NCBI GenBank assembly: GCA_021107755.1 | Contig: JAIOSF010000033.1 | Span: forward strand, 1 to 63,352 | DNA length: 63,352 nt | From: Arcobacteraceae bacterium | Lineage (GTDB): Bacteria > Campylobacterota > Campylobacteria > Campylobacterales > Arcobacteraceae | Reading direction: 5' to 3' | Part shown: piece by piece, positions 1 through 63,352 of the stretch | Numbering within the stretch: the first letter of the stretch is position 1 | Layout of the letters: every line of letters starts with the position of its first letter | Program-made: the position numbers and the translations under genes | Notes under the pieces: model-generated | Databases searched by the model: none | Seen by the model: the letters and a program-made list of their open reading frames with translations, nothing else | What the model was told of the DNA's origin: nothing

Positions 1-826
<826 letters not shown>

Positions 827-860
827 AATTTAGTCCTTCTATGTTAAGTTTAAAATTTAA

Positions 861-887
861 TTAGCACTCAATTATTTTGAGTGCTAG
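861..887. promoter_or_regulatory. CIRCE operator (HrcA binding site)
   Basis: TTAGCACTC (861-869), a 9-nt spacer, then GAGTGCTAG (879-887). The CIRCE consensus is TTAGCACTC-N9-GAGTGCTAA, so only the final base differs. It begins right after the groES -10 box on the transcribed side, where bound HrcA would block transcription. Confidence 0.95.
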
Positions 888-888
888 A

Positions 889-917
889 ATTGTAGTAAAT
901 TTTTACTTTTTTGTCAA
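889..917 (-). promoter_or_regulatory. Sigma-70 promoter of groESL
   Basis: On the minus strand the -35 box TTGACA (917-912) and -10 box TACAAT (894-889) are separated by exactly 17 nt. The CIRCE dyad follows immediately downstream, which is the classical arrangement of an HrcA-controlled chaperone promoter. Confidence 0.88.
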
Positions 918-1007
918 GGATTTTTCATAATATTTTTTAATTCTTTTTGTTTTTATTTTAATAAACTATAAGCTATACTATAAAAATTTATTATACAAAG
1001 GGAAAAT

Positions 1008-1445
1008 ATGAAAAAGTTAATTTTATTGATAATGCTGGCTGTATTGTCGTTTGGACAGATGGAGTTTTCTGATCCAAAACCAACTTTTGATGAACCTAGA
1101 AAATGGGTGATTAAACTAAGAAGTGCAAATATTGAAACAGTTAATCATATGTTAGGTTCTATATATAATGTTTTAAAAGTGTATCCAACAGAGAGTATTA
1201 AAATATCTGTTGTAGCGTATGCCCAAGGTATGAGAGCATTAAGAAAAGATTATGATGCAGAGATTTTGTCAAAAATAAAGTCACTAATGGAATATGATGT
1301 AGAGTTTATCGGTTGTATCAACACAATGGATACAATGAATTGGAAAGAGGATGAATTTATTGAAGATCTTAGTTATGTACAAGCTGGTATTGCAGAAGTG
1401 ATAGAGAGGATAGCGGGGGGTTGGATAAATGTTACACCTTATTAG
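1008..1445 (+). CDS. Secreted DsrE/F-like small protein
   Basis: This 145-residue protein has an N-terminal signal peptide of about 16 residues ending SFGQ. The body follows the DsrE-like pattern: a strand WVIKLRS, a helix, the strand ISVVAYAQGMRAL, then VEFIGCINTMDTM with a conserved-type cysteine, and a C-terminal helix ending in GGWINVTPY. DsrE-fold proteins bind or transfer sulfur, but here the role is inferred. The start has a good ribosome site (AAAGGGAAAAT ATG). The 3' end overlaps the following metallohydrolase gene by 17 bases, so the two are co-translated. With the thioredoxin at 2359 it forms a three-gene exported set close to the sox genes. Confidence 0.7.
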   Translation: MKKLILLIMLAVLSFGQMEFSDPKPTFDEPRKWVIKLRSANIETVNHMLGSIYNVLKVYPTESIKISVVAYAQGMRALRKDYDAEILSKIKSLMEYDVEFIGCINTMDTMNWKEDEFIEDLSYVQAGIAEVIERIAGGWINVTPY

Positions 1446-2355
1446 TAAGCTATGTTTACTAACAAGTTTAAGTATAGGGAGTATTTATGCTTTTGAGTAT
1501 AAATTAGAGCCAAAACAAGTAAGTGAAAATATTTGGTGTTTTTTTGGTAAATTAGAGATGCCAACAAAAGAAAATGGTGGGAATATGAGTAACCATTGTT
1601 ATATAAAAGGGAAAAATAGCTACATACTTGTAGATAGTGGCCCAACATATAAATTTGCACAAGCTGCATATAAAGAGATGGAAAAAATAGCAAAACTTCC
1701 AGTGAGGGTAGTTCTTAATACTCATGAACATGATGATCATTGGTTAGGGAATAATTTTTATAAAGAAAAATTTAATGCAAAACTTATTGGTGTAAAGTTA
1801 CAAGATGAAAACTACACAGAGGGTGAACCATCACGAATGCATCATCTTTTATCGCATGATATTTTAGAGGGTACACATATAGTAAAACTGGATGAACATA
1901 TTACAAAACCTATAACAAAAAAATTTGATGGTGAAACAATAGAGTTTATTCCAGTTGGTCAAGGACATAGTAAATTTGATGTTTTAATGTATATGCCTCA
2001 AAGAAAAGTGATGTTTGCTGGAGATATAGTGATGAATGGACGAATCACTTCAAATAGAGAGGGGTTAGTGATTGGTCAATTGAAAGCTTTAAATACAATC
2101 CAACAATATGATTGGAATATTTTAATACCTGGGCATGGATATGATTTTTCAAAATCAGCAATAGATGAATCAATACAATATTTTTCATTATTAAAAAAAA
2201 GAATTTTAAAAGGTGTTGAAGAGGATGTTGGATTAGCTGGAGCTAATAAATTTGTTCAGATGGTAGAGTTTAAAGATAAAGCTTTATTTGACTTACTAAA
2301 CCCTAGAAATGTATCAAGAGCTTATGGTGAATTAGAGTTTTATGAAGAGGAATAA
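1429..2355 (+). CDS. Periplasmic metallo-beta-lactamase-fold hydrolase (SoxH-like)
   Basis: A 308-residue protein with signal peptide MLHLISKLCLLTSLSIGSIYA followed by an MBL-fold domain. The zinc motif HxHxDH is present as THEHDDHW (about residues 99-105). Later ligands are visible as GQGHS, the aspartate of FAGDIVM, and the histidine of IPGHG. Such exported MBL proteins occur in Paracoccus-type sox clusters (SoxH) and next to quinoprotein systems; the substrate is unknown. It overlaps the DsrE-like gene and is followed directly by a thioredoxin-like gene. Placement near soxXYZAB suggests sulfur-compound metabolism, but this is inference. Confidence 0.85.
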   Translation: MLHLISKLCLLTSLSIGSIYAFEYKLEPKQVSENIWCFFGKLEMPTKENGGNMSNHCYIKGKNSYILVDSGPTYKFAQAAYKEMEKIAKLPVRVVLNTHEHDDHWLGNNFYKEKFNAKLIGVKLQDENYTEGEPSRMHHLLSHDILEGTHIVKLDEHITKPITKKFDGETIEFIPVGQGHSKFDVLMYMPQRKVMFAGDIVMNGRITSNREGLVIGQLKALNTIQQYDWNILIPGHGYDFSKSAIDESIQYFSLLKKRILKGVEEDVGLAGANKFVQMVEFKDKALFDLLNPRNVSRAYGELEFYEEE

Positions 2356-2358
2356 GTG

Positions 2359-2841
2359 ATGAGTTTTTTTAAAAGTTTTCTTTTTCTTTGTATACTTTCT
2401 CTGAATAGTTTTGCAAATGATGGGATAATTAATATAGATGAAATAGCTAAAAAAGAAGCTAAAATTGAAAAAAAGCAAATTATGGTTTTTTTTCATATGA
2501 CACGATGTCCCTATTGTATCAAAATGATTAACAATGCTTTTAGTGATAAAGTAGCAAAGTATAAAATGGAAAAAGATTATATATTTATAGATGTTAATGT
2601 AGATGATGAGGGTTTGATACAATATAAAGATTTCAAAGGGAGCAAAAAAGATTTTGCTAAAAGTTTAGCTATAGGATTTTATCCGACTGTTGTTTTTATT
2701 GATGAAGAGAATGAGATTGTCTATGCTATGAAAGGTTATAGAAAAACTGTAACTTTTAATCAAATTTTAGATTATATTACAAAAAAAGCATATTTAGAAA
2801 CAGATTTTGCTGGATACCTATTTGATTTAGAGGCCCCATAG
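2359..2841 (+). CDS. Periplasmic thioredoxin-like protein (SoxW-like)
   Basis: About 160 residues with a signal peptide (SFFKSFLFLCILSLNSFA) and a thioredoxin fold. The active site reads MTRCPYCIKM, a CPYC redox pair as in glutaredoxin- and SoxW/DsbD-gamma-like proteins, and the cis-proline region is GFYPTVVF. I chose the ATG at 2359 over the GTG at 2356 because AGGA at 2348-2351 then sits 7 nt away. It is the last gene of the DsrE-MBL-thioredoxin operon. In Chlorobi and Paracoccus a SoxW thioredoxin accompanies sox genes and keeps SoxY or other periplasmic thiols reduced. That role is likely but unproven here. Confidence 0.82.
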   Translation: MSFFKSFLFLCILSLNSFANDGIINIDEIAKKEAKIEKKQIMVFFHMTRCPYCIKMINNAFSDKVAKYKMEKDYIFIDVNVDDEGLIQYKDFKGSKKDFAKSLAIGFYPTVVFIDEENEIVYAMKGYRKTVTFNQILDYITKKAYLETDFAGYLFDLEAP

Positions 2842-2847
2842 CCTCTA
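2828..2847. terminator. Hairpin between convergent genes
   Basis: TAGAGGC (2828-2834) and GCCTCTA (2841-2847) form a 7-bp stem with a 6-nt loop. It spans the thioredoxin stop codon and ends just before the hydrolase stop. The U-tract is poor on both sides, so it is a weak bidirectional terminator at best. Confidence 0.4.
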
Positions 2848-2851
2848 AAAA

Positions 2852-3631
2852 TTATTCTGTAACCATCTCTGTTATCGCTTCAACAGATGGATCAGTCATA
2901 TCAAGATCAATATGAGCAGCACCTTTTACTTCGACAATTTTTACATCTAAATCATTTTTCTTAGCAAGTTCATAAAAGTCTTTTGTTACTTGTGGTTCAG
3001 AAATGGTATCTTTTGTTCCATATACAAGTAACAGTTTTGTATCTTTTACATTGTTTAAATGATCACTTATAGTTACTAAACCTTCTCTTTCATTTTTTTT
3101 GAACTTATCAAGATTAAATCTTCCACCAGCAGCTGTAACTGAGTAGAGTAAACCAGGATTCATTGCCAGAACATTTACACCAAGAGAAGCACCAGCTGAG
3201 TGTCCTATGTAGTTTACTTTTGTAGCATTAAATTTCTCTTTTAAAGCTTTAATAAGTGCCGCTGTGAACTCAATATAGTTTTTAGAATAAACACTACTTC
3301 CTTCATGTTTTAAATCTTTTAAACTGTTTGTTGAAGAGTTTGAATATCCAGGTAGTGCAATAGCAACTGTTGTGATATCAGTATTCATATTGATAGTTTC
3401 AGCAAAGGGTGCATATCTTCCTAGGGTATTTGTCCCAGAATCCCATGTCCCATGTACTATTATATTTAAACTTTCATTGCCTTCACCCTTATACTTAGCA
3501 AACTGAATACACTCTCCACCTGCAAAAATATAATTTTCACCTTTTTTACTACACTGATCTTGTGTAACACTTGCCTCTACTACACTAAAACTTAATACAA
3601 CAATTACTAAAGATAATAACAATTTTTTCAT
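2852..3631 (-). CDS. Secreted alpha/beta hydrolase
   Basis: A 259-residue protein with signal peptide MKKLLLSLVIVVLSFSVVEA. The alpha/beta-hydrolase triad is visible: the nucleophile elbow GHSAGAS, the aspartate in LVYGTKDTISEP, and the histidine in GAAHIDLD near the C-terminus. The oxyanion-side motif IIVHGTWDSG is also present. Two cysteines in the first 40 mature residues could form a disulfide. The substrate cannot be told from sequence. It lies convergent to the thioredoxin operon and downstream of soxB, from which it is separated by a strong terminator, so it is its own transcription unit. Confidence 0.85.
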   Translation of the reverse strand: MKKLLLSLVIVVLSFSVVEASVTQDQCSKKGENYIFAGGECIQFAKYKGEGNESLNIIVHGTWDSGTNTLGRYAPFAETINMNTDITTVAIALPGYSNSSTNSLKDLKHEGSSVYSKNYIEFTAALIKALKEKFNATKVNYIGHSAGASLGVNVLAMNPGLLYSVTAAGGRFNLDKFKKNEREGLVTISDHLNNVKDTKLLLVYGTKDTISEPQVTKDFYELAKKNDLDVKIVEVKGAAHIDLDMTDPSVEAITEMVTE

Positions 3632-3698
3632 ACTTTCACTCCTTTAATTTATTAGAAATAATTATAACTAGTGAATATTAATCTATTATAAATAAAAA

Positions 3699-3722
3699 AA
3701 GCCTAGTTAAAAAACTAGGCTT
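3699..3722. terminator. Intrinsic terminator after soxB
   Basis: AAGCCTAGTT (3699-3708), loop AAAA, AACTAGGCTT (3713-3722) form a perfect 10-bp stem. T/A tracts lie on both sides (TTTT on plus, a long A run read as U on minus). It ends the soxB transcript. Confidence 0.85.
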
Positions 3723-3745
3723 TTATAAATAAACTATATCTATGA

Positions 3746-5545
3746 TTAATAATCATACTTTGGATCATATCCTACATTCCCTTTAACAGCAAGCATATCC
3801 ATTTTTGCTCCATTTATCTTAAGGTTTGTATCGTTGATATGTTTTAGTTCTCTTAAGTAATCTTCAGTAACTTCCCAAATAGGTCTTCCTTCAGAAACAC
3901 CATTTACAGTTGACCATCCACCAACTTTGTATTTTTTGTTCGCTTTCATCTTTTCACCAGTTTTAGTCATAACTATATCACTAATTCTGTTACCCATTTT
4001 CTTTGTTGGGTCAATTCTATATGATATACCACCAGTTCTAACCATATCTCCACCTGATTGTAAGAATGGATCAGCATTAAATAAGTTATCTGCAACATCT
4101 TCAAGTGTATCTTTAATCATAGCACCTGTAAATTCTTTTACATATGTTTCAGGGTATGTCATAGCAGTTTGAGTTGCTAAATCATCAAATGTTATAGTTT
4201 GACCTGGCATGATTGATGTTCCCCATCTAAATCCAGGTGAAAGTGAAACTTCAGCACCTTCTATTTCTATTAAAGAATCACAAATTAATTGATCCCAAGA
4301 ACCATTAAAATTTCCTCTTCTAAATAGTGTCATATCAGTTGTAGCAATCTCTCTACTAAGCTCTTTTTGGAAAGGTCTTCTTACTAGTTCAATATATTTT
4401 TTCATATCTGGATCTTCTGGAATTAAATCTGAAAAGATTGGAAGAAGTGTAAATTTGAAATCTTTGATTTTCCCATTTTGAACATCTAAATCTAATACAT
4501 TTAAGAATTTACCATTTGAACCAGCATTACATACATAAGTTTTACCACCATTTGCATTTTTTACTTCATATGCTTCTGGTACACCATCATGTGTATGACC
4601 ACCCATGATAAAGTCAATACCACTACATACTTCAGCCATTCTTTTATCAACATCATATCCGTTGTGAGAAAGAACGATTACCGCATCTGGTTTTTCCTCT
4701 TCTCTTACTTGATCAACCATCTCTTGCATCTCATTTTCTCTAATAGCAAAAGTCCAGTCTGGAATATTTCTTTGTGGATTTGCAATAGTTGTATAAGGGA
4801 AAGCTTGACCAATAATAGCAATTCTTGAACCATTTAACTCTTTGATAGTGTATGGTTTAAAAGCATGACCTGTATCTTCATCATAAGCTTCGGCTGTCCC
4901 ATTAAATAATGAATCTTCTTTTACTTTAATATTTTGAGCAATAAAATCTGCTTTCAAGTGAGAAACATTTTCTAAAACTTCTTCAGCTTTATATGTAAAT
5001 TCCCAATGTCCAACAGCAACATCTACACCAAGAACATTCATAGCACCAACCATATCTTTACCTCTTGTTTGAAGTGAAGTCCAGCTACCTTGCCATGTGT
5101 CACCACCATCTAGTAATAAACATTTATCAGCACCAAAAGAGTTTTTTAAGTGATCAACTACAGTTTTAATCTGTGCAAATCCACCAATTCTTCCCATCTC
5201 TTTAGCATGTTTTTCAAAGTTAACACAAGAAAATGCATATTCTAATCTTTTATCACCTTTAATACCATATCTTTCTAATAGCTTATCACCGACAATATGA
5301 GGTGGCTTTCCTTCATTTTCAAAGAATCCTAAGTTTACATTTGGTTCTCTAAAATATACTGGAAGTAACTGTGCATGACAATCTGTCATATGCATAAGTC
5401 TTACATTCCCAAAACTATCAAGTTTATAGTAATCTTCACCTTTCCCACTATTTGAAAGTCTAGTGTGAGAGTTAGCAAATACAGGTGCAGTTCCAGCAAG
5501 TAGAGCTGACATGTATATAAATTCTCTTCTACTCATTTTACTCAT
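3746..5545 (-). CDS. soxB: Thiosulfohydrolase SoxB
   Basis: SoxB is the periplasmic di-manganese hydrolase that releases sulfate from the SoxY-cysteine-S-thiosulfonate. The 599 residues start with a twin-arginine leader (MSRREFIYMSALLAG). Metallophosphoesterase-like ligands follow: MHMTDCHAQ, LLDGGDTWQGS, the SoxB-specific VGHWEFTYK in place of GNHE, LSHNGYDVD, and MGGHTHDGVP. The C-terminal part matches the 5'-nucleotidase-like domain (MTYPETYVKEFTG). The ribosome site AGGAAATT precedes the ATG. It is the last gene of the sox series but is split from soxK by a terminator hairpin and a 17-bp dyad, so it may be controlled separately. Confidence 0.97.
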   Translation of the reverse strand: MSKMSRREFIYMSALLAGTAPVFANSHTRLSNSGKGEDYYKLDSFGNVRLMHMTDCHAQLLPVYFREPNVNLGFFENEGKPPHIVGDKLLERYGIKGDKRLEYAFSCVNFEKHAKEMGRIGGFAQIKTVVDHLKNSFGADKCLLLDGGDTWQGSWTSLQTRGKDMVGAMNVLGVDVAVGHWEFTYKAEEVLENVSHLKADFIAQNIKVKEDSLFNGTAEAYDEDTGHAFKPYTIKELNGSRIAIIGQAFPYTTIANPQRNIPDWTFAIRENEMQEMVDQVREEEKPDAVIVLSHNGYDVDKRMAEVCSGIDFIMGGHTHDGVPEAYEVKNANGGKTYVCNAGSNGKFLNVLDLDVQNGKIKDFKFTLLPIFSDLIPEDPDMKKYIELVRRPFQKELSREIATTDMTLFRRGNFNGSWDQLICDSLIEIEGAEVSLSPGFRWGTSIMPGQTITFDDLATQTAMTYPETYVKEFTGAMIKDTLEDVADNLFNADPFLQSGGDMVRTGGISYRIDPTKKMGNRISDIVMTKTGEKMKANKKYKVGGWSTVNGVSEGRPIWEVTEDYLRELKHINDTNLKINGAKMDMLAVKGNVGYDPKYDY

Positions 5546-5588
5546 TTAATTTCCTTCATTTATAGATTTTAATTATTTTATCATTTAT

Positions 5589-5605
5589 TAACTTACTGTA
5601 AGTTA
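5589..5605. promoter_or_regulatory. 17-bp dyad upstream of soxB
   Basis: TAACTTACTGTAAGTTA is a perfect palindrome around a central T. It lies in the short soxK-soxB spacer, just after the terminator and about 45 nt before the soxB start. Its size and symmetry suit a dimeric repressor or activator. No regulator gene is adjacent and the identity of the binder is unknown. Confidence 0.5.
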
Positions 5606-5619
5606 TCAAATGTTAAAAA

Positions 5620-5640
5620 AGCCAAGTGTAATACTTGGCT
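5620..5640 (-). terminator. Intrinsic terminator inside the sox cluster (soxK/soxB)
   Basis: The stem is AGCCAAGT (5620-5627) with ACTTGGCT (5633-5640) and a 5-nt loop. On the minus strand it is followed by TTTTTT, the form of a working intrinsic terminator. It is placed between soxK-like and soxB although both genes read the same way, so it should lower or uncouple soxB expression from soxXYZA. Confidence 0.8.
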
Positions 5641-5671
5641 TTTTTTATTCAGTTACACTTGGTAAATATTA

Positions 5672-6112
5672 TTAATATTTGTAACCATCACCTGGAACAG
5701 CAAGTCTCCATGTAGACTTACCTTCTTCTTTTTGTTGTAAAGCACTTAAACCAAAAGTACAAGCTCTAGCAGCTGCATATTCAATTGGAAATTTATCTTT
5801 TGTTGCTTTCCCTTTGAAATCTTTTGGAGTAACTGTTTTAGCTCCACTTTTAAGACCTTCTTCAACAGCAATAATTAAATCACTATTATTAACACCAAGT
5901 CTTCTAAATTCAACTTTTTCTTTGATAGCTGATGCATTATATACTTTTGCATTAGCTAAAACTGTTTCAATTCCATGTTTGCTTACATTACAAACATCTC
6001 TTTGATCTAGTTTTAGAGAAGCTGCTGGAGTTAGACTATCAGATCCACCCATACATCCTGCTAAAGAAAATGCTACGATTGAAGTTATTGCTAAACTATA
6101 TATTTTTTTCAT
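5672..6112 (-). CDS. Sox cluster lipoprotein, SoxK (SoxAX-binding protein)-like
   Basis: A 146-residue protein with a lipoprotein leader (VAFSLAGC). The mature part has two further cysteines (DVCNVS and ARACTFG) and ends WRLAVPGDGYKY. I do not recognise it with certainty. Position is the main argument: in green sulfur bacteria the order is soxX-Y-Z-A-K-B, where SoxK (SAXB) binds SoxAX and stimulates it, and here a small exported protein sits in the same slot. The gap to soxA is 11 nt. An anchoring role for SoxAX at the membrane is inferred. Confidence 0.6.
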   Translation of the reverse strand: MKKIYSLAITSIVAFSLAGCMGGSDSLTPAASLKLDQRDVCNVSKHGIETVLANAKVYNASAIKEKVEFRRLGVNNSDLIIAVEEGLKSGAKTVTPKDFKGKATKDKFPIEYAAARACTFGLSALQQKEEGKSTWRLAVPGDGYKY

Positions 6113-6123
6113 CTTTTCCTCTC

Positions 6124-7038
6124 CTATTTTCTTATATCTGGACCGTCAACAGCCATTCCATTTGACATATATGCCATAAAGTATAGTAACTCTTTCATAG
6201 TTTTACTACTTGGTTTTGGTGGGTTTTGACCTTGATCTTTAACACAACCTTCCATTCTTCTTTCAAGTGTTCCTAAACCTTGCCATTTTAGTCTATAAAC
6301 TGGGAAGTGTGTAGTGTGACCTAAAAGTTGCGATAAAGACTCATTTCTAACTCTTTGTGCTGCACCTTGAACATGACATGTTGCACAAGAAAGATTTAAG
6401 TAACCTCTTTGAGTATAGTAAAATTCTTTACCTCTCTCATAAGCTGCTGCTGCTTCTGCACTTTCGATTTTTACATTAACTTTTTTTTCTGCTTCTTTTG
6501 TGCTATTTGCAATAAAAGCTTGAAATTTTGCCATATCACCTTTTTTCTCATTCCATTTTTTTTCACCGTTTGATGTAATACATTCATTTACAGCTTGAGT
6601 TAATGAAACAACTTCTTTTCTTGACTCATCAAACATTGGGTAGTCTCCACCAATTGTTGGATCAGGAAAACAGATAGCAAGTGAGTTACCATTTGCAAAT
6701 TTTTTCTCATAAAGTGCTGCACCAGCATCTATAGCATCTTCATATGGTGGCATCTCTTTAATCTCTTCGTAAGTTGCAATACCAGCACGATTAAATGCAT
6801 AGTTACCAATACCAAAATCCATATGTTTAATATCTTTTTTAATATTGTTTTTTAATTCATCTTCTGTTGAATATGGGAAAAATGTCGCTGCATTTTTTTC
6901 TGGGTCTGCAAACTTCGCTTCAAAATATTTAATAAGCTCAGTTTTATCTTTTTCAGCTTGAGCATTAAAAGAGTTTGCACTTAAAGTACAAGCTGCTAAT
7001 GCTACGAATGCAGAAGCTTTTACAATTTTTAATAACAT
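6124..7038 (-). CDS. soxA: Sulfur-oxidising cytochrome SoxA (mono-haem form)
   Basis: SoxA is the catalytic subunit of SoxAX, which oxidatively joins thiosulfate to the SoxY cysteine. The 304 residues have a Sec leader. A single haem motif, CATCH, is at residues 218-222. The persulfide/haem-ligand cysteine is seen as RRMEGCV, Cys265. The N-terminal half keeps the cytochrome-like layout but has no CxxCH; two cysteines (LAICFPDP and NECITS) probably form a disulfide instead, so this is the mono-haem type. It follows soxZ by 62 nt and precedes the SoxK-like gene by 11 nt. Confidence 0.95.
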   Translation of the reverse strand: MLLKIVKASAFVALAACTLSANSFNAQAEKDKTELIKYFEAKFADPEKNAATFFPYSTEDELKNNIKKDIKHMDFGIGNYAFNRAGIATYEEIKEMPPYEDAIDAGAALYEKKFANGNSLAICFPDPTIGGDYPMFDESRKEVVSLTQAVNECITSNGEKKWNEKKGDMAKFQAFIANSTKEAEKKVNVKIESAEAAAAYERGKEFYYTQRGYLNLSCATCHVQGAAQRVRNESLSQLLGHTTHFPVYRLKWQGLGTLERRMEGCVKDQGQNPPKPSSKTMKELLYFMAYMSNGMAVDGPDIRK

Positions 7039-7100
7039 AGTTATCTCCTTCTTTTTATTGTTATATTAAACTACTATACTAATAAGTAGTTTGTATTAAA

Positions 7101-7409
7101 CTACTTAACTTTTGCACTAAAAGTTTGTTTTTCACCTAAAAGTGTAGCCATAGTTAAATCTAATGTATCACCTTTTTTACCAGCAAATTCAAATTTGATG
7201 TATGGATTTTTTGATAAAAATTGAGAAGTAGATACTTCATATACAGTTGCACCATTAACAGTACCAATAATATGTGTGATGAAATCAGCTTTTTTCTTTG
7301 CTCTTTCAGCTTCTTGATAACTTAACATCGGGTGTTTAGCCATCGCTTTAACAGTTACGATACCTTTTTTTTCTTTAGCTTTAATTCTTGCTTTTCCTAA
7401 GTTTGCCAT
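7101..7409 (-). CDS. soxZ: Sulfur carrier subunit SoxZ
   Basis: A 102-residue partner of SoxY with no signal peptide, as usual, because SoxYZ is exported as a complex on the SoxY leader. Typical SoxZ features are the basic start ARIKAKEKKGIVTVKAMAKHPM, the run IGTVNGATVYEVSTSQFLSKNPYIKF (given here only as landmarks), and a C-terminal beta strand ending FSAKVK. Length matches the family. It follows soxY by 67 nt. Confidence 0.95.
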   Translation of the reverse strand: MANLGKARIKAKEKKGIVTVKAMAKHPMLSYQEAERAKKKADFITHIIGTVNGATVYEVSTSQFLSKNPYIKFEFAGKKGDTLDLTMATLLGEKQTFSAKVK

Positions 7410-7476
7410 TATTATATTTCCTTTAATGTTATATTTATTTAGTTTTTATTAGATTAGTTAATGTGGGTGAATCAAA

Positions 7477-7926
7477 TCAACCTCCACATCCACCTTTAGT
7501 AACTTTAACTAGTTTAGCATCAGAGTGTAATTTCCCATCAACATTAACAACTGCTGTAACTGTACCTGTCTTCATCATTTTAATTCTAATTGAATAATCA
7601 ATAATTCCACCTGCTGGTACTGTAAATACTACAACTGTAGCTTCTGGGTTAGCATCTTGAAAAATTGCAACTGTTTTACCTGCTAAATCTGAAGAAACAG
7701 AAACAGGAATTACTGCACCATTTTCAGCAATATCTGGAGCTTTTAGTTTAACACCACTTGCTGTTGTAGCTGTAGTACCAAAAAGCTCAGTCATAGCAGC
7801 ATCAACTTTTTTAGCTGTCCATGCAGCTGGCTTTGTTGCTCTAAAATCTATAGCACTTAAATTCATTGGAACCATTGCAACTGCAGCTGCACCTAATCCT
7901 AAACCTAAAAAATTTCTTCTATTCAT
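7477..7926 (-). CDS. soxY: Sulfur carrier protein SoxY
   Basis: SoxY carries the sulfur intermediate on a C-terminal swinging arm. The 149 residues end VTKGGCGG, so Cys147 in the invariant GGCGG tail is the carrier site. A twin-arginine leader (MNRRNFLGLGLGAAA) exports the folded SoxYZ pair. The mature Ig-like domain includes the strand DSIRIKMMKTG-type segment before the arm. It lies 18 nt after soxX and precedes soxZ. SoxAX, SoxB and SoxCD all act on it. Confidence 0.96.
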   Translation of the reverse strand: MNRRNFLGLGLGAAAVAMVPMNLSAIDFRATKPAAWTAKKVDAAMTELFGTTATTASGVKLKAPDIAENGAVIPVSVSSDLAGKTVAIFQDANPEATVVVFTVPAGGIIDYSIRIKMMKTGTVTAVVNVDGKLHSDAKLVKVTKGGCGG

Positions 7927-7944
7927 TGTAATCTTCTCCTAATT

Positions 7945-8310
7945 TTAGTTAATTGTTTTTAAATAAGCTACAACAGCTTTAATTTCAGCATCATCAAGCC
8001 AACCATTTCTTCCAAATGCTGGCATAGGAGATACTTTTATCCCTCTTGCTGCATATACATCGTATACAGTATCATATAGTGTTTTATCATCCCAATACGA
8101 TAAACCTGATAATTTTGGACCAAAACTACCTGGACCCATCGCGTCTATATCAGCTTTTCCATTAACAGCATGACATGCTACACAGTTTCCAAGTTTTTTA
8201 GTTTTAAAAATCTTTTCACCTTTTGCAACTAAATCTGCGTTTGCAAAACTTGAAGTAGAAATTAAACCACTTATCGCTGATGCTATTAGTAAACTTTTCG
8301 CTAATCTCAT
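7945..8310 (-). CDS. soxX: Sulfur-oxidising cytochrome SoxX
   Basis: A small mono-haem electron-accepting subunit of SoxAX, 121 residues. I start it at the ATG 8308-8310, because AAAAGGAGACAAG directly precedes it; an upstream in-frame ATG at 8355 has no such site. The protein has a Sec leader ending TSSFA and the haem motif CVACH at residues 43-47. SoxX features include MGPGSFGPKLSGL and the distal methionine region VSPMPAFG. It is the first gene of soxXYZAK, read from the promoter at 8388-8417. Confidence 0.95.
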   Translation of the reverse strand: MRLAKSLLIASAISGLISTSSFANADLVAKGEKIFKTKKLGNCVACHAVNGKADIDAMGPGSFGPKLSGLSYWDDKTLYDTVYDVYAARGIKVSPMPAFGRNGWLDDAEIKAVVAYLKTIN

Positions 8311-8359
8311 CTTGTCTCCTTTTTTTATTGTAGTTAATATTTTTTTAATTAACATTTTA

Positions 8360-8380
8360 TTTAGTATATAAAATACTAAA
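8360..8380. promoter_or_regulatory. Dyad at the soxX transcription start
   Basis: TTTAGTA (8360-8366) and TACTAAA (8374-8380) are perfect inverted 7-mers 7 nt apart. They begin about 7 nt downstream of the -10 box, where a bound repressor would block initiation. Alternatively this is a 5'-UTR hairpin. The binder is unknown. Confidence 0.45.
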
Positions 8381-8387
8381 ACAGAGA

Positions 8388-8417
8388 ATTATAATCTAAA
8401 TTATCATCTAATGTCAA
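8388..8417 (-). promoter_or_regulatory. Promoter of soxXYZA(K)
   Basis: On the minus strand there is TTGACA (8417-8412), an 18-nt spacer and TATAAT (8393-8388), both boxes matching the sigma-70 consensus exactly. The soxX ATG is about 78 nt further on. The soxC promoter has the same 18-nt spacing. Confidence 0.8.
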
Positions 8418-8700
8418 GTAAAATCGATTAAAAATTTAATATTTTTTGATATATAAGTTTAACTTTTTTTTATTATAAATATATAAGTTTTTGCAGTGCT
8501 ACAAAAGCCCTTAAATAGGGGATTATATTAAATTCTTATTTATTATATTAATTATTGTAATTTTTAAATTTTTACCGTTTTTTTCTTCGTTTTTTTTACA
8601 AAATTGATATAACTTTTTATAATATCTATTTTTTTTGATAAATATTATTTGATTGAGTAATATTATTATAAATAATTATAGTTAAATTGATATAAAAAAA
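8418..8700. other. AT-rich spacer between soxX promoter and soxCD
   Basis: About 280 bases without a credible gene. It consists mostly of T and A runs and short hairpin-prone stretches such as CCCTTAAATAGGG at 8508-8520. I see no RNA gene or repeat. It may hold upstream activator sites for soxX. Confidence 0.5.
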
Positions 8701-8724
8701 GGTTCAATGGAAAACCATTGAACC
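8701..8724. terminator. Intrinsic terminator after soxD
   Basis: GGTTCAATGG (8701-8710), loop AAAA, CCATTGAACC (8715-8724) form a perfect 10-bp stem. It is flanked by a run of A upstream (read as U on the minus strand) and T downstream. It ends soxCD before the soxX promoter region. Confidence 0.85.
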
Positions 8725-8748
8725 TTTTTAAATGGAATAAATAATTGT

Positions 8749-9972
8749 TTATTTACTTGCTTCTATCATATAATCGATAATTATTTTTACTTGGTCATCA
8801 GATAGATCCATGTTTCCACCTTTTGGTGGCATAGCATTGATACCATTGATACCATTGTGATATACTGAATCAATCCCTTTTTCTATAACATTTGCCCATG
8901 CTTCTTTGTTACCTACAACTGGTGCTCCAATTGCTTCATTTGAATGACACGCGCTACAAGAAGCTTCATATCCAGCAAATCCTGGATGTACAGCTCCACT
9001 CTCTTCCTCAACTGGAGGTAAACTTCTTTGGGTTGAAGGTGCTGGATGAAAGTTATTCATTTCATTTTTAATTCTTAAAACAGGAACTTCTCCTTTGATA
9101 CAATCAGTCATACATCTTGTACCTGTACCAACATTAGAAAGATCGCTTAAAAAGTTTTTAACATTTTGAACACCTTGTTTTGGATTTTCAGGTGTATCAA
9201 CAACTGGATAAAATCCTTTTTCATTAGGCATCTTAACTGCCATTAGTTTTTCTCTATCCATAACAAAATCTTCATCTAAATCTTCACCATTAATTTTTAC
9301 ACCATTTTCATACAATAAGTAAGCTGTAAGTGCATATGTTTCACTATTAGTTAAACTTTTTGGATGTGGAAATGGCATAGAGTCTTGGATATACCAAAAT
9401 AGTGTACTTGCATATGGCCAATAACTACCAATTCTTTTCATTGGAGGTACCTCTGTTGGTATATCATCAGCAGGATTTTGTAGTTGGTTTGTTAAAGATT
9501 TGATATCTCCACCTGAAAGGGCAGGATATCCACCTTTACCCCCAGCTCCAAAGTCTCCATGACACATTACACATTGTGCATCATAAAGTTCATTACCCCA
9601 AGCAACAGATCCCTCTGCTTTTTTAGGTTCACCATCTTCTAATACAACTTTACCGTGTTTTGTATCATACATTGGTGCACCTGTACCATCAGGCATTACA
9701 TCAATATTCCATGCTGCAATTTCTGTTTTAGTTGGTGTTCTCCCATATGTAAAACCTTTTTTCTCTTGAGTATTTACGCTATACAATGTATACTTACCAT
9801 CTACTGTAGGATATATCATCCCACCATCAACTGCTCTTTGCTCAGCTTTTACATTAGTAGTATTTGCCATTTTTACATCATTGTTGTTACAACCAGAAGT
9901 TAAAAGTGCTACTGTTGCTAAACTAAGACCTAGTAGTGTATTTTTAAGCTTTATGTTTTCTAATGTGTACAT
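8749..9972 (-). CDS. soxD: Di-haem cytochrome SoxD, electron-accepting subunit of SoxCD
   Basis: SoxD takes electrons from the Mo centre of SoxC during oxidation of SoxY-bound sulfane sulfur. The 407 residues start with a leader whose end reads LLTSGCNN, a lipobox, so the protein is probably membrane anchored. Two haem motifs are visible: CVMCHG at residues 134-138 and CSACHS at 339-343. Landmarks such as GGYPALSGG and SMPFPHPKSL fit SoxD. A strong ribosome site (AAAGGAGAGG) precedes the ATG, which lies inside the last 29 bases of soxC, so the pair is translationally coupled. Confidence 0.93.
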   Translation of the reverse strand: MYTLENIKLKNTLLGLSLATVALLTSGCNNNDVKMANTTNVKAEQRAVDGGMIYPTVDGKYTLYSVNTQEKKGFTYGRTPTKTEIAAWNIDVMPDGTGAPMYDTKHGKVVLEDGEPKKAEGSVAWGNELYDAQCVMCHGDFGAGGKGGYPALSGGDIKSLTNQLQNPADDIPTEVPPMKRIGSYWPYASTLFWYIQDSMPFPHPKSLTNSETYALTAYLLYENGVKINGEDLDEDFVMDREKLMAVKMPNEKGFYPVVDTPENPKQGVQNVKNFLSDLSNVGTGTRCMTDCIKGEVPVLRIKNEMNNFHPAPSTQRSLPPVEEESGAVHPGFAGYEASCSACHSNEAIGAPVVGNKEAWANVIEKGIDSVYHNGINGINAMPPKGGNMDLSDDQVKIIIDYMIEASK

Positions 9973-11287
9973 TATTAACCTCTCCTTTAGTAGTTACTTC
10001 CCAAGTTACATTTCCATTTCTATGGTAAACTGATTCAACACCTTGTTTTGATGTTTCTTGATCAATTGTTGGTTGTGTATTATTTAGATCATCAGTTGCA
10101 CGACTAGATAATAATAAAGGCTTCCCTTCCCATCTATACATATAACTAAATCTTGTCCAAGCTTTTGGTAATACTAGACCTTTTAAGCTAGCTTCTACCC
10201 AATTATCACCACCATCAAATGTGATATCAACATGTTTAATTGTTCCTTGCCCAGACCAAGCAATACCTTCAATTTCAACTAAATCGCCAATTTTAATATT
10301 AGCCCATGGTTTTTCAGGACATGGTTTAGTGATTACTGAGTTTACTTCATTTATCCAGAAATATCTAATAGCTTTACCACTTTTTTGTAACATAGTATAT
10401 TTAGAAGTTTCCTCTTTAGAGTGCCAAGGTTTATCAGAAAATTCTAATCTTTTTAACCATTTAGTATTCAAGTTACCTTCCCAACCTGGAACAAGTAATC
10501 TTAAAGGATACCCTTGCTCTGGTCTTAATGCTTCACCATTTTGTCCCCAAACTAGCATCGCATCATCAAGTGCTTTTTCTACAGGAATTGTTCTTGGATT
10601 TCCTGCATTATCAGAACCTTCAGCTAACATCCAAACTGCATCATCTTCTAACCCTAGGTCTTCTAAAACAGTTTTTAGCATAACACCAGTCCATGAAGCA
10701 CAAGACATCATACCTTTAAGAAATTGAAGATTATTATATTGTGGTGCTCTCCAATCAGTTGATCCATTTGCAGGACACTCAATAAAGTATGTTCTTGTTT
10801 CACATGGATATTTTTTTAATTCATCTAATGTTAAAACAATCTCTTTTTTAACCTTACCGTGTATCATAAGTCTAAATTCATTTGGATCTATATGTGCAGT
10901 ACCACCATGATTTCTTGTGAAAAATAAACCATTTGGTGTTATAATCCCTTCTGATTCATGTATTGGACACATAGTTACAGTTGCATATTCATCTCCTGAA
11001 GATAATAATGGATCATTTCTTCTTACATTATTATGTTCATATGGTGAAGGTATACCGTATCTATATTTAGTAGTTTTGTCACCTAGTTTTGTTCCCCATT
11101 CCACTTCATTAACAATCTGTTTTTCATCAGCTGAAGCTTTAACAGGTCCTAAAATACTAGTTGCAGCTATTGCACTTACAGATAAAGTTGCTGAATTTTT
11201 TAAAAAATCACGTCTGCTAGACTCTTCTAAAGTATTATTATCCTTAGTAGTTAATGATTTTTTAAAAATATCTTTAATCTTATTCAT
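9944..11287 (-). CDS. soxC: Molybdenum subunit SoxC of sulfane dehydrogenase
   Basis: SoxC belongs to the sulfite-oxidase Mo-cofactor family and oxidises the outer sulfur on SoxY. The 447 residues carry a twin-arginine leader (SSRRDFLKNSATLSVSA). The Moco domain shows FFTRNHGGTAHIDP, RTYFIECPANGSTDW and SCASWTGVMLKTVL, where the cysteine is the expected Mo ligand. A C-terminal dimerisation domain follows (WSGQGTIKHVDITFDGG). I prefer ATG 11285-11287 because the AGGAGA site abuts the alternative ATG at 11293. It forms an operon with soxD. A MOSC-domain gene is divergent upstream. Confidence 0.95.
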   Translation of the reverse strand: MNKIKDIFKKSLTTKDNNTLEESSRRDFLKNSATLSVSAIAATSILGPVKASADEKQIVNEVEWGTKLGDKTTKYRYGIPSPYEHNNVRRNDPLLSSGDEYATVTMCPIHESEGIITPNGLFFTRNHGGTAHIDPNEFRLMIHGKVKKEIVLTLDELKKYPCETRTYFIECPANGSTDWRAPQYNNLQFLKGMMSCASWTGVMLKTVLEDLGLEDDAVWMLAEGSDNAGNPRTIPVEKALDDAMLVWGQNGEALRPEQGYPLRLLVPGWEGNLNTKWLKRLEFSDKPWHSKEETSKYTMLQKSGKAIRYFWINEVNSVITKPCPEKPWANIKIGDLVEIEGIAWSGQGTIKHVDITFDGGDNWVEASLKGLVLPKAWTRFSYMYRWEGKPLLLSSRATDDLNNTQPTIDQETSKQGVESVYHRNGNVTWEVTTKGEVNNVHIRKHKA

Positions 11288-11344
11288 TAACATTCTCCTT
11301 TTTAATATTATATTGATTAGGCAGTTTTCATACCAAAACTACAA

Positions 11345-11374
11345 ATTATATAGAAATACAACTTCAAAAGTCAA
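11345..11374 (-). promoter_or_regulatory. Promoter of soxCD
   Basis: Minus strand TTGACT (11374-11369), an 18-nt spacer and TATAAT (11350-11345). Just downstream, AGTTTT and AAAACT (11323-11328 and 11335-11340) form a small dyad. The layout parallels the soxX promoter, which suggests common control. Confidence 0.7.
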
Positions 11375-11695
11375 GAAATATAAGAGAAAATTTTCAAAAA
11401 TAATTTTTTCATTAAGTAAACAAATATTTATTATAAGCTCATATTGATAATTTAATTTTGAAATAAGCTAACTGTTAATTATAAGTGTTTAAAAGAGCTT
11501 TATTTCTTGGCTTATTAGTAGTTTGAATGACAATTATAATACAAAATTATTAGATAATTTAAATAAAAATTAATGGGTAAAAGAGTAACATAGTAAAAAA
11601 AATAACTACAAGGAAATAAGTAATATTATCTTTTTTTAATCTTATTTGTATTATAATAAATAGTTATATTAAATAGTGTAATAAAAGGTAAGGTT
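11375..11695. other. Divergent intergenic region soxC / MOSC gene
   Basis: About 320 AT-rich bases with no credible gene on either strand. It must hold the plus-strand promoter for the MOSC operon; several TATAAT-like hexamers occur (for example around 11650-11670), so none can be singled out. The ribosome site of the next gene is AAGGTAAGG. Confidence 0.5.
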
Positions 11696-12136
11696 ATGGA
11701 GATTTCAGGTAATATTGTAGAGTTGTTTATATCTAAACAAAAATATGACGGAAGAATTAATCAATCAGAGTTATCTATTGATGAAAATGGTGTTTTTATT
11801 GATAAGTATTATGGTAAGGATAAGGTTCGATCAATTTTAATTGCTTCAACAAAATCTTATGAAATGGTTAAACAAGAAGATATAGAGATTGATTATGGTG
11901 AATTAGGTGAAAATATACTAGTTGATTTTGATTTATCTCTTTTAAAAATTGGTATGCAATTAAAAATTGGAGAAGTTGTTTTAGAGATAACACAAAACTG
12001 TACAATATGTAATCATTTATCTAAAATAGATGAAAGAGTACCAGCTTTACTACAAAGTGATAGAGGTATTTTTGCAAAAGCTATTTTAGGTGGAGTTATT
12101 AAAAAACAGGATAATATAATATATATTAAGGAATAA
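11696..12136 (+). CDS. MOSC-domain protein
   Basis: A 146-residue cytosolic protein that follows the MOSC pattern: YGELGENILVDFDLSLLKIG (the usual GENL/I motif with the strand after it), then LEITQNCTICNHLSKID with a conserved cysteine, and a C-terminal DRGIFAKAILGG segment. MOSC domains bind a sulfur carrier or a Mo cofactor intermediate on a conserved cysteine. Placement divergent from the Mo enzyme gene soxC fits a role in Mo-cofactor handling, though this is inferred. It is followed one base later by an HD-GYP-like gene. Confidence 0.8.
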   Translation: MEISGNIVELFISKQKYDGRINQSELSIDENGVFIDKYYGKDKVRSILIASTKSYEMVKQEDIEIDYGELGENILVDFDLSLLKIGMQLKIGEVVLEITQNCTICNHLSKIDERVPALLQSDRGIFAKAILGGVIKKQDNIIYIKE

Positions 12137-12137
12137 A

Positions 12138-13214
12138 ATGGACAAAATGACTCATGTTAAATTTAATTTTAATAATTTTTTAATGGGTTTTAGTAATGCT
12201 TTTGATAAAGTGTTTAAAAAAAATATCTACAATGTTGCGTTTAATTCTAAACGAATCTCTTATATCGCTTTGAGGTTATCTAATTATACAAATTTTACAG
12301 CAGAACATTTTTCTGATTTGTCTGCTTACTCACTATTGTATAAGTTAGATGTACCCAATGAACAATTAAGTAAAATGCCTTTTATTGAAAAAACTATTTA
12401 TACAGATAAAAATATAAAAAATATTTTAGAATTGAGTTGTTATATAGAAAATAATATTAAAATTGAATATGATGTTATAACAAATAAAGATGATATTATA
12501 GCTACAATCAATAAAAGTGAGCAGTTTAGCCAAACATTAAAAGAGAACTTTATTGACTTGAGTGAAGATATGACTTTTTGGTTAGACTTAGCAAATAATA
12601 ATCAATTACCATTCTTTATATATAATTTTTTGCAAGATTTTACTATAGAGATTGAATATACACAATTGATAAAATTATCTGAAATTATTAATGAGATAGT
12701 GTATGCATATACTAACAATACAAATACAAATACAATTGGTACCCTATGTAAAGAGATGTGTCAAGTTTATAGTTTAGATAATAAAGATATTTCTCGGATG
12801 ATTATCTCAGCAAACTTATATTGTATTGGTAAACTATTTATCCCTACAGAGATATACTATAAAAGCAATATTTTAACAAAAGAGGAGATAGATATGATTA
12901 GAGCTATCCCTTATTTTTCATATTCAATTCTTTCCTCAGTTTTTGGATTTGATGATATTGCAAAATTATGCTCTACATATAATGAAAGATTGGATGGAAC
13001 AGGAACTCCTTATGAGTTAGAAGCCTCAAATCTTAGTTTAAAAGAGAGATTATTAGCTATATTAGTTATCTACCAAGCACTATTAGAAAAAAAAGTTTAT
13101 AGAGAAGCATTTAGTCATGAAGAGGCGATTGCGATATTAAAGGAGGAGGGATCAAAAAATAAGATTGATCTTTCTATTGTAGAAGACTTAGATATGAAAT
13201 TTAAAAAAGAATAG
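12138..13214 (+). CDS. Degenerate HD-GYP-domain protein
   Basis: A 358-residue protein whose C-terminal half still reads like an HD-GYP domain (NERLDGTGTPYEL, then LSLKERLLAILVIYQALLEKKVYR). The usual HHExxDGxGYP has become YNERLDGTGTP, and the expected HD pair in the first part of the domain is replaced (DLSAYSLLYKL). The metal ligands for c-di-GMP hydrolysis are therefore missing. It is more likely a binding or scaffolding protein than an enzyme. No membrane segment or receiver domain is visible. It is co-transcribed with the MOSC gene and a YeiH-type transporter. Confidence 0.65.
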   Translation: MDKMTHVKFNFNNFLMGFSNAFDKVFKKNIYNVAFNSKRISYIALRLSNYTNFTAEHFSDLSAYSLLYKLDVPNEQLSKMPFIEKTIYTDKNIKNILELSCYIENNIKIEYDVITNKDDIIATINKSEQFSQTLKENFIDLSEDMTFWLDLANNNQLPFFIYNFLQDFTIEIEYTQLIKLSEIINEIVYAYTNNTNTNTIGTLCKEMCQVYSLDNKDISRMIISANLYCIGKLFIPTEIYYKSNILTKEEIDMIRAIPYFSYSILSSVFGFDDIAKLCSTYNERLDGTGTPYELEASNLSLKERLLAILVIYQALLEKKVYREAFSHEEAIAILKEEGSKNKIDLSIVEDLDMKFKKE

Positions 13215-13219
13215 AAATA

Positions 13220-14179
13220 GTGGGTAAATATATAAGAGGTCTACTCGTAACTATAGGGATAAGTGTAGTTGCATTTTTATTAGCAAAATTTATTTTAATA
13301 GGTTCAGTAGCAATTGCGATTATTCTAGGAATTATTGTTGGAAATGTTATAAAGATTCATGAAAGTTATAATAGTGGTATAACATATGCAGAAAAAACAC
13401 TTCTGGGATATTCTATTGCATTAATGGGGATTAATCTAGATTTTCATATTTTATCATCACTTGGTTTAAAGACATTGATTATAATTATACTAGGGATGGT
13501 AGTTACAGTTTATAGTGCTGTACTTATAGGAAAATATTATAAAATAGATATGAAATTAGCATTGTTATTAGGTATTGGAAATGGTGTGTGTGGTAGTAGT
13601 GCTATAAGTGCAACAGCTCCAATTATAAAAGCAGATAAACATTTTATAGGGATATCTGTGGCTATTGTAAATCTTTTGGGGACTATTGGTATATTTCTAG
13701 TTCCATTTATCGCTTTAAGTTTTGGACTTAATGAGATAGATGCAGGTATATTAGTAGGAAATACCCTTCAAGCAGTAGGTCAAGTAACTGCAGGTGGTTT
13801 TAGTATAGGTGACACAGCAGGTGTAAGTGCTACAACTGTAAAGATGGGAAGAATTTTACTTCTTACTCCACTTGTTTTAATATTAATTTATATGTTTCAT
13901 GCAAAAAATAATGATGTGAATACAAAAGGGGCTAGTATACCTGGATTTATTATAGGGTTTATAGTTTTTTCACTTATAAGCTCTTTTGGTCTTGTAAGTG
14001 ATGAGATTAAGCATTATATTGCATCTGCGTCACATATCTTACTTTTAGTAGCGATGAGTGCTGTTGGACTAAAAATACATTTTAGTAGTATTAAAAGTGA
14101 TGGGAAATTAGCTTTAAAAATAGCAAGTGTTGTTTTTGCTATACAGATATTTTTTACCCTTGGGTTATTATTTATTTAA
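13220..14179 (+). CDS. YeiH/UPF0324-family membrane protein, putative sulfate exporter
   Basis: A 319-residue integral membrane protein with about ten hydrophobic segments. It carries the family motif GNGVCGSSAISATAPII around residue 130 and the repeat-like AVGQVTAGGFSIGDTAG. The start is a GTG (13220-13222) five bases after the HD-GYP-like stop, with no good ribosome site, which suggests translational coupling. Members of this family are annotated as putative sulfate or sulfonate exporters. Being next to soxC fits removal of sulfate or sulfite made by sulfur oxidation, but transport specificity is inferred. Confidence 0.8.
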   Translation: MGKYIRGLLVTIGISVVAFLLAKFILIGSVAIAIILGIIVGNVIKIHESYNSGITYAEKTLLGYSIALMGINLDFHILSSLGLKTLIIIILGMVVTVYSAVLIGKYYKIDMKLALLLGIGNGVCGSSAISATAPIIKADKHFIGISVAIVNLLGTIGIFLVPFIALSFGLNEIDAGILVGNTLQAVGQVTAGGFSIGDTAGVSATTVKMGRILLLTPLVLILIYMFHAKNNDVNTKGASIPGFIIGFIVFSLISSFGLVSDEIKHYIASASHILLLVAMSAVGLKIHFSSIKSDGKLALKIASVVFAIQIFFTLGLLFI

Positions 14180-14206
14180 CTTGAAATTGTATGAGATATA
14201 AAAAAA

Positions 14207-14225
14207 GGTTAGCGTATAGCTAACC
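14207..14225. terminator. Bidirectional terminator
   Basis: GGTTAGC (14207-14213), 5-nt loop, GCTAACC (14219-14225), with an A run before and a T run after. It serves the convergent YeiH-like gene and the cytochrome-like gene. Confidence 0.85.
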
Positions 14226-14247
14226 TTTTTTTATTATAGGTTCTTGA

Positions 14248-14571
14248 TTAACAAGAAGGAACATTTCCTGAATCACTTGCGTATTCATAGAAAAAGTCAT
14301 AAAAGTGTGGTAGATAGCTTTCTTTAACATCTCCATCATCAGCTTTAGGACAAATTGTTTTAATCTCTTTTGCTAACTCACCTTTATTGTTGATAGCTTC
14401 CCACTCATTTTGTGTGTGTTTACTAGCCATTTTAGCACCTGTAAACCCACAAGGTTTTTTAAGCTTTTTAGAGTAAAGCTTTTGTCCTTTAGCTACATTT
14501 GCAGAAGCAACTGTTGCACTTAAACCTAATGTGATAGCACCAACTAGTGCTAACTTTAGTAATTTATTCAT
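14248..14571 (-). CDS. Exported cytochrome-c-like protein without haem motif
   Basis: A 107-residue protein with signal peptide ending VASA. The mature start NVAKGQKLYSKKLKKPCGFTGAKMA looks like a class I cytochrome c, where GxxLYxxxCxxCHG is expected, but the haem site reads CGFTG. One cysteine remains and the second cysteine and axial histidine are gone. Two further cysteines (KTICPK and the C-terminal VPSC) could form a disulfide. The rest keeps a helical cytochrome-like layout. A haem-free structural or redox-thiol role is possible. The gene is monocistronic between a terminator and rqcH. Confidence 0.65.
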   Translation of the reverse strand: MNKLLKLALVGAITLGLSATVASANVAKGQKLYSKKLKKPCGFTGAKMASKHTQNEWEAINNKGELAKEIKTICPKADDGDVKESYLPHFYDFFYEYASDSGNVPSC

Positions 14572-14657
14572 TATATCTCCTTATTTGATTTGTATAAGTA
14601 TATCAGATATAAATAAAAAAAATATAAAATTTTTATAAATTATGTTATGATTTAAAA

Positions 14658-15926
14658 ATGAAACATTACATATTAAAACAAATAGCCCATTATATAGGCA
14701 ACTTTACAACTATAAATCATATTAAAAGAGTAGAAAATAATATAATAAAAATTGAATTCAATGATAGAAAAACAGTTTATTTTGATCTAACAAAAGGAAA
14801 TTCTTCAGTTTTTATGAAAAACAATAAAGATATAAACAAGAAAATTTTTACAGCTCCTTTTGATGTTGTATTACAAAAAAGGTTTAATAACTCGAAAGTA
14901 GAAAAGGTATATTTAAGAGATGATGATAAAGTATTAAATATAGTGACAAAAAGCAAATCTTCTTATAAAGAACAGACCACTATTTTACAGTTAGAGTTTA
15001 CAGGTAAAAATACAAATATAATTATTCTTGATACAGAAGATATTGTTTTGGAAGCTTTACGACACATCGATGAATGGACATCAACAAGAATTGTAAAAGT
15101 GGGACATAAGTTAAAAAATCTTGAAAAACCAGATTTTACATATGAGATTAATAGTATTGAGAATATAGAAGAGTATTTATTTGGTATTTTTGCTCAAAAA
15201 ACACTAAAAGAGTTGGAAAATACTAAAAATCAAAAAATTGCTCAGCTTCAAAAACAGATTAAAAAAATTAAAAAAATAGTTGATAATTTAGAAGATATAG
15301 AAAAGTTGCAACAAAAAGCAGAAAATCTTAATCTAGAAGCAACAAATATAGTTGCAAATTTATATCAAAAAAGTGGATATGAAAAAAATCAAGATATCAA
15401 AAAATCAAATGATTTTTTTAGAGATTCTAAAAAAGCAAAAGCAAAAGTAAAAAACCAATATATTGAGCAGTTGAATTTATCACAAAAATTAGACTTCTAT
15501 AATAGATTAGTAGATACAGTAAAAAATTGCAAAACAATTGATGAGGTTGAGTTTTATTTTCCAAAAAAAGATAAAAATCAAATAAAAACAAAAAAACAAA
15601 ATCCTTATCAGTCTTTTTTTATTGATGGGTATAAAATAATGTTAGGACGAGACGAAAGGGAAAATATATATCTTTTAGAGAATAGCAAAGCAAGTGATTT
15701 TTGGTTTCATCTTCAAGGTATGCCATCTTCTCATGTAATTGTATCTTGTACTAAAAAAACATTACCACAAAATATTATTGAAGAAGCGGCAAAAATATGT
15801 GCAAGATTTTCTATTGATAGTGGAGGTAGATTTAGTGTAGACTATACTCAAAGGAGAAATGTAAAAATACAAAATAAGGCAAATGTACTTTATAATCCTT
15901 ATAGTACAGTTGAAGTAAAAGTATAA
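14658..15926 (+). CDS. NFACT-family ribosome quality control protein (RqcH-like)
   Basis: A 422-residue protein related to RqcH/Rqc2, which binds obstructed 50S subunits and adds alanine tails to stalled peptides. The NFACT-N-like domain occupies residues 1-170 (FTGKNTNIIILD, EALRHIDEWTSTR). A long charged coiled coil follows (about 180-300), then the NFACT-R domain (GRDERENIYLL, ASDFWFHLQGMPSSHVIV). It is shorter than Firmicute RqcH (about 550) and lacks much of the helix-hairpin-helix part. No clear ribosome site is seen before the ATG. Confidence 0.82.
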   Translation: MKHYILKQIAHYIGNFTTINHIKRVENNIIKIEFNDRKTVYFDLTKGNSSVFMKNNKDINKKIFTAPFDVVLQKRFNNSKVEKVYLRDDDKVLNIVTKSKSSYKEQTTILQLEFTGKNTNIIILDTEDIVLEALRHIDEWTSTRIVKVGHKLKNLEKPDFTYEINSIENIEEYLFGIFAQKTLKELENTKNQKIAQLQKQIKKIKKIVDNLEDIEKLQQKAENLNLEATNIVANLYQKSGYEKNQDIKKSNDFFRDSKKAKAKVKNQYIEQLNLSQKLDFYNRLVDTVKNCKTIDEVEFYFPKKDKNQIKTKKQNPYQSFFIDGYKIMLGRDERENIYLLENSKASDFWFHLQGMPSSHVIVSCTKKTLPQNIIEEAAKICARFSIDSGGRFSVDYTQRRNVKIQNKANVLYNPYSTVEVKV

Positions 15927-16014
15927 TTTTAAAGTCTACATTTTATTTAAGTGTAATTTAATAAAAATATCACTATAATTTCGTCCACAAACAAAGAGAG
16001 CTTAGCATAAAAAA

Positions 16015-16091
16015 GGGTTCATAGCTCAGCTGGTTAGAGCACTCGGCTCATAACCGAGTGGTCGAAGGTTCGAGTCCTTCTGAACCCACCA
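16015..16091 (+). tRNA. tRNA-Met (CAT)
   Basis: Full cloverleaf of 77 nt with encoded CCA. The acceptor pairs GGGTTCA/TGAACCC, the D arm is AGCTCAGCTGGTTAGAGC, the anticodon stem CTCGG/CCGAG encloses CTCATAA (anticodon CAT at 16049-16051), and the T arm is GAAGGTTCGAGTCCTTC. The G1-C72 pair excludes an initiator tRNA. An Ile tRNA with modified CAT cannot be excluded. Confidence 0.93.
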
Positions 16092-16136
16092 CTTTTAAGC
16101 TTTACTATGTTAAAGTGTTTGTGAAACTTTTTTTAA

Positions 16137-16213
16137 GCGGGAGTAGCTCAGTTGGCTAGAGCCTCTGCCTTCCAAGCAGATTGTCGCGAGTTCGAGTCTC
16201 GTCTCCCGCTCCA
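16137..16213 (+). tRNA. tRNA-Gly (TCC)
   Basis: Cloverleaf of 77 nt with encoded CCA. The acceptor is GCGGGAG/CTCCCGC, and the anticodon loop CTTCCAA gives TCC at 16171-16173. It is the second of three tRNA genes in tandem. Confidence 0.95.
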
Positions 16214-16256
16214 CTTAAAAATCAAATCTTGATTTTCATTATATAAAATTATCATT

Positions 16257-16332
16257 GCTTCAATAGCTCAGTTGGTAGAGCAGCTGATTTGTAATCAGCA
16301 GGTCGTAGGTTCAAGTCCTATTTGAAGCTCCA
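16257..16332 (+). tRNA. tRNA-Thr (TGT)
   Basis: Cloverleaf of 76 nt with encoded CCA. The acceptor is GCTTCAA/TTGAAGC, the anticodon stem GCTGA/TCAGC encloses TTTGTAA, anticodon TGT at 16290-16292. It is the third gene of the tRNA cluster. Confidence 0.95.
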
Positions 16333-16414
16333 TTAAACTACATTAAATATTTCACTTTTCTTTAAGTTCCTTTTTGTAATTATCTATTGTAATTCAATAT
16401 TTAAGGAGAATAAC

Positions 16415-16999
16415 ATGGAACATATATTAATGAAACTACCGTATGGATACGATGCCTTAGAACCTATGATTTCACAAGAGACTTTGCATTATCATTATGA
16501 TAAACATCATGCTGGTTATGTTGCAAAACTTAATACTCTTATTAAAGAGACAGTATTTGAATCAAAAACACTTGAAGAGATTATTAAAGGTGCAGATGGT
16601 GCAATATTTAATAATGCTTCTCAAGTATTTAATCATGACTTTTTTTGGAAAAGTTTATCAAATAAATCAACTAATCAATCCACATATTTAACTTCTAAAA
16701 TAGATGAAAAGTTTGGATCCCTTGAAGGTTTTAAAAAAGAATTTATCGATAGTGCAATTGGATTATTTGGTTCAGGTTGGGTATGGCTATGTTTAGATGA
16801 AGAGAATCAACTTACTATAGTTACAACTTCAAATGCAAATACTCCTCTTACAACAAAGTTAAAACCTCTTATGGTTTGTGATGTATGGGAACATGCATAT
16901 TATTTAGATTATCAAAATTTACGAGCTGATTATTTAGAAAATTTTTGGAAACTTGTCAATTGGGACTTTGTCTCATCTAATCTAGAAAATGCTTCATAA
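16415..16999 (+). CDS. sodB: Superoxide dismutase, Fe type
   Basis: A cytosolic 194-residue Fe/Mn superoxide dismutase. Metal ligands are visible: the first histidine in LHYHYDKHHAGYV, the second in VFNHDFFW, and Asp/His in CDVWEHAYYLDYQN. The motif IGLFGSGWVWL and the lack of a leader favour the iron form found in this phylum. The ATG follows AAGGAGAATAAC. No partner gene is evident; it lies between the tRNA cluster and the minus-strand feo operon. Confidence 0.94.
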   Translation: MEHILMKLPYGYDALEPMISQETLHYHYDKHHAGYVAKLNTLIKETVFESKTLEEIIKGADGAIFNNASQVFNHDFFWKSLSNKSTNQSTYLTSKIDEKFGSLEGFKKEFIDSAIGLFGSGWVWLCLDEENQLTIVTTSNANTPLTTKLKPLMVCDVWEHAYYLDYQNLRADYLENFWKLVNWDFVSSNLENAS

Positions 17000-17004
17000 A
17001 CAAA

Positions 17005-17032
17005 GAAGCTAGAAATTATTATTTTTAGCTTC
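17005..17032. terminator. Bidirectional terminator after sodB and the feo operon
   Basis: GAAGCTA (17005-17011) and TAGCTTC (17026-17032) form a 7-bp stem with a 14-nt loop, followed by CTTTT on plus. It overlaps the last bases of the small membrane protein gene. Confidence 0.6.
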
Positions 17033-17311
17033 CTTTTCTAATTTTCTAATTTTTTGGTAAATAATTTTCCTTTCCTCTTCATTTTGAATATTGTTAAGTT
17101 TTATATGAAGCTGTTTTATCTCAAGTAAAATTTTGTTATGTTCTTGTTGTCGAAGGTTTTTTTGTATAGATTTGTATATATAAAAAGAGAATAAGATGAT
17201 AATAAGTATTGAAAAATATATAATCCCTTGTACAATTAAACTCACATCATCATTTACATAGAGATATGAAAATGCAAGAAAAATTATGATTGCAGGGATT
17301 ATTAAAAACAT
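17009..17311 (-). CDS. Small membrane protein, function unknown
   Basis: A 100-residue protein with two hydrophobic segments (about 2-18 and 28-48), then a charged, probably coiled-coil tail (residues 55-97). It lies 2 nt after feoB and so belongs to the feoAB transcript. It is not FeoC: there is no winged-helix pattern and no cysteine. A role in FeoB assembly is only suggested by position. Confidence 0.55.
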   Translation of the reverse strand: MFLIIPAIIIFLAFSYLYVNDDVSLIVQGIIYFSILIIILFSFYIYKSIQKNLRQQEHNKILLEIKQLHIKLNNIQNEEERKIIYQKIRKLEKEAKNNNF

Positions 17312-17313
17312 AT

Positions 17314-19353
17314 TTAAGTAAGAACAATTGTTACATTATATGCTATAAAACTCATTATCCAAGCTACCGTTGTTGTAAATACAAAGAGGTATCCAAGATA
17401 TTTATATCCACCAGCCTCTTTGGCAAATACCATAGATGCAGCAAAACAAGGCAAATATATCATAACAAAAGTGATAAATGCAATAGCTGTTTCAAGTGGA
17501 ATTTGTTTTTTTAATTCTGCTAAAAGTCTATCATCATCTTCTGTAACTTCTTCACCAACATTGTAAAGAATTCCTAATGTTGCAACAACAACTTCTTTTG
17601 CTGCAAGTCCTGTTTCAAGTGCAACTGAAAGTTTCCAATCAAATCCCAATGGTTCAAAAAATGGAACACTAGCTTTTCCTATTTGTCCTAAATAACTATT
17701 TTCTAATTGTACAGCTAAATTAGGGCTATCAACTTTTGGATAGTTTGATGCAAACCAGATTAGAATACTTGCTGCAAGGATAAATGTACCTGCTTTCTTT
17801 AGATATGACCAAGCTTTTTGTGATACTATCATATATATAAGCTTCATAGTTGGAAATCTATATTTTGGCATCTCCATTACAAATGGCTCATCTTCCCCTT
17901 TAAATACAAATACTCTTAATGCTTTTGCCATTACAAGTCCTAGAAGTGCTCCTGCTATATAGATATAAAATAATACATTTCCTGCTTCATCTTTTCCAAA
18001 AAATGCCCCTGCAAACAATACATATACAGGAAGTTTTGCACCACAACTCATAAAACCTATGATAAATAAAGTGATAAGTCTATCTTTTTCATTTTTTAAT
18101 GTTCTTGTAGCCATATATGCAGGAACACTACATCCAAATCCAGTTACAAGTGGAATAAAACTTTTTCCATGAAGCCCGAATTTATGAAAAAAACCATCTA
18201 GTAAAAAAGCAACTCGACTCATATAACCAGTAGTTTCAAGCAATGCAATCCCTATATAAAGTATAATGATATTTGGTAAAAAGAGCACAACTGCACCAAC
18301 CCCTGCAATAATACCATCAACAATTAAAGAGCGAAGTCCTTCATGTGAAATAGTACTTCCCACAGCATTACCCAGCCAAGCAAATCCAGCATCAATATAA
18401 TCCATTGGGATTGCACCAATTTCAAAAGTAAGTTGAAATAATCCCCACATAAAAAATAGAAAAATAGGTACACCTAAATATTTATTGATAAGAATATTAT
18501 CTATTTTTTTAGTAAATTGTTTGGGGAGTCTCTCATCATCTCTTTTTACAGTTTCAGAACGAATACCATGAGAAATAGATTGAAACTCTGCTGTTTGAAT
18601 CTCTTTTATATCTTCTGTTTCATGATAGGTATAAATTTTATCACTAGCTATAAGAAGAATTGGTTGTATTTGTGCAAAAATTGGTTTATCATGTATTTTT
18701 GCATAAAAATTTTCATTTTCAAAAAGCATTTTTATAGCCATCTCACGACTAGTATAATCCTTATATTCAAAATGTTTAGCTTCAAAGAACTTTGTTAGAT
18801 GATAGAGTTCCTCTTCAATAGCATCACTATAGTTTATATTTGATGGAATTCTAGTGTCACTATCATAATAGTTATGTACAATGTCTAGAAGCTCTTCAAT
18901 TCCCTCTTTTGTATTTGCACTCACTGCTACTGTTGGAATACCCGTGAGAGCTTCTATTTGCTCCACATCTATATGTATTCCCTCTTTTATAGCTTCATCA
19001 TACATATTTAATGCAAGTACCATTTTTTTATTTAAATTTTGTAACTCTAGTGTAAGTAGAAGATTTCTTGTAAGGTGTGTAGCATCAACAACATTAATAA
19101 TTACATCATAATCTTTATCTAAAAGATAATTTCTTGCTACTTTTTCTTCTGTAGAGAATCCATTTATAGAGTAAGTTCCAGGAAGGTCTATCATCTCAAT
19201 TTGATGACAATGGTGTTCAAAACATATTTGTGTTTTTTCAACAGTTACTCCACTAAAGTTTCCAACCTTGAGTCTGGAGTTTGACATTGCATTTATAAGT
19301 GAGGATTTTCCTACATTTGGTTGCCCTGCTAAAACAATTTTCATTGGTGTCAT
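17314..19353 (-). CDS. feoB: Ferrous iron transporter FeoB
   Basis: FeoB is the inner-membrane Fe(II) uptake protein with a cytosolic G domain. The 679 residues begin with G1 GQPNVGKSS at 10-18, then G3 DLPG and G4 NMYD near 115. The membrane part starts around 290 and shows the gate motifs GFGCSVPAYMATRTL and FMSCGAKLPVY, with the second core repeat near the C-terminus (TGLAAKEVVVATLG). The ATG at 19353 has AGGA six bases upstream. It is translated after feoA (8-nt gap) and followed by a small membrane protein. Confidence 0.97.
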   Translation of the reverse strand: MTPMKIVLAGQPNVGKSSLINAMSNSRLKVGNFSGVTVEKTQICFEHHCHQIEMIDLPGTYSINGFSTEEKVARNYLLDKDYDVIINVVDATHLTRNLLLTLELQNLNKKMVLALNMYDEAIKEGIHIDVEQIEALTGIPTVAVSANTKEGIEELLDIVHNYYDSDTRIPSNINYSDAIEEELYHLTKFFEAKHFEYKDYTSREMAIKMLFENENFYAKIHDKPIFAQIQPILLIASDKIYTYHETEDIKEIQTAEFQSISHGIRSETVKRDDERLPKQFTKKIDNILINKYLGVPIFLFFMWGLFQLTFEIGAIPMDYIDAGFAWLGNAVGSTISHEGLRSLIVDGIIAGVGAVVLFLPNIIILYIGIALLETTGYMSRVAFLLDGFFHKFGLHGKSFIPLVTGFGCSVPAYMATRTLKNEKDRLITLFIIGFMSCGAKLPVYVLFAGAFFGKDEAGNVLFYIYIAGALLGLVMAKALRVFVFKGEDEPFVMEMPKYRFPTMKLIYMIVSQKAWSYLKKAGTFILAASILIWFASNYPKVDSPNLAVQLENSYLGQIGKASVPFFEPLGFDWKLSVALETGLAAKEVVVATLGILYNVGEEVTEDDDRLLAELKKQIPLETAIAFITFVMIYLPCFAASMVFAKEAGGYKYLGYLFVFTTTVAWIMSFIAYNVTIVLT

Positions 19354-19361
19354 ATATTTTC

Positions 19362-19583
19362 CTAAATTTTTACAGTAATTGATTTTGCTTCTTCTACACG
19401 AAGAGCAATTGATGTATCTTCTACATTTATCTCTATAGTATTTTTAGCAAAACTTATATTTTCTACAAATACAGATGCCCCTTTAAATATACCAAATGAG
19501 TAAAATCTTTGTTTTAATTCATCATTACATTCTATTTTTTCAATTATCGCTTTTTGTTCTATTTTTAAATCTGTTAATTTCAT
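19362..19583 (-). CDS. feoA: Ferrous iron transport protein FeoA
   Basis: A 73-residue SH3-like cytosolic partner of FeoB. The layout LKQRFYSFGIFKGASVFVENISF and the end ALRVEEAKSITVKI match the FeoA pattern (LxxLGxxxGxxV, then LxxxxAxxIxV). It is the first gene of feoAB and is read from the region with the Fur box at 19615-19629. Confidence 0.93.
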   Translation of the reverse strand: MKLTDLKIEQKAIIEKIECNDELKQRFYSFGIFKGASVFVENISFAKNTIEINVEDTSIALRVEEAKSITVKI

Positions 19584-19614
19584 TTTTTATTCCATCGTTA
19601 TTTAATAATAGAAA

Positions 19615-19629
19615 TGATAACCATTATCA
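19615..19629. promoter_or_regulatory. Fur box upstream of feoAB
   Basis: TGATAACCATTATCA matches the 7-1-7 Fur consensus TGATAATNATTATCA with one mismatch. It lies 32 nt before feoA and about 105 nt before the divergent flavoprotein gene. Iron-bound Fur would repress feoAB and perhaps both directions. Confidence 0.8.
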
Positions 19630-19733
19630 ACTTAAAAGTTGTTTAATAAATTGTATATTAACAGAAAAAATAGAATGAATTTATTCGATACTTGCTATTA
19701 TTATCTATAGAATATTATGGTAAGGAAATAAAT

Positions 19734-20336
19734 ATGTATGATGTTTTAATAATTGGTGGTGGTGCAGCTGGATATGGTTGTGCTTTGACTTTAGCTTCAG
19801 TTGAAAATAAATTTGAATGGGCAAAAAATAAAAAGTATTTAATGATTGATAATCAAGACAGTGATATAACTAAGGCTAGTTTTTTTAATCTTGCTGGGGT
19901 TGATTTTGGAATAGGGGGAGATTCCCTTATAAAAAAAATGGAAATGCAACTTTCAAAATTTAAAAGTTGCTCCAAAATTTGTGATACGGTTACAAAAATA
20001 GAAAAGAGTGATGACTATTTTACTATTTCCACACAAAATACTACTTATGAAGCAAAAATAGTAGTAATTGCAACAGGTATGCATAAGTTTGATATCGTAT
20101 GTGATAATGTAAAAGTTATTGAACATACTGATGTAATGAAACCAAATAAAGTGTGTTTAGAAAACAACAATAATTTAATAAGTGAAAATTTATATGTTGC
20201 TGGACTTGCAAGTGGTGCAAAAACAATGTTTGCTATTGCAAACGGGGAAGGTGCTAAAGTAGCTTGTGATATTTTTAAAATATGGACTGGAAAACCAGCA
20301 GTTGCCCATGATAATTTAAAAGATAAATTGATATAA
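19734..20336 (+). CDS. Small FAD-dependent oxidoreductase, thioredoxin-reductase-like
   Basis: About 200 residues. The N-terminal FAD site is MYDVLIIGGGAAGYGCALTLA, a second motif is KIVVIATGMH, and the C-terminal FAD motif is NLYVAGLASGAKTMFAIANGEGAKVA. It lacks the NADPH-binding insertion and CxxC of true thioredoxin reductases, and its length is only two thirds of theirs, so it is a single-FAD-domain relative. I start at ATG 19734, which follows AAGGAAATAAAT; the longer frame has no ribosome site. It is divergent from feoAB across the Fur box, so iron control is possible. Confidence 0.75.
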   Translation: MYDVLIIGGGAAGYGCALTLASVENKFEWAKNKKYLMIDNQDSDITKASFFNLAGVDFGIGGDSLIKKMEMQLSKFKSCSKICDTVTKIEKSDDYFTISTQNTTYEAKIVVIATGMHKFDIVCDNVKVIEHTDVMKPNKVCLENNNNLISENLYVAGLASGAKTMFAIANGEGAKVACDIFKIWTGKPAVAHDNLKDKLI

Positions 20337-20344
20337 ATAAAAAA

Positions 20345-20369
20345 AGCCATTGGTATTATCCCAATGGCT
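20345..20369. terminator. Bidirectional terminator
   Basis: AGCCATTGG (20345-20353) and CCAATGGCT (20361-20369) form a perfect 9-bp stem, with an A run before and a T run after. It separates the convergent flavoprotein gene and purM. Confidence 0.88.
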
Positions 20370-20393
20370 TTTTTATAGATGATATAGTTTGAA

Positions 20394-21389
20394 TTAAACT
20401 ATATCACATCCTTTTTCTCCAGCTTCAATGTGACCAATCACATATCCATCGGTATTCTCTAAAACAGCATCTACATTTGCAGGATTTACAACAAAAATCA
20501 TCCCTACACCCATATTAAATGCTCTAAACATCTCAGCATCTTCTACATGTTCCCCCATAAGTTCAAAAATAGGTAGAACTTGTACTTTATCTCTTTGTAC
20601 TATTGCTCTTAAGTTATCAGGTAAAACTCTTGGTAGGTTTTCAACAATCCCACCACCAGTGATATGTGCTAAAGCATTGATGTTTTCTTTGTTTTCTTTA
20701 AACTCTTTTACATAGATTCTTGTTGGTTCAAGCAGTGTATCTATAAGTGGTTTTCCATTGAAATCATCTTCAAATTTCATACCTAGTTTTTCTAATAATA
20801 GTTTTCGTACCAAACTAAATCCATTTGAGTGAACACCAGAACTCGGAAGTGCAATAAGAACATCACCTTCTTGAACTCTCGAAACTCTATCCATCTCTGA
20901 TTTCTCTGCAATTCCTACACAAAAACCAGCAAGGTCAAAATCACCCTCTTTATACATACCTGGCATCTCAGCAGTCTCACCACCAATTAAGGCACACTGA
21001 CTTCTGATACAACCCTCAGCAATACCTTTTACAACAGCAGATGCTTCTTCAACTTCAAGTTTTGCTGTAGCATAATAATCTAGGAAAAATAAAGGCTCTC
21101 CAAAATTACAAATTAAATCATTTGAACACATAGCAACAAGATCAATACCAACTGTATCAAATTTTCCACTATCAATTGCTAATTTTAGTTTTGTACCTAC
21201 TCCATCAGTTCCTGCTAATATAACAGGTTCTTTATAACCTGTTGGTAATTCAAATGCACCAGCAAATGAACCAATTCCACCAAGAACTCCAGGAATCATA
21301 GTTGATTTTACATAGGGTTTTATATTTTCTACAAAACTATTTCCTGCATCTATATCAACTCCTGCATCTTTATATGATATTGTTGCCAT
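20394..21389 (-). CDS. purM: Phosphoribosylformylglycinamidine cyclo-ligase
   Basis: PurM makes aminoimidazole ribotide in step five of purine synthesis. The 331 residues match AIR synthase throughout: YKDAGVDIDAGNSFV, GIGSFAGAFELP, AGTDGVGTKLKLA, NDLICNFGEPLFFLDY, LIGGETAEMPGMY, and HITGGGIVENLPRVLP. The start overlaps the stop of the preceding small membrane-protein gene by one base, so the two are coupled. Confidence 0.97.
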   Translation of the reverse strand: MATISYKDAGVDIDAGNSFVENIKPYVKSTMIPGVLGGIGSFAGAFELPTGYKEPVILAGTDGVGTKLKLAIDSGKFDTVGIDLVAMCSNDLICNFGEPLFFLDYYATAKLEVEEASAVVKGIAEGCIRSQCALIGGETAEMPGMYKEGDFDLAGFCVGIAEKSEMDRVSRVQEGDVLIALPSSGVHSNGFSLVRKLLLEKLGMKFEDDFNGKPLIDTLLEPTRIYVKEFKENKENINALAHITGGGIVENLPRVLPDNLRAIVQRDKVQVLPIFELMGEHVEDAEMFRAFNMGVGMIFVVNPANVDAVLENTDGYVIGHIEAGEKGCDIV

Positions 21390-21592
21390 TATGCCTCTTT
21401 TCCATTTTTAGGTAAATCACATTTTTTTGAAATGATACAAACTGGACAAAAGTCAGCTAATCCTGCTATTAAAGGAATAATCCCTAAATACCACCAAGGA
21501 TTACTAAATAATATAGCTATAGCAATTGCTATTAGACCAATTGCTATTCTAAACTTTCTACAAAAATTTCGTATCTTCTCATATACATTCAT
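21389..21592 (-). CDS. DUF2892/YgaP-like small membrane protein
   Basis: About 67 residues with two hydrophobic segments (IAIGLIAIAIAILF and WWYLGIIPLIAGLADF) and a cysteine pair in DFCPVCIISKKC. This is the layout of the YgaP-like membrane family, where the loop reads GxCPxY/xxxxGxxT. I start at ATG 21592 because AAAGGTAAAAATT precedes it. It is linked to purM by an overlapping stop/start. Function unknown. Confidence 0.7.
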   Translation of the reverse strand: MNVYEKIRNFCRKFRIAIGLIAIAIAILFSNPWWYLGIIPLIAGLADFCPVCIISKKCDLPKNGKEA

Positions 21593-21679
21593 AATTTTTA
21601 CCTTTAATATACCCAAGTTATTTGAGTTTAAAATTTTTTGGGTATTATACCTAAAATTAATTTAAAAGGCTTATACAAA

Positions 21680-22231
21680 ATGGCAAATTGCGGTAATAAA
21701 AACTTTGCTTATGATGAGATGATGGTACATGTACCATTATGTTCTCATAAAGATATAAAAAAAATATTAGTTGTAGGTGAAGTATCATCTGACTTTAAAA
21801 ATGAATTAGCAAAACATAAATGTAAAGATGTTAGATTTAGTGATAATTTAAATATAGAAGATACTTTTGATATTATTCTTTACAATAAAGAAGAAAATTT
21901 TGATGATATGTTTATGGCATCAGTTGATAGATGTTTAGAGCAAACAAAAGGTATTTTTGTAACAAAAGCTTCTTTTATATATAAAGATTTAGAAGTTTCT
22001 AAAAAAGAGTTAGAAATTGTTGGTAAAAATTTCTGGATCTGTATGCCATATAGTTTTGGACATAATACTTTAATATTTGCTTCAAAAAAATACCATCCTC
22101 AAGCTGAAATAGTACTTCATACTTCAGATTTGCTTGAAGGTTGTGAGTATTACAATACAGAGTTACAAAATGCAAGTTTTGTATATCCTACATATATAAC
22201 AAAAGGGATAACTGGTATTGCCAAAAGATAA
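21680..22231 (+). CDS. Spermidine-synthase-like protein, probably inactive
   Basis: A 183-residue protein related to SpeE. The C-terminal segment GCEYYNTELQNASFVYPTYI matches the spermidine-synthase landmark YYNxxxHxAaFxLPxY. The Rossmann loop, normally GGGDGG, here reads VVGEVSSDF, and the protein is about 100 residues shorter than active enzymes. Aminopropyl transfer is therefore doubtful. The chosen ATG follows AAAGGCTTATACAAA. It overlaps coaE by 14 bases and is probably co-translated with it. Confidence 0.6.
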   Translation: MANCGNKNFAYDEMMVHVPLCSHKDIKKILVVGEVSSDFKNELAKHKCKDVRFSDNLNIEDTFDIILYNKEENFDDMFMASVDRCLEQTKGIFVTKASFIYKDLEVSKKELEIVGKNFWICMPYSFGHNTLIFASKKYHPQAEIVLHTSDLLEGCEYYNTELQNASFVYPTYITKGITGIAKR

Positions 22232-22817
22232 TCAAGAGTTTACCAATGCTGTTGTCTTAACAGGTGGCATTGCAACAGGGAAAAGTACTGTTGCATCGCT
22301 TTTTAAACTACATGGCTTTTTGACAATTGATGCTGATAAGATAGCACATAAGCTTCTCGATTTACACTATAAAGAGATTGAGCAATTATTTGGTAAAGAG
22401 TATATTGAAAATCAAAAGGTATTAAGAAAAAAACTTGGAAATTTAATTTTTAAGGATGAAAGTCAAAAGAAACGATTAGAAGACTTTATTCATCCTTTGA
22501 TTAAACAAGAGATTATTAAGGAGGCTGCGATATTTGAAAAACAACAAAAGCCATACTTGATAGATATTCCACTTTTTTTTGAAACACAAAACTACGATAT
22601 TCAAAAATCTATTGTAGTCTACACACCCAAAGAGATACAGATACAACGACTAATGAAGCGTGATAGTTGCAGTTTTGATGAAGCTTTGTTACGAATTAAT
22701 AATCAAATGGATATTGAAAAGAAAAAAACTCTTTCAACTTATATTATAGATAATAGTTCTAATCTACTCCACTTACAAAATGAAGTGGAACGGATAAAAA
22801 AAGAATTGATTAGTTAG
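22218..22817 (+). CDS. coaE: Dephospho-CoA kinase
   Basis: CoaE phosphorylates dephospho-CoA at the 3'-hydroxyl, the last step of CoA synthesis. The 199 residues have the Walker A loop LTGGIATGKSTVASLF (about 14-29), the substrate motif IDADKIAHKLL, and the conserved HPLIKQEI and IDIPLFFE. Length is typical. It begins inside the end of the SpeE-like gene. Confidence 0.95.
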   Translation: MPKDNQEFTNAVVLTGGIATGKSTVASLFKLHGFLTIDADKIAHKLLDLHYKEIEQLFGKEYIENQKVLRKKLGNLIFKDESQKKRLEDFIHPLIKQEIIKEAAIFEKQQKPYLIDIPLFFETQNYDIQKSIVVYTPKEIQIQRLMKRDSCSFDEALLRINNQMDIEKKKTLSTYIIDNSSNLLHLQNEVERIKKELIS

Positions 22818-23043
22818 GAAGCTTTTTTTTTGAAAAGAGTTTTTTAATTAATGCTGGAAATCTAACAATAATATATACTAAAAATGTAAATACAAATGGA
22901 TGTACAGCACCAGGTATACCAAAAGCCCCACCGTGTGTCATGTTCATTAGATGTTCAATTGGATGATCAATCCATTGTTTAAAATGCATACCTATTGCTA
23001 AAAATAAAAATAACCCTATAAAAATAATAATCTCTTTTTTCAT
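22810..23043 (-). CDS. Small membrane protein, function unknown
   Basis: A 77-residue protein with two hydrophobic stretches (5-19 and about 47-63) separated by a histidine-rich periplasmic-type loop (DHPIEHLMNMTHGG). It overlaps the end of coaE by 8 bases on the opposite strand. A terminator lies upstream at 23096-23121, so it has its own promoter or low read-through. I recognise no family. Confidence 0.55.
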   Translation of the reverse strand: MKKEIIIFIGLFLFLAIGMHFKQWIDHPIEHLMNMTHGGAFGIPGAVHPFVFTFLVYIIVRFPALIKKLFSKKKLPN

Positions 23044-23095
23044 ATATACTCACTTTAAATTTAATTTTGAAATTGTAATACAATATAAATAAAAA

Positions 23096-23121
23096 AGCCC
23101 TAAACCATTAGGTCTAGGGCT
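23096..23121. terminator. Terminator after sqr
   Basis: AGCCCTA (23096-23102) and TAGGGCT (23115-23121) form the base of a stem extended by ACC/GGT with one mismatch. A run before and T run after. It ends the minus-strand sqr transcript. Confidence 0.8.
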
Positions 23122-23152
23122 TTTTATATAACTAAACTTTAGTTAATTGATA

Positions 23153-24652
23153 TTATGCTTTACCAGCTAACATACCATATTGTGTCATTGGTTTAAGTAA
23201 ATAAACTTTTAATAACCACCAGATATATCTTTCTTGAGTTGGATCTAAGAACGATAATAGAGCAGCATTTTTACCACTACCTGGTTTTTTAGAAGCCCAG
23301 TTAAACTCAGCTAACATTACTGTACCAATACTTGTAATAAGTGGACAAACTGTGTACCCATCATATTTTGCATTTGATGCAGGAATTTCACCTTTTTCCA
23401 TCATTGAAATAACATTAGCTGTTAAAACTGCATATTGTTTTCTAGCAGATCCACCTGTTTTCCCCATTGGAACAGCAGCAATATCACCTAGTGCAAATAC
23501 ATTTGGGTATTTTACATGTTGTAAAGTTTCTTTATTTACTGGAATCCAACCTTTAGCTGAACCAACTGAAGAGTTACCAATTTCATCTGGAGCTTTCATA
23601 GGTGGTGTAATATGTAAGAAATCAAAATCAGCAGTTACAGTTTCATGTTTTGTAACCATTGCATACTCACCTAAATCTTCATCAAATGCACCTTTTTCTT
23701 TCCAGTGTTTATCAAAGATTGCTTTTCCATTTTCAACACCTACAAGGTTATGGTTATAACTCCATTTCATACCTCTAGCTTCATATTGTTTTACGATTGC
23801 ATCATGGTAATCTTTAATACCGAACATTGCTCCACCATTTGGATAGAAGTGTAAATCAGCATTTGCTCTAGCACCAGCTTCTTCAAGTCTTGCATTTGTT
23901 AGGTACATAATCTTTTTAGGAGCACCACCACATTTAATTGGTGTATTTGGGTGTGTATAAACACCTTTTACTTTTTTACCACTTTTTGCATCTGCAACAA
24001 ATTTTTGCATATTTCTCCAAGTAGCTGCTGCACCATCAGCTGTATAAATAGATGAAGCTCCTACAGAATCTAGTACTTTAACTACATTTGTTGTATCACC
24101 ATTTGCATACGCTTCACCAGCTTCTTCTAAACCTTTAATAGCACCATAGTTAAGTTTAACACCTGCTGCAACAATTAAGTAATCATAAGTGATTTTAGTA
24201 CCTTTATCAGTAGTAACAGTATTGTTATCTGCATCTACATCTGTCACTTTTTCTTTTACTACTTTTGTACCAGCTGGAACATAATCATCTCTTTTATAAA
24301 CTATTTCACTTTTATCCCAAAGTCCAGAACCTACAAGTGTTTGACCTGGTTGGTAACTTGTTGAAAATTCATTTGGTTCAATAACAGTAATATCAGGATT
24401 TGATAAATTGTTTGTAAGTCTAGCAGCAGTTGACATACCAGACAAACCACCACCGATGATTACAATTTTACCTTTTGCATCACTTGCTTGAGCAACTGTT
24501 GCAGCTTCAGCTTCTGTACCACCCATCATAAGTGCTGATAAACTACCAACTCCCATCATCTTCATAGCATCTCTTCTTGAAATACCTTGCTCTTTTAATA
24601 TCGCATCTAATTGCTCTAAGTCTTTTTGAACATCTCTATTCTCAATCATCAT
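23153..24652 (-). CDS. sqr: Tat-exported sulfide:quinone oxidoreductase-like flavoprotein
   Basis: Sqr oxidises sulfide to zero-valent sulfur and reduces membrane quinone. The 499 residues carry an N-terminal extension with a twin-arginine-like motif (SRRDAMKMMGVGSL) ending in AEAA. The FAD loop is VIIGGGLSGMSTAARL. The redox cysteine pair is Cys241 in PIKCGGAPKK and Cys436 in TVCPLITS, the spacing of type II-like enzymes. FALGDIAAVPMGKTGGSARKQ is the FAD C-terminal motif, and the tail (IWWLLKVYLLKPM) is the amphipathic quinone/membrane part. The Tat leader places it in the periplasm next to Sox. A flavocytochrome c sulfide dehydrogenase is less likely because no cytochrome partner is adjacent. 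Confidence 0.82.
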   Translation of the reverse strand: MMIENRDVQKDLEQLDAILKEQGISRRDAMKMMGVGSLSALMMGGTEAEAATVAQASDAKGKIVIIGGGLSGMSTAARLTNNLSNPDITVIEPNEFSTSYQPGQTLVGSGLWDKSEIVYKRDDYVPAGTKVVKEKVTDVDADNNTVTTDKGTKITYDYLIVAAGVKLNYGAIKGLEEAGEAYANGDTTNVVKVLDSVGASSIYTADGAAATWRNMQKFVADAKSGKKVKGVYTHPNTPIKCGGAPKKIMYLTNARLEEAGARANADLHFYPNGGAMFGIKDYHDAIVKQYEARGMKWSYNHNLVGVENGKAIFDKHWKEKGAFDEDLGEYAMVTKHETVTADFDFLHITPPMKAPDEIGNSSVGSAKGWIPVNKETLQHVKYPNVFALGDIAAVPMGKTGGSARKQYAVLTANVISMMEKGEIPASNAKYDGYTVCPLITSIGTVMLAEFNWASKKPGSGKNAALLSFLDPTQERYIWWLLKVYLLKPMTQYGMLAGKA

Positions 24653-24971
24653 AGTTTCCTTTTTGTAAAATTTAATTTTATGGTAAGAAGATTAACACAA
24701 ACAAAATAATACATAACTTAAATTGACTAGTGTTCAGATAATTTTATTTATTAGTTTTACTTATAGGTATTGGTAGAATTATAATTTTTTGTTTAATTAG
24801 TGATAAATAATTGAAGGTTTAAATGCCTTGTTTAAAGGAAATATACTGCTATTAAAGGGATTTAGTTATGTTAGTATAAAGGATAACTTTAAATAACCAA
24901 TTAAGAGTAGCACATAAGATATGTGCTACTTATTTATACATTTTTAATTATTTTTGTATAGTTTTAAAAGT
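24653..24971. other. Intergenic region sqr / leuC
   Basis: About 320 bases without a gene. The right part contains the hairpin at 24906-24930 that ends leuC. The left 150 bases should hold the sqr promoter; I see only weak boxes (TATTAT around 24705). The sqr ribosome site is AAAAAGGAAACT. Confidence 0.5.
24906..24930. terminator. Terminator-like hairpin after leuC
   Basis: AGTAGCACATA (24906-24916), loop AGA, TATGTGCTACT (24920-24930) form a perfect 11-bp stem. The minus-strand tail is only moderately T-rich (CTTAATTGG), so it is a strong hairpin with a weak U-tract. Confidence 0.6.
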
Positions 24972-26252
24972 TTAAATAGAAGATGGGTCTGTAATATATC
25001 CACTTATACCACTAGCTGCTGCAACTGCACTGTTAGATAAGTATACTTTAGATGTACGACTTCCCATTCTCCCTACAAAATTTCTATTTGTTGTAGAGAT
25101 ACAAACTTCACCATCACCTAAAATACCCATATATCCACCAAGACAGGCACCACAAGTTGGATTCGATACAACAGCACCAGCATCTATTAGAATATCAATA
25201 TATCCTTTTTTTGTAGCTTCTCTTAAAATCATTTGAGTTCCAGGAGTTACAATCATTCGAACATGAGGTGCAAGTTTTTTACCATTTAAAATTTCACTTG
25301 CAACTTTTAAGTCGCTCAATCTTCCATTTGTACAACTTCCTATAAATACTTGATCAACTTTAATATTATCTGCAACTGCTTGAGATATAGAGTGACCATT
25401 TTCAGGTAAGAATGGATAAGCTATAACTGGTTCAAGCGATGCTACATCAATCTCTAAAACTTGACAATAGTTAGCATCTTCATCACTATAATGAATTTTT
25501 GGTTCAGCTCTTAAACTTCCATTTGCTTCTATTCTACCATCTAAAAACTCTTTTGTAATCTCATCATAAGCTACTATTCCAGATTTTGCACCAGCTTCAA
25601 TAGCCATATTACATAAAGCAAATCTATCATCCATAGTTAAGTATTGGATTGTATCCCCTGTAAACTCTAATGTTTTATATAAGGCACCATCAACACCAAT
25701 CATTCTAATAATTTCAAGAATTAAATCTTTTCCTGTAACAAATTCACTTGGTTTTCCACTGAATACTACTTTAATAGACTCAGGTACTTTAAACCAATTT
25801 CCACCTGTAACCATAGCAAAGGCTAAATCTGTACTTCCCATACCTGTACTAAATGCACCCAGTGCTCCATGTGTACAAGTATGACTATCTGCACCTATGA
25901 TAACATCACCAGGTATCACTAACCCTTTTTCAGGTAAAAGTGCATGTTCAATTCCCATATCTTTTTCATCAAAAAAGTTTTTTAAGTTATGTTTAGCAGC
26001 AAAATCTCTACTGATTTTTGCTTGATTGGCACTTGCAATATCCTTAGCTGGGATAAAGTGATCTAATACTATAGAAAATCCATCTGGATTTGCAAGGCTT
26101 TTAGCACCACTCTCTTCAAAAGCTTTTATAGAAATAGGAGTTGTAATATCATTTCCTATAACCATATCGATTGGACTTCTTACGATTTCACCCGCAAATA
26201 CATCGTGTCCTACATGTTCACTAAATATTTTTTCTGTTATTGTTTGACCCAT
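24972..26252 (-). CDS. leuC: 3-Isopropylmalate dehydratase large subunit
   Basis: LeuC carries the [4Fe-4S] cluster and, with LeuD, isomerises isopropylmalate in leucine synthesis. The 426 residues match the aconitase family: GADSHTCTHGALGAFSTGMGS with the first cluster cysteine, VFIGSCTNGRLSDL, and SNPTCGACLGGYMG with the other two. The length and the DHFIPAKD start fit the shorter LeuC type common in Campylobacterota. LeuD is not in this window. It is divergent from the PLP enzyme at 26359. Confidence 0.94.
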   Translation of the reverse strand: MGQTITEKIFSEHVGHDVFAGEIVRSPIDMVIGNDITTPISIKAFEESGAKSLANPDGFSIVLDHFIPAKDIASANQAKISRDFAAKHNLKNFFDEKDMGIEHALLPEKGLVIPGDVIIGADSHTCTHGALGAFSTGMGSTDLAFAMVTGGNWFKVPESIKVVFSGKPSEFVTGKDLILEIIRMIGVDGALYKTLEFTGDTIQYLTMDDRFALCNMAIEAGAKSGIVAYDEITKEFLDGRIEANGSLRAEPKIHYSDEDANYCQVLEIDVASLEPVIAYPFLPENGHSISQAVADNIKVDQVFIGSCTNGRLSDLKVASEILNGKKLAPHVRMIVTPGTQMILREATKKGYIDILIDAGAVVSNPTCGACLGGYMGILGDGEVCISTTNRNFVGRMGSRTSKVYLSNSAVAAASGISGYITDPSSI

Positions 26253-26358
26253 AATTTCTATCTCTTTATATTCTAAATTTTTGCCATTATACCCAATCCC
26301 AAATTAAACTCTAAATAATTTATTGTTAGTTATAATAAGATATTATAAAGGATACATA

Positions 26359-27567
26359 TTGAAATACTTCGAATCAGCCATATCAACTCCTATAGTCTCA
26401 AGTGCTGCTTTTGCTTATGAAAACTCACAAGAGGGTGAGGATATCTTTGCTGGAAAATCGCCAAAACCATTATACTCACGGATGGGAAATCCAACAAGTA
26501 GTGTGTTAGAGGAAAAACTCTCACAGATGGAGGGTGGAATAGGTGCTGTTACTACTAGTTCTGGTATGGGTGCTATTACTATGAGTATTATGAGTTTATG
26601 TTCAAGTGGAGATGAGATTATCTCTGTTGGAGGATTATTTGGTGGAAGTTATGCTTTGATGACTCAAACACTCCCTAGATTTGGTATAGCAACACGCTTT
26701 TTAAGTTGTGATGAGATTGCTTCAATAGAGTCCAATATAACAGATAAGACAAAAATCATTTTTTGTGAGTCTATTGGAAATCCAAATTTACGACTTCCTA
26801 ATCTTCAGATGATTGGTGAAATTGCTTCGAAATACGGTATTGCTTTTATTGTGGACAATACAATATCACCAATAGTGGTAAAACCTTTTGAGTATGGTGC
26901 GGATATTGTTATCTATTCCACAACAAAAATTATTAGTGGAAACTCTTCTGCTTTAGGTGGAGTTGCCATTTTTAAAAAAGTTGAAGAAAATGATAAATTT
27001 CATAATAGTAGATATCAGTTTTTAAAACCATTTATCAATAAACTTCAAGGCAAAGCACTTATTGGATGCGCTAAAAAAAGAGCGATGAGAGACTTTGGTA
27101 TGAGTGCAAATGCCAATAGTAGTTATCAAACTTTACTTGGTCTTGAAACACTCCCTTTGCGATTACAACAGATTAATAACTCTTGTGAAATAGTTGCAAC
27201 ATTTTTAGAAAAAAACGGAATTAAAGTAAATCATCCTTCACTTCTAAAACATCCAGATAATCAACTTTACAAAGAGAGATATAGTGCTGGTGTAGGTTCT
27301 ATGATAACTATTGATATGGGGACAAAAGAGAAAGCTTTCACCTTTCTTGATAGTTCAAAACTTTGTATCTTAACTGCAAATATTGGAGATAGTAGAACTT
27401 TAGCATTACATATGGGTAGTACTATATATAGTGATTTTACACAAGAACAAAAAGAATTTTTAGGTATTACTTCTGGACTTATTCGTGTATCTATAGGCTT
27501 AGAAGATCCTAAATTTATTTGTGATGATTTGCTTGAATCCTATAGATTAAGTGATTTGAAGATATAA
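26359..27567 (+). CDS. Cys/Met-metabolism PLP enzyme, probable O-acetylhomoserine sulfhydrylase
   Basis: A 402-residue PLP enzyme of the cystathionine-gamma-synthase/MetY family. Visible motifs are YSRMGNPTSSVLEEKLSQMEGG (landmark only), the aspartate of FIVDNTISP, and the PLP lysine in YSTTKIISGNSSALGG. I prefer the TTG at 26359-26361, which has AAAGGA six bases upstream; the longer frame to 26323 lacks a ribosome site. It probably makes homocysteine or cysteine from an acetylated or succinylated acceptor and sulfide. MetY, MetZ and gamma-lyase cannot be separated by eye. aroK follows after 8 nt. Confidence 0.8.
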   Translation: MKYFESAISTPIVSSAAFAYENSQEGEDIFAGKSPKPLYSRMGNPTSSVLEEKLSQMEGGIGAVTTSSGMGAITMSIMSLCSSGDEIISVGGLFGGSYALMTQTLPRFGIATRFLSCDEIASIESNITDKTKIIFCESIGNPNLRLPNLQMIGEIASKYGIAFIVDNTISPIVVKPFEYGADIVIYSTTKIISGNSSALGGVAIFKKVEENDKFHNSRYQFLKPFINKLQGKALIGCAKKRAMRDFGMSANANSSYQTLLGLETLPLRLQQINNSCEIVATFLEKNGIKVNHPSLLKHPDNQLYKERYSAGVGSMITIDMGTKEKAFTFLDSSKLCILTANIGDSRTLALHMGSTIYSDFTQEQKEFLGITSGLIRVSIGLEDPKFICDDLLESYRLSDLKI

Positions 27568-27575
27568 TAATAGTT

Positions 27576-28085
27576 ATGAGAGATAAGAATATTATACTAA
27601 TTGGTTTTATGGGTGTTGGTAAAGGAACTATCGCACGAGCAATAGTCGCTCAAAGTAATTACTTTGCAATTGATACAGATGATTTAATAGAAAGTTTAGA
27701 AAATACAAAAATAAAAAAGATATTTGCTAAAGAAGGTGAACCATATTTTAGAGACTTAGAAAAAAAATGTGCTCTATGGTGTGAAAAAAACCTACAAGGT
27801 ACTATTATATCTACAGGTGGCGGATTTTATCGACAAGAAAATATCCATAAGATTGGTACAGTGATATACTTAAAAGCAAGTTTTGAAAGTATTATAAAAA
27901 GACTTGAAAATGCACCAAATTCAAAAGCAAAATTCAAAAAAAGACCTCTATTGCAAGATTTAGATAAGGCAAAAGATATTTATAACCAAAGAGTTAAAGA
28001 GTATGAATCGGTTGCCGATATTGTTATTGATGTGGATGATTTTGATGCTCAAAAAGCAGTAAAAAATATTTTAAAAGCAATTTAG
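27576..28085 (+). CDS. aroK: Shikimate kinase
   Basis: AroK phosphorylates shikimate in chorismate synthesis. The 169 residues show the P-loop GFMGVGKGTIARA (about 9-21), the substrate/Mg motif DTDDLIE, EPYFRDLEKK, and the glycine-rich ISTGGGFY. The lid region around KKRPLLQD is present. Serine of the usual GKS/T is glycine-threonine here (GKGT), still a workable P-loop. It sits in a run of amino-acid genes before hisD. Confidence 0.93.
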   Translation: MRDKNIILIGFMGVGKGTIARAIVAQSNYFAIDTDDLIESLENTKIKKIFAKEGEPYFRDLEKKCALWCEKNLQGTIISTGGGFYRQENIHKIGTVIYLKASFESIIKRLENAPNSKAKFKKRPLLQDLDKAKDIYNQRVKEYESVADIVIDVDDFDAQKAVKNILKAI

Positions 28086-28099
28086 AAAAGAAGAGAAAA

Positions 28100-29392
28100 A
28101 TGAAAATAATAAATACAAAAGATAGTAGTTTTACGGTTGAGTTTGAAGAGATTTTAGGGAGAGCTAAAGTTGATATCAAAAAAGTAAGTTCTATAGTAAA
28201 CGGTATTATAGATGATATTATAGAAAATGGAAATAGTGCAGTAAAAGAGCATATATCAAAATTTGATAATTGGACTCCAGCAAATGATACAGAACTTTTT
28301 GTAGATGTAAAAGATATGGAAAAAGCATACAATAACATAGATGAAGAGCTAAGAAAGTCTTTGCACTTAGCACATGATAGAATTAAAAAGTACCATGAAA
28401 AACAACTACCAAAATCATGGTTGGATTTTGAAGACAATGGTACTATTCTTGGACAAAAAGTAACTCCTGTAGATAGAGCAGGGCTTTATATCCCAGGTGG
28501 AAAAGCTGCATATCCAAGTAGTCTGTTGATGAATGCAATTCCTGCAATTGTAGCGGGAGTTGAAGAGATCGTTGTATGTACACCAACACCTGATAATGAA
28601 CCAAATGAATTATTATTGGCAGCTTGTCACCTATGTGGTATTAAAATAGTTATGAAAGTAGGTGGGGCTAGTGCAGTTGCAGCTATGGCTTATGGAACAG
28701 AAAGTTTAAAGAAAGTTGATGTGATAACTGGTCCTGGAAATATTTTTGTGGCAACTGCTAAAAAACTTGTATTTGGTGAAGTAAATATTGATATGATTGC
28801 AGGACCTTCTGAGATAGGAATATTAGCAGATAGTAGTGCAAAACCAAAATATTTAGCTATAGATTTATTGAGTCAAGCTGAGCATGATGAGATGGCTAGT
28901 TCTATTATGATTACAACTGATGAAAGTGTAGCACGAGCTACTAGTATTGAAGTTGATAACTATTTAAAAGTATTAAGTAGAAATGAGATAGCTAAAAAAT
29001 CAATTGATGAAAGAGGTTGTATAATAGTAACTGATACTATGGAACACGCAATTGAATTGATGAATGAGATTGCACCAGAACATTTAGAAGTGATGACACA
29101 AAATCCTTTTGAATTACTTCCAAGTATCAAACATGCTGGGGCAATATTCTTAGGGGAAAATACACCAGAACCTATAGGGGATTATGTTGCAGGTCCAAAC
29201 CATACACTTCCAACAGGTGGAACTGCAAAGTTTTATAGTCCGCTAAATGTGGAAAACTTTATGAAAAAAAGTTCTATTATTAGTTTTAGTAAAAAAGCTA
29301 TCAATCAAGTTGGAAATGAATGTGCTCTTTTAGCAGATACTGAAAGTTTAACAGCTCATGCTGAGTCTGTTAGAGTACGATTAGATAAATAA
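28100..29392 (+). CDS. hisD: Histidinol dehydrogenase
   Basis: HisD is the zinc enzyme that oxidises histidinol to histidine in two steps. The 430 residues contain PVDRAGLYIPGGKAAYPSSL, KVDVITGPGNIFVATAKKLV, the zinc-region DLLSQAEHDEMA, APEHLEVM and the C-terminal GPNHTLPTGGTAKF signature. Full length. The gap from aroK is 14 nt; a DUF2018 gene follows. Confidence 0.97.
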   Translation: MKIINTKDSSFTVEFEEILGRAKVDIKKVSSIVNGIIDDIIENGNSAVKEHISKFDNWTPANDTELFVDVKDMEKAYNNIDEELRKSLHLAHDRIKKYHEKQLPKSWLDFEDNGTILGQKVTPVDRAGLYIPGGKAAYPSSLLMNAIPAIVAGVEEIVVCTPTPDNEPNELLLAACHLCGIKIVMKVGGASAVAAMAYGTESLKKVDVITGPGNIFVATAKKLVFGEVNIDMIAGPSEIGILADSSAKPKYLAIDLLSQAEHDEMASSIMITTDESVARATSIEVDNYLKVLSRNEIAKKSIDERGCIIVTDTMEHAIELMNEIAPEHLEVMTQNPFELLPSIKHAGAIFLGENTPEPIGDYVAGPNHTLPTGGTAKFYSPLNVENFMKKSSIISFSKKAINQVGNECALLADTESLTAHAESVRVRLDK

Positions 29393-29413
29393 AATAAAAT
29401 ATATAAGGAAAAT

Positions 29414-29713
29414 ATGATGAGTAAATATGATGCATTATTTGAAGATGAAGAGAATATATTTGGGGGAACGCCAAGATCAAAATTTTGGGATATAGCAAAT
29501 CAAGCTAGTGATGATTTAGTAAAAGACCAGTTCGATGTTTTTGTACAAAAGTTTACAATTATGGAAAATTTTCTAATTGAACATTATGGTGAAGAGAAAC
29601 TTGAACAGATGATAAAACAATATGGACTTGAAAACTCTATGAAATTAGAAGAGGATAAAAAAAGTACTTATATTGCATGGACTGGTGATATTGTTTGTAG
29701 GTTAGATAGTTAA
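29414..29713 (+). CDS. DUF2018 family protein (HP0242-like)
   Basis: A 99-residue acidic, mostly helical cytosolic protein. The pattern FxGxPxxKxWDI(I/A)xxAS (here FGGTPRSKFWDIANQAS) and the following helix with MENFLIEHYGEEKLEQM fit the DUF2018 family, whose Helicobacter pylori member HP0242 is known for a knotted homodimeric fold. Function is unknown. Two ATGs in tandem (29414 and 29417) follow AAGGAAAAT. It is sandwiched between hisD and the polyprenyl synthase gene, probably in one transcript. Confidence 0.8.
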   Translation: MMSKYDALFEDEENIFGGTPRSKFWDIANQASDDLVKDQFDVFVQKFTIMENFLIEHYGEEKLEQMIKQYGLENSMKLEEDKKSTYIAWTGDIVCRLDS

Positions 29714-29721
29714 TTTAGAAC

Positions 29722-30618
29722 ATGGAAGCATTATTAAAAGTTAAAAAGCAGATAAAAATATTTGTTGAAGAGATTGGTGATAAAAAAAGTATAGAGCTAC
29801 TTACCTTATTATCAGAGGGTAAGATGCTACGAAGTAAATTGATACTAAAAATTGCTGGAATTAGTGATGAGAGTATTAAACTATGTGCAATAGTTGAGAT
29901 GATACAATCAGCGTCATTACTGCATGATGATGTGATAGATGAAGCAGATACAAGAAGAGGTAAACCCTCTATCAATGCACTTTTTGATAATAAAACCTCT
30001 ATTATGTTTGGAGATATTCTTTATTCAAAAGCGTTTACACAACTAACTACAATGGATAAAAATATAGCATATACTATCTCAAACTCTGTAACACTTTTAA
30101 GTGTGGGTGAGATGATGGATGTTGATTTAACCCAGACATTTAATACTTCATATGACAAATATTTCGAGATGATTTATAAAAAAACAGCCTCTTTAATAGA
30201 AGCGAGTGCAAAAGCTGCTGCACTTTTAAGTGGAAAAGATGAAGAAGCTTTTGCAATTTATGGAAAAAATCTTGGACTTGCTTTTCAGATGATAGATGAT
30301 ATTTTGGATATTACTGCTGATAGTGCTACACTAGGGAAACCGGCGATGCTTGATTTTGTAGAGGGAAAAGTTACTATCCCTTATCTTTTACTACATGAAC
30401 GAATTGAAGATAAAGAAAGACTAGAAAAACTCTATAAAAAACCATTAAATGAGAAAGAAACGCAATGGATAAAAGAGCAAATGATAGAAACAAAAGCACT
30501 AGAAGATAGTGTAAAACAAGCTCAAACTCTTGGACTAGAAGCTATTGAAGCTATCAAAGAGTACAACAATCAAGATTTAGAAAATATAATGAGTGATATG
30601 ATAAATAGAAGTTTTTAA
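29722..30618 (+). CDS. ispB: Polyprenyl diphosphate synthase (octaprenyl type)
   Basis: A trans-prenyltransferase that elongates farnesyl diphosphate to make the quinone side chain. The 298 residues show the first aspartate-rich motif SLLHDDVIDEADTRRG (about 70-85) and the second, FQMIDDILDITAD (about 193-205). GKMLRSKLILK is the N-terminal substrate region. The protein is about 20 residues shorter than E. coli IspB. Exact chain length cannot be read from sequence, so the symbol is tentative. Confidence 0.85.
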   Translation: MEALLKVKKQIKIFVEEIGDKKSIELLTLLSEGKMLRSKLILKIAGISDESIKLCAIVEMIQSASLLHDDVIDEADTRRGKPSINALFDNKTSIMFGDILYSKAFTQLTTMDKNIAYTISNSVTLLSVGEMMDVDLTQTFNTSYDKYFEMIYKKTASLIEASAKAAALLSGKDEEAFAIYGKNLGLAFQMIDDILDITADSATLGKPAMLDFVEGKVTIPYLLLHERIEDKERLEKLYKKPLNEKETQWIKEQMIETKALEDSVKQAQTLGLEAIEAIKEYNNQDLENIMSDMINRSF

Positions 30619-30646
30619 AGTTTGAGTTAGATTGACGGGAGATTTT

Positions 30647-31558
30647 ATGAGAATATTAATTACTATACTTTTTATGATTACACTAGGTTTCTCTCAGTCA
30701 TTGTTCCTTCCCTTGCCACAGAAAATATCTTACAATAAAGAGAAAGTAGATTTAGGAAAAAACCTTTTTTTTGATCCCCTTTTATCGCGAGATAAAGATA
30801 TCTCTTGCCACTCTTGTCATTTTAATTATGGTGCGGATAGAGAACAGTTTAGTATAGGAACAGATAATCAAAAAGGTTTTATAAATACTCCATCTGTTTT
30901 CAATTTACCATATAAAATAGGTTATTTTTGGAATGGAAGAAGCGAAACTTTAGAAGAACAGATGATAGATGGACCATTTTTTAATAAACATGAGATGGCA
31001 AGTAGTAAAGAGGTAATTGAAAAAAGATTATTAAATAGTCCAAAATATATTCATATGTTTCAAAATGTATATCATCAAAAACCAAATTTTAAGTTAGTTC
31101 TTGATGCTATTGTTGAGTTTCAGAATACTCTTATTTCTAAAAATTCAAAATTTGATAAGTATCTTCGTCATGAATTAGAACTATCTTTGGAAGAGCAAAA
31201 GGGGATGGAACTGTTTATCTCTTATGGTTGTGCTTCTTGTCATAATGGAATTAATCTAGGTGGTAACTCTTATCAAAAATTTGGTACTGTTATTGAACTT
31301 AGAGATAATTTGGGTCAATGGGAAGATAGATACAAAGTGACTGGAAAACTTGAAGACAAAAATGTTTTTATTGTTCCAGGTTTACGAAATGTAGAAAAAA
31401 CTGCACCATACTTTCATAGTGGACATATAAAAACTCTAAAAGAAGCAATTATGTTAATGGGGTATTACAATATTGGTGTTGTTTTGACAAAAGACGAGAT
31501 TCACTATATCGAAAAGTTTTTGCAAACAGTTACTGGGGATTTACCAGAAACATTTTAA
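30647..31558 (+). CDS. Di-haem cytochrome c peroxidase (MauG/CcpA family)
   Basis: A periplasmic protein of 303 residues with leader MRILITILFMITLGFSQ. Two haem motifs are present: CHSCHFNYGADREQFSIG in the N-terminal electron-transfer or peroxidatic domain, and CASCHNGINLGG in the C-terminal domain. The C-terminal helix region with PGLRNVEKTAPYFHSGHIKTL is typical. I start at 30647, because GGGAG lies six bases upstream; a TTG at 30632 is unlikely. It reduces hydrogen peroxide with cytochrome electrons. A histidine kinase gene follows after 15 nt. Confidence 0.9.
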   Translation: MRILITILFMITLGFSQSLFLPLPQKISYNKEKVDLGKNLFFDPLLSRDKDISCHSCHFNYGADREQFSIGTDNQKGFINTPSVFNLPYKIGYFWNGRSETLEEQMIDGPFFNKHEMASSKEVIEKRLLNSPKYIHMFQNVYHQKPNFKLVLDAIVEFQNTLISKNSKFDKYLRHELELSLEEQKGMELFISYGCASCHNGINLGGNSYQKFGTVIELRDNLGQWEDRYKVTGKLEDKNVFIVPGLRNVEKTAPYFHSGHIKTLKEAIMLMGYYNIGVVLTKDEIHYIEKFLQTVTGDLPETF

Positions 31559-31573
31559 TCAAAGGTTATACAG

Positions 31574-33076
31574 ATGAAAATAGATTTTAGACTTACCTCT
31601 ATTACAGTACTTCTTATGGGAGTACTTTATCTTGCTATAGATTTTAATTCTCAAATGAATCATTTTCATCATAACTCTTTAGATACAATTAAAAAATTGT
31701 ATGCATTAGATAACAGTTGGAAAGAGCATCTAGATATTTTAAAAGAATCCTTAATCGTAGGGAAATTTAACAATGATATTTTAGTAGAGCATAATAAAAA
31801 AAGTAAAAATTTAGAAAAGATGTTATTAGAAGATAATATTGCCTATCCTCAGGTTCATAAAAAATTAGAGGAATACTTAAATAAAAGAATTGAGTTAGAG
31901 GACTTAACAAGTCGATTTATTATGATAAATGCTAAAATAAAAAACTCCTTATCTATACTTAATAAAATGTTAAGTAGTTTAGATAGAGGTGATAAAATTT
32001 ATTTTAATAATTATTTAAAAATAGTAACAGAGTTGAATGATATGAAAAATAGTTTTGATCAAGAGTATCATTTCTCAAAGAGTTTATTTGCATTTTTTAA
32101 AAATAGTCAAGGTAAAAATAAAATATATAAACTTCATTATATTCATATATCTCTATTGTATAAAGAGATTCCAAGGTTACACAAAGTATTCATTGAAATT
32201 AAAAATAATAATTTACAAAATACTATTAAAGAAGCTTTTCAAATACTAGAAGATGAATCTCAAATACAAGAAAATACAATGGACAATAAGTTTTATATTA
32301 TGATGGTTGTGTATATAGTATTTTTCATCATTATTTTAATATTAGTTCGAGATTTGAAAAAACATATAAGTCAATTAAGATTAAAAGACAAGGTTTTGTA
32401 TGAACAAGCAAAAATGGCATCAATGGGTGAGATGATTGATGCTATAGCACATCAATGGAAACAACCAATTAGTTTAATACAGTTAAATACAAATTTTCTT
32501 ACCTACCAACTTGTTGATGATAAACTTCTTAAAAATGATTTAGAAGAGTATCAGCAAAAAGTTTATGCACAAATTGAACATATGACAAATACACTCAATG
32601 AATTTAGAACATTTTTAAGACCAAATAAAGAGAGAGAAGAGTTTGATATTGAAAAAAGTATAAGAAGTGTCTTATTTCTTATAAAAGATGAATTTATGAA
32701 ATATACTATTAATGTTGATATTATAGTAAAACAAAATTTAATAGTAAATGGTGTTGAAAATGAGTTTAAACATGTGGTTTTAAATATATTAAATAATGCT
32801 AAAGATGCATTTATTGAAAATGAAATAAAAGATAAAAAAATTATCATTACATTAGAAAAAGTTTATGGTAAAAATAGTATCACTATATTGGATAATGCAG
32901 GAGGAATACCTGAAGATATTATAGAACATATTTTTGAAGCAAATTTTACAACAAAAGAAGAAGGTATTGGTACTGGTATCGGACTTTATATGTCAAAGCA
33001 GATTATTGATAAATCACAAGGTAAATTAAAAGTTCAAAACCAAGACAATGGTGCTTGTTTTACAATTATCCTTTAA
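31574..33076 (+). CDS. Sensor histidine kinase with helical periplasmic domain
   Basis: A 500-residue membrane kinase. One membrane segment is at about 10-25, a largely helical periplasmic domain at 30-235, and a second membrane segment (IMMVVYIVFFIIILIL) near 240-258. The cytosolic part has a short coiled coil and HisKA-type box MGEMIDAIAHQWKQPI, the phospho-acceptor histidine being in AHQWKQP. The ATPase boxes are NILNNAKDAF (N), DNAGGIP (G1) and GIGTGIGLYMSKQ (G2). No response regulator is adjacent, so it is an orphan. It follows the peroxidase gene and could sense peroxide or redox state, but the ligand is unknown. Confidence 0.88.
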   Translation: MKIDFRLTSITVLLMGVLYLAIDFNSQMNHFHHNSLDTIKKLYALDNSWKEHLDILKESLIVGKFNNDILVEHNKKSKNLEKMLLEDNIAYPQVHKKLEEYLNKRIELEDLTSRFIMINAKIKNSLSILNKMLSSLDRGDKIYFNNYLKIVTELNDMKNSFDQEYHFSKSLFAFFKNSQGKNKIYKLHYIHISLLYKEIPRLHKVFIEIKNNNLQNTIKEAFQILEDESQIQENTMDNKFYIMMVVYIVFFIIILILVRDLKKHISQLRLKDKVLYEQAKMASMGEMIDAIAHQWKQPISLIQLNTNFLTYQLVDDKLLKNDLEEYQQKVYAQIEHMTNTLNEFRTFLRPNKEREEFDIEKSIRSVLFLIKDEFMKYTINVDIIVKQNLIVNGVENEFKHVVLNILNNAKDAFIENEIKDKKIIITLEKVYGKNSITILDNAGGIPEDIIEHIFEANFTTKEEGIGTGIGLYMSKQIIDKSQGKLKVQNQDNGACFTIIL

Positions 33077-33156
33077 TCAATAAAGAGTAGTTAGATTTGC
33101 TATAAGTAGTTTTATAGTAAAATACTTACTTTAAATAATACTAGGAATAATTAATA

Positions 33157-34929
33157 ATGAAATTTTCAAACTGTTTTATGCCAACAACAAAAGAAACACC
33201 AAATGATGCAACACTTCCATCACACCAGTTTTTAATAAGAGCTGGATTTATTAACCAACAAGGTTCAGGGCTTTATAACTATATGCCTTTGGGTAAAATT
33301 GTACTTGACAAAATAAGATCTGTTGTTAAAGAGGAACTTGATAATGCAGGTTGTAGTGAAGTACAATTAGGTTTTGTAACACCGATGGAACTTTGGGAAA
33401 AAAGTGGACGAGCTTCTAAAATGGGCTTAGAGATGCTTAGAATAAAAGATAGAAAAAACAATGATTTTGTATTAAGTCCTACAAATGAAGAAGCGATGGT
33501 AGAGCTTGTAAAAAACAGAGTTAATAGCTATAAAGATTTACCACTAAATCTATATCAAATCAATACAAAATTTAGAGATGAAGCCCGACCTAGATTTGGA
33601 CTTATGAGAGGACGAGAGTTTCTTATGAAAGATGGTTATTCTTTTCATGAATCTATTGAAGATATGCAAAGAGAATTTGCACTTATGGAAGAAACTTACA
33701 AAAAAATATTCACAAGACTTGGACTTGATTTTAGAGTAGTTGAAGCTGATAGTGGAGCTATTGGTGGAACTGGAAGTAAAGAGTTTCATGTAATTGCAGA
33801 CAGTGGAGAAGATACAATTGTTATATGTGATAACTGTGAATATGGAGCAAATATTGAAGCAGCAGTTAGAAAAACAAGAGTTATAGATACAGTAAAATTA
33901 GACCTTAGTGGAAAAGTTGAAACACCAAATCTTACAACTATTGATGAGGTAAGTTCATTTTTAAAAGTAAAACCATCGCAAACTATCAAAGCTGTTATCA
34001 AAAAAGCTATCTATGAAGAGGAAACTAAAGTAGTAGTATTTTTTGTAAGAGGGGATGATGAACTTGAAGAGACGAAAGCTTGTAATAGTGTCAATGCTTT
34101 AGAACTTGAAGATGCAACAGAAGAAGATATAAAAGCTGTTGGGTTAGTAGCTGGATATGTTGGAATTGTTGAGTTACCTCAAAATATCACTTATAAAATA
34201 GACAATGAACTTAAAGATACACATGATATGGTATGTGGTGCAAATGAAGAGAACTATCATTTATGTGGTGTTGATGTTTGTTGTAAAGACGAAGATATTT
34301 ATGCTGATTTAGTTGCAGTACAAGAGGGAAATATCTGTAATTGTTGTGGCGGAACTTTAGGATACACTAAAGGAATTGAAGCTGGACATATTTTCCAACT
34401 TGGAACAACATATAGTGCAGCTCTCGAAGCACATTTTTTAGATGCAAATGGAAAATCAAAACCATTTGAGATGGGAACTTATGGTATAGGGGTGAGTAGA
34501 TTAATAGCAGCTGTTGTTGAACAAAGCCATGATGAAAAAGGGTGTATCTGGACAAAAGAAACAGCTCCATATTTAGTTGATGTGATTGTATCAAATGGGA
34601 AGAAAGAAACAGAATTTGATATGGCTGAACAAATATATAAAAAATTGGCTAATACATATAAAATAGATACAATTTTCGATGATAGAAAAGGGAAAAAAGA
34701 TACATATGGTTCTAAGATGGCTGATTTTGAACTGATTGGTTTCCCTTATGCTGTTGTTGTTGGGAAAAAACTTCAAGATGGATTTGTTGAAATAATTGCA
34801 AGAAAAACTGGAGAAAAAGCAGAAGTTTCTATTGATAATATAGACTATTTATGTCAAATAATTGATGCTTTAAAAAATGAAGATTATAGTATCAAAGATG
34901 CTATACATTATGTAGATAATAAAAAATAG
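33157..34929 (+). CDS. proS: Prolyl-tRNA synthetase
   Basis: A 590-residue class II enzyme of the bacterial type with the editing insertion (about 220-400). Motif 2 is [26 protein letters not shown] and motif 3 is [30 protein letters not shown] is the proline-site segment. The C-terminal anticodon-binding domain ends around [21 protein letters not shown]. The insertion contains a cysteine-rich patch ([12 protein letters not shown] and NICNCCGGT) which could be a metal site. The only aminoacyl-tRNA synthetase in the window. Confidence 0.97.
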
Positions 34930-34942
34930 ATTAAGAGAAACT

Positions 34943-36637
34943 ATGAATATTGAATTTTTAAATTCAATAAGGGAAAACAACACTACAAAAGAGGGGATGA
35001 AGTTTTTATATGAAACTTTATCTCTACAAGAACAAAAATGTTGGGATGAGACAACCCAACAAAACATCACAAACTTTGGAGAACTCTTTTCTCTTAAAGC
35101 AAAACAAACTCCAAAACAAATAGTTATCAATGAGGTTGATACAAACAATTCATATACTTATGAAGAGTTAGAACTTAGCTCAAACAAAATAAAAAACTTT
35201 TTACTTAATACAACACAAGAGTATCAAATTGGGATAAACTATCATAATAGTTTTGAGTTCTTGGCAACGGTGATAGGTATCAATAAGGCAGGAAAATTAG
35301 CAATACTTTTTAACAATAGAGAACCAGAAAATAGACTTGAAGAGTTAGCCCAAACAAGCAATACAAAAATAGTATTTGGAAATTCTATTAAAGGTTTACA
35401 AAACTACAATATATTAGAGATACTTCAAGGCTCATTGTCCAAAATTTCAAATCCAAAATTCAAAACTCAACTTGATGATCCAGCTTTTGTTATCTTTACA
35501 AGTGGGACGAGTGGACCTAGTAAGGGAGCTTTATTTTCTCATAGAAGAGCAATTGGAGCTGGAATTGCTTGGAGTTTAAGAACAGGTATGACAAGTAGTG
35601 ATAACTGTTATATTCCACTTCCTTTATATCATGGGAATGCTTTAGCTGTTGCTTTTAGCAGTGTTATTTTTGCAAATGCAACAGCAACTCTACGGATAAA
35701 ATTTTCAACTACACATTTTTTTGAAGATATAAATAGTTATAAATGTAATTATATGGTTTATATTGGGGAGCTTTGGAGATATATACTAAAAAGATATGAC
35801 ACAAATCCCAATAAGTATTTAAAAGTGATATTTGGAAATGGTTTAACAAAAAACCTGTGGAATAAAGTTGTAGAACAGTTTAATATAACTCATGTAGTAG
35901 AACATTTTGGCTCAACCGAGATGCCAGCAGGTGCTTTGACAAATTGGTTTGACAAAGAGGGGTATTGTGGCTATTTACCTGCGGATGACCCAAGACTTAA
36001 TGAGATGGTACTAGTAGATGAGAACTACAAAGTAGTTTCTTATGGGAAAAATGGTCAAGCACTTTTTAAAGTGCCAAGTGGAGTTTATAAAGGGTATTTG
36101 GATAGTAGTTTAGATGAAACAAAATTACACCGAAATTTTTTTGAAACTGGTGATGCGTGGTGGAAAAGCGGAGATCTATTGAGCTCTTCTGAAGATGGGT
36201 TTTACACATTTATAGAAAGACTTGGTGATACTTATAGATTCAAAGGAGAAAATGTCGCTTGTGTAGATGTGGAAGAGAAAATAGATGAGTGTGGAGAGTT
36301 TGATGAGGTTGTTGTTTATGGAGTAAGCTTACCTAATATTGATGGTAAAATAGGGATGGCTTCACTTGTAACTAAAGAGAAACTCAACCTTGATATATTT
36401 TTAAAAAAACTACAAGAGAAGTTACCGTCATATGCTTTACCATATATTTTGAAATTTTCACAACAGAAACATATTACAACAACAACATTAAAAATTCAAA
36501 AAACTGCATTGGCAAAAGAGGGTATTGAAAACTATAAAAAAGCTAAACATTTTGTATTAATTAATGGTAAATATATTGAGTTGAATCAAATATTGTATAA
36601 TAAAATAAAAAATTGTGAAATAATATTAGGAAAATAA
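34943..36637 (+). CDS. AMP-forming acyl-CoA synthetase-like protein (FATP type)
   Basis: A 564-residue adenylate-forming enzyme. Motifs include FTSGTSGPSKGALFSHR (ATP loop), EHFGSTEMPAG (A5) and SGDLLSSSEDGFYTFIERLGDTYRFKGENV, where GDTYRFKGENV is the hallmark of fatty-acid-transport-protein-type very-long-chain acyl-CoA synthetases (GDTFRWKGENV). The expected end (LPSYALPYILKF, KIQKTALAKEGI) follows. No membrane segment is obvious. Substrate is unknown. A gene of unknown function follows after 2 nt, so the two probably act in one pathway. Confidence 0.82.
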   Translation: MNIEFLNSIRENNTTKEGMKFLYETLSLQEQKCWDETTQQNITNFGELFSLKAKQTPKQIVINEVDTNNSYTYEELELSSNKIKNFLLNTTQEYQIGINYHNSFEFLATVIGINKAGKLAILFNNREPENRLEELAQTSNTKIVFGNSIKGLQNYNILEILQGSLSKISNPKFKTQLDDPAFVIFTSGTSGPSKGALFSHRRAIGAGIAWSLRTGMTSSDNCYIPLPLYHGNALAVAFSSVIFANATATLRIKFSTTHFFEDINSYKCNYMVYIGELWRYILKRYDTNPNKYLKVIFGNGLTKNLWNKVVEQFNITHVVEHFGSTEMPAGALTNWFDKEGYCGYLPADDPRLNEMVLVDENYKVVSYGKNGQALFKVPSGVYKGYLDSSLDETKLHRNFFETGDAWWKSGDLLSSSEDGFYTFIERLGDTYRFKGENVACVDVEEKIDECGEFDEVVVYGVSLPNIDGKIGMASLVTKEKLNLDIFLKKLQEKLPSYALPYILKFSQQKHITTTTLKIQKTALAKEGIENYKKAKHFVLINGKYIELNQILYNKIKNCEIILGK

Positions 36638-36639
36638 AT

Positions 36640-37371
36640 TTGCGAATCGTAGCTACAAGACTTCACACAACAAATGAACATGTTCTTATAGACCCCTCTT
36701 TAATTTATATGTGGTGTACTCATGTATTAAATTATTGTGATAAACTTATTGTGGTAGTTGATACAAAGTATCTTCAGGCCATACAAAATGCGAAAGAGGA
36801 GTTTAAAGAGAGAATTGAGGTTTTTCATATAGAGCCTTGGATTAGTTTTACTCAGCCTTTAAATCTTTTGGTAGAAAAAGCGCTCTCTATTGGGGCAAAA
36901 GAGCTACTTTTTCAAAGTATTGAGGTGGAAATATCTTTAGAAGATATGCAAAGATTAGAGAGTTATTTGGATGAGAATACTTTGGTTGTTGGTGCAAAAC
37001 TTCACGATAGACATGGGGCTAAAAATGAAACTTGTATTATCAATGGTTGGAATAGTCCTTGGAATACATTAGCACTTTGGAATCTTGAGAAGCTTTCTTT
37101 AACTGGGTTTTTAAGTATCTCAAGTGGAAATATAGAGGATGTTCCAGGGGGAATAGAGGAGGTTGTTACAATCTCACTTTTACAACAACTCAAACCAAAC
37201 ACTATGAATGCAAAAGTGATAAACCTATCAAGTGTAGTATGGAATACAACTTGGGAATCAAACAAAAGGGAAGAGTATCATGAGGAGAAGATGAACTCTA
37301 AAAATACTCGCTCAAAAATACAGCTAGAGAAACTTGGTGTTCAATCTGGACATGTTATGATGATAGATTAA
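36640..37371 (+). CDS. Unknown protein, possibly glycosyltransferase-like fold
   Basis: A 243-residue cytosolic protein starting with TTG (36640), with AGGA eight bases upstream. The first part looks like an alternating alpha/beta nucleotide-binding fold (RIVATRLHTTNEHVL, DKLIVVVDTKY, AKELLFQSIEVEIS), and GGIEEVVTISLLQQL resembles a segment of GT-A-like enzymes. I cannot name the family. It is directly coupled to the acyl-CoA synthetase-like gene, which may give a clue to function (modification of a sugar or lipid). No signal peptide. Confidence 0.55.
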   Translation: MRIVATRLHTTNEHVLIDPSLIYMWCTHVLNYCDKLIVVVDTKYLQAIQNAKEEFKERIEVFHIEPWISFTQPLNLLVEKALSIGAKELLFQSIEVEISLEDMQRLESYLDENTLVVGAKLHDRHGAKNETCIINGWNSPWNTLALWNLEKLSLTGFLSISSGNIEDVPGGIEEVVTISLLQQLKPNTMNAKVINLSSVVWNTTWESNKREEYHEEKMNSKNTRSKIQLEKLGVQSGHVMMID

Positions 37372-37561
37372 ATTTCTTTATAAGTTGAGGCATTTTTAAA
37401 CCTATCTCAGAGAAGTTATATTGAAAACTTTTTACTACTGTTGGGTAGAGTTTATGATTTGAGTATTTTTTATGCCATCTTGCCTCTTTATTTTCATAAA
37501 GGTTAAAAAATTCAAATCGTAATTTATATGCTTCTTGTAAATCTTTTTCTAGTTTTTTCAT
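37355..37561 (-). CDS. Small basic protein, doubtful gene
   Basis: An open frame of 68 residues (16 lysines and arginines, several aromatic residues: EARWHKKYSNHKLYP) between two plus-strand genes. It overlaps the end of the preceding gene by 17 bases. The ribosome site before its ATG is weak. Amino-acid composition looks protein-like, but no family is recognised. Confidence 0.4.
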   Translation of the reverse strand: MKKLEKDLQEAYKLRFEFFNLYENKEARWHKKYSNHKLYPTVVKSFQYNFSEIGLKMPQLIKKFNLSS

Positions 37562-37650
37562 AATATACTTTTATATAATTTATTTTTGGTATTATATGAA
37601 AAAGTAGCTATAGAAGTGGTAATAAAATTAATAATTGGGGTAAATTTAAA

Positions 37651-38844
37651 ATGATAGATGTATGTGTGGTAGGTATTGGTGAATATGTCACAGGATTAAG
37701 TGGAGATAAAAAAGCAAATTCTGATAAAAGTTTAGGGGTGATTGCTTTAAGTTTATTTGACTTAAAAGAGCAAGGTTTTATAAAAAATATTAAACTAGCT
37801 GGTAGAGATGGTGATAAATTTAATACTATAAAAGAACATTTTGATACCAACATGAAAGCTTTTTATCCTACACTCAATACCATATTTGAAGGTTTTCCAC
37901 AAAAAAACACTCAAAGTGATACCGCCTACAAAGATGCAATAGATAGTTTAAAAAAAGGCTCGTGCGTTCTCATCTTTACCCCAGATGATACACACTTCAA
38001 GATAGCACAGTATGCACTAAAATCTGGGATGCATACACTTGTAGCAAAACCACTAGTAAAAACAACAAAAGAACATAAAAAACTTCAAAAACTAGCTACA
38101 AAAAACAATCTTTTATTGATGTTAGAGGTGCATAAAAGATTTGATCCAATCTATGCAGATGCAAGAGATAATATTAGAACTTTTGGTGATTTTTCCTATT
38201 TTAATAGCTATATGTCACAACCAAAATCACAACTTGATACTTTCGCTTCATGGGCTGGGATAAGTAGTGATATAAGTTATTATCTAAACTCTCATCATAT
38301 TGATTTCTTATGTTGGACATTAGAAGGAGTTGCAAAGCCAATATCAGTGTATGCACTAGCTTCAACTGGTGTTGCAAACAAAAAACTCAAACGAGAAGTT
38401 GAAGATACTATAACTTTAACAGTAAAGTGGGAAAATATAAAAGATGGTAGTTTAGGAACTAGTATTCATACAGCTTCATGGATAGCACCACCTGCAGATG
38501 TACACTCTCAACAAAGATTTTTCTATATGGGTGAAAAAGGGGAGATAAATATCGATCAAGCTCATAGGGGCTATACTCAAAGTACAGATAGTAGTGGATT
38601 CAAAAGTTCCAATCCACTTTTTATGAAATATACTCCAAAAGATGGAAGGTTTGTAGGGCAAGATGGTTATGGATATAAAAGTATCGCTTCATTTATCAAA
38701 AGTGTAAAAGAACTTCAAAAAGATACTAAGAGATTAAAAGAATATAATAAAACTTTGCCAACTATTCAAAATACATTGAATGTGACAAAGATACTTCAAG
38801 CTGGAAGAAAGAGTTTAGATAAGAAAAAAGTTATCAAATTATAA
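37651..38844 (+). CDS. Gfo/Idh/MocA-type oxidoreductase (D-galacturonate-reductase-like)
   Basis: A 397-residue NAD(P)-dependent sugar oxidoreductase. The N-terminal nucleotide-binding region is MIDVCVVGIGEYVTGL, with the substrate/cofactor motif HTLVAKPLVKTTKEHK (the EKP of Gfo/Idh is AKP here). EVHKRFDPIYADAR is a landmark seen in galacturonate/uronate reductase-like members. The C-terminal alpha/beta domain carries SHHIDFLCW and ASWIAPPADVHSQQ. Substrate is inferred only. It stands alone between the unknown gene at 37355 and the methyltransferase cassette. Confidence 0.78.
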   Translation: MIDVCVVGIGEYVTGLSGDKKANSDKSLGVIALSLFDLKEQGFIKNIKLAGRDGDKFNTIKEHFDTNMKAFYPTLNTIFEGFPQKNTQSDTAYKDAIDSLKKGSCVLIFTPDDTHFKIAQYALKSGMHTLVAKPLVKTTKEHKKLQKLATKNNLLLMLEVHKRFDPIYADARDNIRTFGDFSYFNSYMSQPKSQLDTFASWAGISSDISYYLNSHHIDFLCWTLEGVAKPISVYALASTGVANKKLKREVEDTITLTVKWENIKDGSLGTSIHTASWIAPPADVHSQQRFFYMGEKGEINIDQAHRGYTQSTDSSGFKSSNPLFMKYTPKDGRFVGQDGYGYKSIASFIKSVKELQKDTKRLKEYNKTLPTIQNTLNVTKILQAGRKSLDKKKVIKL

Positions 38845-38891
38845 AATAATGGTTGAAGTGGGTTTTTTTGAAGCTTCTATATTATTTAAAT

Positions 38892-40073
38892 TTAACTAGC
38901 TTTTTTATTTGAAAAATCTGTTTTTTGCTTTATCTCTTTACACTTTTCTAATAATTTATTATCCGATTTTAAATGTTGTTTAATTGAGTTTTTTAAAGCT
39001 ATTGATAAAAAAGTAGGCACTGCGTTACCAATTTGCAAATTTTTTGAACTTCTTGAACCATAGAAAATATAGTTGTCTGGGAAACATTGTATTCTTGCAC
39101 CCTCTCTCGTTGTTAATGGTCTTGGTGCTTTTGGATGGATACACCTTGAAGATGAGGGTGTACTTAAATTTCTCGTTATTGTTGGGGCTGGTCTCTCCCA
39201 CCATAGTCTACAATAGGTATTTTTAAATCCACTTGTTGGTCTTAATTCTTTAGGAACATCTTGTGGTGTTCCACCATCGGGTAAGCATTCCATAAGTTTT
39301 ACCAATTTCTCATTATTTTTTGGTGAATTATGATCCATCAGTTTCTCAGGTGCTTTATCTCTCATTAGTTTTTGAAATTCATTATTAGGTTTACTACTAT
39401 ATTCAAAGCTTTCTTCATTACTTTTAATAAATGGTAAATCACTTATTGCTTCTGACAACGATAAATATGGTTGTAATTCTTGGTTAAAAATATTATCATC
39501 ATCATCTGAGTTACGATGTGTTTTATTTGGATATTCGAAATCTTGATTTAATTTTGTACCAATTATTATTACTCTTTCTCTAATTTGTGGTACACCATAA
39601 TCTGCTGAATTTAAAACTTCATATTTTACTTTGTATCCTAATGATTCAAAAAGTGATAAAATTGTTTTTAGCAATTCACCTTTTTGCATTGATAAAAGAC
39701 CCTTTACATTTTCAAATAAAAATACTTTAGGGTTTAATTCTTCCAAAACTCTATAATATTCTTGAAATAATTTTCCTCTTGGATCATTTATTAATCTTTT
39801 TCCAACAGTTGAAAATGCTTGACAAGGTGGACCACCAACAATCAAGTCAATATCACCTTTTTTAATTCCTAAATCACTGTTAATATTTTTAAGTCCAAAA
39901 TCTTTTATATCGCAATTATACATTTTTACATTTGGATGGTTTAATGAATATGCTTTAGCCATATCAGGCAGTAGTTCATTTGCTGCTACAATTTCAAAAT
40001 TGTCATCATGAGCAAATCCATAACTAAGCCCACCAACTCCAGAAAATAAATCTAATACTTTAAATTTATGCAC
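38892..40073 (-). CDS. DNA (cytosine-5-)-methyltransferase
   Basis: A 393-residue C5-cytosine methyltransferase. Motif I is VLDLFSGVGGLSYGF (AdoMet site), motif IV GGPPCQAFS with the catalytic cysteine, motif VI LFENVKG, motif VIII QIRERVIIIG, and motif X QIGNAVP near the C-terminus. The target-recognition region lies between VIII and X (about 200-330) and includes SGFKNTYCRLWWERPAPTI. The recognition sequence cannot be read by eye. It follows a 100-residue gene by 6 nt, and a 144-residue gene lies before that. No full-size restriction enzyme is recognisable. Confidence 0.93.
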   Translation of the reverse strand: MHKFKVLDLFSGVGGLSYGFAHDDNFEIVAANELLPDMAKAYSLNHPNVKMYNCDIKDFGLKNINSDLGIKKGDIDLIVGGPPCQAFSTVGKRLINDPRGKLFQEYYRVLEELNPKVFLFENVKGLLSMQKGELLKTILSLFESLGYKVKYEVLNSADYGVPQIRERVIIIGTKLNQDFEYPNKTHRNSDDDDNIFNQELQPYLSLSEAISDLPFIKSNEESFEYSSKPNNEFQKLMRDKAPEKLMDHNSPKNNEKLVKLMECLPDGGTPQDVPKELRPTSGFKNTYCRLWWERPAPTITRNLSTPSSSRCIHPKAPRPLTTREGARIQCFPDNYIFYGSRSSKNLQIGNAVPTFLSIALKNSIKQHLKSDNKLLEKCKEIKQKTDFSNKKAS

Positions 40074-40079
40074 ATTTAA

Positions 40080-40382
40080 TTATTTATTAATATTTTTAAT
40101 TGTTTTTTCAATAAATCCAGCAGAAATAGTACCATCCGTAGGATTGAAATCAATAGTAGTACATGATAATTTAAGATGAGTACAAATTAGGTCAGCACTT
40201 TCTTTTTTAGTAAGTTTATTATCTAAATTTAGATATTTGCAAACTTCTTGTAATAATTCTTTAGTAATAGTTCCATTTTTAGGATTAAATATATCATTAT
40301 TAATATCACATCCTATTTTTGTACATAATTCTTCTACTAATGTAGGTTTCGGTATCTTTGATGTTGGTATTCCTCTAGGCAT
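40080..40382 (-). CDS. Small protein with two tandem helical modules
   Basis: A 100-residue protein with strong ribosome site AAAGGAG before ATG. After a basic, proline-rich start (MPRGIPTSKIPKP), two related modules of about 40 residues follow: EELCTKIGCDIN...FNPKNGTITKELLQEV and ADLICTHLKLSC...FNPTDGTISAGFIEKT. Both share ...IC/LC..., FNPxxGTI and an acidic helix. The function is unknown. It is placed between the 144-residue gene and the methyltransferase, in one transcript, so a role in control or restriction is possible. Confidence 0.65.
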   Translation of the reverse strand: MPRGIPTSKIPKPTLVEELCTKIGCDINNDIFNPKNGTITKELLQEVCKYLNLDNKLTKKESADLICTHLKLSCTTIDFNPTDGTISAGFIEKTIKNINK

Positions 40383-40401
40383 AAAGCTCCTTTATTGTAT
40401 A

Positions 40402-40836
40402 TCAATTTGTTACATTATCATTATAGCAAATTAATGATATATCTTCAAGGCTAACTTCAAATATTTTACTCAATACTTTAAGAAAATAATTTGAAATAAT
40501 ATATCCTCTCATCCATGAAAAATACACTTGTTCTGGTCTTCTACCTTGATTATTTAATCTTTTTATGATGTCATTATCTTTTAGTTTCTTGAAAACCAAT
40601 TCTACATTATCAGTGCAAAATTCATCTATTTTTTGTATATTAATATCTTTTGAAACTAAAGAATTTATTTTTTTAATGATCGAAACTAATCTAGTATTTA
40701 ATAAGTTTATATAATTGTAATCAACAGTTGGGATAATGTCTTTTCCAGCAAAAAAACTTTTTACATCACCTTGATTTGTAAAACCTAGCTCTTTTCTATA
40801 TTCTTTAAAATATTGTGTTGTTATTAATGTACTCAT
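40402..40836 (-). CDS. Unknown protein, first gene of the methyltransferase cassette
   Basis: A 144-residue mostly helical cytosolic protein. The segment GRRPEQVYFSWMRGYIIS is distinctive and gives a faint impression of a restriction-endonuclease N-terminal half, but the PD-(D/E)xK catalytic motif is not present and the protein is short. It may be the remnant or one subunit of a restriction enzyme, or a controller. It precedes the 100-residue gene by 19 nt and probably opens the three-gene transcript. Confidence 0.55.
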   Translation of the reverse strand: MSTLITTQYFKEYRKELGFTNQGDVKSFFAGKDIIPTVDYNYINLLNTRLVSIIKKINSLVSKDINIQKIDEFCTDNVELVFKKLKDNDIIKRLNNQGRRPEQVYFSWMRGYIISNYFLKVLSKIFEVSLEDISLICYNDNVTN

Positions 40837-40975
40837 TATACTATTAATCCTTTTTATGTTTACGATTTTATCTAAAGTTTACTATTGATTTTATAAATTG
40901 AAAATCTGTAAAATATACTTTTATCAGACAATTATTTATTGTGTATTATATACAAGGTACTATAAAATACTTGTA

Positions 40976-41572
40976 TTAGTCTATTTTACTAATATAATCC
41001 CCAATAAGGTTTGTTTGTGTAAGGCTATTTTTTGGTTTCATACTTACACTATCTAGCTTCTTGATAAAATATAAGCTATTTTCTACATCATATATTTTTA
41101 ATAGGTCATTAAAAAGCTTCCCTTTTGTATCAAAGATAAAAACATCTTGTTTGTTTAATGAAAACCAGATTAAACCCACTTCATATCTATCATTCACTTG
41201 GTATTTTGTAAATTTAGTAAAATCATCATCAAAACTTTTTATAAATTCAAACTTTGATTTTTGAAACTCTTTTTTAATAAAGAGATCAAAACAACCTCCG
41301 GCACTTCTATTCCAATCGTGTTGATAATCTAGCTCAATCACCTCTATGTAAAGCTCTCCTAAATCTAAACTATTTGCATCTATGATAGTACTTCTAAAGA
41401 TATTTGGATCGTATAGAGTTTTTATATTCATAGTATCAAAGGTGAGTGTAAAATATTGTTCATGGGAACTATCAAGTAGTATTTGTATCGAATTTGTCTC
41501 TTTGTTGAGGACAAATCTTTCTCTTGTTGCACTTTTTATTTTATTGAATATACTGTTTAAAAATCCCATCAT
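40976..41572 (-). CDS. Hypothetical protein
   Basis: A 198-residue cytosolic protein with mixed alpha/beta composition and no signal peptide or membrane segment. Two in-frame ATGs occur at 41572 and 41569. No family is recognised; it contains a single cysteine and an acidic stretch (SFDDDFTKFTK). It follows a 64-residue CPXCG protein by 8 nt and is likely co-transcribed with it. Confidence 0.6.
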   Translation of the reverse strand: MMGFLNSIFNKIKSATRERFVLNKETNSIQILLDSSHEQYFTLTFDTMNIKTLYDPNIFRSTIIDANSLDLGELYIEVIELDYQHDWNRSAGGCFDLFIKKEFQKSKFEFIKSFDDDFTKFTKYQVNDRYEVGLIWFSLNKQDVFIFDTKGKLFNDLLKIYDVENSLYFIKKLDSVSMKPKNSLTQTNLIGDYISKID

Positions 41573-41580
41573 TTCCCTTT

Positions 41581-41775
41581 TTAAAATTCATTTCCCTCTA
41601 TAGTTCGATAATCTAAAGCGATAACTTCTAAGTTTTCAACACCATAAGTTATATCAATAGGTCTACAACACACTTCACAATCATCAATGATATTGTAAAT
41701 CCCCTCTACTCCTGTATCCAAAAGTATAGAGATATGTTCTCTACAATAAGGACATACGATAAATCTCTCTTCCAT
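41581..41775 (-). CDS. CPXCG-type cysteine-rich small protein
   Basis: A 64-residue protein with an N-terminal CPYCREH motif and a second pair CEVCCRPI, together a likely zinc ribbon. The pattern CPYC...D...DCxxCCRPI matches the CPXCG family of small metal-binding proteins. I start at ATG 41775, because AAAGGAAAACTT precedes it; the longer frame to 41799 lacks such a site. Function is unknown. Upstream lies the regulatory region of the ABC transporter. Confidence 0.75.
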   Translation of the reverse strand: MEERFIVCPYCREHISILLDTGVEGIYNIIDDCEVCCRPIDITYGVENLEVIALDYRTIEGNEF

Positions 41776-41882
41776 AAGTTTTCCTTTATTTTGATTCAAT
41801 AATGTTGTACAAATTGTATCGTAAGTAGATAAAAGGATAAGTTATAATTAAGCCCATAAGATATACAATTGCAAAATAAATA

Positions 41883-41897
41883 TGCAACTTAGTTGCA
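41883..41897. promoter_or_regulatory. 7-1-7 dyad upstream of the metal ABC transporter
   Basis: TGCAACTTAGTTGCA is a perfect 15-bp palindrome of the 7-1-7 form typical of Fur-family operators. It lies 25 nt before the ABC ATPase start. Its bases differ from the Fur box at 19615 (TGATAAC...), which suggests another Fur-family regulator such as Zur. The regulator is not in this window. Confidence 0.6.
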
Positions 41898-41921
41898 CTA
41901 ATAAAAAAGAAAAGTTATCAT

Positions 41922-42686
41922 ATGCCTATAATAGAGATAAAAAACCTCACTTTTGCCTACAATAAACAAATCATTTTAGAAGATATAAATCTCAGTGTCC
42001 AAAAAAATGATTTTTTAGCAATTATAGGACCAAATGGTGGGGGAAAATCTACCTTACTCAAACTTATTTTAGGGATAGAAAACTATAAAAATGGAACCAT
42101 AAAAATACTCGACCAAGAACCTTCTAAAAATCTATCAAAAGTAGGGTATGTACCACAAAATACAAACATAAATATCGATTTTCCTATCAAAGTTATCGAA
42201 GTTGTTATGATGGGACATGTGGGGCATAAAAGACCACTTTTGGGATATAGAAAAGAGGAGATTGCTTGTGCTATGGGTGCTTTAGCACAAGTAGGGATGG
42301 AAAAATTTGCTCAAATTAAGATAGGCTCACTCTCAGGTGGTCAGCGACAAAGGGTTATGATAGCACGAGCTTTGTGTGCTCATCCCGAGATACTTATACT
42401 TGATGAACCAACAGCAAGTATAGATGTAACTGGGCAAAAACAGATATATGATTTGTTGAAAATTTTAAATAAAACTATCACTATAATAGTTGTAAGTCAT
42501 GATATTTCGGTAATACTTGGGTATGCTTCAAAAGTAGCCCATATCAATAAAAATATCTCATACCATGATATAAGTGATACAAAAAGAAATTTTGATAGTA
42601 GTGATGACCATTTTTGTGAAGTGGAGTTATTACAGATGTTAAGTCAAGGAACTAGTGAGACTACAAAAAAGAGTTGTTCATGTTAG
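41922..42686 (+). CDS. znuC: Zinc/manganese-type ABC transporter ATPase
   Basis: A 254-residue ATPase of a cluster-9 metal importer. Walker A is GPNGGGKST (about 36-44), the signature is LSGGQRQRVMIARAL, and Walker B is ILILDEPTASID. The segment VGYVPQNTNINIDFPI and VMMGHVG are typical of ZnuC/MntB-like ATPases. The metal is not certain. It overlaps the permease gene by 7 nt. The start is preceded by AAAAGAAAAGTT, a modest ribosome site. Confidence 0.88.
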   Translation: MPIIEIKNLTFAYNKQIILEDINLSVQKNDFLAIIGPNGGGKSTLLKLILGIENYKNGTIKILDQEPSKNLSKVGYVPQNTNINIDFPIKVIEVVMMGHVGHKRPLLGYRKEEIACAMGALAQVGMEKFAQIKIGSLSGGQRQRVMIARALCAHPEILILDEPTASIDVTGQKQIYDLLKILNKTITIIVVSHDISVILGYASKVAHINKNISYHDISDTKRNFDSSDDHFCEVELLQMLSQGTSETTKKSCSC

Positions 42687-43498
42687 ATATGTTGCAATAT
42701 GAGTTTATACAAAATGCTATTCTTGCAGGGATATTAGTAAGCTTTGCTTCTGGGATCATAGGTTCACTTATTGTTGTAAATCGTATGGTATTTTTAGCAG
42801 GTGGTATTGCACATACCTCTTATGGTGGAATTGGATTGGCTGTTTATTTTGGATTTCCTATATTTTTAGGAGCTTCTATTTTTGCCTGTGCTGCTGCACT
42901 TTTGATGGCATTTATTACACTGAAAAATAGGAATAGAATAGATACATTTATAGGTCTTATTTGGGCAATAGGGATGGCAATAGGGATAATCCTCATTGAC
43001 CTAACCCCAGGGTATAATGTAGATTTGATGAGTTATCTCTTTGGTTCAATACTAGCTGTGAGTGATCAAGATTTGTATTTTATGGGTGGGTTGCTTTTTG
43101 TTATTATTGTTATTATGAGTGTATGGTATAGAGATATTTTAGCAGTTTCCTATGATAGTGAGTATGCAAATCTTCGATCTATCAATGTTCCATTTTTCTA
43201 TACACTTATTTTAGTTTTATCAGCATTAACAGTAGTAGTTGCTATAAAAGTAGTGGGGCTGATTCTTGTGATAGCACTTTTAACAATTCCTATTTATATA
43301 GCTGAAAAGCTTTCAAATACACTAGCTTCTATGATGGTGTATGCAGGAGTATTATCTACATTTTTTACACTCCTTGGACTATTTTTATCATACAACTATG
43401 ACCTGACAAGTGGGGCAACTATTATTATGGTAAGTGGTGTTGGATTGATAGTGTATTTTGTAGTAGAAAAAATTGTACGCTATAAAAATAGTTTATAA
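42680..43498 (+). CDS. znuB: Zinc/manganese-type ABC transporter permease
   Basis: A 272-residue integral membrane protein with about eight hydrophobic segments. It belongs to the ABC-3 metal permease family: MVFLAGGIAHTSYGGIGLA is the family landmark, and KVVGLILVIALLTIPIYIAEKL the C-terminal one. I start at ATG 42680, which overlaps the ATPase gene, rather than the upstream TTG. No substrate-binding protein (ZnuA) is adjacent, so it must be encoded elsewhere. A 165-bp inverted repeat begins right after the stop. Confidence 0.88.
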   Translation: MLDMLQYEFIQNAILAGILVSFASGIIGSLIVVNRMVFLAGGIAHTSYGGIGLAVYFGFPIFLGASIFACAAALLMAFITLKNRNRIDTFIGLIWAIGMAIGIILIDLTPGYNVDLMSYLFGSILAVSDQDLYFMGGLLFVIIVIMSVWYRDILAVSYDSEYANLRSINVPFFYTLILVLSALTVVVAIKVVGLILVIALLTIPIYIAEKLSNTLASMMVYAGVLSTFFTLLGLFLSYNYDLTSGATIIMVSGVGLIVYFVVEKIVRYKNSL

Positions 43499-43663
43499 TC
43501 TCATTCTACATTCAGTTTTAGCTAAGATTAAAGAAAATAGCTTTCGCAGTTAATTCTCATTTATTTATCTTGAATTGTAAGTGCCTTAATTTATTAGCTA
43601 TGTATCTGCAAATCACGCGTAATTTTTTTGTTAATCTTAGCTAAAACTGAATGTAGAATTAGA
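43499..43663. repeat. 165-bp inverted-repeat element between convergent genes
   Basis: The left arm 43503-43531 is the exact reverse complement of the right arm 43631-43659 (29 bp). One mismatch further out, TCT at 43499-43501 pairs with AGA at 43661-43663. The 99-nt centre holds no gene. The element lies between the convergent permease and CitE-like genes. It could be a giant RNA hairpin (terminator) or a MITE-like insertion. I see no clear target-site duplication. Confidence 0.85.
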
Positions 43664-43679
43664 GTTAATAGTATATAGT

Positions 43680-44498
43680 TTAATTATTCTTTAAAACTAG
43701 TAAAGCATCTCTATATATCGGTTCATCGATAAAACCATATTTCTCATCACTAAAACCAGTAATTCCTAAAGCTTGTTGTTTCTCAAATGCCTCTTTGATA
43801 TATTTTGCTCTTTGGAGAGATTCTCGATTGGTTACAAAAACTTCATTTACAACATCAACTTGCCCTGGACTTGTACACCCTTTTGAAGTAAATCCCATAG
43901 CTTTTTCTTTGAGACACCATTTTCTAAAGGTATCTAAGTCTTTGTACTCTTGGTAGATAAAAGAGACTGGATGTAGCCCAGCTATTTTACTATCTACTAA
44001 AAACTTACTCAAGATATAATCTATAGTTGGGTTATCAAGTTGGAGTAAGTTTTGAGGTAATCCTAGAGATTCTAGTAAGTCTAAGATACCTAAAAAAACC
44101 ATAGTAACTCTTGGGTCAATTTTAAGTTGAGGTAAAAGTGCAAAAGCCTCTTTTGTCTCAATAGTTAAGTGTACTTGTATATCTGTATCGATAAGTTTCA
44201 ATGCTAACTTTACATCATCCAACGACATCACTTTTGGTATCCGTATAGCATAAGGTTTGATAGTATTAATTATCTTTATATCTTTTGCACCACAACTATC
44301 TAAACTATTTACACGAATTATCACATCACTGTTATCTCTACCTTTTAGTTTTTTCACAACAAGCTGTCGTGCAAACTCTTTATCATGAACTGCATCTTCA
44401 AGATTGACTGTAGCAAAATCTGTTTTTAAAACATCAAGTTTATCTAGATGTTTCTCTTTATCCCCTGCTACCATAAGAAATGATCTATTTTCCTTCAT
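43680..44498 (-). CDS. CitE-like HpcH/HpaI-family lyase
   Basis: A 272-residue protein of the citrate-lyase beta-subunit superfamily. Typical features are RSFLMVAGDKEKHLDK at the start, NLEDAVHDKEFAR (metal and substrate loop), VIIRVNSL, and the acidic-metal-region in VHLTIETKEA. The segment KAMGFTSKGCTSPGQVDVVNEVF is the CitE-family C-terminal landmark. No citrate-lyase alpha or gamma genes are present, so it is a stand-alone CitE-like (malyl-CoA or citramalyl-CoA lyase type). It overlaps the cytochrome c gene by 14 bases. Confidence 0.85.
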   Translation of the reverse strand: MKENRSFLMVAGDKEKHLDKLDVLKTDFATVNLEDAVHDKEFARQLVVKKLKGRDNSDVIIRVNSLDSCGAKDIKIINTIKPYAIRIPKVMSLDDVKLALKLIDTDIQVHLTIETKEAFALLPQLKIDPRVTMVFLGILDLLESLGLPQNLLQLDNPTIDYILSKFLVDSKIAGLHPVSFIYQEYKDLDTFRKWCLKEKAMGFTSKGCTSPGQVDVVNEVFVTNRESLQRAKYIKEAFEKQQALGITGFSDEKYGFIDEPIYRDALLVLKNN

Positions 44499-44907
44499 AT
44501 TTGTCCTTGTTTTTAAGATAAAAAAAGATTGATTTTAACTCCTCTGGGGTTAAAAAGTATGTTGGCATACTGTTTCCATAGGTGAGTTTCTCACATACTT
44601 GTGTACTATCAAATTTCTTTTTCGGTTTTTCAAGTTTTGGGTCTAGTGTTTGTAAAAAATTTTTATAGGTTACATTGGTGATATCTTTTGTACGGATTGT
44701 ACAGATATACTCTTTTTTCTTTACAGTATGTGTAAAAGTAGCTATGATTTTTCCCTTTGCACTTTCCCCATGACACTTACTACAGCTTATCCCTCTTGGA
44801 TTTTTATAAAGCATTTTTCCATATTCATATTGGGTGATAAAAGAGTCTTCAAAAGTTGATTTTGAAAATAGCAAAGTAGTAAATAATAAAATTGATAGTT
44901 TAATCAT
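44485..44907 (-). CDS. Periplasmic mono-haem cytochrome c
   Basis: A 140-residue protein with leader MIKLSILLFTTLLFSKSTF. The haem motif CSKCHGESAKGK follows GKMLYKNPRGIS, a class I cytochrome c start. A methionine in YGNSMPTYFLTPEELKSIFFYL is the probable sixth ligand, and two cysteines (EYICTI, TQVCEKL) could form a disulfide. It overlaps the CitE-like gene. Electron partners are unknown. Confidence 0.88.
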   Translation of the reverse strand: MIKLSILLFTTLLFSKSTFEDSFITQYEYGKMLYKNPRGISCSKCHGESAKGKIIATFTHTVKKKEYICTIRTKDITNVTYKNFLQTLDPKLEKPKKKFDSTQVCEKLTYGNSMPTYFLTPEELKSIFFYLKNKDKYEGK

Positions 44908-45254
44908 GGATACAATTTTACCAATAAGTTACTTTAGGCGGGATTTGAATATGATAATGAATATTTTATTGAGCCTTATACGAATAATATTTAGTATCGT
45001 AAACTAATACTCGTTTGGAGTGTTGTATATTTTTAAAATAATTCATAATATTTATAACCACTAATGCAATAATCCCATAATAATTTTTAAACTGAAAGAA
45101 ATAATAAAATATTATTTCTTTCAAAAAATTTGCTAATATTACTATTTGTAATTTATAGCTACTCAATTTTCTCTGATTTTTGTAAATTTGTACACAATTT
45201 GTTTTTTATCACTTTTGGTATTGTATTATGAAAAACAAAATTAAAGAGTTTTTA
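44908..45254. other. Intergenic region upstream of the response regulator
   Basis: About 350 AT-rich bases between divergent genes. A minus-strand frame of 66 residues (44966-45166) has no ribosome site and a composition typical of AT-rich noise, so I do not call it. No RNA gene, repeat or operator stands out. Confidence 0.5.
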
Positions 45255-45929
45255 ATGAGATATAAAATATTAATAGTAGAAGATGATCGTATCATTGCGA
45301 AAGATATAGAAAAAACATTAAGTAAAAAAGGCTTTAATGTTATTCAAATCACATCTAGTCATATTGAGACAATCAACTTTCTAGAAAATAATAAAGTTGA
45401 TTTAATCCTTATGGATATCAATATTAAAGGAGCTATTGACGGAATACAAAGTTGTGATGAAATAAATCAAAAGTATAATATTCCTATAATATTTATTACT
45501 GCATATAATGATATAGAAACCATATCTTTGATTAAAGACAGCTATGCCGTTGGTTACTTGCAAAAACCTTTTAAATATGCAGATTTATTGTTAAATATAT
45601 TTTTAATATTGAAGCATAATTCTCATCAACCTAAAATCATTCAAAAACATATTATTTTTCTTCAAAATGGATTTCACTATTGTTTAGAAAAGCGATTGCT
45701 TTATAAAAATAATGTAGAGGTAAATTTGTCTCAAATAGAGAAAGATATCTTATTTATTTTATGTAAAAATAAAAATAATTTTATTTCTTATGAGCAACTA
45801 TTTGAAAATGTTTGGAAAAATCAAAAATTTTGTATTAATAAAATACGAGGTTCTATTTTTAGGTTGAAACATAAGGTAGTGGATTTAAATATTATAAACA
45901 ATAAAGAGTATGGTTATAAGATAGAGTAA
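45255..45929 (+). CDS. OmpR-family response regulator
   Basis: A two-domain regulator of about 224 residues. The receiver domain shows the acidic pair in LIVEDDRII, the phospho-acceptor in LILMDINIKGAIDGIQ, and the switch lysine in YLQKPFKYADLL. The C-terminal winged-helix DNA-binding domain runs from about residue 145 and ends KEYGYKIE. I start at ATG 45255, six nt after AAAGAG, rather than at 45228. No histidine kinase is adjacent, so it is an orphan. Target genes are unknown. Confidence 0.87.
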   Translation: MRYKILIVEDDRIIAKDIEKTLSKKGFNVIQITSSHIETINFLENNKVDLILMDINIKGAIDGIQSCDEINQKYNIPIIFITAYNDIETISLIKDSYAVGYLQKPFKYADLLLNIFLILKHNSHQPKIIQKHIIFLQNGFHYCLEKRLLYKNNVEVNLSQIEKDILFILCKNKNNFISYEQLFENVWKNQKFCINKIRGSIFRLKHKVVDLNIINNKEYGYKIE

Positions 45930-46024
45930 AATTAATCTCTCTATTTTTTATAATAAAGTGAAAAACAAATTTTGTGCAAATAGTGATATTGCATAATATT
46001 ACTACATCATAAAAAGGAGAAAAA

Positions 46025-46522
46025 ATGATAAATAATACGCTAAATATGGATGGTTTAAATTTGATAAAACATTTTGAATCACTTGAACTCAATGCTTACC
46101 AAGATAGTGTTGGGGTATGGACAATAGGTTGGGGACACACAGGAGCAGATGTGATAGAAGGGAAAACAATCACAGAAGAAGAAGCAGAAAACCTATTGAA
46201 AGAAGATTTGTCAAAGTTTGAAAAAACTGTAAATAATTCTGTGACTATAGCATTAAATGAAAATCAATATGCTGCACTGGTGAGTTTTACATATAATTTA
46301 GGGATAGGAAATTTACAAAGTTCCACACTTTTAAAATTACTTAATTCAAAAGATTCTTTTAATGCGTCAAAAGAGTTTGTAAAATGGAGTAAAGCTGGTG
46401 GAAATAGATTAGAGGGATTAGTAAAAAGAAGATTATCTGAAAGAAATTTGTTTTGTTCATTTTTAGAACCAATAGTTACAGAAGTTCCTGATGATTGGGA
46501 AACAAATTATATGAATATATAA
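46025..46522 (+). CDS. Phage-type lysozyme (GH24 muramidase)
   Basis: A 165-residue T4-type lysozyme. The catalytic triad layout E-(8)-D-(5)-T is visible in KHFESLELNAYQDSVGVWTIGWGHTG (glutamate of FES, aspartate of QDS, threonine of WTI). The second half carries NQYAALVSFTYNLGIG, also typical of the family. There is no signal peptide, so release would need a holin or other route. A strong ribosome site (AAAAAGGAG) precedes the ATG. It is convergent with the DUF2589 cluster. Confidence 0.93.
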   Translation: MINNTLNMDGLNLIKHFESLELNAYQDSVGVWTIGWGHTGADVIEGKTITEEEAENLLKEDLSKFEKTVNNSVTIALNENQYAALVSFTYNLGIGNLQSSTLLKLLNSKDSFNASKEFVKWSKAGGNRLEGLVKRRLSERNLFCSFLEPIVTEVPDDWETNYMNI

Positions 46523-46530
46523 TGGATAAA

Positions 46531-46563
46531 TCAGTTAGCATAATTAAATTATACTAACTGATA
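46531..46563. terminator. Hairpin between lysozyme gene and DUF2589 cluster
   Basis: ATCAGTTAG (46531-46539) pairs with CTAACTGAT (46555-46563), and after one mismatch ATAAT/ATTAT extends the stem. The tails are A/T-rich without long T runs. It probably ends both convergent transcripts. Confidence 0.6.
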
Positions 46564-46572
46564 TGAAATATT

Positions 46573-46977
46573 TTATAAACCAGGTGCTCTCCAGTTGTGA
46601 ATCACGCTATTACCATCTTGTAAAACACCACGATAATGACAACATAAACCTGTACCATCAGTATTTCCTTGAAAGCCAGAGGCATTTTCTACTACTGTAT
46701 ATTGTCCTACTCCTGTCCATGTTACTACCCATGGTATTCTACCTACAAAATCAAAATTATTATTAGCACCTACAGTGCCAACAAAATCTCGAATATCTCC
46801 TAATGTTTGAGGATACATAAACATTACTGTATTTGGATATTCATGTTCCAGTACTTCTATTCTTGCTTGTAGAACTATACCAGCTCTATGTACAACACCA
46901 TCTAGAGTATCTTCTATCTCTCCAGTTGCCAAATTTCTTACATGCTTTGTTAAAAAAGCTTCAGTCATATTAAACAT
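46573..46977 (-). CDS. Unknown protein of the DUF2589 cluster
   Basis: A 134-residue cytosolic protein without leader or membrane segment. Its middle (RIPWVVTWTGVGQYTVVENASGFQG) is beta-rich, and a GLCCHYRG cysteine pair lies near the end. No family is recognised. The ATG follows AGGAG with 5-nt spacing. It is the last of four minus-strand genes (48475 to 46573). The beta-rich composition would suit a structural or binding protein. Confidence 0.65.
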   Translation of the reverse strand: MFNMTEAFLTKHVRNLATGEIEDTLDGVVHRAGIVLQARIEVLEHEYPNTVMFMYPQTLGDIRDFVGTVGANNNFDFVGRIPWVVTWTGVGQYTVVENASGFQGNTDGTGLCCHYRGVLQDGNSVIHNWRAPGL

Positions 46978-47000
46978 TTTTCTCTCCTATGATTTTTAAT

Positions 47001-47552
47001 TTAAAATGGAAAACTTTTTACAATATGATCATTGATTCGTGCAAAAGTTTCAGGAACATCAGAATTGATAAACTCAATTTCTATCTTTGCCATACCACCA
47101 CTATTTTTATCTCCAGATAAATCTAGTAAAATTGGTCCTTTGGGTGCATCATTAGTCTCTTTTTCAAGTGTTTTTTCTCCATCTTTTGTTTTAAAGAATT
47201 TAAAGAATCCTTGCTCTTTTTTTTCACTTTCATCTACACCTGTGAGTTTAGCTTCAAAACTTACTTTCATATTTTTTATTTTGATTGAACTTGGAGGATT
47301 AAGTGCAATTAATGGAATTTCTACATCATGGTAATTTACCTTACTATCTACAACAAAAGGGAGTTTTATATCCACATTTTTAGGCATTCCCAAATCTTCA
47401 ATACTAATACCCTCTTTTTCCATAGTATCTTTATCTTTGTTGAGATAGAAATACCTTCCTAATGCTCTCATATGCTGTTGCTCTGAGATCTTTTGTGCTT
47501 CTACAACTGAATTATGTATCGCTTTTAATACATTATCTAAAAAAACTGCCAT
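47001..47552 (-). CDS. DUF2589-domain protein, second copy
   Basis: A 183-residue protein that I assign to DUF2589. It starts with helices (FLDNVLKAIHNSVVEAQKISEQ), followed by a beta domain with HDVEIPLIALNPPSSIKIKNMKVSF and the tail IEIEFINSDVPETFARINDHIV. The same three blocks occur in the protein at 47888-48475 in the same order. No leader, no membrane segment, no catalytic motif. The ATG follows AAAGGAAAGTATA. The family has no established function known to me. Confidence 0.75.
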   Translation of the reverse strand: MAVFLDNVLKAIHNSVVEAQKISEQQHMRALGRYFYLNKDKDTMEKEGISIEDLGMPKNVDIKLPFVVDSKVNYHDVEIPLIALNPPSSIKIKNMKVSFEAKLTGVDESEKKEQGFFKFFKTKDGEKTLEKETNDAPKGPILLDLSGDKNSGGMAKIEIEFINSDVPETFARINDHIVKSFPF

Positions 47553-47564
47553 TATACTTTCCTT

Positions 47565-47819
47565 TTATTTTACTTCTCTTTCAAATCCTATATGATAAGT
47601 TGTTGCCTGCATGGTGAATTGATGCTCTCCAACTTGAAATATACCAAAGCTAATATCTTTTCCTATAATTTTCCCTTTTGGATAACCATTAAGGTAATCA
47701 TTTAGCTGTTTTACCTGTTTATCTTTTGTTTCATCTGTCATAGGATTATTTGGGTCAATATTTCCTACTGTTATTCTTTTTATGAATTTAATATCAGACA
47801 TTGCAAACGACTTTTCCAT
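47565..47819 (-). CDS. Small protein between the two DUF2589 genes
   Basis: An 84-residue soluble protein with end IIGKDISFGIFQVGEHQFTMQATTYHIGFERE (given in part as landmark), which looks beta-stranded, and a first half with NDYLNGYPKG. I start at 47819 because AAAAGGA lies 5 nt upstream; a second ATG at 47801 has no ribosome site. No family is recognised. It lies 12 nt before the second DUF2589 gene and after the hairpin at 47846-47874. Confidence 0.65.
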   Translation of the reverse strand: MEKSFAMSDIKFIKRITVGNIDPNNPMTDETKDKQVKQLNDYLNGYPKGKIIGKDISFGIFQVGEHQFTMQATTYHIGFEREVK

Positions 47820-47845
47820 TCTATTCCTTTTTATTTCTTTATGTA

Positions 47846-47874
47846 ATACACACCTTACTTTTTAAGGTGTGTAT
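47846..47874. other. Strong hairpin inside the DUF2589 operon
   Basis: ATACACACCTTA (47846-47857), 5-nt loop, TAAGGTGTGTAT (47863-47874) form a perfect 12-bp stem. On the minus strand no T run follows, so it is not a classical terminator. It sits right after the first DUF2589 gene and could stabilise its message or reduce downstream expression. Confidence 0.75.
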
Positions 47875-47887
47875 ATCTAAAATACTT

Positions 47888-48475
47888 TTACTTAGGTGGT
47901 GTTACTGGTGGAGCACTTGGTGTACCACCAGCTGGAACAATTGCTCTATTCATAATATCAAGAACTCTTGCTAATCCTTCTGGCATACCATGATCCATTG
48001 CTTTAACTTCTACATGATATTTTGCAGATTTATCTGTACTTCTTGTATTCTCTTTATGTGCTGATACTGAACCAGACACTGTAACACTAAGACTAAATGG
48101 TCCATAACCAACTTTTCCAGTACCTGAAAAAGAACCTTGTTTATCACTAGATTCTTTTGAGGTATCAGAAGTTTTAATCTCCATGTCAAAAGTGATATCT
48201 ACAAGATCTACTTTTAAACTTGGAATTTGTACTATTGCCAATAAAGGAACATCAATGTCAACTTTTTGCTCTTTTCCATCAGAGTCTAAAACATTATATG
48301 CAAATGCTGCTGTTCTAACATTTTTATTCCCCTTATCATCTGTAGCAAATCCTACCTTGTCAATAAAATCTGCTGTTGTTTGTGCCAAATTAAGATTTGC
48401 ATCACAAGCCGCTGTTAATGGTGCTCCAATTAAGGATGCCATAGGTAAACCTTTAAATTCGTCTCCTAGTCCCAT
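47888..48475 (-). CDS. DUF2589-domain protein, first copy
   Basis: A 195-residue soluble protein that fits DUF2589: helix GLPMASLIGAPLTAACDANLNLAQTTADFI, then a beta domain with VDIDVPLLAIVQIPSLKVDLVDITF, a glycine/serine-rich hairpin (GTGKVGYGPFSLSVTVSG), and the tail VEVKAMDHGMPEGLARVLDIMNRAI. It ends in a proline-rich stretch. No leader. The ribosome site is excellent (AAAAGGAGGAAGAG ATG), the best in the cluster, suggesting high expression. It opens the four-gene minus-strand transcript convergent to the lysozyme. Confidence 0.78.
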   Translation of the reverse strand: MGLGDEFKGLPMASLIGAPLTAACDANLNLAQTTADFIDKVGFATDDKGNKNVRTAAFAYNVLDSDGKEQKVDIDVPLLAIVQIPSLKVDLVDITFDMEIKTSDTSKESSDKQGSFSGTGKVGYGPFSLSVTVSGSVSAHKENTRSTDKSAKYHVEVKAMDHGMPEGLARVLDIMNRAIVPAGGTPSAPPVTPPK

Positions 48476-48665
48476 CTCTTCCTCCTTTTAAATTTTTACC
48501 TAATCACAAAATAAATAATTTATATGATTAAGTTAATGAAAGTATTACATTCATAAATTTGTATCTAATTTGTTTTTTAAAGATGATGAGTATTTTATAT
48601 TTAATAAGATTCATAGTAAATTTTGGATAAAATCGCAAATATTATAGATACAATTAGGAGCAAGT

Positions 48666-50030
48666 TTGGTCACTTTAAAAGAAGCTTTAAGTTTAGATGA
48701 GCAACAGATTATAACACTCAAAGAGGATTTGAAAAAGTCAATCGAGGAAAATAAACAATTAGGTGCTTATGTTGAACAGTTTACTGATACAGAAGTCTTA
48801 AGCTCAGGTAGTGGTATCCCAATCGCTATAAAAGATAATATCAATGTAAAAGGTTGGGAACTTACCTGTGGTAGTAATATTTTAAAAAACTACATAGCTC
48901 CTTACAATGCAACAGTTATTGAAAACTTAGAAAAAAATGGATTATCTGCTTTTGGACGAGCAAATATGGATGAGTTTGCTATGGGAAGTAGTACCGAGTC
49001 TAGTTGTTATGGGAAAACTTTAAATCCAGTAGATAACACAAAAGTTCCAGGTGGAAGTAGTGGAGGAAGTGCAGCTGCTGTTGCAGCTGGACTTGCTATT
49101 GCTGCTCTTGGAACTGATACAGGTGGAAGTATTCGTCAGCCAGCTGCATATTGTGGTTGTGTTGGTATGAAACCAACTTATGGAAGAGTTTCTCGATATG
49201 GAATTGCAGCTTATAGTTCAAGTCTTGATCAATGTGGACCTATCACACAAAATGTTGAAGATGCAGCTATTTTATATGACATAATTTCTGGATATGATCC
49301 AAAAGATTCAACAAGTGCAAATGTAGAATATACACCAGTTGCACCAAATCTTGATAGTTCAAAAAAACTTACAATTGCTGTGATTGATAACTTTATAGAA
49401 GAAGCAAGTGATGAGATAAAAGAAGCTATGAATAAATCTATCAAAATACTAGAAGATGCAGGACACTCTATCGTACATAAAAGAATGATGGATACAAAAA
49501 ATATCCTCTCATCTTACTACATAGTTGCAACAGCAGAAGCTAGTGCAAACTTAAGTAGATATGATGGTATTCGATACGGAAATAGAGCAGAGGCTACAAA
49601 TTTAAAAGAAACATACCTTAATACTAAAACTCAAGGGTTTGGAGAAGAGGTACAAAAAAGAATTATGTTAGGTTCTTTTGTATTAAGTTCAGGTTACTAT
49701 GATGCTTACTATGTTAAAGCACAAAAGGTAAGACACCTAATAAAAGATGAGTTTGACAAAATTTTTAATGATGCAGATTTGATACTAAATCCAGTGGCTC
49801 CAACAACTGCTCCTAAGTTTGGTGCATTTGCTAGTTCTTTGGAGATGTATTTAAGTGATATCTATACAATCTCAGTAAACTTAGCAGGACTTCCAGCTAT
49901 CTCACTTCCTGTATCAAAAGATAGTGATGGGATGCCGATTGGTTTACAGTTGATTGCAAATGCATATGATGAACAAACTTTATTTGACGGTGCTTTAAGT
50001 TTAGAGCAAAATATTAATTATACTAAATAG
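48666..50030 (+). CDS. gatA: Glutamyl-tRNA(Gln)/aspartyl-tRNA(Asn) amidotransferase subunit A
   Basis: GatA is the glutaminase subunit of the GatCAB complex, which converts misacylated Glu-tRNA(Gln) to Gln-tRNA. The 454 residues carry the amidase signature with the Ser-cisSer-Lys triad: lysine in [11 protein letters not shown], and [15 protein letters not shown] plus [15 protein letters not shown] for the serines. The start is TTG (48666), seven nt after AGGAG. GatB and GatC are not in the window. guaB follows after 12 nt. Confidence 0.96.
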
Positions 50031-50042
50031 AAGGGAATATAA

Positions 50043-51488
<1,446 letters not shown>

Positions 51489-51494
51489 AAAAAG

Positions 51495-51638
51495 AAAAAG
51501 AGGTTTATAACAGCCTCTTTTTTCAAATTTCTGTGTTTCTCGCAAAATTTGCTCAGTCACTTACTTCAGTAAGTTCCTTTCACAAATTTTACTCTAGCCT
51601 TGAACTTTAAAAAAATAGGCTGTTATAAACCTCTTTTT
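51495..51638. repeat. Long inverted repeat containing the guaB terminator
   Basis: The arm 51495-51515 is the exact reverse complement of 51618-51638 (21 bp); pairing continues inward for about 8 more base pairs with one mismatch. Within the left arm AAAAAGAGG (51495-51503) and CCTCTTTTT (51514-51522) also form an ordinary intrinsic terminator for guaB. The centre, about 80 nt, includes the small hairpin ACTTACTTCAGTAAGT. The long-range pairing would compete with the local terminator. Confidence 0.8.
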
Positions 51639-51665
51639 AATAATTGTAAGATTTAAAATGGATAT

Positions 51666-52154
51666 TTAAATTATAATCTCACCCTTAGCGGTTTCTCTAA
51701 CTTTTTCTATATTAAAACAAGCATTTGCAATGTTTCTTACTGTTGTATCTTTATATTTTTCTATCATGCTATCTATAAGTTTTAACTCTTTTTTTGTGAA
51801 GACTGATTTGTCAAACTCCTCTTCAACTTTTATAAATTGTAGTTCGATGAAGTTTTGTTTATTGACTATCTCTATATCTACAAAGTCTAGTAGTTCTTGG
51901 ATGAGATACAGTCTTTCATCCTCTTCTTCTAGGTCTTCTTGATTTGCTATAATATCAAAAAGTTCTGATAAAATTTTTGGTTCAGGGGCTCTGGGTGCTT
52001 TTATATACTCTTCTCCAAATATTTTTACATCATAAGTTTGTAATGATTTATAATCTATCAAAAAAAGTAAGATAGAGAGTTTTTTGTCGTTAATATATGA
52101 TACTTTATTTTCTATCATATAAAGTATAAAGTTTGCTACTTTTGTTATATCCAT
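51666..52154 (-). CDS. Panacea/SocA-like (DUF4065) antitoxin-domain protein
   Basis: A 162-residue soluble protein. The first half follows the Panacea pattern: MDITKVANFILYMI, the KKLSILLFLIDY helix (KLQKLLYY in other members), then FGEEYIKAPRAPEPKILSELF (the FxExYxxxxxGPxP segment). Panacea proteins act as antitoxins for many unrelated toxins or as protease adaptors (SocA). The C-terminal half is a helical acidic extension. The gene is preceded 33 nt upstream by a small membrane-protein gene. Antitoxin function is inferred. Confidence 0.65.
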   Translation of the reverse strand: MDITKVANFILYMIENKVSYINDKKLSILLFLIDYKSLQTYDVKIFGEEYIKAPRAPEPKILSELFDIIANQEDLEEEDERLYLIQELLDFVDIEIVNKQNFIELQFIKVEEEFDKSVFTKKELKLIDSMIEKYKDTTVRNIANACFNIEKVRETAKGEIII

Positions 52155-52187
52155 ATTTTTGGAAGTCCTTTTTATTTACTGTTTATT

Positions 52188-52448
52188 TTAACTATTATAG
52201 TTTATGATGTATGGCAAGAAAAATATCACTATACATAGTATAGACAAGATAATTCCTGAGTAAAATTGTGTGATAGCTTTTTTATCTTGATTCTCTTTCA
52301 TTTGGGCATAAGTTTTATTATCTTTATAAGCTGTATTAAATGAGATAATAGTTCTATATACCAAAATAAACAGTGCGAGCCAAGTTATCCAAGTCATTGA
52401 GTTATAACTGTACTGGAGTGCTATTGTAAAATCTTCAAACGAATTCAT
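52188..52448 (-). CDS. Small two-helix membrane protein
   Basis: An 86-residue protein with two hydrophobic helices (MTWITWLALFILVYRTII, about 18-35, and GIILSILCIVIFFLPYII, about 65-82) separated by a charged loop (AYKDNKTYAQMKENQDKK). No family is recognised. It lies 33 nt before the Panacea-like gene and 18 nt after the diguanylate cyclase gene on the same strand. It could be the toxin partner of the Panacea protein, or an unrelated membrane protein. Confidence 0.6.
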   Translation of the reverse strand: MNSFEDFTIALQYSYNSMTWITWLALFILVYRTIISFNTAYKDNKTYAQMKENQDKKAITQFYSGIILSILCIVIFFLPYIINYNS

Positions 52449-52466
52449 ATATTATTTTTTCCTTTA

Positions 52467-53624
52467 TTATATAGTTGTACCATCTTCAAGGATAACTTTA
52501 TCTCTTCCTTGACTTTTTGCTTTATACATAAGTTGATCTGCTTTATTGATAGTTTCTAAAGGAGATTGATTGCTTTCTCTAAGCGCAATACCACCACTAA
52601 ATTTTACCTCTATGAGATGATCTTTGTATTTAAATTCTCTGTTTTCTATAAGGTCCTTAATCCGTTTTACATATTTAGTTATCTCTTTTATATTATCATA
52701 GTTTAGGATAATAATAAACTCTTCACCACCATATCTTGCTAATATATCTATATCACGACTAAGTTTGTTTAATAGTGCTGCAAATGTTTTCAATACATTA
52801 TCTCCACAAGCATGCCCATATTGATCATTGATTTTTTTAAAATGGTCTATATCATAAAGAGCAATTGCATAGTTAGTATTAAATATATTAAATTTTTTTT
52901 CTATTTTTTCTAATTCTATATCAAAAGCTCTTCTGTTGTAAATATTAGTTAAATAGTCAATATTTTTTTCACTTTGGGCTTGTTTAAGTTCCTCTTGTAG
53001 GAGAAGAAATTTTTCCTCTATATCCTCAAGATTTTCCTTCTCTTGAAGAAGCGAATATCTATGCTCTTTCACAGCTTCTTCAAGATTATAAATGGTATCT
53101 ATAAGTTTTGTTTGTAAACCGCCTAGTTCTCTTGAAGAAGATTGTGAAATATGAAGTTCTTCAAGTTCCTCTTTAATATCTAAAAAGGTATTTGATGAAT
53201 TATCACTTGAAAGAATCATTCTTTGAAATTGTTTAGAGAGTAGTTTGGTAAGTTTTATAATATCTTGACTTTTATTTTGAACCACTTCTCTATCTTTTGA
53301 TATCCTTGTTGTGGTGAGATTTTTAAGTTCATTTATAAAGTCAATTTCAAATAAATTATCTGGTTTTTTTAGCACTTTTGAGACAAATATTTCAATTTCA
53401 TCTTTAATATCATGATCAATAGAAGGTGCTAAGATATCTGTAAGATCGTGAATAAATATTTTTATCTTTTCTTCATCAATCTCAGTTAAATCAAATAGGT
53501 GTTCAAGGTTATGTGATTTTGCTTGGATATAAAATTCGTGAGCATAATTTTTTGGAATGGCATCAAGATTTTTCTTTTTTAATCCTATAAAAGTATCTTT
53601 TATTATTTGTGTAGTATTTCCCAT
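52467..53624 (-). CDS. Diguanylate cyclase (GGDEF)
   Basis: A 385-residue soluble protein. The N-terminal 210 residues are helical and end in a coiled coil (EENLEDIEEKFLLLQEELKQAQ-type segment). The GGDEF domain starts near residue 218 (DYLTNIYNRRAFD), with the metal region LYDIDHFKKINDQYGHACGD, active site YGGEEF, and an intact inhibitory I-site RDID five residues before it. It should make c-di-GMP and be product-inhibited. No membrane segment or known sensor domain is visible. Confidence 0.9.
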   Translation of the reverse strand: MGNTTQIIKDTFIGLKKKNLDAIPKNYAHEFYIQAKSHNLEHLFDLTEIDEEKIKIFIHDLTDILAPSIDHDIKDEIEIFVSKVLKKPDNLFEIDFINELKNLTTTRISKDREVVQNKSQDIIKLTKLLSKQFQRMILSSDNSSNTFLDIKEELEELHISQSSSRELGGLQTKLIDTIYNLEEAVKEHRYSLLQEKENLEDIEEKFLLLQEELKQAQSEKNIDYLTNIYNRRAFDIELEKIEKKFNIFNTNYAIALYDIDHFKKINDQYGHACGDNVLKTFAALLNKLSRDIDILARYGGEEFIIILNYDNIKEITKYVKRIKDLIENREFKYKDHLIEVKFSGGIALRESNQSPLETINKADQLMYKAKSQGRDKVILEDGTTI

Positions 53625-53639
53625 TTTATTCCATTACAT

Positions 53640-54128
53640 TTACGAAGATAATTTATCTAATATATATCTTTCAAGATCAGCGTGCTTTACTTCCTCTTTT
53701 AAAGCTTGGTCATAAATATTTGCTACCTCTTGGCTAAACTCATCAAAGGGGAAATGTGGAAAATGTAAAGACCACATCTGTTTAATTCTTTGCTTTGTTA
53801 CACAATCTCTTGTCCACTCTTTAAAAAAATTAAATAGACCAAAAAGTAATGCTGTAAAAAATATAGCTAATATAATTGAAGCATGACAATCAAGCACTTT
53901 AAACAATTCATGTGCAATAGCTGCAATTGGTATAATTATCATATGAGATAAAAGTAAAAACACAACATAAGCTCGACCAACTTTTAGTCTAAAACCAAGT
54001 TTTGTACCATCAAGTTTCATCCCCTCATGAAATAACATATTTGCATCTAAAAGTTTATCTAATTTCACAGGTTGCTTTGATATTTTATATATATATGTAA
54101 TAATTTTTAATCTTAAATTTTCAAACAT
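53640..54128 (-). CDS. Membrane protein, function unknown
   Basis: A 162-residue protein with two hydrophobic segments (about 50-72, VVFLLLSHMIIIPIAAIAHEL, and about 83-102, IILAIFFTALLFGLFNFF). The rest is soluble and charged; the end (EEVKHADLERYILDKLSS) looks helical. No family is recognised. It lies between the helicase and the diguanylate cyclase genes, 15-20 nt from each, so all three may be one transcript. Confidence 0.65.
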   Translation of the reverse strand: MFENLRLKIITYIYKISKQPVKLDKLLDANMLFHEGMKLDGTKLGFRLKVGRAYVVFLLLSHMIIIPIAAIAHELFKVLDCHASIILAIFFTALLFGLFNFFKEWTRDCVTKQRIKQMWSLHFPHFPFDEFSQEVANIYDQALKEEVKHADLERYILDKLSS

Positions 54129-54148
54129 TATAAACCCTCATTTAGTAT

Positions 54149-56179
54149 CTATTGTACAAGTCCAGCTTCCACTAAAAAAGGACTATGTATAAAATCTAAT
54201 TTCTTTATTCTATCGTAAGTTGCATAACTTAAATATAAAATATCCTTTGCTCGTGTTACCGCAACATAAAAAAGTCGCCTTTCTTCCTCTAAACTTCCAC
54301 CCTTACTCATCAAAGTTCGGTTTGGAAATCTCCCATCCATCAAATCAACCACATAAACCTCATTAAATTCTAAACCTTTACTAGCATGAACTGAGAGTAG
54401 GTTAACACCACCACCCTCACTCATCTCTCCACCACCTAATATCATAGCATTTATAAAATTGCCAAGATTGTTGTGTCTAGCTGATAATTGCTTTAGTGTT
54501 TCTACTCTTCGATTGGCTTTAAAAGAGGCACTTTGTTTTATAGTTTCGTTGATCGTTCCATCTTTTTGTTTTGCACGAGCAGTTGTTATTGTATCTAGAA
54601 TAGTTTTAAAAAACTTGTGATTTTGGATATGTTTTATCATATTATTTGGATTTTGTATCCTTTTTAACTCTTTTAACAAAGTATAGAAGTCATATAAAAA
54701 TATCCCACCCTCTAAAGTGAGTTTTGGATGTTTCAAAATTGAGTTATTTAAAAACTTTGTTTCCCAGCCTAAATCTTTAAATTTTGCAGTACTTCCCATC
54801 TCTATAAAATCATCAAAAAGTCCAAGTTGTACATTGGTTGTTTTATTACTTTTATAGGGTTTAATAATAGTGTTATCAGGATTTAAAAGTCCATGAAAAA
54901 TATTTCCATGCCCTATTCGTAAAAGTGCTTCAAATATATCTTTGGCTATTGCTTTTCCTATATTTTTTCCATACTCAACTATATGGATAAATGCCATCAT
55001 ATCATTTTGTTTCACCATTAAAACCATAAGATCTAGTATCACTTTTATCTCTCGTGAATCAAAAAAACTATGACCACCTTTTCTTTTACAATCTATCCCC
55101 ATCTCTCGTAAGTTTGCTTCAATACCATCTGCACTTGAGTTGTTTCTATAAATGATTGCAATATCATCTTTAGCATTGGTACTTTTAAGTATCTGTTTCG
55201 ATATAAATTCATATTGGATATAAAGTTCATCAAACTTAAGAAGTTGAGGGATATGTTGATTAGGGGCGTTTCTTACAACTTGAAGTGACTTTTCATAAAT
55301 TCTAGGATTATGTTCAATTACTCGATTTGCTAGATTTAATATATTTGCAGTTGAGCGGTAGTTTTTATTGAGTGTATAGATAGTTGCATTTGGGTATCTT
55401 TCATCAAAAGAAGAGATGATATTGATATCACTTCCATTAAAAGCATAAATACTTTGGTCATAATCTCCTACACAAAATAAACTTTGAGGTTTAAATCCAT
55501 CTAAAATTTTCCCTTGTAAAGGATTTGTATCTTGGTATTCATCTACAAGTATCTCTTTAAAATCAAAATCATTTTCTTTTTGTAACTCTAACATCTCTAA
55601 AAGTAAGTCATCAAAATTTACATAACCATACTCTTTTTTTAAACGACTAAATTCATCTACTACATCTTGATAAATGAGGGTATATTTTTTTTGATCACCA
55701 TTTTTGTTTCCAATCCATGTTTCAAAATCCTCCCCATAGCTACTATTGAGGTACAAACTATACATATCATAGAGATAACCACCATCATAAGGTTTTACAT
55801 CATCTTGATCTACAAACACCCTTTTTTCATAGATAGATTTAAAGAGAGTTTTTAACTCATTTGGTTGTTTTAATGTGATGTTTTTTTCATGTTGTTTTAA
55901 AAGTTTATAACTCACACTATGAAAAGTACCAGAGATTATAGCTTTGGCAGTATTTTCATCGAAAAACTTAGCAACTCTATGTATCATTTCAGCCGCTGCT
56001 TTATTTGTGAATGTTAAGAGAAGTATTTGAGAAGGTTTTGTGCCACTATGAAGAAGATGACCAATTCTTCCAACTATTGTGGAAGTTTTTCCAGTTCCTG
56101 CACTTGCAATTGTTAAATTGTGACCGATATTACAAGTAGCAGAGGAGTGTTGTTCTTGGTTTAAATTTGTTAAGGGCAT
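54149..56179 (-). CDS. UvrD/Rep-family DNA helicase
   Basis: A 676-residue superfamily 1A helicase. Motif I is ASAGTGKTSTIVGRI (about 26-40), motif II LVDEYQDTNPLQ, motif III CVGDYDQSIYAFNGSD, motif IV LNKNYRSTANIL, motif V LLSVHASKGLEFNEVYVV, and motif VI RRLFYVAVTRAKD. The start has an Q-motif LNQEQHSSA. Length and order fit Rep/PcrA-like proteins that unwind DNA 3' to 5' in repair and replication restart. A gdhA gene is divergent upstream. Confidence 0.93.
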   Translation of the reverse strand: MPLTNLNQEQHSSATCNIGHNLTIASAGTGKTSTIVGRIGHLLHSGTKPSQILLLTFTNKAAAEMIHRVAKFFDENTAKAIISGTFHSVSYKLLKQHEKNITLKQPNELKTLFKSIYEKRVFVDQDDVKPYDGGYLYDMYSLYLNSSYGEDFETWIGNKNGDQKKYTLIYQDVVDEFSRLKKEYGYVNFDDLLLEMLELQKENDFDFKEILVDEYQDTNPLQGKILDGFKPQSLFCVGDYDQSIYAFNGSDINIISSFDERYPNATIYTLNKNYRSTANILNLANRVIEHNPRIYEKSLQVVRNAPNQHIPQLLKFDELYIQYEFISKQILKSTNAKDDIAIIYRNNSSADGIEANLREMGIDCKRKGGHSFFDSREIKVILDLMVLMVKQNDMMAFIHIVEYGKNIGKAIAKDIFEALLRIGHGNIFHGLLNPDNTIIKPYKSNKTTNVQLGLFDDFIEMGSTAKFKDLGWETKFLNNSILKHPKLTLEGGIFLYDFYTLLKELKRIQNPNNMIKHIQNHKFFKTILDTITTARAKQKDGTINETIKQSASFKANRRVETLKQLSARHNNLGNFINAMILGGGEMSEGGGVNLLSVHASKGLEFNEVYVVDLMDGRFPNRTLMSKGGSLEEERRLFYVAVTRAKDILYLSYATYDRIKKLDFIHSPFLVEAGLVQ

Positions 56180-56300
56180 ATAAGTAGAAAGTTTCCTCTT
56201 AGGTTTAGGTTAAAATAAATTTATAATGTTTATGAACTTATTATCGGGATTGTATCATAATGTATATATAAATCTATTTAAGATATTATTGTATATAAAA

Positions 56301-57713
<1,413 letters not shown>

Positions 57714-57722
57714 AGCTAACTG

Positions 57723-58532
57723 ATGTTTAAAAAACAGATATGTATTTTTTTAGTTTTTATATCTTCACTTTTTTCTTTTGATGTACAAAAACCACAAATA
57801 TATGATCAACAAGATATAAGTGGTTGGGTTATGAGTGAAAAACTTGATGGTATAAGAGGTTATTGGGATGGGAAAGAGCTTTATACCAAAAATGGTAATC
57901 GTATCAACACTCCTATAGATTTTACAAAAAATTTCCCACCCTTTGCTCTTGATGGAGAGCTTTACAGTTTTAGAGGTGATTTTGAAAATATACAAGCTAC
58001 TATTCTAGATACGAAACCATCATCTTATTGGACGAATATTACTTACAATATCTTTGAAGCACCTAATGCTCAAGGTGATTTTCTTACACGACTTGATAAA
58101 GTAAAAAAATGGTTTCGTAAACATCCAAATAGATATGTAAAAATTATAGAACAAAAAGTTTGTAAAGATGAAGAACAACTTACTCTTTTTTTAGAAAAAG
58201 TTGTATCTTTAAAAGGTGAAGGGGTTATAGTAAAAGACCCAACTTTAAACTATCATACAGGAAGAAGTCCCCATATATTAAAAGTAAAAAAAGCCCAAGA
58301 TATGGAGGGTATAGTTATTGGACATAACTATAGAAAAGATGGTAGAACTTTAAAAAGTTTGAAAATCAAATTACACAATGGTGTAGTGTTTAATCTTGGA
58401 GGAGGATTTAGTGATAAACAACGACTAAAACCTCCTCAAATAGGTGGAAAGGTTACTTTCAAATTTTATAACTTTACAAAAAATGGTAAACCTAAATTTG
58501 CGAGTTTTTTGAGGATAAGAGAAAAAGAGTAA
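57723..58532 (+). CDS. ligE: Exported ATP-dependent DNA ligase (LigE type)
   Basis: A 269-residue minimal DNA ligase with a signal peptide (MFKKQICIFLVFISSLFS), so it is probably periplasmic. Motif I is SEKLDGIRGYWDG, where the lysine receives AMP, motif III PFALDGELYS, motif IV GEGVIVKDP, and motif V ILKVKKAQD. The OB-fold domain follows (about 185-269). Such ligases occur in Haemophilus, Neisseria and Campylobacter and have been linked to DNA uptake or extracellular DNA. It follows gdhA by 9 nt. Confidence 0.9.
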   Translation: MFKKQICIFLVFISSLFSFDVQKPQIYDQQDISGWVMSEKLDGIRGYWDGKELYTKNGNRINTPIDFTKNFPPFALDGELYSFRGDFENIQATILDTKPSSYWTNITYNIFEAPNAQGDFLTRLDKVKKWFRKHPNRYVKIIEQKVCKDEEQLTLFLEKVVSLKGEGVIVKDPTLNYHTGRSPHILKVKKAQDMEGIVIGHNYRKDGRTLKSLKIKLHNGVVFNLGGGFSDKQRLKPPQIGGKVTFKFYNFTKNGKPKFASFLRIREKE

Positions 58533-58540
58533 AAGGGTTA

Positions 58541-59593
58541 CTATTGATTTGTAGTTTTACAAAGAATATCTGCAACATTTTTACTACTTCCATGTTTTAA
58601 ATACTCTCTTAAAATTTTAGAATTTTCTAAAAACTTTTCTCTGTTGAGATTTTTATATTCATTTAATAGGTTTTCAACTGTTACATTTTCTTGAACATAT
58701 TCTTTATGGATTGGCTCTTTGCCCATTTTTTCAAAGAAGATATTTGCAAGTCCAATAAAGTTGATTTTTACTAAGTTATTTCCTATAAAATAATCTAATT
58801 TTTTAGCAATATAGTTTAAAACAAAAGGGGTTCCTATAAGAGCTGCTTCCAGGGTAGCTGTTCCACTACAAATAAATGCAAAATCAACCTCTTGAAGAGT
58901 TTTATGAGTCTCTTTTGATATGGTAAAATCACTGATATCTCCATAAACTTCTTTTATATATTCATCATTAAAATGAGGGGGTATTATTAAAATAGGTTCT
59001 TCATCTATTTGCGTAATTATCTCTTTGTATAGAGGCATAAGCTTTGTTATCTCTCCCTTTCTGCTTCCTGGCATGAAAGCAACTTTATTAGTGTTTGAAA
59101 TCTTATTTTTAAAATAGCTAATCTCATCTAAAAGTGGGTGTCCCACATAGTGAATCATCTCTTTTTTATTGTAGTAATTTTTTTCAAATGGGAGGATTGA
59201 GCATAGAATATCACAGTATTGTTCTATTTTCGGAATTCTTTTTTTCTTCCAAGCCCAAGCTTGTGGCAGAATATAATATATTATCTCTTTTTGAGGATAC
59301 TTTTTCTTAATTTTTTTTGCAAGAGGAAGATTGAATCCTGAAGAATCCATAAGTAAAACTTTGTCTGCTTGGCTAGCTAACTCTACCATCTCATTGTTTA
59401 GTTTTAAAAAAAATGGAAGTTTTTTTAAAGCATCAATAAATCCCATAACTGCCATATCACTTATATCATAGTTTGGATTTCCAAGCTTTTTATCAAATAT
59501 TCCAATAAACTCTACAGTATCATTTAGCTCTTTTTTTAAGGCCTTAAGGTGTATATTTGATGAGGTTTCAAGGGCACAAACAAGTATTTTCAT
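58541..59593 (-). CDS. lpxB: Lipid-A-disaccharide synthase
   Basis: LpxB joins UDP-diacylglucosamine and lipid X, the fifth step of lipid A synthesis, at the inner membrane. The 350 residues contain MPGSRKGEITKLMP, CSGTATLEAALIGTPFVLNY, and the IDSSGFN-type region (LLMDSSGFNLPLAKKIKK). AWAWKKKRIPKI is also a family landmark. It is shorter than E. coli LpxB (382), as usual in this phylum. The peptidoglycan hydrolase gene lies 4 nt upstream in the same transcript. Confidence 0.95.
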   Translation of the reverse strand: MKILVCALETSSNIHLKALKKELNDTVEFIGIFDKKLGNPNYDISDMAVMGFIDALKKLPFFLKLNNEMVELASQADKVLLMDSSGFNLPLAKKIKKKYPQKEIIYYILPQAWAWKKKRIPKIEQYCDILCSILPFEKNYYNKKEMIHYVGHPLLDEISYFKNKISNTNKVAFMPGSRKGEITKLMPLYKEIITQIDEEPILIIPPHFNDEYIKEVYGDISDFTISKETHKTLQEVDFAFICSGTATLEAALIGTPFVLNYIAKKLDYFIGNNLVKINFIGLANIFFEKMGKEPIHKEYVQENVTVENLLNEYKNLNREKFLENSKILREYLKHGSSKNVADILCKTTNQ

Positions 59594-59597
59594 AAAC

Positions 59598-60383
59598 TTA
59601 CTTTATATCATGTTTGTGGAATTTGTTGTATTCTATCATTTTTTTTAATAGTTTCGTGTATCGCTCTTTTTTTTCTGAATAAGATTGTAGAAATTGAACT
59701 AGATGATAGGGGTCATCTGTAATGGTTCTTTGTTCTCTAAATTTATCATAAGCCCAGTTTTTTGCAAGATTTTTATAATAATCTGTTACCGCTGCTTTAT
59801 AAGTTTTGTATTTTTTGAGGTATATCTTTTTTTCACCTCTTGTTGCATTTGCTTCAATTCTAGGTTCTTCACTATTAAATGACCATACTCCAAAAATATT
59901 GTTTGCTTTTATTGTAAATCTAGAAGTAAGCCAGGCACTTTCAATAGCAGCTTGTGCAAGAGCAATACTAACAGGGTGTGGTTTTAATGCTTGAAGAAGC
60001 TCTTGATTGTTTTTTGCTTTATATTCTATTTTGAGTTTTTCTATAAATTCTTGATTTTTCCCTTGTTCCATATCTCTTTTTACATTGTTGTATTGATTTT
60101 GTAAAGTGTTGTATACTTCAGTTATTATAGGTACTAATATATTTTTAAATCGTTGTTTTTTTTGTTGTACAGTTGGATTTTCTTTTTTTCTTTTTTTCTT
60201 TACTATTATAGGTTTTTTAATCTCAGGTAATTTTGTGATAAGTTTTTGGTCTTCAAAAGTTCCTAGTTTTGTTTTAAAATAGCTTTTTTTTACAATCTTA
60301 ACATCCTCTTGTGTACAGCCACTCAATAAGAAAGCCACAGATAATATACAGAAAAAAGAAAAAATCTTAAACATTTTAGACAC
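59598..60383 (-). CDS. Bax-like glucosaminidase lipoprotein
   Basis: A 261-residue protein with a lipobox leader (VAFLLSGC). A basic region (KKPIIVKKKRKKENP) follows, then a glucosaminidase domain (about 95-255) with the catalytic-type glutamate in ALAQAAIESAWLTSRF and the landmark KANNIFGVWSF. The family includes E. coli Bax and hydrolyses peptidoglycan. It lies between dapF (overlap 8 bases) and lpxB. This places cell-envelope genes together. Confidence 0.85.
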   Translation of the reverse strand: MSKMFKIFSFFCILSVAFLLSGCTQEDVKIVKKSYFKTKLGTFEDQKLITKLPEIKKPIIVKKKRKKENPTVQQKKQRFKNILVPIITEVYNTLQNQYNNVKRDMEQGKNQEFIEKLKIEYKAKNNQELLQALKPHPVSIALAQAAIESAWLTSRFTIKANNIFGVWSFNSEEPRIEANATRGEKKIYLKKYKTYKAAVTDYYKNLAKNWAYDKFREQRTITDDPYHLVQFLQSYSEKKERYTKLLKKMIEYNKFHKHDIK

Positions 60384-61104
60384 TTTTGGTATATTCTTTA
60401 GTAACTTTACCTTGAAAGTATAAGTTATCTGAGTCTTTAGATAATGTTAAAAGTTCACCACTTTTTGGATATACATCGATACTATTAGGTACGAGGTTTA
60501 ATCTATTAGCCACTAAAAAAGCTGCTGTCATACCTGTACCACAAGCAAGTGTCTCATTTTCTACACCTCTCTCATAGGTTCGCACCAGAAGAGTTCTATC
60601 TTGTACTTTAGCAAAATTCACATTAGCATTATGTCTATTTCTCATAGTTGCACAAAGTTCTAAGTCAAATAGTTCTAAATTATCCACAATAGTAACTAGA
60701 TGAGGAACACCTGTATCTAAAAGATACCAAGTAAAATTCTCTTCCTCAAAATCATCTTTGATAAATTTTGGTTTTGGCATAGTTGTTTTTACAATATCAC
60801 CATCTACTACACAAGTAATTTCACCAGCCCCTGTTAAAAATTTTAAATATGTACCACAAAGTTGATTTGTATATGCATAGTGTGCAACAGCTCTTGTACC
60901 ATTTCCACACATAGAAGCAGTACTTCCATCATTGTTATAAAATAACCACTCAAAATCGTATACTAAATGTGGAACAACAACTATTAATCCATCAGTGCTT
61001 TCTGTTTTACACAGCTCAATTGCTAACTGGCTATAGTCTTTCTTTTCATTTGTATGAAAGATTACAAAAGTATTACCACTTGCATCATATTTAGTAATTG
61101 TCAT
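60376..61104 (-). CDS. dapF: Diaminopimelate epimerase
   Basis: DapF interconverts LL- and meso-diaminopimelate for lysine and peptidoglycan. The 242 residues show YDASGNTFVIFH, the first active-site cysteine in SMCGNGTRAVAHYA (about 70-83), and the second in LACGTGMTAAFLVA (about 190-203). RTYERGVENET is the family landmark between them. A little shorter than E. coli DapF (274). It opens the dapF-bax-lpxB transcript. Confidence 0.95.
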   Translation of the reverse strand: MTITKYDASGNTFVIFHTNEKKDYSQLAIELCKTESTDGLIVVVPHLVYDFEWLFYNNDGSTASMCGNGTRAVAHYAYTNQLCGTYLKFLTGAGEITCVVDGDIVKTTMPKPKFIKDDFEEENFTWYLLDTGVPHLVTIVDNLELFDLELCATMRNRHNANVNFAKVQDRTLLVRTYERGVENETLACGTGMTAAFLVANRLNLVPNSIDVYPKSGELLTLSKDSDNLYFQGKVTKEYTKSV

Positions 61105-61230
61105 ATCTATCCTAAAATTATTTTATAAAATATTATAGCATATCTTAATTTATAACTGCTTTGTAAAAAGTCTCTTTAAAGTCTTATTACTGTATAATTT
61201 GCCTATAATTATACTTTTTAGAGGTTATCC

Positions 61231-63153
61231 ATGCTTAAAAAAATTCGTGTTTCGACAAAAATAATTTTACCTATTATTGTTATTTTAACAATAGGTAATA
61301 TAATCACAAACTACATTACAACAACTAGTATGCATGCTTTATCTAAAGAAAGTGCAAAAGAATCTCTTGAGATGTTAACTGATTCATTATTTTTAACTTT
61401 AAGAAATGCTATGAATACAGGAGACCCTGTGATTATTCAAAAAGCAGAAGAGGATAGTAGAAAAAGTATTAAAGGTTTAACAAATTTAACTGTTGCAAAA
61501 AGTAAAGAGACAATAGAGATGTATTCTCCTGAATCTAAGTTTACGACTGATTCAGTTGTATTAAAATCTTTTAATACTAAAAAAGAACAAGTATTAGAAG
61601 AGTACAAAGATGATTCTCACTTTTTAAGAGTATTAAGACCGATGATAGCATCAAATGAATGTTTAATGTGTCATGTAAATCAAAAAGAGGGTGATGTAGT
61701 TGGAGTTATAGATTTGACTTTTTCTTTAGATAGTTCAGATGATGCAATTAATAACACTATTATCTCTATTGTGAGTTTATCTGTACTTGTTATTTTATTG
61801 ACCTTGATAGTAGTATGGTTTGTAGCAAAAAGAGCAACGGCACCATTAAAAGAGTTACAAGAAGAGTTAAAAGAATTTTTTTCATTTTTAGCAAATGAGA
61901 GAAAAACTATTGAACCATTTAAGGTACATAGTGAAGATGAGATAGGGCAAATGGTTATATCTATAAATGAGAATATAGAGAAAACTATTAAAGGTTTAAA
62001 TAAAGATGCTCAAGCTATTCAGGAGGCTTCAAGTGTATGTCAAGAGGTTTCTTTAGGAAATTTAAATGTTAAAATTGATACAAAAGCAAACAATCCTGAG
62101 ATTAATAATTTAACTAATATAGTAAATAGTTTAATATCCTCTTTAAATTATAATATTTCAAGAGTTTTAACTTCTCTTGAACATTATTCAAAAGATCACT
62201 ACTCTCATAGAATTGATTCAAATGGAAAAACAATTGCACAAATTAAAGAACTTTTTGATCAAGTAGATTATTTAGGAGATACCCTTACAAAATTAAGTGG
62301 ACAAAATCTTAAAAATGGGAAAGCATTACAACAAACATCATCTGTTTTGTCAACTAATATTAGTAAATTAGCAAAAGCTTCTCAAGAGGAGGCAAGCTCT
62401 TTAAATGAAGCTTCTGAATCACTTAATGAAGTAACAAAAAACTTAACAAATATTTCAAAAAATTCTCAAGAGATGGAAACTTTAGCAAACAAAGTAAGAG
62501 TCTCTTCAAAAGAGGGACAAGAGCTTGCAAATAAAACTGTTGAGTCAATAACTAATATCAATGAGAAAGTAGTTGCTATAACAGAAGCTATTACAATTAT
62601 TGATCAAATAGCATTTCAAACAAATATTTTAAGTTTAAATGCAGCAGTAGAAGCAGCAACAGCAGGGGAAGCTGGAAAAGGTTTTGCAGTAGTTGCACAA
62701 GAGGTTAGAAACTTGGCTTCAAGAAGTGCAGATGCTGCGAATGAGATTAAAAAGCTAGTAGAAGTAGCAACCGAACAATCAAGTGTGGGAAGCTCTATAG
62801 CAAATGATATGATTAAAGGGTATGAAACACTTAATGCAAATATAAGTTCTACTACAACCTTAATTGATCAAGTATCAAAAGATACAGCGATACAACAGGA
62901 AAAAATCTCACAAATTAATAATACAATTTCCCATATAGATCAATCGGTACAAGAAAATGCGAAAATTGCAGATGAGACAAATTATGTTTCACAACAAGCA
63001 AGTACAATTGCACAAAAAATTGTTGATGATGCTACAGTAAAAGAGTTTCAAGGGAAAGATGATATTAAGGTGAGAAAAAATATTATTGACCCAGAGTATA
63101 ACGGTTTTGAAAAACGCGAGGTTGAGAGAGAGATAAAAAATAGAAAAAAATAA
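61231..63153 (+). CDS. Chemoreceptor with periplasmic CxxCH haem-type sensor domain
   Basis: A 640-residue methyl-accepting protein. Membrane segments are about 11-30 and 175-197. The periplasmic domain ends with [31 protein letters not shown], so CLMCH at residues 144-148 is a covalent haem c motif. This matches the layout of the Tll0287-like/DUF3365 sensor domain. A HAMP segment follows, then the signalling domain with hairpin tip [36 protein letters not shown] (named here only by its start and end). It should sense redox state, oxygen or NO. No che genes are adjacent. Confidence 0.88.
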
Positions 63154-63229
63154 ATTAAGTTTTTCAAATAAGACTATTTTTATCTTATTTAAGTTACACT
63201 TACAAAAATAAATAATTAGGTGGCTAACA

Positions 63230-63352
63230 ATGGAAGTATACTTAGATAATAACTCAACAACACAAGTAGACCCAAAAGTACAGAAGATATACTGTGATAG
63301 TATAGAGAAATTCGGAAATATAAATGTAATTTATAATAAAGGGATAGAAGCA
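63230..63352 (+). CDS. NifS/IscS-type cysteine desulfurase, N-terminal fragment (cut by window edge)
   Basis: The first 41 codons are in view: MEVYLDNNSTTQVDPKVQKI, the usual start of class V PLP desulfurases (YLDNxATTxxDPxV). The next segment reads FGNINVIYNKGIEA, where other members have YGNPSSxHxxG. The expected NPSS/NPNSxH histidine motif is thus altered, either true divergence or a different branch. The ATG follows AGGTGGCTAACA. The enzyme would provide sulfur for Fe-S cluster assembly. Confidence 0.8.
   Translation, partial: MEVYLDNNSTTQVDPKVQKIYCDSIEKFGNINVIYNKGIEA

What the first reader, a model, noticed from the sequence alone, without database searches (positions are those of the whole stretch)
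46025..48475. Lysozyme convergent with a four-gene DUF2589 cluster
Two DUF2589 proteins, two small unrecognised proteins (84 and 134 residues) and a T4-type lysozyme share a 2.5-kb island. None has a signal peptide. There is no integrase, terminase, capsid or tail gene, so this is not a visible prophage. The genes have excellent ribosome sites and ordered small spacers. The family has no established function known to me. A cytosolic assembly released by lysis, or a defence or envelope-related system, are possible readings; all are inference.
Basis: partly seen in the sequence, partly recalled or inferred. Interest (0 to 1): 0.75.

Follow-up and report, generated by a model that had tools for sequence, protein, structure and literature searches.

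The report
Conserved DUF2589 module with swappable lysozymes
A small, unstudied bacterial gene module (two DUF2589 proteins plus an 84-residue partner) has spread through at least nine phyla, usually next to one of several unrelated cell-wall-cutting enzymes, so the lysozyme in this window belongs to a real but undescribed system, perhaps for releasing a protein assembly by controlled cell opening or for attacking neighbours.

Summary
The window (Arcobacteraceae-like, Campylobacterota) carries a 3.7-kb island: PhoB-type response regulator, intact GH24 lysozyme, orphan p134, DUF2589-B, p84, DUF2589-A. Relatives have an empty site there (the two flanking genes abut). One relative (G422) carries regulator + convergent lysozyme + module elsewhere, at 83-94% protein identity apart from the regulator (53%), without p134. 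p84, which has no Pfam family, sits beside DUF2589 in 77 of 80 loci from nine phyla. In 397 Campylobacterota genomes every p84 gene (12 of 12) occurs with a DUF2589 pair. Peptidoglycan hydrolases of seven unrelated families lie within 2.5 kb of the module in most loci; none of 849 more distant genes in the same loci matched. They lack signal peptides (one GH25 excepted). Some lineages add a phage-type holin, a secreted protein, or a phospholipase, nuclease or protease. The module is therefore not a prophage remnant, not T6SS-dependent here, and no known defence system. Best reading (confidence 0.45): a regulated, cytosolic DUF2589/p84 assembly made with an endolysin and released or deployed through wall opening, in the manner of T10SS. 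Antibacterial effector delivery is the main rival.

The parts
44908..48665 (.). Whole inserted island between a cytochrome-c-like gene (44485-44907 -) and gatA (48666 +)
   Evidence: In three relatives (L168, L171, L172) these two genes abut with 56-121 bp between them
45228..45929 (+). Response regulator, receiver + PhoB/OmpR-type winged helix
   Evidence: PF00072 4.6e-23, PF00486 2.9e-7; 48-53% identical regulators beside the module in three other Arcobacteraceae
46025..46522 (+). GH24 (T4-type) lysozyme, no signal peptide, catalytic E18/D27/T33 present
   Evidence: PF00959 1.5e-48; 83, 66 and 62% identical lysozymes in G422, G028, G044 islands
46530..46562 (.). Inverted repeat (16-nt arms) between convergent genes, probable shared terminator
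   Evidence: folds at -12.0 kcal/mol
46573..46977 (-). p134, orphan protein in the variable fourth slot
   Evidence: No Pfam family; no match in phages or in other relatives, one weak plasmid hit; slot holds other genes in G028, G044, G422
47001..47552 (-). DUF2589-B core protein
   Evidence: PF11655 8.7e-20; homologue beside DUF2589-A in nearly all loci
47565..47819 (-). p84 core protein (beta-alpha-beta-beta), a family without a Pfam entry
   Evidence: none; 77 of 80 DUF2589 loci; model pLDDT 88.6
47846..47874 (-). Intercistronic hairpin between dufA and p84
   Evidence: 12-nt perfect arms; a hairpin of -14 to -17 kcal/mol lies at the same place in L135, L118, L119
47888..48475 (-). DUF2589-A core protein, first gene of the operon
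   Evidence: PF11655 1.3e-45; invariant columns across 59 homologues

Best explanation
A mobile, regulated release module. SHOWN: DUF2589-A, DUF2589-B and p84 are a co-inherited core; a peptidoglycan hydrolase of interchangeable family and often a regulator travel with it; nearly all hydrolases and all core proteins lack export signals. INFERRED: the core proteins form a cytosolic hetero-assembly, possibly loaded with the variable slot-4 product or enzymes; the response regulator switches core and endolysin on together; the endolysin, helped by a holin where one is encoded (Luteibacter) or by an unidentified membrane step here, opens the wall so that the assembly is released or exported. This works like a type 10 (holin/endolysin) release system, but with its own dedicated cargo.
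For: p84 in 77/80 loci and always with a DUF2589 pair in 397 genomes. 58 hydrolase genes within 2.5 kb of the module against 0 of 849 farther away in the same loci, in 57 of 84 loci. Seven unrelated hydrolase families, so the association is by activity, not descent. All six Arcobacteraceae with p84 carry a GH24 gene in the locus. No export signal in the hydrolases screened. Phage-type holin (phrog_2359, 3.2e-12) in nine Luteibacter/Rhodanobacter loci with GH108. PhoB-like regulators beside the lysozyme parallel RoeA, which controls a lysis cassette releasing a large toxin complex (PMC10101115). A conserved hairpin after dufA could give it surplus expression, as for a major structural protein. 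Purifying selection.
Against: No holin or spanin in the window island: none of its five proteins from lysozyme to dufA has a membrane segment. About a third of loci lack a recognised hydrolase nearby, and several carry a phospholipase, nuclease or protease instead. A. fulgidus, an archaeon and so presumably without murein, has DUF2589-related genes (PMC3949148). No evidence of assembly: no relative of known structure, and dufA is modelled poorly. Phages carry DUF2589 pairs without p84 or a lysin beside them.
Confidence: 0.45

Rival explanations
1. Antibacterial effector locus: the hydrolase (or phospholipase, nuclease, protease) is a toxin aimed at neighbouring cells, DUF2589/p84 form its carrier or adaptor, and small secreted proteins protect the producer.
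For: Adjacent enzymes include Tle1-type phospholipase, patatin, EndoU nuclease and C58 protease beside murein hydrolases, the usual classes of T6SS effectors. Secreted small proteins accompany 23 loci plus a separate family in Campylobacter/Helicobacter. The fourth slot is variable.
Against: The T6SS sheath protein VipB is absent from this genome, and Brachyspira, Lachnospiraceae and others are not expected to have T6SS. One secreted family occurs with both GH19 and GH108, so it is not hydrolase-specific immunity. No carrier structure is recognised. The window island has no signal-peptide protein.
Confidence: 0.25
2. Programmed lysis or abortive-infection defence: the core senses a trigger and unleashes the enzyme on its own cell.
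For: Conserved core with interchangeable killing enzymes is typical of abortive-infection systems (general knowledge). Phages carry DUF2589 pairs that could act as decoys. A type II methyltransferase lies about 5 kb away.
Against: No PADLOC match to any core protein. Dedicated two-component, LuxR or AraC regulators and ordinary chromosomal flanks are unusual for defence. No sensor domain recognised.
Confidence: 0.15
3. Domesticated phage fragment in which DUF2589 and lysozyme are remnants of the same phage late region.
For: Hydrolases and holin are phage-type; DUF2589 pairs occur in phage contigs.
Against: Phage loci have neither p84 nor a lysin beside the pair (one 194-kb contig with p84 excepted). 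The hydrolase family changes while the core is constant. No phage structural genes in the loci examined. dN/dS 0.03-0.17.
Confidence: 0.08

Closest known systems
Type 10 secretion / holin-endolysin lysis cassettes (Serratia ChiWXYZ; Yersinia entomophaga YenLC with RoeA)
   Same: Chromosomal phage-type endolysin outside a prophage, controlled by a dedicated regulator (PhoB-like RoeA), moving large cytosolic proteins (PMC10847048, PMC10101115)
   Different: No holin or spanin in the window; hydrolase family varies; a fixed DUF2589/p84 core with no counterpart in T10SS
T6SS effector-immunity cassettes
   Same: Interchangeable murein hydrolases, Tle1 phospholipases and nucleases without signal peptides
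   Different: No T6SS sheath gene in this genome; p84/DUF2589 core not a known T6SS adaptor; secreted partner does not track the enzyme family
PF11655 (DUF2589)
   Same: Both large core proteins are members
   Different: The family has no assigned function; its pairing with p84 and hydrolases was not found described in the library searched

Membership tests
PF11655 DUF2589 | Profile score above the curated cut-off (23 bits) | tested here: met
   156 and 72.1 bits
GH24 phage-type lysozyme | PF00959 match and E-D-T catalytic triad | tested here: met
   164.7 bits; E18, D27, T33 in sequence
Type 10 secretion system | Endolysin encoded outside a phage | tested here: met
   46025-46522; island borders and empty site
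Type 10 secretion system | Holin in the cassette | tested here: not met
   No membrane segment in any protein from lysozyme to dufA; a holin is present in Luteibacter/Rhodanobacter loci
Type 10 secretion system | Spanin pair | tested here: not met
   No lipoprotein or membrane-anchored small protein in the island
T6SS effector locus | T6SS apparatus in the genome | tested here: not met
   VipB/TssC PF05943 absent
Prophage | Integrase, terminase, capsid or tail genes linked to the island | tested here: not met
   Island holds six genes only, flanked by a cytochrome-c-like gene and gatA
Known anti-phage defence system | Match to PADLOC models | tested here: not met
   No match for core proteins; only a weak AbiK hit (E 0.0022) for the lysozyme
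Alba-like or other known fold (p84) | Significant structural match | tested here: inconclusive
   Best Z 4.7, Foldseek E 0.11

The most novel reading that the evidence does not exclude
DUF2589-A/B and p84 define a previously undescribed protein assembly, spread by horizontal transfer through at least nine phyla, that carries or is released with interchangeable enzymes: a new kind of particle-like delivery or secretion system independent of phage tails, T6SS and other contractile systems.
Probability: 0.3. Interest if true: 0.95.

Novelty: new variant of a known kind. Interest (0 to 1): 0.75.

Why it matters
A function-less Pfam family gains a strict partner (p84), a recurring enzyme class and a regulator, which turns 'domain of unknown function' into a testable six-gene system. 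If it is a release or delivery system it would be one of very few found outside contractile and classical secretion machines, and it is present in Helicobacter, Campylobacter and Brachyspira, in Pseudomonas, Massilia and Paraburkholderia, and in marine bacteria.

Tried and rejected
Lone phage remnant: rejected by recurrence and by the empty site. T6SS accessory: VipB absent. Defence family: PADLOC empty for the core. Solved relatives of dufA, dufB, p84 by profile: none of note. Fold matches for p84 in PDB and viral libraries: none significant, with a weak Alba-like and MinE-like arrangement only. The dufA model (pLDDT 68) was too weak to search usefully. Secreted small protein as specific lysozyme inhibitor: the same family occurs with GH19 and GH108 and has no Pfam match. 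The ~130-residue third gene of Campylobacter/Helicobacter loci as a DUF2589 member: not supported (hhalign probability 0.7%). p134 relatives: one weak plasmid hit (41% over 50 residues, E 0.05). The first greedy ORF picking missed the G028 lysozyme, which tblastn then recovered.

Full report
WHAT IS THERE. The two larger minus-strand proteins are PF11655 (DUF2589) members, the plus-strand protein is a GH24 phage-type lysozyme, and the 84- and 134-residue proteins match no Pfam family. Ribosome sites are good and none of the five proteins has a signal peptide or membrane segment. The lysozyme retains E18, D27 and T33, the T4-type triad, by reading the sequence. A 16-nt inverted repeat closes the convergent pair.

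THE UNIT IS AN INSERTED ISLAND. In a congener and in two other genera of the same family the gene homologous to 44485-44907 (cytochrome-c-like) lies 56-121 bp from gatA (48666). In the window 3.7 kb intervenes, holding a PhoB-type response regulator (45228-45929), the lysozyme, p134, DUF2589-B, p84 and DUF2589-A. No integrase or phage gene accompanies it. PF11655 occurs in only 16 of 397 Campylobacterota genomes, so distribution is patchy.

CONSERVED IN THE FAMILY. Genome G422 (L135) has the same arrangement at a different place: module, convergent GH24 lysozyme, regulator, with 83% (lysozyme), 90-94% (core) and 53% (regulator) identity, but no p134; a 46-residue ORF sits in that gap. G028 and G044 carry regulator, GH24 lysozyme, a TAXI/NMT1-type receptor gene, dufA, p84 and dufB, with unrelated 131- and 125-residue proteins starting with a hydrophobic stretch in the fourth slot. 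G355 and G377 carry a second architecture (dufB-dufA-p84-134 aa-X-GH24). So all six p84-bearing Arcobacteraceae have GH24 in the locus, and the fourth gene is the variable one. Among 60 relatives, the two strong GH24 matches (E below 1e-40) are in the two DUF2589 genomes sampled. A hairpin of -14 to -17 kcal/mol follows dufA in all four genomes of the first architecture although the G028 stem differs in sequence. dN/dS against G422 is about 0.14 (dufA), 0.03 (p84), 0.09 (dufB) and 0.17 (lysozyme).

CONSERVED ACROSS PHYLA. A scan of 84,980 species genomes returned 80 loci from Pseudomonadota, Campylobacterota, Desulfobacterota, Myxococcota, Bacteroidota, Spirochaetota, Bacillota, Verrucomicrobiota and Deferribacterota (phyla assigned from organism names by general knowledge). 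A p84 homologue lies beside DUF2589 in 77 of the 80; L065 and L073 are short or truncated contigs, and L018 lacks it. In 397 Campylobacterota genomes, each of 12 p84 genes occurs in a genome with a DUF2589 pair, while four genomes have DUF2589 without p84; one of these copies (G257) has in-frame stops and another (G168) matches only in fragments. Two gene orders dominate, B-A-p84 and B-p84-C-A; the window has A-p84-B.

LINKAGE TO CELL-WALL HYDROLASES. Using profiles seeded from hydrolases seen in the loci, 58 of 504 genes within 2.5 kb of the module matched, against 0 of 849 genes farther out (Fisher p about 1.5e-26), in 57 of 84 loci. Caveat: the seeds came from near genes, so the control shows that these particular families are concentrated at the module, not that every hydrolase in the flanks was sought; related species also inflate the p value. 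Leaving out a Flavobacterium family that matches only the C-terminal part of a phage endolysin profile, 50 of 80 loci and 24 of 43 genera or lineages have a hydrolase. Pfam confirms GH19, GH108, GH24, PF11860 muramidase, Amidase_2 and Amidase_3 and GH25. None of those screened has an N-terminal hydrophobic segment; the GH25 protein of G192 appears to have one. Other enzymes beside the module are a Tle1-type phospholipase, a patatin, EndoU (seven loci), a C58 peptidase and sub-threshold nuclease and metalloprotease matches. Nine Luteibacter/Rhodanobacter loci encode a phage holin. A secreted family of about 130 residues accompanies 23 loci with either GH19 or GH108, so it is a system component rather than immunity to one enzyme.

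MECHANISM. Shown: co-inheritance of core, enzyme and regulator; absence of export signals; purifying selection. Inferred: a cytosolic assembly of the core proteins, co-induced with an endolysin, released or deployed through wall opening. The nearest worked example is Yersinia entomophaga, where PhoB-like RoeA controls a holin/endolysin/spanin cassette that frees a 2.46-MDa toxin complex by lysis of a subpopulation (PMC10101115, PMC10847048). The window fails the holin and spanin criteria, so it is not filed as a T10SS; it may only work like one. Effector delivery to other cells and programmed lysis remain open. I found one paper naming DUF2589, reporting four lactate-induced genes in Archaeoglobus fulgidus; an archaeon is not expected to have murein, so the core's role may be separable from wall cutting.

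STRUCTURE. p84 is modelled confidently as beta-alpha-beta-beta (pLDDT 88.6) without a significant relative. DUF2589-A is modelled with a long N-terminal helix and strands but a poorly resolved second half; partners may be needed for folding, which is inference.

NOVELTY. The label 'new variant of a known kind' reflects the best reading (a lysis-type release locus). The core proteins themselves have no relative of known function, so a categorically new system is not excluded and is stated as the novel case.

Noticed in passing
window 38892-41799: Type II cytosine-5 DNA methyltransferase (best PADLOC model MTase_II, E 1.4e-106) followed by 100-, 144- and 198-residue proteins; a restriction partner is not clear (only a 0.0047 match on the 100-residue protein).
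   Followed up: partly
L090-L116 (IMG/VR contigs): Over twenty viral contigs carry a dufB-dufA pair beside RecE/RecT-like genes (L101) or next to the terminase (L113), without p84 or a lysin; these DUF2589 proteins match no PHROG.
   Followed up: partly
L098 6001-6908: A 194-kb viral contig encodes p84 directly after DUF2589-A; whether it is a true large phage was not tested.
   Followed up: no
L119 9364-10623; L118 6856-8172; L030, L040, L051, L053: A TAXI/NMT1-type periplasmic receptor gene neighbours the module in Arcobacteraceae and in Burkholderiales (NMT1_3 E 1.6e-9 for the L053 copy; labels), suggesting a conserved sensor; its role is unknown.
   Followed up: partly
L139 5759-6115, L141 6323-6637, L143 4669-5610: A domain of about 110 residues is fused N-terminally to GH19 in one Campylobacter locus and stands alone in two others that lack the GH19 part.
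   Followed up: no
L036, L043, L023, L029 upstream of the module: Burkholderiales loci share further upstream genes: a protein of about 350 residues, one of about 180 residues, and in some a winged-helix regulator.
   Followed up: no
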